DNA of 10,594 nt from Tidjanibacter sp. (GTDB lineage: Bacteria; Bacteroidota; Bacteroidia; Bacteroidales; Rikenellaceae). Shown here piece after piece: positions 1 to 10,594 of this stretch. The notes under the pieces were generated by a model. That model did not search any database, was not told the origin of the DNA, and worked only from the letters and a program-made list of their open reading frames with translations. Location: assembly GCA_017628675.1 (NCBI GenBank), contig JAGBYS010000038.1, forward strand, positions 1 to 10,594, given 5' to 3'. A program made the position numbers and the translations under genes. The first letter of the stretch is position 1. Each line of letters opens with the position of its first letter.

Positions 1-1545
1 AAGTTCGACCTGGGCTTCTATATGCGCAGGGGCTATGGCGAGTCGAAACTCAACACCGAGAACTTCTACTTTGCAGCCTCCGATGTAGAGCGCTTCACCA
101 CCGAGGATGGCCGTGAGGCACAGAGGCTTAGGATGCGCTTGGAAGTAGATGAGGCCAATGCTCTGGAGTTTGTCTACACCATTACCGAGAACGACTATAT
201 GGTCGATTTCGATGTGAATTTCATTGGTATGGATGAGTGGATGCGCAACACCACCGCCTTCGATATGGAGTGGAAGAACACCTCCTACCAGAACGAGCGT
301 GGCTACAAGAACGAGAATATGTATACCACACTCTCGTACCTCTTCCCCGATGACAGGAAGGTGGAGAAACTCGGTATGGCCGAGGTGGGCAAGCGTGGCA
401 GCGGTAGCCGCAGCGAGACCATCCAGACCGAGTTTGAGTGGTTTGCTTTCCAGCAGCAGTTCTTCTCGTCGATTATGATTGCCGAGGATGGCTTTGCAAA
501 TGGCGAGGTGGGCTTCGATACCTACAAGCCCGGCACCGGCTACATCAAGGACTACAAGGCCATCGTGAGCGTTCCTTTCGATACAAACAAGGATAACTAC
601 AGCTTCAAGTTCTACTATGGCCCCAATAAGTACTCGCTGCTGAAGGAGTATGACCTGGGTCTGGAGAAAGTTGTGCAGCTGGGTGGTCGCCTGGTTAGCT
701 GGGTAAACCGCCTGATTGTCATCCCTATGTTTGACCTTCTGAGCAGGTTCATTGCAAGCTATGGTCTGATCATTCTGCTCCTTACTCTGTTCATTAAGCT
801 CATCATCTTCCCCTTCACCTACAAGTCGATGATGTCATCGGCCAAGATGCGTGCCATCCGTCCCGAGTTGGCTGCAATTCAGGCCAAGTACCCCAAGGCA
901 CAGACCGACCAGCAGGAGATGATGAAGAGTCAGCAGGCCACTATGGAGCTCTACAAGAAGTGTGGTGTGAGTCCTATGGGCGGCTGCTTGCCTATGCTCA
1001 TTCAGTTCCCCGTGCTGATTGCAATGTTCCGCTTCTTCCCCACGGCTATTGAGCTTCGCGGTCAGCAGTTCTTGTGGATGAAGGACCTCTCGACCTACGA
1101 TAGCGTGCTGAATTTGCCCTTCAATATTCCTTGGTACGGCGACCACGTGAGCCTTATGGCCCTCATTATGGCTGTAACCTTGTTCCTCTATAGCAAACTG
1201 ACCTATAAGGAGCAGGAGCAGACCGCTGCCGCACCCGGTATGGCAGGTATGAAGTTTATGATGCTCTATATGATGCCCATTATGATGTTGATGTGGATGA
1301 ACAACTATGCCAGCGGTCTGTGCTACTACTACTTCGTGTCGCAGATGGTGACCATCATCATCAACTATGCATTCCGCTATGGTGTGAACGAGGAGCGTCT
1401 GCGCGAGAAGATGCTTGCCAAGGCTAAGGCCAATGGCGGCAAGAAACAGAAGAGCAAATGGCAGTTGCGCCTCGAGGAGGCACAGCGTCAGCAGGAGGCT
1501 ATGATGAAGGAGCGTGAAAGGAAACAGTATCGCTCGAAACGCTAA
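1..1545 (+). CDS. yidC: Membrane protein insertase YidC, 5'-truncated by the window edge
   Basis: YidC inserts proteins into the inner membrane, alone or with the Sec translocon. The frame is open from base 1, so the first Met (base 22) is internal; 514 codons are visible, and the N-terminal signal-anchor helix and start of the periplasmic domain lie outside the window (Bacteroidota YidC is usually around 600 residues or a little more). Visible in order: rest of the beta-rich periplasmic domain (to about base 640); a hydrophobic hairpin and helix (about 700-815) containing FIKLIIFPF, whose Lys (bases 796-798) sits where E. coli YidC has its functional groove arginine; the cytoplasmic loop SSAKMRAIRPE; a helix starting at MGGCLPMLIQFP (about 979-1050); and two further membrane regions (about 1140-1205 and 1249-1385) with a Met-rich start. 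The tail is strongly basic (KKQKSK, ERERKQYRSKR), as expected for ribosome contact. Lys for Arg is normal in this phylum as far as I know. Identification is secure. Confidence 0.96.
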   Translation, partial: KFDLGFYMRRGYGESKLNTENFYFAASDVERFTTEDGREAQRLRMRLEVDEANALEFVYTITENDYMVDFDVNFIGMDEWMRNTTAFDMEWKNTSYQNERGYKNENMYTTLSYLFPDDRKVEKLGMAEVGKRGSGSRSETIQTEFEWFAFQQQFFSSIMIAEDGFANGEVGFDTYKPGTGYIKDYKAIVSVPFDTNKDNYSFKFYYGPNKYSLLKEYDLGLEKVVQLGGRLVSWVNRLIVIPMFDLLSRFIASYGLIILLLTLFIKLIIFPFTYKSMMSSAKMRAIRPELAAIQAKYPKAQTDQQEMMKSQQATMELYKKCGVSPMGGCLPMLIQFPVLIAMFRFFPTAIELRGQQFLWMKDLSTYDSVLNLPFNIPWYGDHVSLMALIMAVTLFLYSKLTYKEQEQTAAAPGMAGMKFMMLYMMPIMMLMWMNNYASGLCYYYFVSQMVTIIINYAFRYGVNEERLREKMLAKAKANGGKKQKSKWQLRLEEAQRQQEAMMKERERKQYRSKR

Positions 1546-1571
1546 AGAAACATACCTCTATTATAATTATT

Positions 1572-1615
1572 AAGCGAGCAGGAATCCACAGCCGGGTTCC
1601 TGCTCGCTTTTATTA
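1572..1615 (+). terminator. Strong intrinsic terminator after yidC
   Basis: A perfect 13-bp stem (1572-1584 paired with 1597-1609, arms AAGCGAGCAGGAA / TTCCTGCTCGCTT) with a 12-nt loop is followed by TTTTATTAT. It begins 26 bases after the yidC stop codon. On the minus strand the stem is followed by a weaker TTAATAATTAT, so it may also stop transcripts coming from the AraC remnant on the other side. Confidence 0.9.
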
Positions 1616-1633
1616 TGTCTGTATGGCGGGGTG

Positions 1634-1873
1634 CTAATTGCTGTTGCCTTGCGCTATGCTTGTTCGGTACTCGCGAGGCGATATGCCCGTCACACGCTTG
1701 AAGTACTTGCCAAAGAGCGATTGGGAGTCGAAATGTAGCTCAGAGGCAATCTGCTGTATGGTCTTGGTGGTGGAGTAGAGTAGCGCCTTGCTCTCGGTTG
1801 CCACATACTCATCTATCCAATCCGAGGCCGAACGCCCCGTGGCCTCCTTGATAGCCTTGGAGAGGTATTTGGC
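1634..1873 (-). pseudogene. AraC-family regulator, C-terminal fragment only
   Basis: Reading on the minus strand, about 79 residues match the C-terminal DNA-binding region of Bacteroidales AraC-type regulators: KYLSKAIKEATGRSA (recognition helix of the first helix-turn-helix), the linker WIDEYVATESKALL, and the complete second helix-turn-helix TIQQIASELHF...FGKYFKRVTGISPREYR, ending at a TAG (1634-1636). The first helix of HTH 1 and the whole N-terminal sensor/dimerisation part are missing. The frame stays open for about 30 further codons upstream, but that stretch does not look like AraC and has no ATG; the only possible starts are weak alternatives such as a TTG near 1912. No promoter is evident. 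I read it as a decayed, probably silent remnant; the family call is firm, the ligand and targets unknown. Homology appears to stop at about 1868-1873, exactly where a different remnant begins on the other strand. Confidence 0.8.
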
Positions 1874-1954
1874 CGTTTCTCGCTCGGCATTGGCTACAGC
1901 ATCCGCACCCAAAGGGAGAATGCGATGCAGGTGTCGGTGGGCTTCACATTCTAA
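1874..1954 (+). pseudogene. Possible C-terminal remnant of an outer-membrane beta-barrel protein
   Basis: In one plus-strand frame the last residues before a TAA (1952-1954) read FSLGIGYSIRTQREN then AMQVSVGFTF. Alternating polar and hydrophobic residues, a short turn (TQREN) and a terminal phenylalanine are the hallmark of the last two strands of bacterial outer-membrane beta-barrel proteins, which use the C-terminal aromatic residue for BAM-dependent assembly. Upstream of about 1874 the same frame is only the antisense of the AraC fragment, so the rest of the gene is missing. A hairpin with a good T-tract in the same orientation lies about 50 bases downstream, consistent with a former gene end. 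The fragment is short, so chance cannot be excluded; no specific family is assigned. Confidence 0.45.
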
Positions 1955-2006
1955 TCCCGCCCCAACTTTTCCCCAACTAAATACTTAACTGACCATCTTA
2001 AACGCT

Positions 2007-2047
2007 AACGGCTCGGACATCTTCTGCCCGAGCCGTTTGTTATTTTG
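2007..2047. terminator. Hairpin terminator between mutS and the remnant genes
   Basis: A perfect 10-bp stem AACGGCTCGG / CCGAGCCGTT (2007-2016 with 2028-2037) with an 11-nt loop. On the plus strand it runs into TTTGTTATTTT, a fair termination tract, and would close the beta-barrel remnant. On the minus strand it lies 13 bases beyond the mutS stop, followed by a weaker TAGCGTTTAAG, so it probably also ends mutS transcripts. Confidence 0.75.
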
Positions 2048-2059
2048 GAGGGATTGGTA

Positions 2060-4729
2060 CTACAATCCTGTGATTTTCTTAATCTCGTTGAGCGTGTTGA
2101 GCGCTTCGAGAGGGGTGAGGGAGTTGATGTCCAGATCGCGGATCTGGTCCCTTATCTGCACCAGCACAGGGTCGTCGAGCTGGAACATCGAGAGTTGTAT
2201 GCCCATCTGGGGCGAGGTCTGGGCGGGCTTCACCTTGGGCATAGCCTTCACACCTTTACCCTTCTTGTTGGCCGACTCTTCCACTGCGAGGGAGTCGTCG
2301 GCGTGGGATGCTACGAGCACCGAGAGAATCTCATCGGCCCTCTCGACAACCTTCGAGGGCATACCCGCGAGCCTTGCCACGTGGATACCAAACGAGTTGT
2401 CCGTACCGCCCCTTTGCAACTTCCTCAAGAAGAGCACCGAGCGATTAACCTCCTTGACGGACACATTGTAGTTCTTAACCCTCTTGAGGCTCTCCTCCAT
2501 TTGGTTGAGCTCGTGGTAGTGGGTTGCAAAGAGGGTCTTCGCACGCGCGCGCGGATGATTATGTAGGTATTCCACCATACTCCACGCAATCGAAATGCCA
2601 TCGTAGGTGCTTGTGCCTCGGCCAATCTCATCGAGCAACACAAGGCTGCGGTCGGTGACATTATTCAGGATTGAGGCACTCTCGAGCATCTCCACCATAA
2701 AGGTACTCTCGCCCTGCGAGATGTTGTCGCTCGCGCCTACACGGGTGAAAATCTTATCCACAATGCCGATATGGGCACTCGATGCGGGCACAAACGAGCC
2801 CATCTGTGCCATCAGCACAATGAGGGCCGTCTGGCGCAGCAGCGCACTCTTACCCGACATATTGGGACCCGTAATCATCATTATCTGCTGCTCCTTGTCG
2901 TCGAGATAGACATCGTTGGGGATATACTGCTCGCCTACGGGCATAAGCATCTCAATTACGGGGTGGCGACCATCGCGGATGTCGATAACCTTATCATCTG
3001 CCACCTCGGGGCGCACATAGCCCCTCTCGATGGCCATTGTCGCAAAGGATGTGAGGCAGTCGAGTCGGGCGATGGTGGCCGCATTGCGCTGAAGCTCCAC
3101 AAGGGAGCCTGCAAGGTGGCCCAAGAGCTCTTCCCAGAGGCGGGCCTCGATGGCCAGGATGCGCTCCTCGGCACCCAGCACCTTCTCTTCGTACTCTTTC
3201 AGTTCGGCCGTAATGTAGCGCTCTGCATTTGTGAGGGTCTGCTTGCGCACCCACTCGGCAGGCACTTTGTCTTTGTGGGCGTTGCGCACCTCAATGTAGT
3301 AACCAAAGACATTGTTATAACTCACTCTCAGCGAGGGAATACCCGTGCGCAGACTCTCATTCTGCTGAATCTCAGCAATGCGGTCTTTGCCGTGGATGGC
3401 TATACCACGAAGTTCGTCGAGTTCTACATCCACGCCGTCGGCAATAATGCCGCCCTTCTGTATCTGGTTGTTTTGTGGGTCGGGGTAGAGTGTTGTGGCG
3501 ATTCTGCGACGCACCTCATCAAGAACTATGAGCCTCTCGGCAACGCCACAAAGAGCGCAGTTGTCGGAGCCTTCGAGCAGAATCTTGAGCTGTTCGATGG
3601 CGCCAATGGAGTCCTTCAGGGAGTTCACCTCACGAGGGGTGATGCGCCCTACGGCAATGCGCGAGGCGAGCCTTTCAAGGTCGCTGATGGCGTTGAGCGA
3701 CTCGAGGATACCCTCACGAAGTTCGTCGTCACTCCTGATGGCCTCCACCGTGTCGAAACGGGCGTTGAGCTTGGCGGTATCCTTGATGGGCATTGTGACC
3801 CAATGGCGCAGAAGCCTGCCACCCATAGGGGTAGAGGTGCGATCAATGGCCCCCACAAAGCATCCGCGAGGGTCGTTGTTGCTCGAGCCAAGCAGCTCGA
3901 GGTTGCGAATCGTGAAACGGTCTATCCACACATAGCTATCCGCATCAAGGCGCGAAATGGAGCTGATGTGGGCAATATCCTTGTGCTCAGTGTAGTCGAG
4001 GTAGTGGAGGATTGCACCCGCTGCGGTAATGCCGTCGCCCATACGCTCAATGCCATATCCCTTGAGGGAACGAACGCCAAACTGTTTGCACAACTTCTTG
4101 CGTGCAACCTCCTCATTGAAAACCCAGCGGTCGAGGCGGTAGGTGTAGTTCTGACCGCTCACGGCGCGCGAGAACTGCTCCTCACGGCCACGCTCATAGA
4201 CAATCTCCTTGGGTGCAAAGCCGGCAATGAGTTTGTCGGTGTAGTTGTTGTCGCCCTCGCCAACATAGAACTCGCCTGTGGAGAGGTCCAGAAGGGCTAT
4301 GCCGTTGCGTTTCTCGCCAAAGGATATGGCAGCAAGAAAGATGTTCTCGCGAGCCGAGAGCACATTTTCGTTCATCACCACACCCGGGGTTACGAGCTCC
4401 ACAACGCCACGCTTGACAAGACCCTTGACACTCTTGGGGTCCTCGAGCTGCTCACATACGGCCACACGACGACCTGCACGCACCAACTTCGGCAGATAGG
4501 TATTGACGGCGTGATAGGGGAATCCGGCCATCTCGATATAGTTGCCCGGGCCGTTGCCCTTGCGAGTGAGGGCAATGCCAAGTATGGCCGCAGCCTCCAA
4601 TGCGTCCTCGCCGTAGGTTTCGTAGAAGTCGCCTACGCGGAAGAGGAGTATTGCGTCGCTATGGGTTGCCTTCACCGAGAAGTATTGCTGCATCAGCGGT
4701 GTCTCTTTCTGTTTATCTTGCTTTGCCAC
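2060..4729 (-). CDS. mutS: DNA mismatch repair protein MutS
   Basis: MutS recognises base mismatches and small loops and, using ATP, recruits MutL to start strand-directed repair. The 889-residue product has the full domain order: N-terminal mismatch-binding domain with the Phe-X-Glu wedge in GDFYETYGEDA (F35, E37); connector; lever/clamp region (about 270-580); ATPase domain with Walker A GPNMSGKS (621-628), Walker B LVLLDEIGRGTS (696-707) and the FATHYHEL segment (734-741). Near the end QLSMF (845-849) resembles a beta sliding-clamp binding motif, followed by a short C-terminal dimer/tetramer segment. It is slightly longer than the E. coli protein (853). The start is GTG at 4729: the N-terminus from there (MAKQDKQKETPLMQQY) matches the usual start of Bacteroidales MutS and no nearby ATG would keep it. 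It is transcribed divergently from the pyr operon; no partner gene is adjacent. Confidence 0.97.
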   Translation of the reverse strand: MAKQDKQKETPLMQQYFSVKATHSDAILLFRVGDFYETYGEDALEAAAILGIALTRKGNGPGNYIEMAGFPYHAVNTYLPKLVRAGRRVAVCEQLEDPKSVKGLVKRGVVELVTPGVVMNENVLSARENIFLAAISFGEKRNGIALLDLSTGEFYVGEGDNNYTDKLIAGFAPKEIVYERGREEQFSRAVSGQNYTYRLDRWVFNEEVARKKLCKQFGVRSLKGYGIERMGDGITAAGAILHYLDYTEHKDIAHISSISRLDADSYVWIDRFTIRNLELLGSSNNDPRGCFVGAIDRTSTPMGGRLLRHWVTMPIKDTAKLNARFDTVEAIRSDDELREGILESLNAISDLERLASRIAVGRITPREVNSLKDSIGAIEQLKILLEGSDNCALCGVAERLIVLDEVRRRIATTLYPDPQNNQIQKGGIIADGVDVELDELRGIAIHGKDRIAEIQQNESLRTGIPSLRVSYNNVFGYYIEVRNAHKDKVPAEWVRKQTLTNAERYITAELKEYEEKVLGAEERILAIEARLWEELLGHLAGSLVELQRNAATIARLDCLTSFATMAIERGYVRPEVADDKVIDIRDGRHPVIEMLMPVGEQYIPNDVYLDDKEQQIMMITGPNMSGKSALLRQTALIVLMAQMGSFVPASSAHIGIVDKIFTRVGASDNISQGESTFMVEMLESASILNNVTDRSLVLLDEIGRGTSTYDGISIAWSMVEYLHNHPRARAKTLFATHYHELNQMEESLKRVKNYNVSVKEVNRSVLFLRKLQRGGTDNSFGIHVARLAGMPSKVVERADEILSVLVASHADDSLAVEESANKKGKGVKAMPKVKPAQTSPQMGIQLSMFQLDDPVLVQIRDQIRDLDINSLTPLEALNTLNEIKKITGL

Positions 4730-4765
4730 CTTGAAGAATCTTTTGTTTATTGGGTTTCAATTCTG

Positions 4766-4796
4766 CAAAAGTATCTATTTTCTCTAAGAAAATAAA
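4766..4796 (-). promoter_or_regulatory. Predicted mutS promoter (Bacteroidota type)
   Basis: On the minus strand TACTTTTG (plus-strand 4766-4773) fits the Bacteroidota -7 consensus TAnnTTTG exactly. Nineteen bases upstream lies TTTA (4793-4796), a poor match to the -33 TTTG. Transcription would start near 4760, giving an untranslated leader of about 30 bases before the GTG start at 4729. The same octamer occurs in the divergent pyr promoter. Confidence 0.6.
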
Positions 4797-4806
4797 ATTT
4801 ATTTTC
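4788..4806. repeat. Perfect 9-bp inverted repeat over the mutS -33 region
   Basis: GAAAATAAA and TTTATTTTC are perfect reverse complements separated by one A. The palindrome overlaps the predicted -33 element of mutS, where an operator could lie. It is purely AT-rich except for its ends, so it may equally be a chance consequence of base composition. Confidence 0.5.
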
Positions 4807-4888
4807 CACCTCCCCGCCCACCATCTTCACAAATCCATTGGGCAGAGCGAAAATGTTGATTAAAATGTCATAAAAATGTGGCCACGGC

Positions 4889-4919
4889 TTTCAAGTTACG
4901 AAATTTGTTCGTACTTTTG
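4889..4919 (+). promoter_or_regulatory. Predicted promoter of the pyr operon
   Basis: TACTTTTG (4912-4919) is an exact match to the Bacteroidota -7 consensus TAnnTTTG. TTTC (4889-4892), nineteen bases upstream, differs by one base from the -33 TTTG. Transcription should start at about 4924-4927, so a transcript ending at the attenuator would be about 150 nt. It is the best promoter candidate between the mutS and pyrC starts on this strand. Confidence 0.7.
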
Positions 4920-4930
4920 TGAGCAAATAA

Positions 4931-5041
4931 ATGACAGAAGCGGTTATGACAATTTGCAATAAAAACTCGTTTGCGGTGCAGCAGGCACACAAGGTGGAGC
5001 AGCAAATGTCGCGTTGTCTTTTGTCGTTTTTGGTAATATAG
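4931..5041 (+). CDS. Putative pyr operon leader peptide (36 codons)
   Basis: An ORF begins at ATG 4931 and ends with TAG at 5039-5041; an in-frame ATG at 4946 would give 31 residues (MTICNKNSFAV... ...CLLSFLVI). From the predicted transcript start the first ATG would have only a few bases of untranslated RNA, so the second may be the real start; neither has a good Shine-Dalgarno. The product resembles no enzyme and has no obvious run of one regulatory amino acid. The argument for translation is position: the ORF covers the T-rich tract and its stop codon shares its last base with the first base of the attenuator stem, so a ribosome finishing it would mask the 5' arm. This parallels E. coli pyrL upstream of pyrBI, though there the stop lies beyond the attenuator. 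An open frame this short could arise by chance. Confidence 0.5.
   Translation: MTEAVMTICNKNSFAVQQAHKVEQQMSRCLLSFLVI
5014..5031 (+). promoter_or_regulatory. T-rich tract, possible UTP-sensitive pause region
   Basis: TTGTCTTTTGTCGTTTTT, 13 T in 18 bases, lies ten bases before the attenuator stem and inside the leader ORF. In E. coli pyrBI, RNA polymerase pauses at such U-rich stretches when UTP is low, letting the ribosome catch up. A weak hairpin can be drawn just upstream (TTTGC 4970-4974 and TGC 4977-4979 with 4999-5006), which could assist pausing. Function is inferred from layout. Confidence 0.4.
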
Positions 5042-5076
5042 AGGTAAGTCGCCCCCGCGAGTTGCCTCTTTTTTTT
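5041..5076 (+). terminator. Intrinsic terminator before pyrC (putative attenuator)
   Basis: Stem 5041-5052 pairs with 5057-5068 around a CCCC loop: twelve positions with one G-T wobble (5045/5064) and one G-G mismatch (5048/5061), then eight consecutive T (5069-5076). It lies downstream of the pyr promoter and only 32 bases before the pyrC start, with no complete gene between them other than the small leader ORF, so it must be read through for the operon to be expressed. That position makes an attenuator the natural reading. No convincing mutually exclusive antiterminator hairpin was found by eye, favouring ribosome-based control over a riboswitch or PyrR-type switch. Confidence 0.85.
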
Positions 5077-5093
5077 ATGCTAAATTTCAAGTA

Positions 5094-5100
5094 AGGGAGG
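5094..5100 (+). promoter_or_regulatory. Strong ribosome binding site of pyrC
   Basis: AGGGAGG ends eight bases before the pyrC ATG. It lies after the attenuator T-tract, so pyrC translation starts independently of the leader ORF. Strong Shine-Dalgarno sites are uncommon in Bacteroidota; pyrE and pyrB in this operon have AT-rich leaders instead. It fixes the pyrC start at 5109. Confidence 0.75.
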
Positions 5101-5108
5101 TTGAAAGT

Positions 5109-6389
5109 ATGAATTGTACGGCAAGTGTGAGTCTTCTGATCAGCGGCGCAAAGGTGTGGCTCGAGGGCTCATTCGTTCAGCGTGATGTGCTTGTGGAGGA
5201 TGGTCGCATTGTGGAGATTTCGGACCACATAACCCCTCGTGAGGGCATCAGGACGGTGGAGGCAAGCGGCAAAATGTTGCTGCCCGGACTTGTGGATATG
5301 CATGTCCACCTGCGCGAGCCAGGCTACGGCTACAAGGAGACCATCTATAGCGGCACACGAGCCTCGGCCCGTGGCGGCTTCACGGTGGTTTGCCCTATGC
5401 CCAATCTAAATCCCACTCCCGATTCGCTTGAAAACATAAAGGAGCAGTTTGACATCATTGAGCGCGATGCAATAATTGAGGTACTTCCTTATGCCACCAT
5501 CACGACGGCTCGTCAGGGCGAGGAGTGTGTCGACTATCAGACTCTTACACCTTTCGTAGCAGGTTTCTCAGACGATGGCACCGGTGTGCAGTCGGCCGAG
5601 CGTATGGAGGAGGCTATGAGGGGCGTTGCCGCCACGGGCAAGATTCTCGCCGCCCACTGCGAAGTGGAGAGCCTTCTTCGTGGTGGTTACATCCACGATG
5701 GCGAGTGGGCCAAGGCTCACGGCCACAAGGGTATCTGCTCCGAGAGCGAGTGGGCCGAGGTGAAGAGAGATATAGAGATTGCCGAGCGCACGGGCTGCCA
5801 CCTGCACTGCTGCCATATCTCCACTAAGGAGAGCGTGGAGCTCATCAGGGAGGCAAAGCGTAGGGGAGTGAAGGTCACTTGCGAAACAGCACCCCACTAT
5901 CTGGCGCTCTGCGATGAGGATATGCGTGAGGAGGGCCGCTTTAAGATGAATCCCCCGCTGAGGGCAAGAGAGGATATGGAGGCTCTGCGCAAGGGTGTTG
6001 CCGATGGCACCATCGATGTTATCGCCACCGACCACGCACCCCATTCGGCCGAGGAGAAGTCCCGTGGGCTCCAGAAGAGTGCTATGGGCGTTGTGGGTAT
6101 CGAGACTTCGCTTGCTGCGATCTACACCTTTATGGTGGCCGGCCATTTCATCACCCTCGAAAGGCTCGTGGAGATAATGTCTGTCACCCCCAGGCGCCTG
6201 CTTGGATTGGGAGATGGTATCAAACGAGGTGAGGTTATCGACGCCACACTGGTCGATTTCGGCTCGGAGTTTACGGTCGATCCCGCAGATTTCCTCTCCA
6301 AGGGTAAGAGCACCCCTCTGGAGGGTATGCGCCTTCGTGGAGAGGTATTGCTGACCATTGCCAAGGGTAAGATTGCTTACGAAAAATAA
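5109..6389 (+). CDS. pyrC: Dihydroorotase, type I (zinc amidohydrolase)
   Basis: Catalyses the reversible cyclisation of N-carbamoyl-L-aspartate to dihydroorotate, third step of UMP synthesis, in the cytoplasm. The 426-residue protein is an amidohydrolase-fold enzyme of the Bacillus-like type I class, not the shorter E. coli type II. Visible motifs: metal-binding DMHVHLREPG (63-72; H65, H67), FSDDG (153-157) with the Asp that in type I enzymes replaces the carboxylated lysine as bridging ligand, H183 in AAHCE, H236 in CHISTKES, and TDHAPH (307-312) with the catalytic Asp D308. The C-terminal beta domain holds the typical GEVIDATLVDF. The start at ATG 5109 is set by the ribosome binding site, and the next Met is residue 56, too late. 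First gene of the operon; pyrK follows after 18 bases. The full set of metal ligands argues for an active enzyme rather than the inactive PyrC' partner found in some bacteria. Confidence 0.95.
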   Translation: MNCTASVSLLISGAKVWLEGSFVQRDVLVEDGRIVEISDHITPREGIRTVEASGKMLLPGLVDMHVHLREPGYGYKETIYSGTRASARGGFTVVCPMPNLNPTPDSLENIKEQFDIIERDAIIEVLPYATITTARQGEECVDYQTLTPFVAGFSDDGTGVQSAERMEEAMRGVAATGKILAAHCEVESLLRGGYIHDGEWAKAHGHKGICSESEWAEVKRDIEIAERTGCHLHCCHISTKESVELIREAKRRGVKVTCETAPHYLALCDEDMREEGRFKMNPPLRAREDMEALRKGVADGTIDVIATDHAPHSAEEKSRGLQKSAMGVVGIETSLAAIYTFMVAGHFITLERLVEIMSVTPRRLLGLGDGIKRGEVIDATLVDFGSEFTVDPADFLSKGKSTPLEGMRLRGEVLLTIAKGKIAYEK

Positions 6390-6407
6390 GGGGCAAAAGA
6401 GAGGACT

Positions 6408-7151
6408 ATGTACAAAAGAGATATATATAAAGTAATAGAAAATCGCCCACTTTCGGCCAAGACTATGCTTATGGTCCTGGAGGGCGATACGCAGTATGTC
6501 GGCTCGGCTGGCGAGTTTGTGAATGTGGCTGTGGAGGGCAAGTTTCTGCGCCGTCCCATATCCATCTGCGACTACGACGAGAAGACCATCACCCTGCTCT
6601 ACGACATTGTGGGCGAGGGTACGGAGATTATGAGCAGGTTGCCCCTGGGAGCCGAGTTGGATATCCTGACCGGCCTGGGCAGGGGATTTAGTGAGGATAA
6701 GGTGTGCCAGAGACCCGCACTGCTTGGTGGCGGCATTGGTTGCGCACCACTGTACAACCTCTCCAAAAAACTACTTGCAAGAGGTATTAAACCCGTTGTA
6801 ATTCTTGGTTTCAACTCCTCAAAGGATGTGGTGGCCAAGGAGATGTTTGAGCGGATTGGTGCCGAGGTCTATGTGGCAACAGTCGATGGAACAATGGGCA
6901 CCAAAGGCTTTGTGACGGATGTCATCCGCGAGAAGGGGCTGGAGTGTGACTACTTCTACGCTTGTGGCCCAATGCCTATGCTCAAGGCCGTGTGCAACAC
7001 GCTGGAGTGGAGTGGTGAGGTCAGCCTTGACGAGAGGATGGCTTGCGGCTTTGGTGTCTGTATGTGTTGCAGCGTGGAGACCCGCTCGGGAGCAAAGCGC
7101 ATCTGCAAAGAGGGACCCGTATTTATGAAGGAGGATTTGATATGGAAGTAA
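6408..7151 (+). CDS. pyrK: Dihydroorotate dehydrogenase B, electron transfer subunit
   Basis: PyrK passes electrons from the FMN of PyrD to NAD+ through its own [2Fe-2S] cluster and FAD, so orotate formation is coupled to NADH rather than quinone. The 247 residues show the family order: FAD-binding barrel with RRPISI (48-53), nucleotide-binding segment GGGIGCAPL (107-115), YACGPMPML (184-192), and a C-terminal ferredoxin-like cluster site DERMACGFGVCMCC with ligands C213-X4-C218-X2-C221-X11-C233 followed by KEGPVF. C220 is an extra neighbouring cysteine. All four cluster ligands are present. It starts 18 bases after pyrC with a modest AGAGAGG close to the ATG and overlaps pyrD by ten bases, as expected for two subunits of one heterotetramer. 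Confidence 0.94.
   Translation: MYKRDIYKVIENRPLSAKTMLMVLEGDTQYVGSAGEFVNVAVEGKFLRRPISICDYDEKTITLLYDIVGEGTEIMSRLPLGAELDILTGLGRGFSEDKVCQRPALLGGGIGCAPLYNLSKKLLARGIKPVVILGFNSSKDVVAKEMFERIGAEVYVATVDGTMGTKGFVTDVIREKGLECDYFYACGPMPMLKAVCNTLEWSGEVSLDERMACGFGVCMCCSVETRSGAKRICKEGPVFMKEDLIWK
7128..7135 (+). promoter_or_regulatory. Ribosome binding site that decides the pyrD start
   Basis: AAGGAGGA, a near-perfect Shine-Dalgarno inside the 3' end of pyrK, lies six bases before ATG 7142. In-frame ATGs at 7151 (TAATG with the pyrK stop) and 7163 are farther away (15 and 27 bases), so 7142 is preferred. Confidence 0.75.
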
Positions 7152-8062
7152 TGGAGCGAGATATGAAGGTTGTGCTCAGCGGTGTTGAGCTCGACAATCC
7201 TGTGATTCCTGCCAGCGGTTGCTTTGGCTATGGCTACGGAATGGCGGAGTACTATGATATTGACATTCTGGGCTCGATATCCTTCAAGGGTACCACTCGT
7301 GAGGCTCGCTACGGCAACCCCCTGCCAAGGGTTGCGGAGTGTTCGTCGGGAATGATTAACGCCGTGGGCCTTCAGAATCCCGGCATCGACGCCGTGATAA
7401 GTGAGGAGCTGCCCAAGATGCGCGAGAAGTTCCATAAACCCATCATTGCCAACATTAGCGGCTTCTCGATTGATGAGTATGTGGAGTGTTGCCAGAAAAT
7501 CACCCACGAGGAGCAGGTGGAGATTATCGAGCTTAATGTGTCGTGCCCCAATGTGCACGGCGGCGGTATGAGCTTTGGCACCTCGCCCGACTCCGTGGCA
7601 GAGGTGGTCAGGGCCGTAAAGAGGGTTATCACAAAGCCCTTGTATGTAAAACTTACCCCCAACGTGACCGATATTGTGGCTATCGCCAAGGCTGCCGAGG
7701 CGGCCGGTGCAGATGGTATCTGTCTGATTAATACGATGCTCGGAATGAGAATCAACACTCGCACCCGCAAGCCCGTGATTGCAAATACTATGGGTGGTTT
7801 CTCGGGTGCGGCAGTTTTCCCCGTGGCTGTGAGGATGGTCTATCAGGTGTCGAAGGCCTGTAACATTCCCGTCATCGGCTGCGGTGGTGTAGAGAGCGCC
7901 TCGGATGTTATTGAGATGATGATGGCGGGTGCCTCGGCCGTAGAGGTGGGTGCAGCAAACCTGCGCAACCCCTATGCGTGCAAAGAGATTATCGAGAACC
8001 TCCCAAAGGAGATGGAAAGACTTGGAATTAAGAAACTAACAGATATAATTGGAATCGTATGA
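7142..8062 (+). CDS. pyrD: Dihydroorotate dehydrogenase B, catalytic subunit (class 1B)
   Basis: Oxidises dihydroorotate to orotate on FMN and hands the electrons to PyrK. With the start at 7142 the product has 306 residues, the normal size for class 1B. Visible: [12 protein letters not shown] (20-31), [15 protein letters not shown] (49-63), [11 protein letters not shown] (71-81), the active-site loop [12 protein letters not shown] with catalytic base C135 (serine in class 2 enzymes), the FMN-binding barrel segments [10 protein letters not shown] (169-178) and NTMGGFSG (215-222), and the phosphate-binding [10 protein letters not shown] (246-255) and [12 protein letters not shown] (266-277). 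The frame extends upstream into pyrK to 7043, but those residues are not family-like. It overlaps pyrK by ten bases and pyrF by four (ATGA), implying translational coupling. Class 1B together with PyrK is typical of Firmicutes and also found in Bacteroidota. Confidence 0.95.
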
Positions 8063-8772
8063 TAAACGCAAAGGATGTAATCATTGCCTGTGACTTTGCC
8101 TCGGCAGAGCAGACTATGGCTTTTTTGGATAAATTTGAGGGGGAGGCACGCAAGCCTTTCCTGAAAATCGGTATGGAGCTCTACTATGCCGAGGGTAACG
8201 CTATCGTGAAAGAGATTAAAAGAAGAGGACATAAGATCTTCCTCGACCTGAAACTGCACGATATTCCCAATACGGTCCGCAAGGCTATGAAGGTCCTTTC
8301 GGCCTTGGATGTGGATATGGTCAATGTTCACGCTGCAGGCACCGTGGAGATGATGAAGGCTGCCCTGGAGGGTCTTACTCGTGAGGATGGTTCGCGCCCC
8401 TTGCTGATTGCCGTAACGCAGCTCACTTCGACCTCCGAGCAGACCATGCAGCAGGAGCTTCTGATTGGTGCCACCATTGGCGATACCATCATCAAATATG
8501 CCCAGAATGCCAAAGAGGCCGGACTCGATGGTGTTGTGTGCTCACCTCTGGAGTCTGCCATCGTTAAGGAGGCTTGTGGCGGCGAGTTTATGACCATCAC
8601 CCCCGGTATCCGCTTTGCCGATTCGGCTGCCGATGACCAGGTGCGCATCACCTCGCCTGCCAAGGCTCGCGAGATTGGCTCGGACTACATCGTTGTGGGC
8701 CGTCCCATCACCGCTGCCGAGGATCCCGTGGCAGCTTATCGCAGATGCGTTGCTGAGTTTTTGAATTTGTAA
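8059..8772 (+). CDS. pyrF: Orotidine 5'-phosphate decarboxylase, short (Bacillus-like) subfamily
   Basis: Decarboxylates OMP to UMP, the last step of the pathway. The 237-residue TIM-barrel protein has the catalytic Lys-Asp-Lys-Asp array: K36 in FLKIGMEL, and D63, K65, D68 in [10 protein letters not shown] (63-72). Further family signs are VNVHAAGT (88-95), VCSPLE (160-165), TPGIR (181-185) and the phosphate-gripping VVGRPIT (212-218; R215). Its length and [10 protein letters not shown] motif place it in the short subfamily 1 of Bacillus and E. coli; from memory, many Bacteroides carry the longer subfamily 2 enzyme of about 270 residues instead, which would make this gene slightly unusual. 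The ATG overlaps the pyrD stop by four bases; pyrE follows after 23 bases. Confidence 0.95.
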
Positions 8773-8795
8773 CAAGAAATAAAGATAATAGAGTT

Positions 8796-9434
8796 ATGAC
8801 AACAGAGAAAATCATTGCTGCCGAGCTTCTGAAGATTAAGGCAGTATTTCTGAGCCCCAATGAGCCCTTCACCTGGGCCAGCGGCATCAAGAGCCCCATA
8901 TATTGCGACAACCGCCTCATTCTCACCGCTCCCGCCTCGCGCAAAGTGGTGGAGGGTGCTATCGCCCAGACCGTTAAGGAGCGCTTCCCCGAGGCTGAGG
9001 TGCTGATGGGTACAAGCACTGCGGGTATCGCCCACGCAGCCATTGCTGCCGACATTCTGGATATGCCTATGGGATATGTGCGTGGCAGTGCTAAGGACCA
9101 CGGCAGGGGCAACCGCATTGAGGGTCGCCTGGAGAAGGGTGCAAAGGTTGTTGTGATCGAGGACCTCATCTCCACAGGCGGCAGCTGCATCGATGTTGTA
9201 GAGGCTCTGCGTGAGGCAGGTGCCGAGGTGCTTGGTGTTGTGAGCATCTTCACCTACGGAATGAAGAAGGGCCTCGAGAGGCTTGCTGCGGCAAATGTTG
9301 TGAACTACTCGCTCTCCAACTTCGACACTCTCGTGAGCGTAGCAGTGGAGGAGGGTTATATCGCACCCGCCGACGAGGCTCGCCTCAAACAGTTTATGTC
9401 CAACCCTCAGGACGAGAGCTGGATGCAGAAATAA
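8796..9434 (+). CDS. pyrE: Orotate phosphoribosyltransferase
   Basis: Transfers phosphoribose from PRPP to orotate, giving OMP for PyrF. The 212 residues form a type I phosphoribosyltransferase: the hood region FTWASGIKSPIYCDNR (25-40), the flexible catalytic loop RGSAKDHGRGNRIEG (96-110) with K100 and H102, and the PRPP-binding motif VVVIEDLISTGGS (118-130) with the two acidic residues E122 and D123. The start ATG 8796 has no Shine-Dalgarno; its upstream is AT-rich, as usual for the phylum. It follows pyrF closely, the same pairing as in Bacillus (pyrF-pyrE). A 67-base gap without a hairpin terminator separates it from pyrB. Confidence 0.95.
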   Translation: MTTEKIIAAELLKIKAVFLSPNEPFTWASGIKSPIYCDNRLILTAPASRKVVEGAIAQTVKERFPEAEVLMGTSTAGIAHAAIAADILDMPMGYVRGSAKDHGRGNRIEGRLEKGAKVVVIEDLISTGGSCIDVVEALREAGAEVLGVVSIFTYGMKKGLERLAAANVVNYSLSNFDTLVSVAVEEGYIAPADEARLKQFMSNPQDESWMQK

Positions 9435-9501
9435 AGTCACAAAAGAATACAAAAGGTTAGTTAAATAAATACTTTAATCCAAATTAAATAACAATACGAC
9501 A

Positions 9502-10590
9502 ATGAGACACTTGATTGACCCCACCGACCTTTCAATGCAGGAGCTTAATGAGATTATCGATCTCGCATTGGACATCATCGAAAACCGTGAGAAATACACG
9601 GAGGCTTGCAAAGGTAAAAAGTTGGCGACTCTCTTCTATGAGCCCAGTACTCGCACTCGTTTGAGCTTCACTTCGGCAATGCTGGAGCTTGGTGGTTCGG
9701 TTCTCGGTTTTTCGGACGCTAAGAGCTCCTCGGTAGCTAAGGGTGAGACCTGCGCCGACACAACCAAGACTATCAACTGTTTTGCAGATATTATCGCTAT
9801 GCGCCACTTCGAGGAGGGTGCTGCTTTGGTAGCCGCAAACAACTCGCGCATCCCCGTTATCAACGCTGGTGATGGTAGCCACAGCCACCCCACCCAGACC
9901 CTCACCGACCTTCTGACTATCAAACGCGAGGTTGGTCGCTTCGACAACCTCACCATCGGTTTCTGCGGTGACCTCCGTTTCGGCCGTACCGTTCACTCGC
10001 TCATCAAGGCCATGTCGCGCTACCAGGGTATCAAAGTTGTGCTCATCGCTCCCGAGCAGCTCCGTCTGCCCAGCTATATGAGGCAGGAGGTTTGCGAGAA
10101 GAACAACATCCCCTACAAAGAGGTTACCTCGATGGAGGAGGTTATGGGCGAGTTGGATATCCTCTATATGACCCGCGTACAGAAAGAGCGCTTCTTGGAT
10201 GAGGATGAGTTTGACCGTCTGAAAGATAGCTTCATCCTTGATCCCGCCAAACTCAAGAATGCTCGTCCCAATATGTGCATCCTTCACCCCCTGCCTCGCG
10301 TAAACGAGATCACCGTGGAGGTTGATGCCGATCCCAGGGCTGCTTACTTCCGCCAGGTGGAGAATGGTAAATTCGTTCGTATGGCTCTGATTATGAAGCT
10401 TCTCGAGTGGGCTAAGGACGACAGCAAGACCATCGACCTGATTCCTGCAGATGTAGTTCGCAACGAGTATGTATGTAGCAACAAACGCTGCATCTCCAAT
10501 ATGGAGAATGTAGATTCGCTCTTCCGTCCTCGCACCGACAAGCCCGGCAAATTCCGCTGCGTATACTGCGAGTCGAAGGCCAAACTGTAA
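9502..10590 (+). CDS. pyrB: Aspartate carbamoyltransferase with a C-terminal PyrI-type zinc domain
   Basis: Condenses carbamoyl phosphate with aspartate, the first committed step. Residues 1 to about 310 are a complete catalytic chain: carbamoyl-phosphate loop FYEPSTRTR (45-53), the mobile loop SSSVAKGE (75-82; K80), HPTQ (129-132), the aspartate-domain region [12 protein letters not shown] (156-167) and HPLPR (262-266). E. coli PyrB ends here (about 310 residues), but this protein continues to 362. The extension has the four-cysteine site C325-X4-C330-X22-C353-X2-C356 in [10 protein letters not shown] ... RCVYCES, matching the zinc domain of the regulatory chain PyrI (E. coli C109, C114, C138, C141, with the same CIS after the second Cys). 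The nucleotide-binding N-terminal domain of PyrI is absent. No separate pyrI is seen; the window ends four bases after the stop. pyrB lies 67 AT-rich bases after pyrE with no clear promoter, so it is probably the last of the six operon genes visible. Confidence 0.96.
10435..10587 (+). other. PyrI-like zinc-binding domain fused to PyrB
   Basis: Codes for residues 312-362 of the PyrB protein. In E. coli the equivalent domain of PyrI binds one zinc through four cysteines and is the part that touches the catalytic chain, holding two catalytic trimers to three regulatory dimers. Here all four cysteines are kept and the surrounding pattern (aliphatic-C-x-N-x-x-C-I-S, later C-x-Y-C-E) follows PyrI closely, while about 100 residues of effector-binding domain are missing. 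Domain assignment is strong; its effect on assembly or kinetics is inferred. Confidence 0.9.
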
Positions 10591-10594
10591 AAAA

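Follow-up and report, generated by a model that had tools for sequence, protein, structure and literature searches.

The pyrimidine operon of this Tidjanibacter sp. is preceded by a leader that probably acts as a UTP-sensing, translation-coupled transcription attenuator, working like the E. coli pyrBI leader with no visible homology to it. We put the probability of this reading at roughly 0.7. The window, a 10,594-nt stretch of DNA, is contig C10 of a 1.64 Mb genome (G000) that is about 82% complete. Profile matches give the gene order pyrC-pyrK-pyrD-pyrF-pyrE-pyrB on the forward strand, with mutS upstream on the opposite strand. The ORF list and a family match identify the first gene as a dihydroorotase (pyrC, 5109–6389). 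It is followed by pyrK, the dihydroorotate dehydrogenase electron-transfer subunit (6408–7151), whose best family matches fall below the curated cut-offs. Family matches then assign a dihydroorotate dehydrogenase (pyrD, 7124–8062), an OMP decarboxylase (pyrF, 8059–8772), and an orotate phosphoribosyltransferase (pyrE, 8796–9434), and the last gene is pyrB (9502–10590; TIGR00670 above its cut-off). All leader features described below are on the forward strand.

Promoter and terminator upstream of pyrC

The first-pass annotation of this DNA had described a promoter of the type known from the phylum and a hairpin with a T run before pyrC, and both are borne out. The −7 promoter element TACTTTTG at 4912–4919 matches the motif TAnnTTTG. 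A −33-like element, TTTC (4889–4892), lies 19 nt upstream of it; this was matched against TTTG, which we take to be the consensus, and by eye many relatives have TTTG-like boxes near the same place. Transcription would start near 4925. The TAnnTTTG motif is located 116–144 nt upstream of the hairpin in all 25 terminator-bearing leaders compared here, and the distance from the predicted transcription start to the hairpin is 102–130 nt in every one of them. Bases 4920–4930, which follow the promoter motif, appear similar by eye within clades (GGGCAAAT, or CCAATTTAAGCGA in others) and might bear on start-site choice.

Folding revealed a terminator hairpin at 5040–5069, made of 8 bp plus 4 bp with an internal mismatch, and the T run at 5069–5076 has its first T paired. 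The hairpin has a folding energy of −18.7 kcal/mol (z = −7.8), and 0 of 200 shuffles were as good. A simple promoter/terminator scan had missed it.

Conservation of the leader

The pyrC gene is present in all 23 genomes of the genus in our collection, and each has the promoter motif, the terminator, and an ATG-initiated ORF that stops on the terminator. Among five readable leaders from named Bacteroidota records outside the genus, two have the full layout (L035 and L036, Muribaculaceae), L033 has a hairpin and, by eye, no leader ORF, and the terminator is missing from L034 and L087. A terminator between the promoter and the first pyr gene was identified in 25 of the 26 leaders scanned, the exception being L034. 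Leaders L031 and L032, which coincide with L009 and L011, were not counted, nor was L050 (156 nt upstream).

An ORF ends at the hairpin in 25 of 25 terminator-bearing leaders versus 3.8 expected from dinucleotide shuffles of the sequence between promoter and hairpin, using a tolerance for the stop position that was chosen after the leaders had been inspected. Because the leaders are related to one another, nine representatives with less than 65% nucleotide identity were also tested; multiplying their shuffle probabilities gives about 10^-8.5.

In all 25 leaders the stop codon ends between −5 and +19 nt from the point where the hairpin begins. Gene-end terminators in 400 kb of a genus-mate (G004; n = 18) begin 8–96 nt after the stop codon, 17 of them at a distance of at least 18 nt. 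The same 400 kb contains six terminators that precede a gene, and a promoter motif with a leader ORF occurs only at the one before pyrC. A lambda terminator in E. coli is described, in the excerpts of PMC4824070 used here, as almost fully repressed near a stop codon and as reaching its maximum beyond about 30 bp, from which it follows that a trailing ribosome would silence a terminator placed so near the stop.

The leader ORF and its peptide

The leader ORF was first described as 36 codons followed by TAG (4931–5041). The ORF itself stands, and comparison of the 12 nearest leaders favors a different start. The ATG at 4931 is about 5 nt after the predicted transcription start, and an in-frame ATG at 4946 is about 20 nt after it. 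An ATG located 11–22 nt from the predicted start is found in 11 of these leaders, compared with three that have the early ATG at 5 nt (L001, L002, and L005); in L005, the exception, the early ATG is present and the later site reads GTG. A start at 4946, giving a peptide of 31 residues (MTIC..., 4946–5041), is therefore more likely than the 36-residue version. The stop codon (TAG, 5039–5041) overlaps the hairpin, as had been noted at first, although by two bases and not one, and is 67 nt before pyrC.

The position of the stop appears to be kept more strictly than the peptide. The ORFs of L007 and L008 end in different frames, both on the hairpin. Pooled over six close pairs, pN/pS is 0.51, with pN greater than pS in two of the six, values that are too noisy for a verdict on selection at the peptide level. 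Some peptide motifs, such as MTIC, recur at the level of clades. The diverging peptides, differing frames, and pN/pS values together suggest that where the ORF stops is more important than what it encodes, with weak selection on the peptide being possible.

The U-rich tract

A U-rich tract inside the leader ORF occupies 5010–5039, and the two 15-nt blocks that directly precede the hairpin are each 53% U. Across leaders, U makes up 0.40 and 0.49 of these two blocks and 0.20–0.25 of the sequence earlier in the ORF. The frequency of A reaches its minimum (0.14) in the first of the two blocks, where U rises, indicating that the tract is not plain AT richness. Leaders are more U-rich before the hairpin than earlier in the ORF in 23 of 25 cases; the tract is absent from L017 and L018, which makes UTP sensing less certain in those two. 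The last 30 nt have a mean U content of 0.448 versus 0.237 before 18 ordinary terminators in G004 (Mann-Whitney P = 9e-6, with related leaders counted separately), and one of the 18 reaches 0.40. These data confirm the U-rich stretch that had been reported before the hairpin. The conservation check proposed in the first-pass annotation turned out in its favor: all 23 genus genomes have the ORF and the hairpin, and 23 of 25 leaders show the U enrichment. This result lends support to the leader-peptide attenuator that it predicted.

Distribution beyond the genus

Leaders with the same layout were found in a sister genus (g169), in all three cases where the leader could be read; two more loci (L357 and L361) were unreadable at the leader. 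For pyrC in family f2, 89 genomes matched; the 30 best loci were selected and 29 of them examined. A terminator was identified in 11, and a promoter with an ORF in three of the 29 (L273–L275, one genus), as counted by layout. Another locus from that genus, L270, has the same type of terminator and neither a promoter motif nor an ORF in 251 nt.

We also surveyed leaders upstream of pyrB across the order, using 125 of 127 loci (L127 and L148 are without a recognized pyrB start). The survey omitted L114–L116, of which L114 and L115 are genus members and L116 (f2) lacks a terminator in its last 160 nt, and pyrB rows of G082, G092, G101, G104, G116, and G179 were outside it. A terminator 20–110 nt upstream was identified at 55 of the 125 loci, and 15 of these have a promoter motif at a suitable distance. 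A leader ORF reaches the hairpin in 14 of the 15 eligible leaders versus 2.6 expected (14 of 125 overall). These 14 leaders span 13 families. Six have an ORF that extends across the hairpin, like E. coli pyrL, and in 10 the U content is higher before the hairpin; L129, L188, L211, and L223 are weak members of the set. Most pyrB loci in the order are without such a leader.

Within the family of the window, but outside genera g1 and g169, none of the 34 pyrB loci that were examined, out of about 47 strong matches, has such a leader, and one pyrB locus of the family (L370) has a terminator-like hairpin without a promoter motif. In a sample of the phylum searched for pyrB at E ≤ 1e-40, four of 148 genomes matched besides the source genome, and the leader occurs in none of these four; with so few matching genomes, the rest of the phylum is hardly sampled for pyrB leaders. 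The scattered occurrence of pyrB leaders could reflect repeated origin or repeated loss, which look alike in these comparisons.

Comparison with known attenuators

Pyrimidine attenuation by coupling of transcription and translation is textbook knowledge for E. coli. The window's leader resembles E. coli pyrBI (pyrL, 44 codons) in having a short leader ORF, a U-rich tract, a terminator overlapped by the ORF, and a pyrimidine operon downstream. When analyzed with the same script, pyrL has a U content of 0.40 in the last 30 nt, a hairpin of −15.3, and an ORF that overlaps the hairpin. The pyrL ORF crosses its hairpin, however, and ends 47 nt past the hairpin start and 3 nt before pyrB, whereas in the window 67 nt separate pyrC from the stop of the ORF, which lies on the hairpin; the phylum and the first gene also differ. 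The leader peptides produced no local alignment with pyrL at E ≤ 100, although common descent may go undetected in peptides this short and variable. The logic would be the one known from pyrBI, carried by a leader sequence that appears unrelated.

In the E. coli pyrE attenuator, the upstream rph/orfE ends a few bases before the terminator. The window likewise has an upstream ORF ending at the terminator, but with its 31 or 36 codons this ORF is a leader and not a full-length gene. Bacillus pyr operons are controlled by PyrR-dependent attenuation at a leader terminator. They share with the window a pyr operon with a leader terminator and differ from it in that no PyrR above the cut-off, PyrR-binding element, or antiterminator was found here.

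Within the phylum, leader-peptide attenuation has been proposed before amino-acid biosynthesis operons of Flavobacterium psychrophilum, and no pyr leader is among those in the excerpts of that study (PMC9723704). Short ORFs in long 5′ UTRs are described for B. thetaiotaomicron in the excerpted text of PMC7366714. The excerpt of PMC4833913 deals with leader genes in general, and the term "bacteroid" does not appear in that of PMC2965389. A pyr leader attenuator in Bacteroidota was not among the matches listed from the open-access literature.

Proposed mechanism and alternatives

The sequence itself shows the promoter motif, ORF, U tract, hairpin, and stop position, together with their conservation; from this arrangement we infer the transcription start, that the leader is translated, that the polymerase pauses and can read through, and that UTP is involved. 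RNA polymerase would initiate near 4925, with a ribosome soon loading onto the leader ORF. With ample UTP, the polymerase would move quickly through the U-rich tract at about 5010–5039, the hairpin at 5040–5069 would form ahead of the ribosome, and transcription would end near 5076. When UTP is scarce, the polymerase would pause in the tract and the ribosome would catch up to the stop codon on the 5′ arm of the hairpin. With a ribosome at the stop, the 5′ arm would be unable to pair, resulting in read-through into pyrC-K-D-F-E-B. UTP is the proposed signal because the tract is U-rich and the operon encodes the pyrimidine pathway.

No upstream partner for the 5′ arm of the terminator was identified clearly beyond the level of shuffles in any of the 25 leaders (z = −0.36 to +1.82). 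Pairing was weaker than in shuffles (z > 0) in 24 of the 25 and slightly stronger in L007 (z = −0.36). These values make an antiterminator design unlikely and are consistent with the ribosome occluding the arm directly. Three related leaders (L014, L017, and L018) have a possible upstream pairing with the terminator arm, at z values of 0.1 to 0.7 that are not beyond shuffles; in L017 and L018 it involves 10 of the 14 arm bases. These three leaders may use another signal.

A coupled attenuator could also report translation capacity and not UTP, with the U tract being a by-product of codon use or a fixed pause site; close-trailing ribosomes would then turn the operon on at any UTP level. All 25 leaders place the stop on the hairpin, yet L017 and L018 have no U tract, and the weaker rise in U among pyrB leaders (10 of 14) points the same way. 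We nevertheless consider this explanation unlikely: U enrichment is specific to its place, the ordinary terminators as a group are at 0.237 against 0.448, the target is the pyrimidine pathway, and a similar tract is present in E. coli pyrL. Much less probable is that the leader senses an amino acid, for example arginine through the shared precursor carbamoyl phosphate, or encodes a ribosome-arresting nascent peptide that acts with an antiterminator. Arginine makes up 8.9% of the residues in nine representative peptides, the recurrence of motifs such as MTIC within clades is compatible with such a role, and the pooled pN/pS hints at weak constraint. The longest run of codons for one amino acid in these nine is only one to three, however, pN exceeds pS in two of six pairs, and the terminator arm is without alternative pairing beyond shuffles.

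The promoter, ORF, and terminator form a complete unit of about 150 nt, and the hairpin could thus end a separate small RNA or small-protein gene, leaving pyrC with its own downstream promoter. The first-pass annotation had itself raised a promoter downstream of 5076 as evidence against an attenuator. The TAnnTTTG motif was looked for between the T run and pyrC and found in 0 of 25 leaders, the unit has a fixed position before pyrC in all 23 genus genomes, and Rfam returned no family for the leader at the gathering score, only weak sub-threshold matches (E ≤ 5) that are not credible. A separate gene is slightly more doubtful again than amino-acid sensing or peptide arrest. The least probable explanation is that a PyrR-like RNA-binding protein or a riboswitch acts on the leader. 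The operon may descend from a PyrR-type operon, since its PyrC is nearer to that of Paenibacillus, and the possible arm pairing in L014, L017, and L018 could be read in this light, but that pairing does not exceed shuffles. The earlier remark that nothing like a PyrR site was recognizable holds up, as Rfam searches of the leader gave no PyrR element or riboswitch match. None of 60 genomes has PyrR above the cut-off; 48 have weak matches only, and the genome that carries the window is itself about 82% complete.

Coupled, UTP-sensing attenuation may recur elsewhere in the order. Bacteroidales may have evolved UTP-sensing pyr attenuators independently of Enterobacteria, perhaps repeatedly, with the stop position under selection and the peptide largely free. 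In the window's family, two genera would have such an attenuator upstream of a pyrC operon, and roughly a dozen other sampled families would have one upstream of pyrB. We judge this broader proposal about as probable as its opposite. If true, it implies that ribosomes trail RNA polymerase closely in this phylum, and we know of no instance of such close transcription-translation coupling for Bacteroidota. An unrelated version in Bacteroidota would represent convergent regulation without any regulator protein. The leader also provides a natural test of close ribosome-polymerase coupling in the phylum, as shifting one stop codon relative to the hairpin should alter pyr expression.

Other features of the operon and genus

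Carbamoyl-phosphate synthetase is absent from many genomes of the genus. Including G000, CarA is above the cut-off in 10 of 23 genomes and CarB in nine of 23. Seven genomes that are 98%–99% complete (G001, G004, G005, G007, G011, G015, and G016) have neither CarA nor CarB above the cut-off, yet have kept pyrC. An AraC-type DNA-binding fragment of 92 codons is encoded on the reverse strand at 1634–1912, between yidC and mutS. The window's PyrC has 41%–48% identity to Paenibacillus dihydroorotases versus about 30% to ordinary Bacteroidales PyrC, which suggests that pyrC or the whole operon was acquired by transfer. The C-terminus of the aspartate carbamoyltransferase encoded at 9502–10590 has a weak TIGR00240 match (residues 315–359), resembling a portion of PyrI, the regulatory subunit, and is possibly a fused regulatory part.
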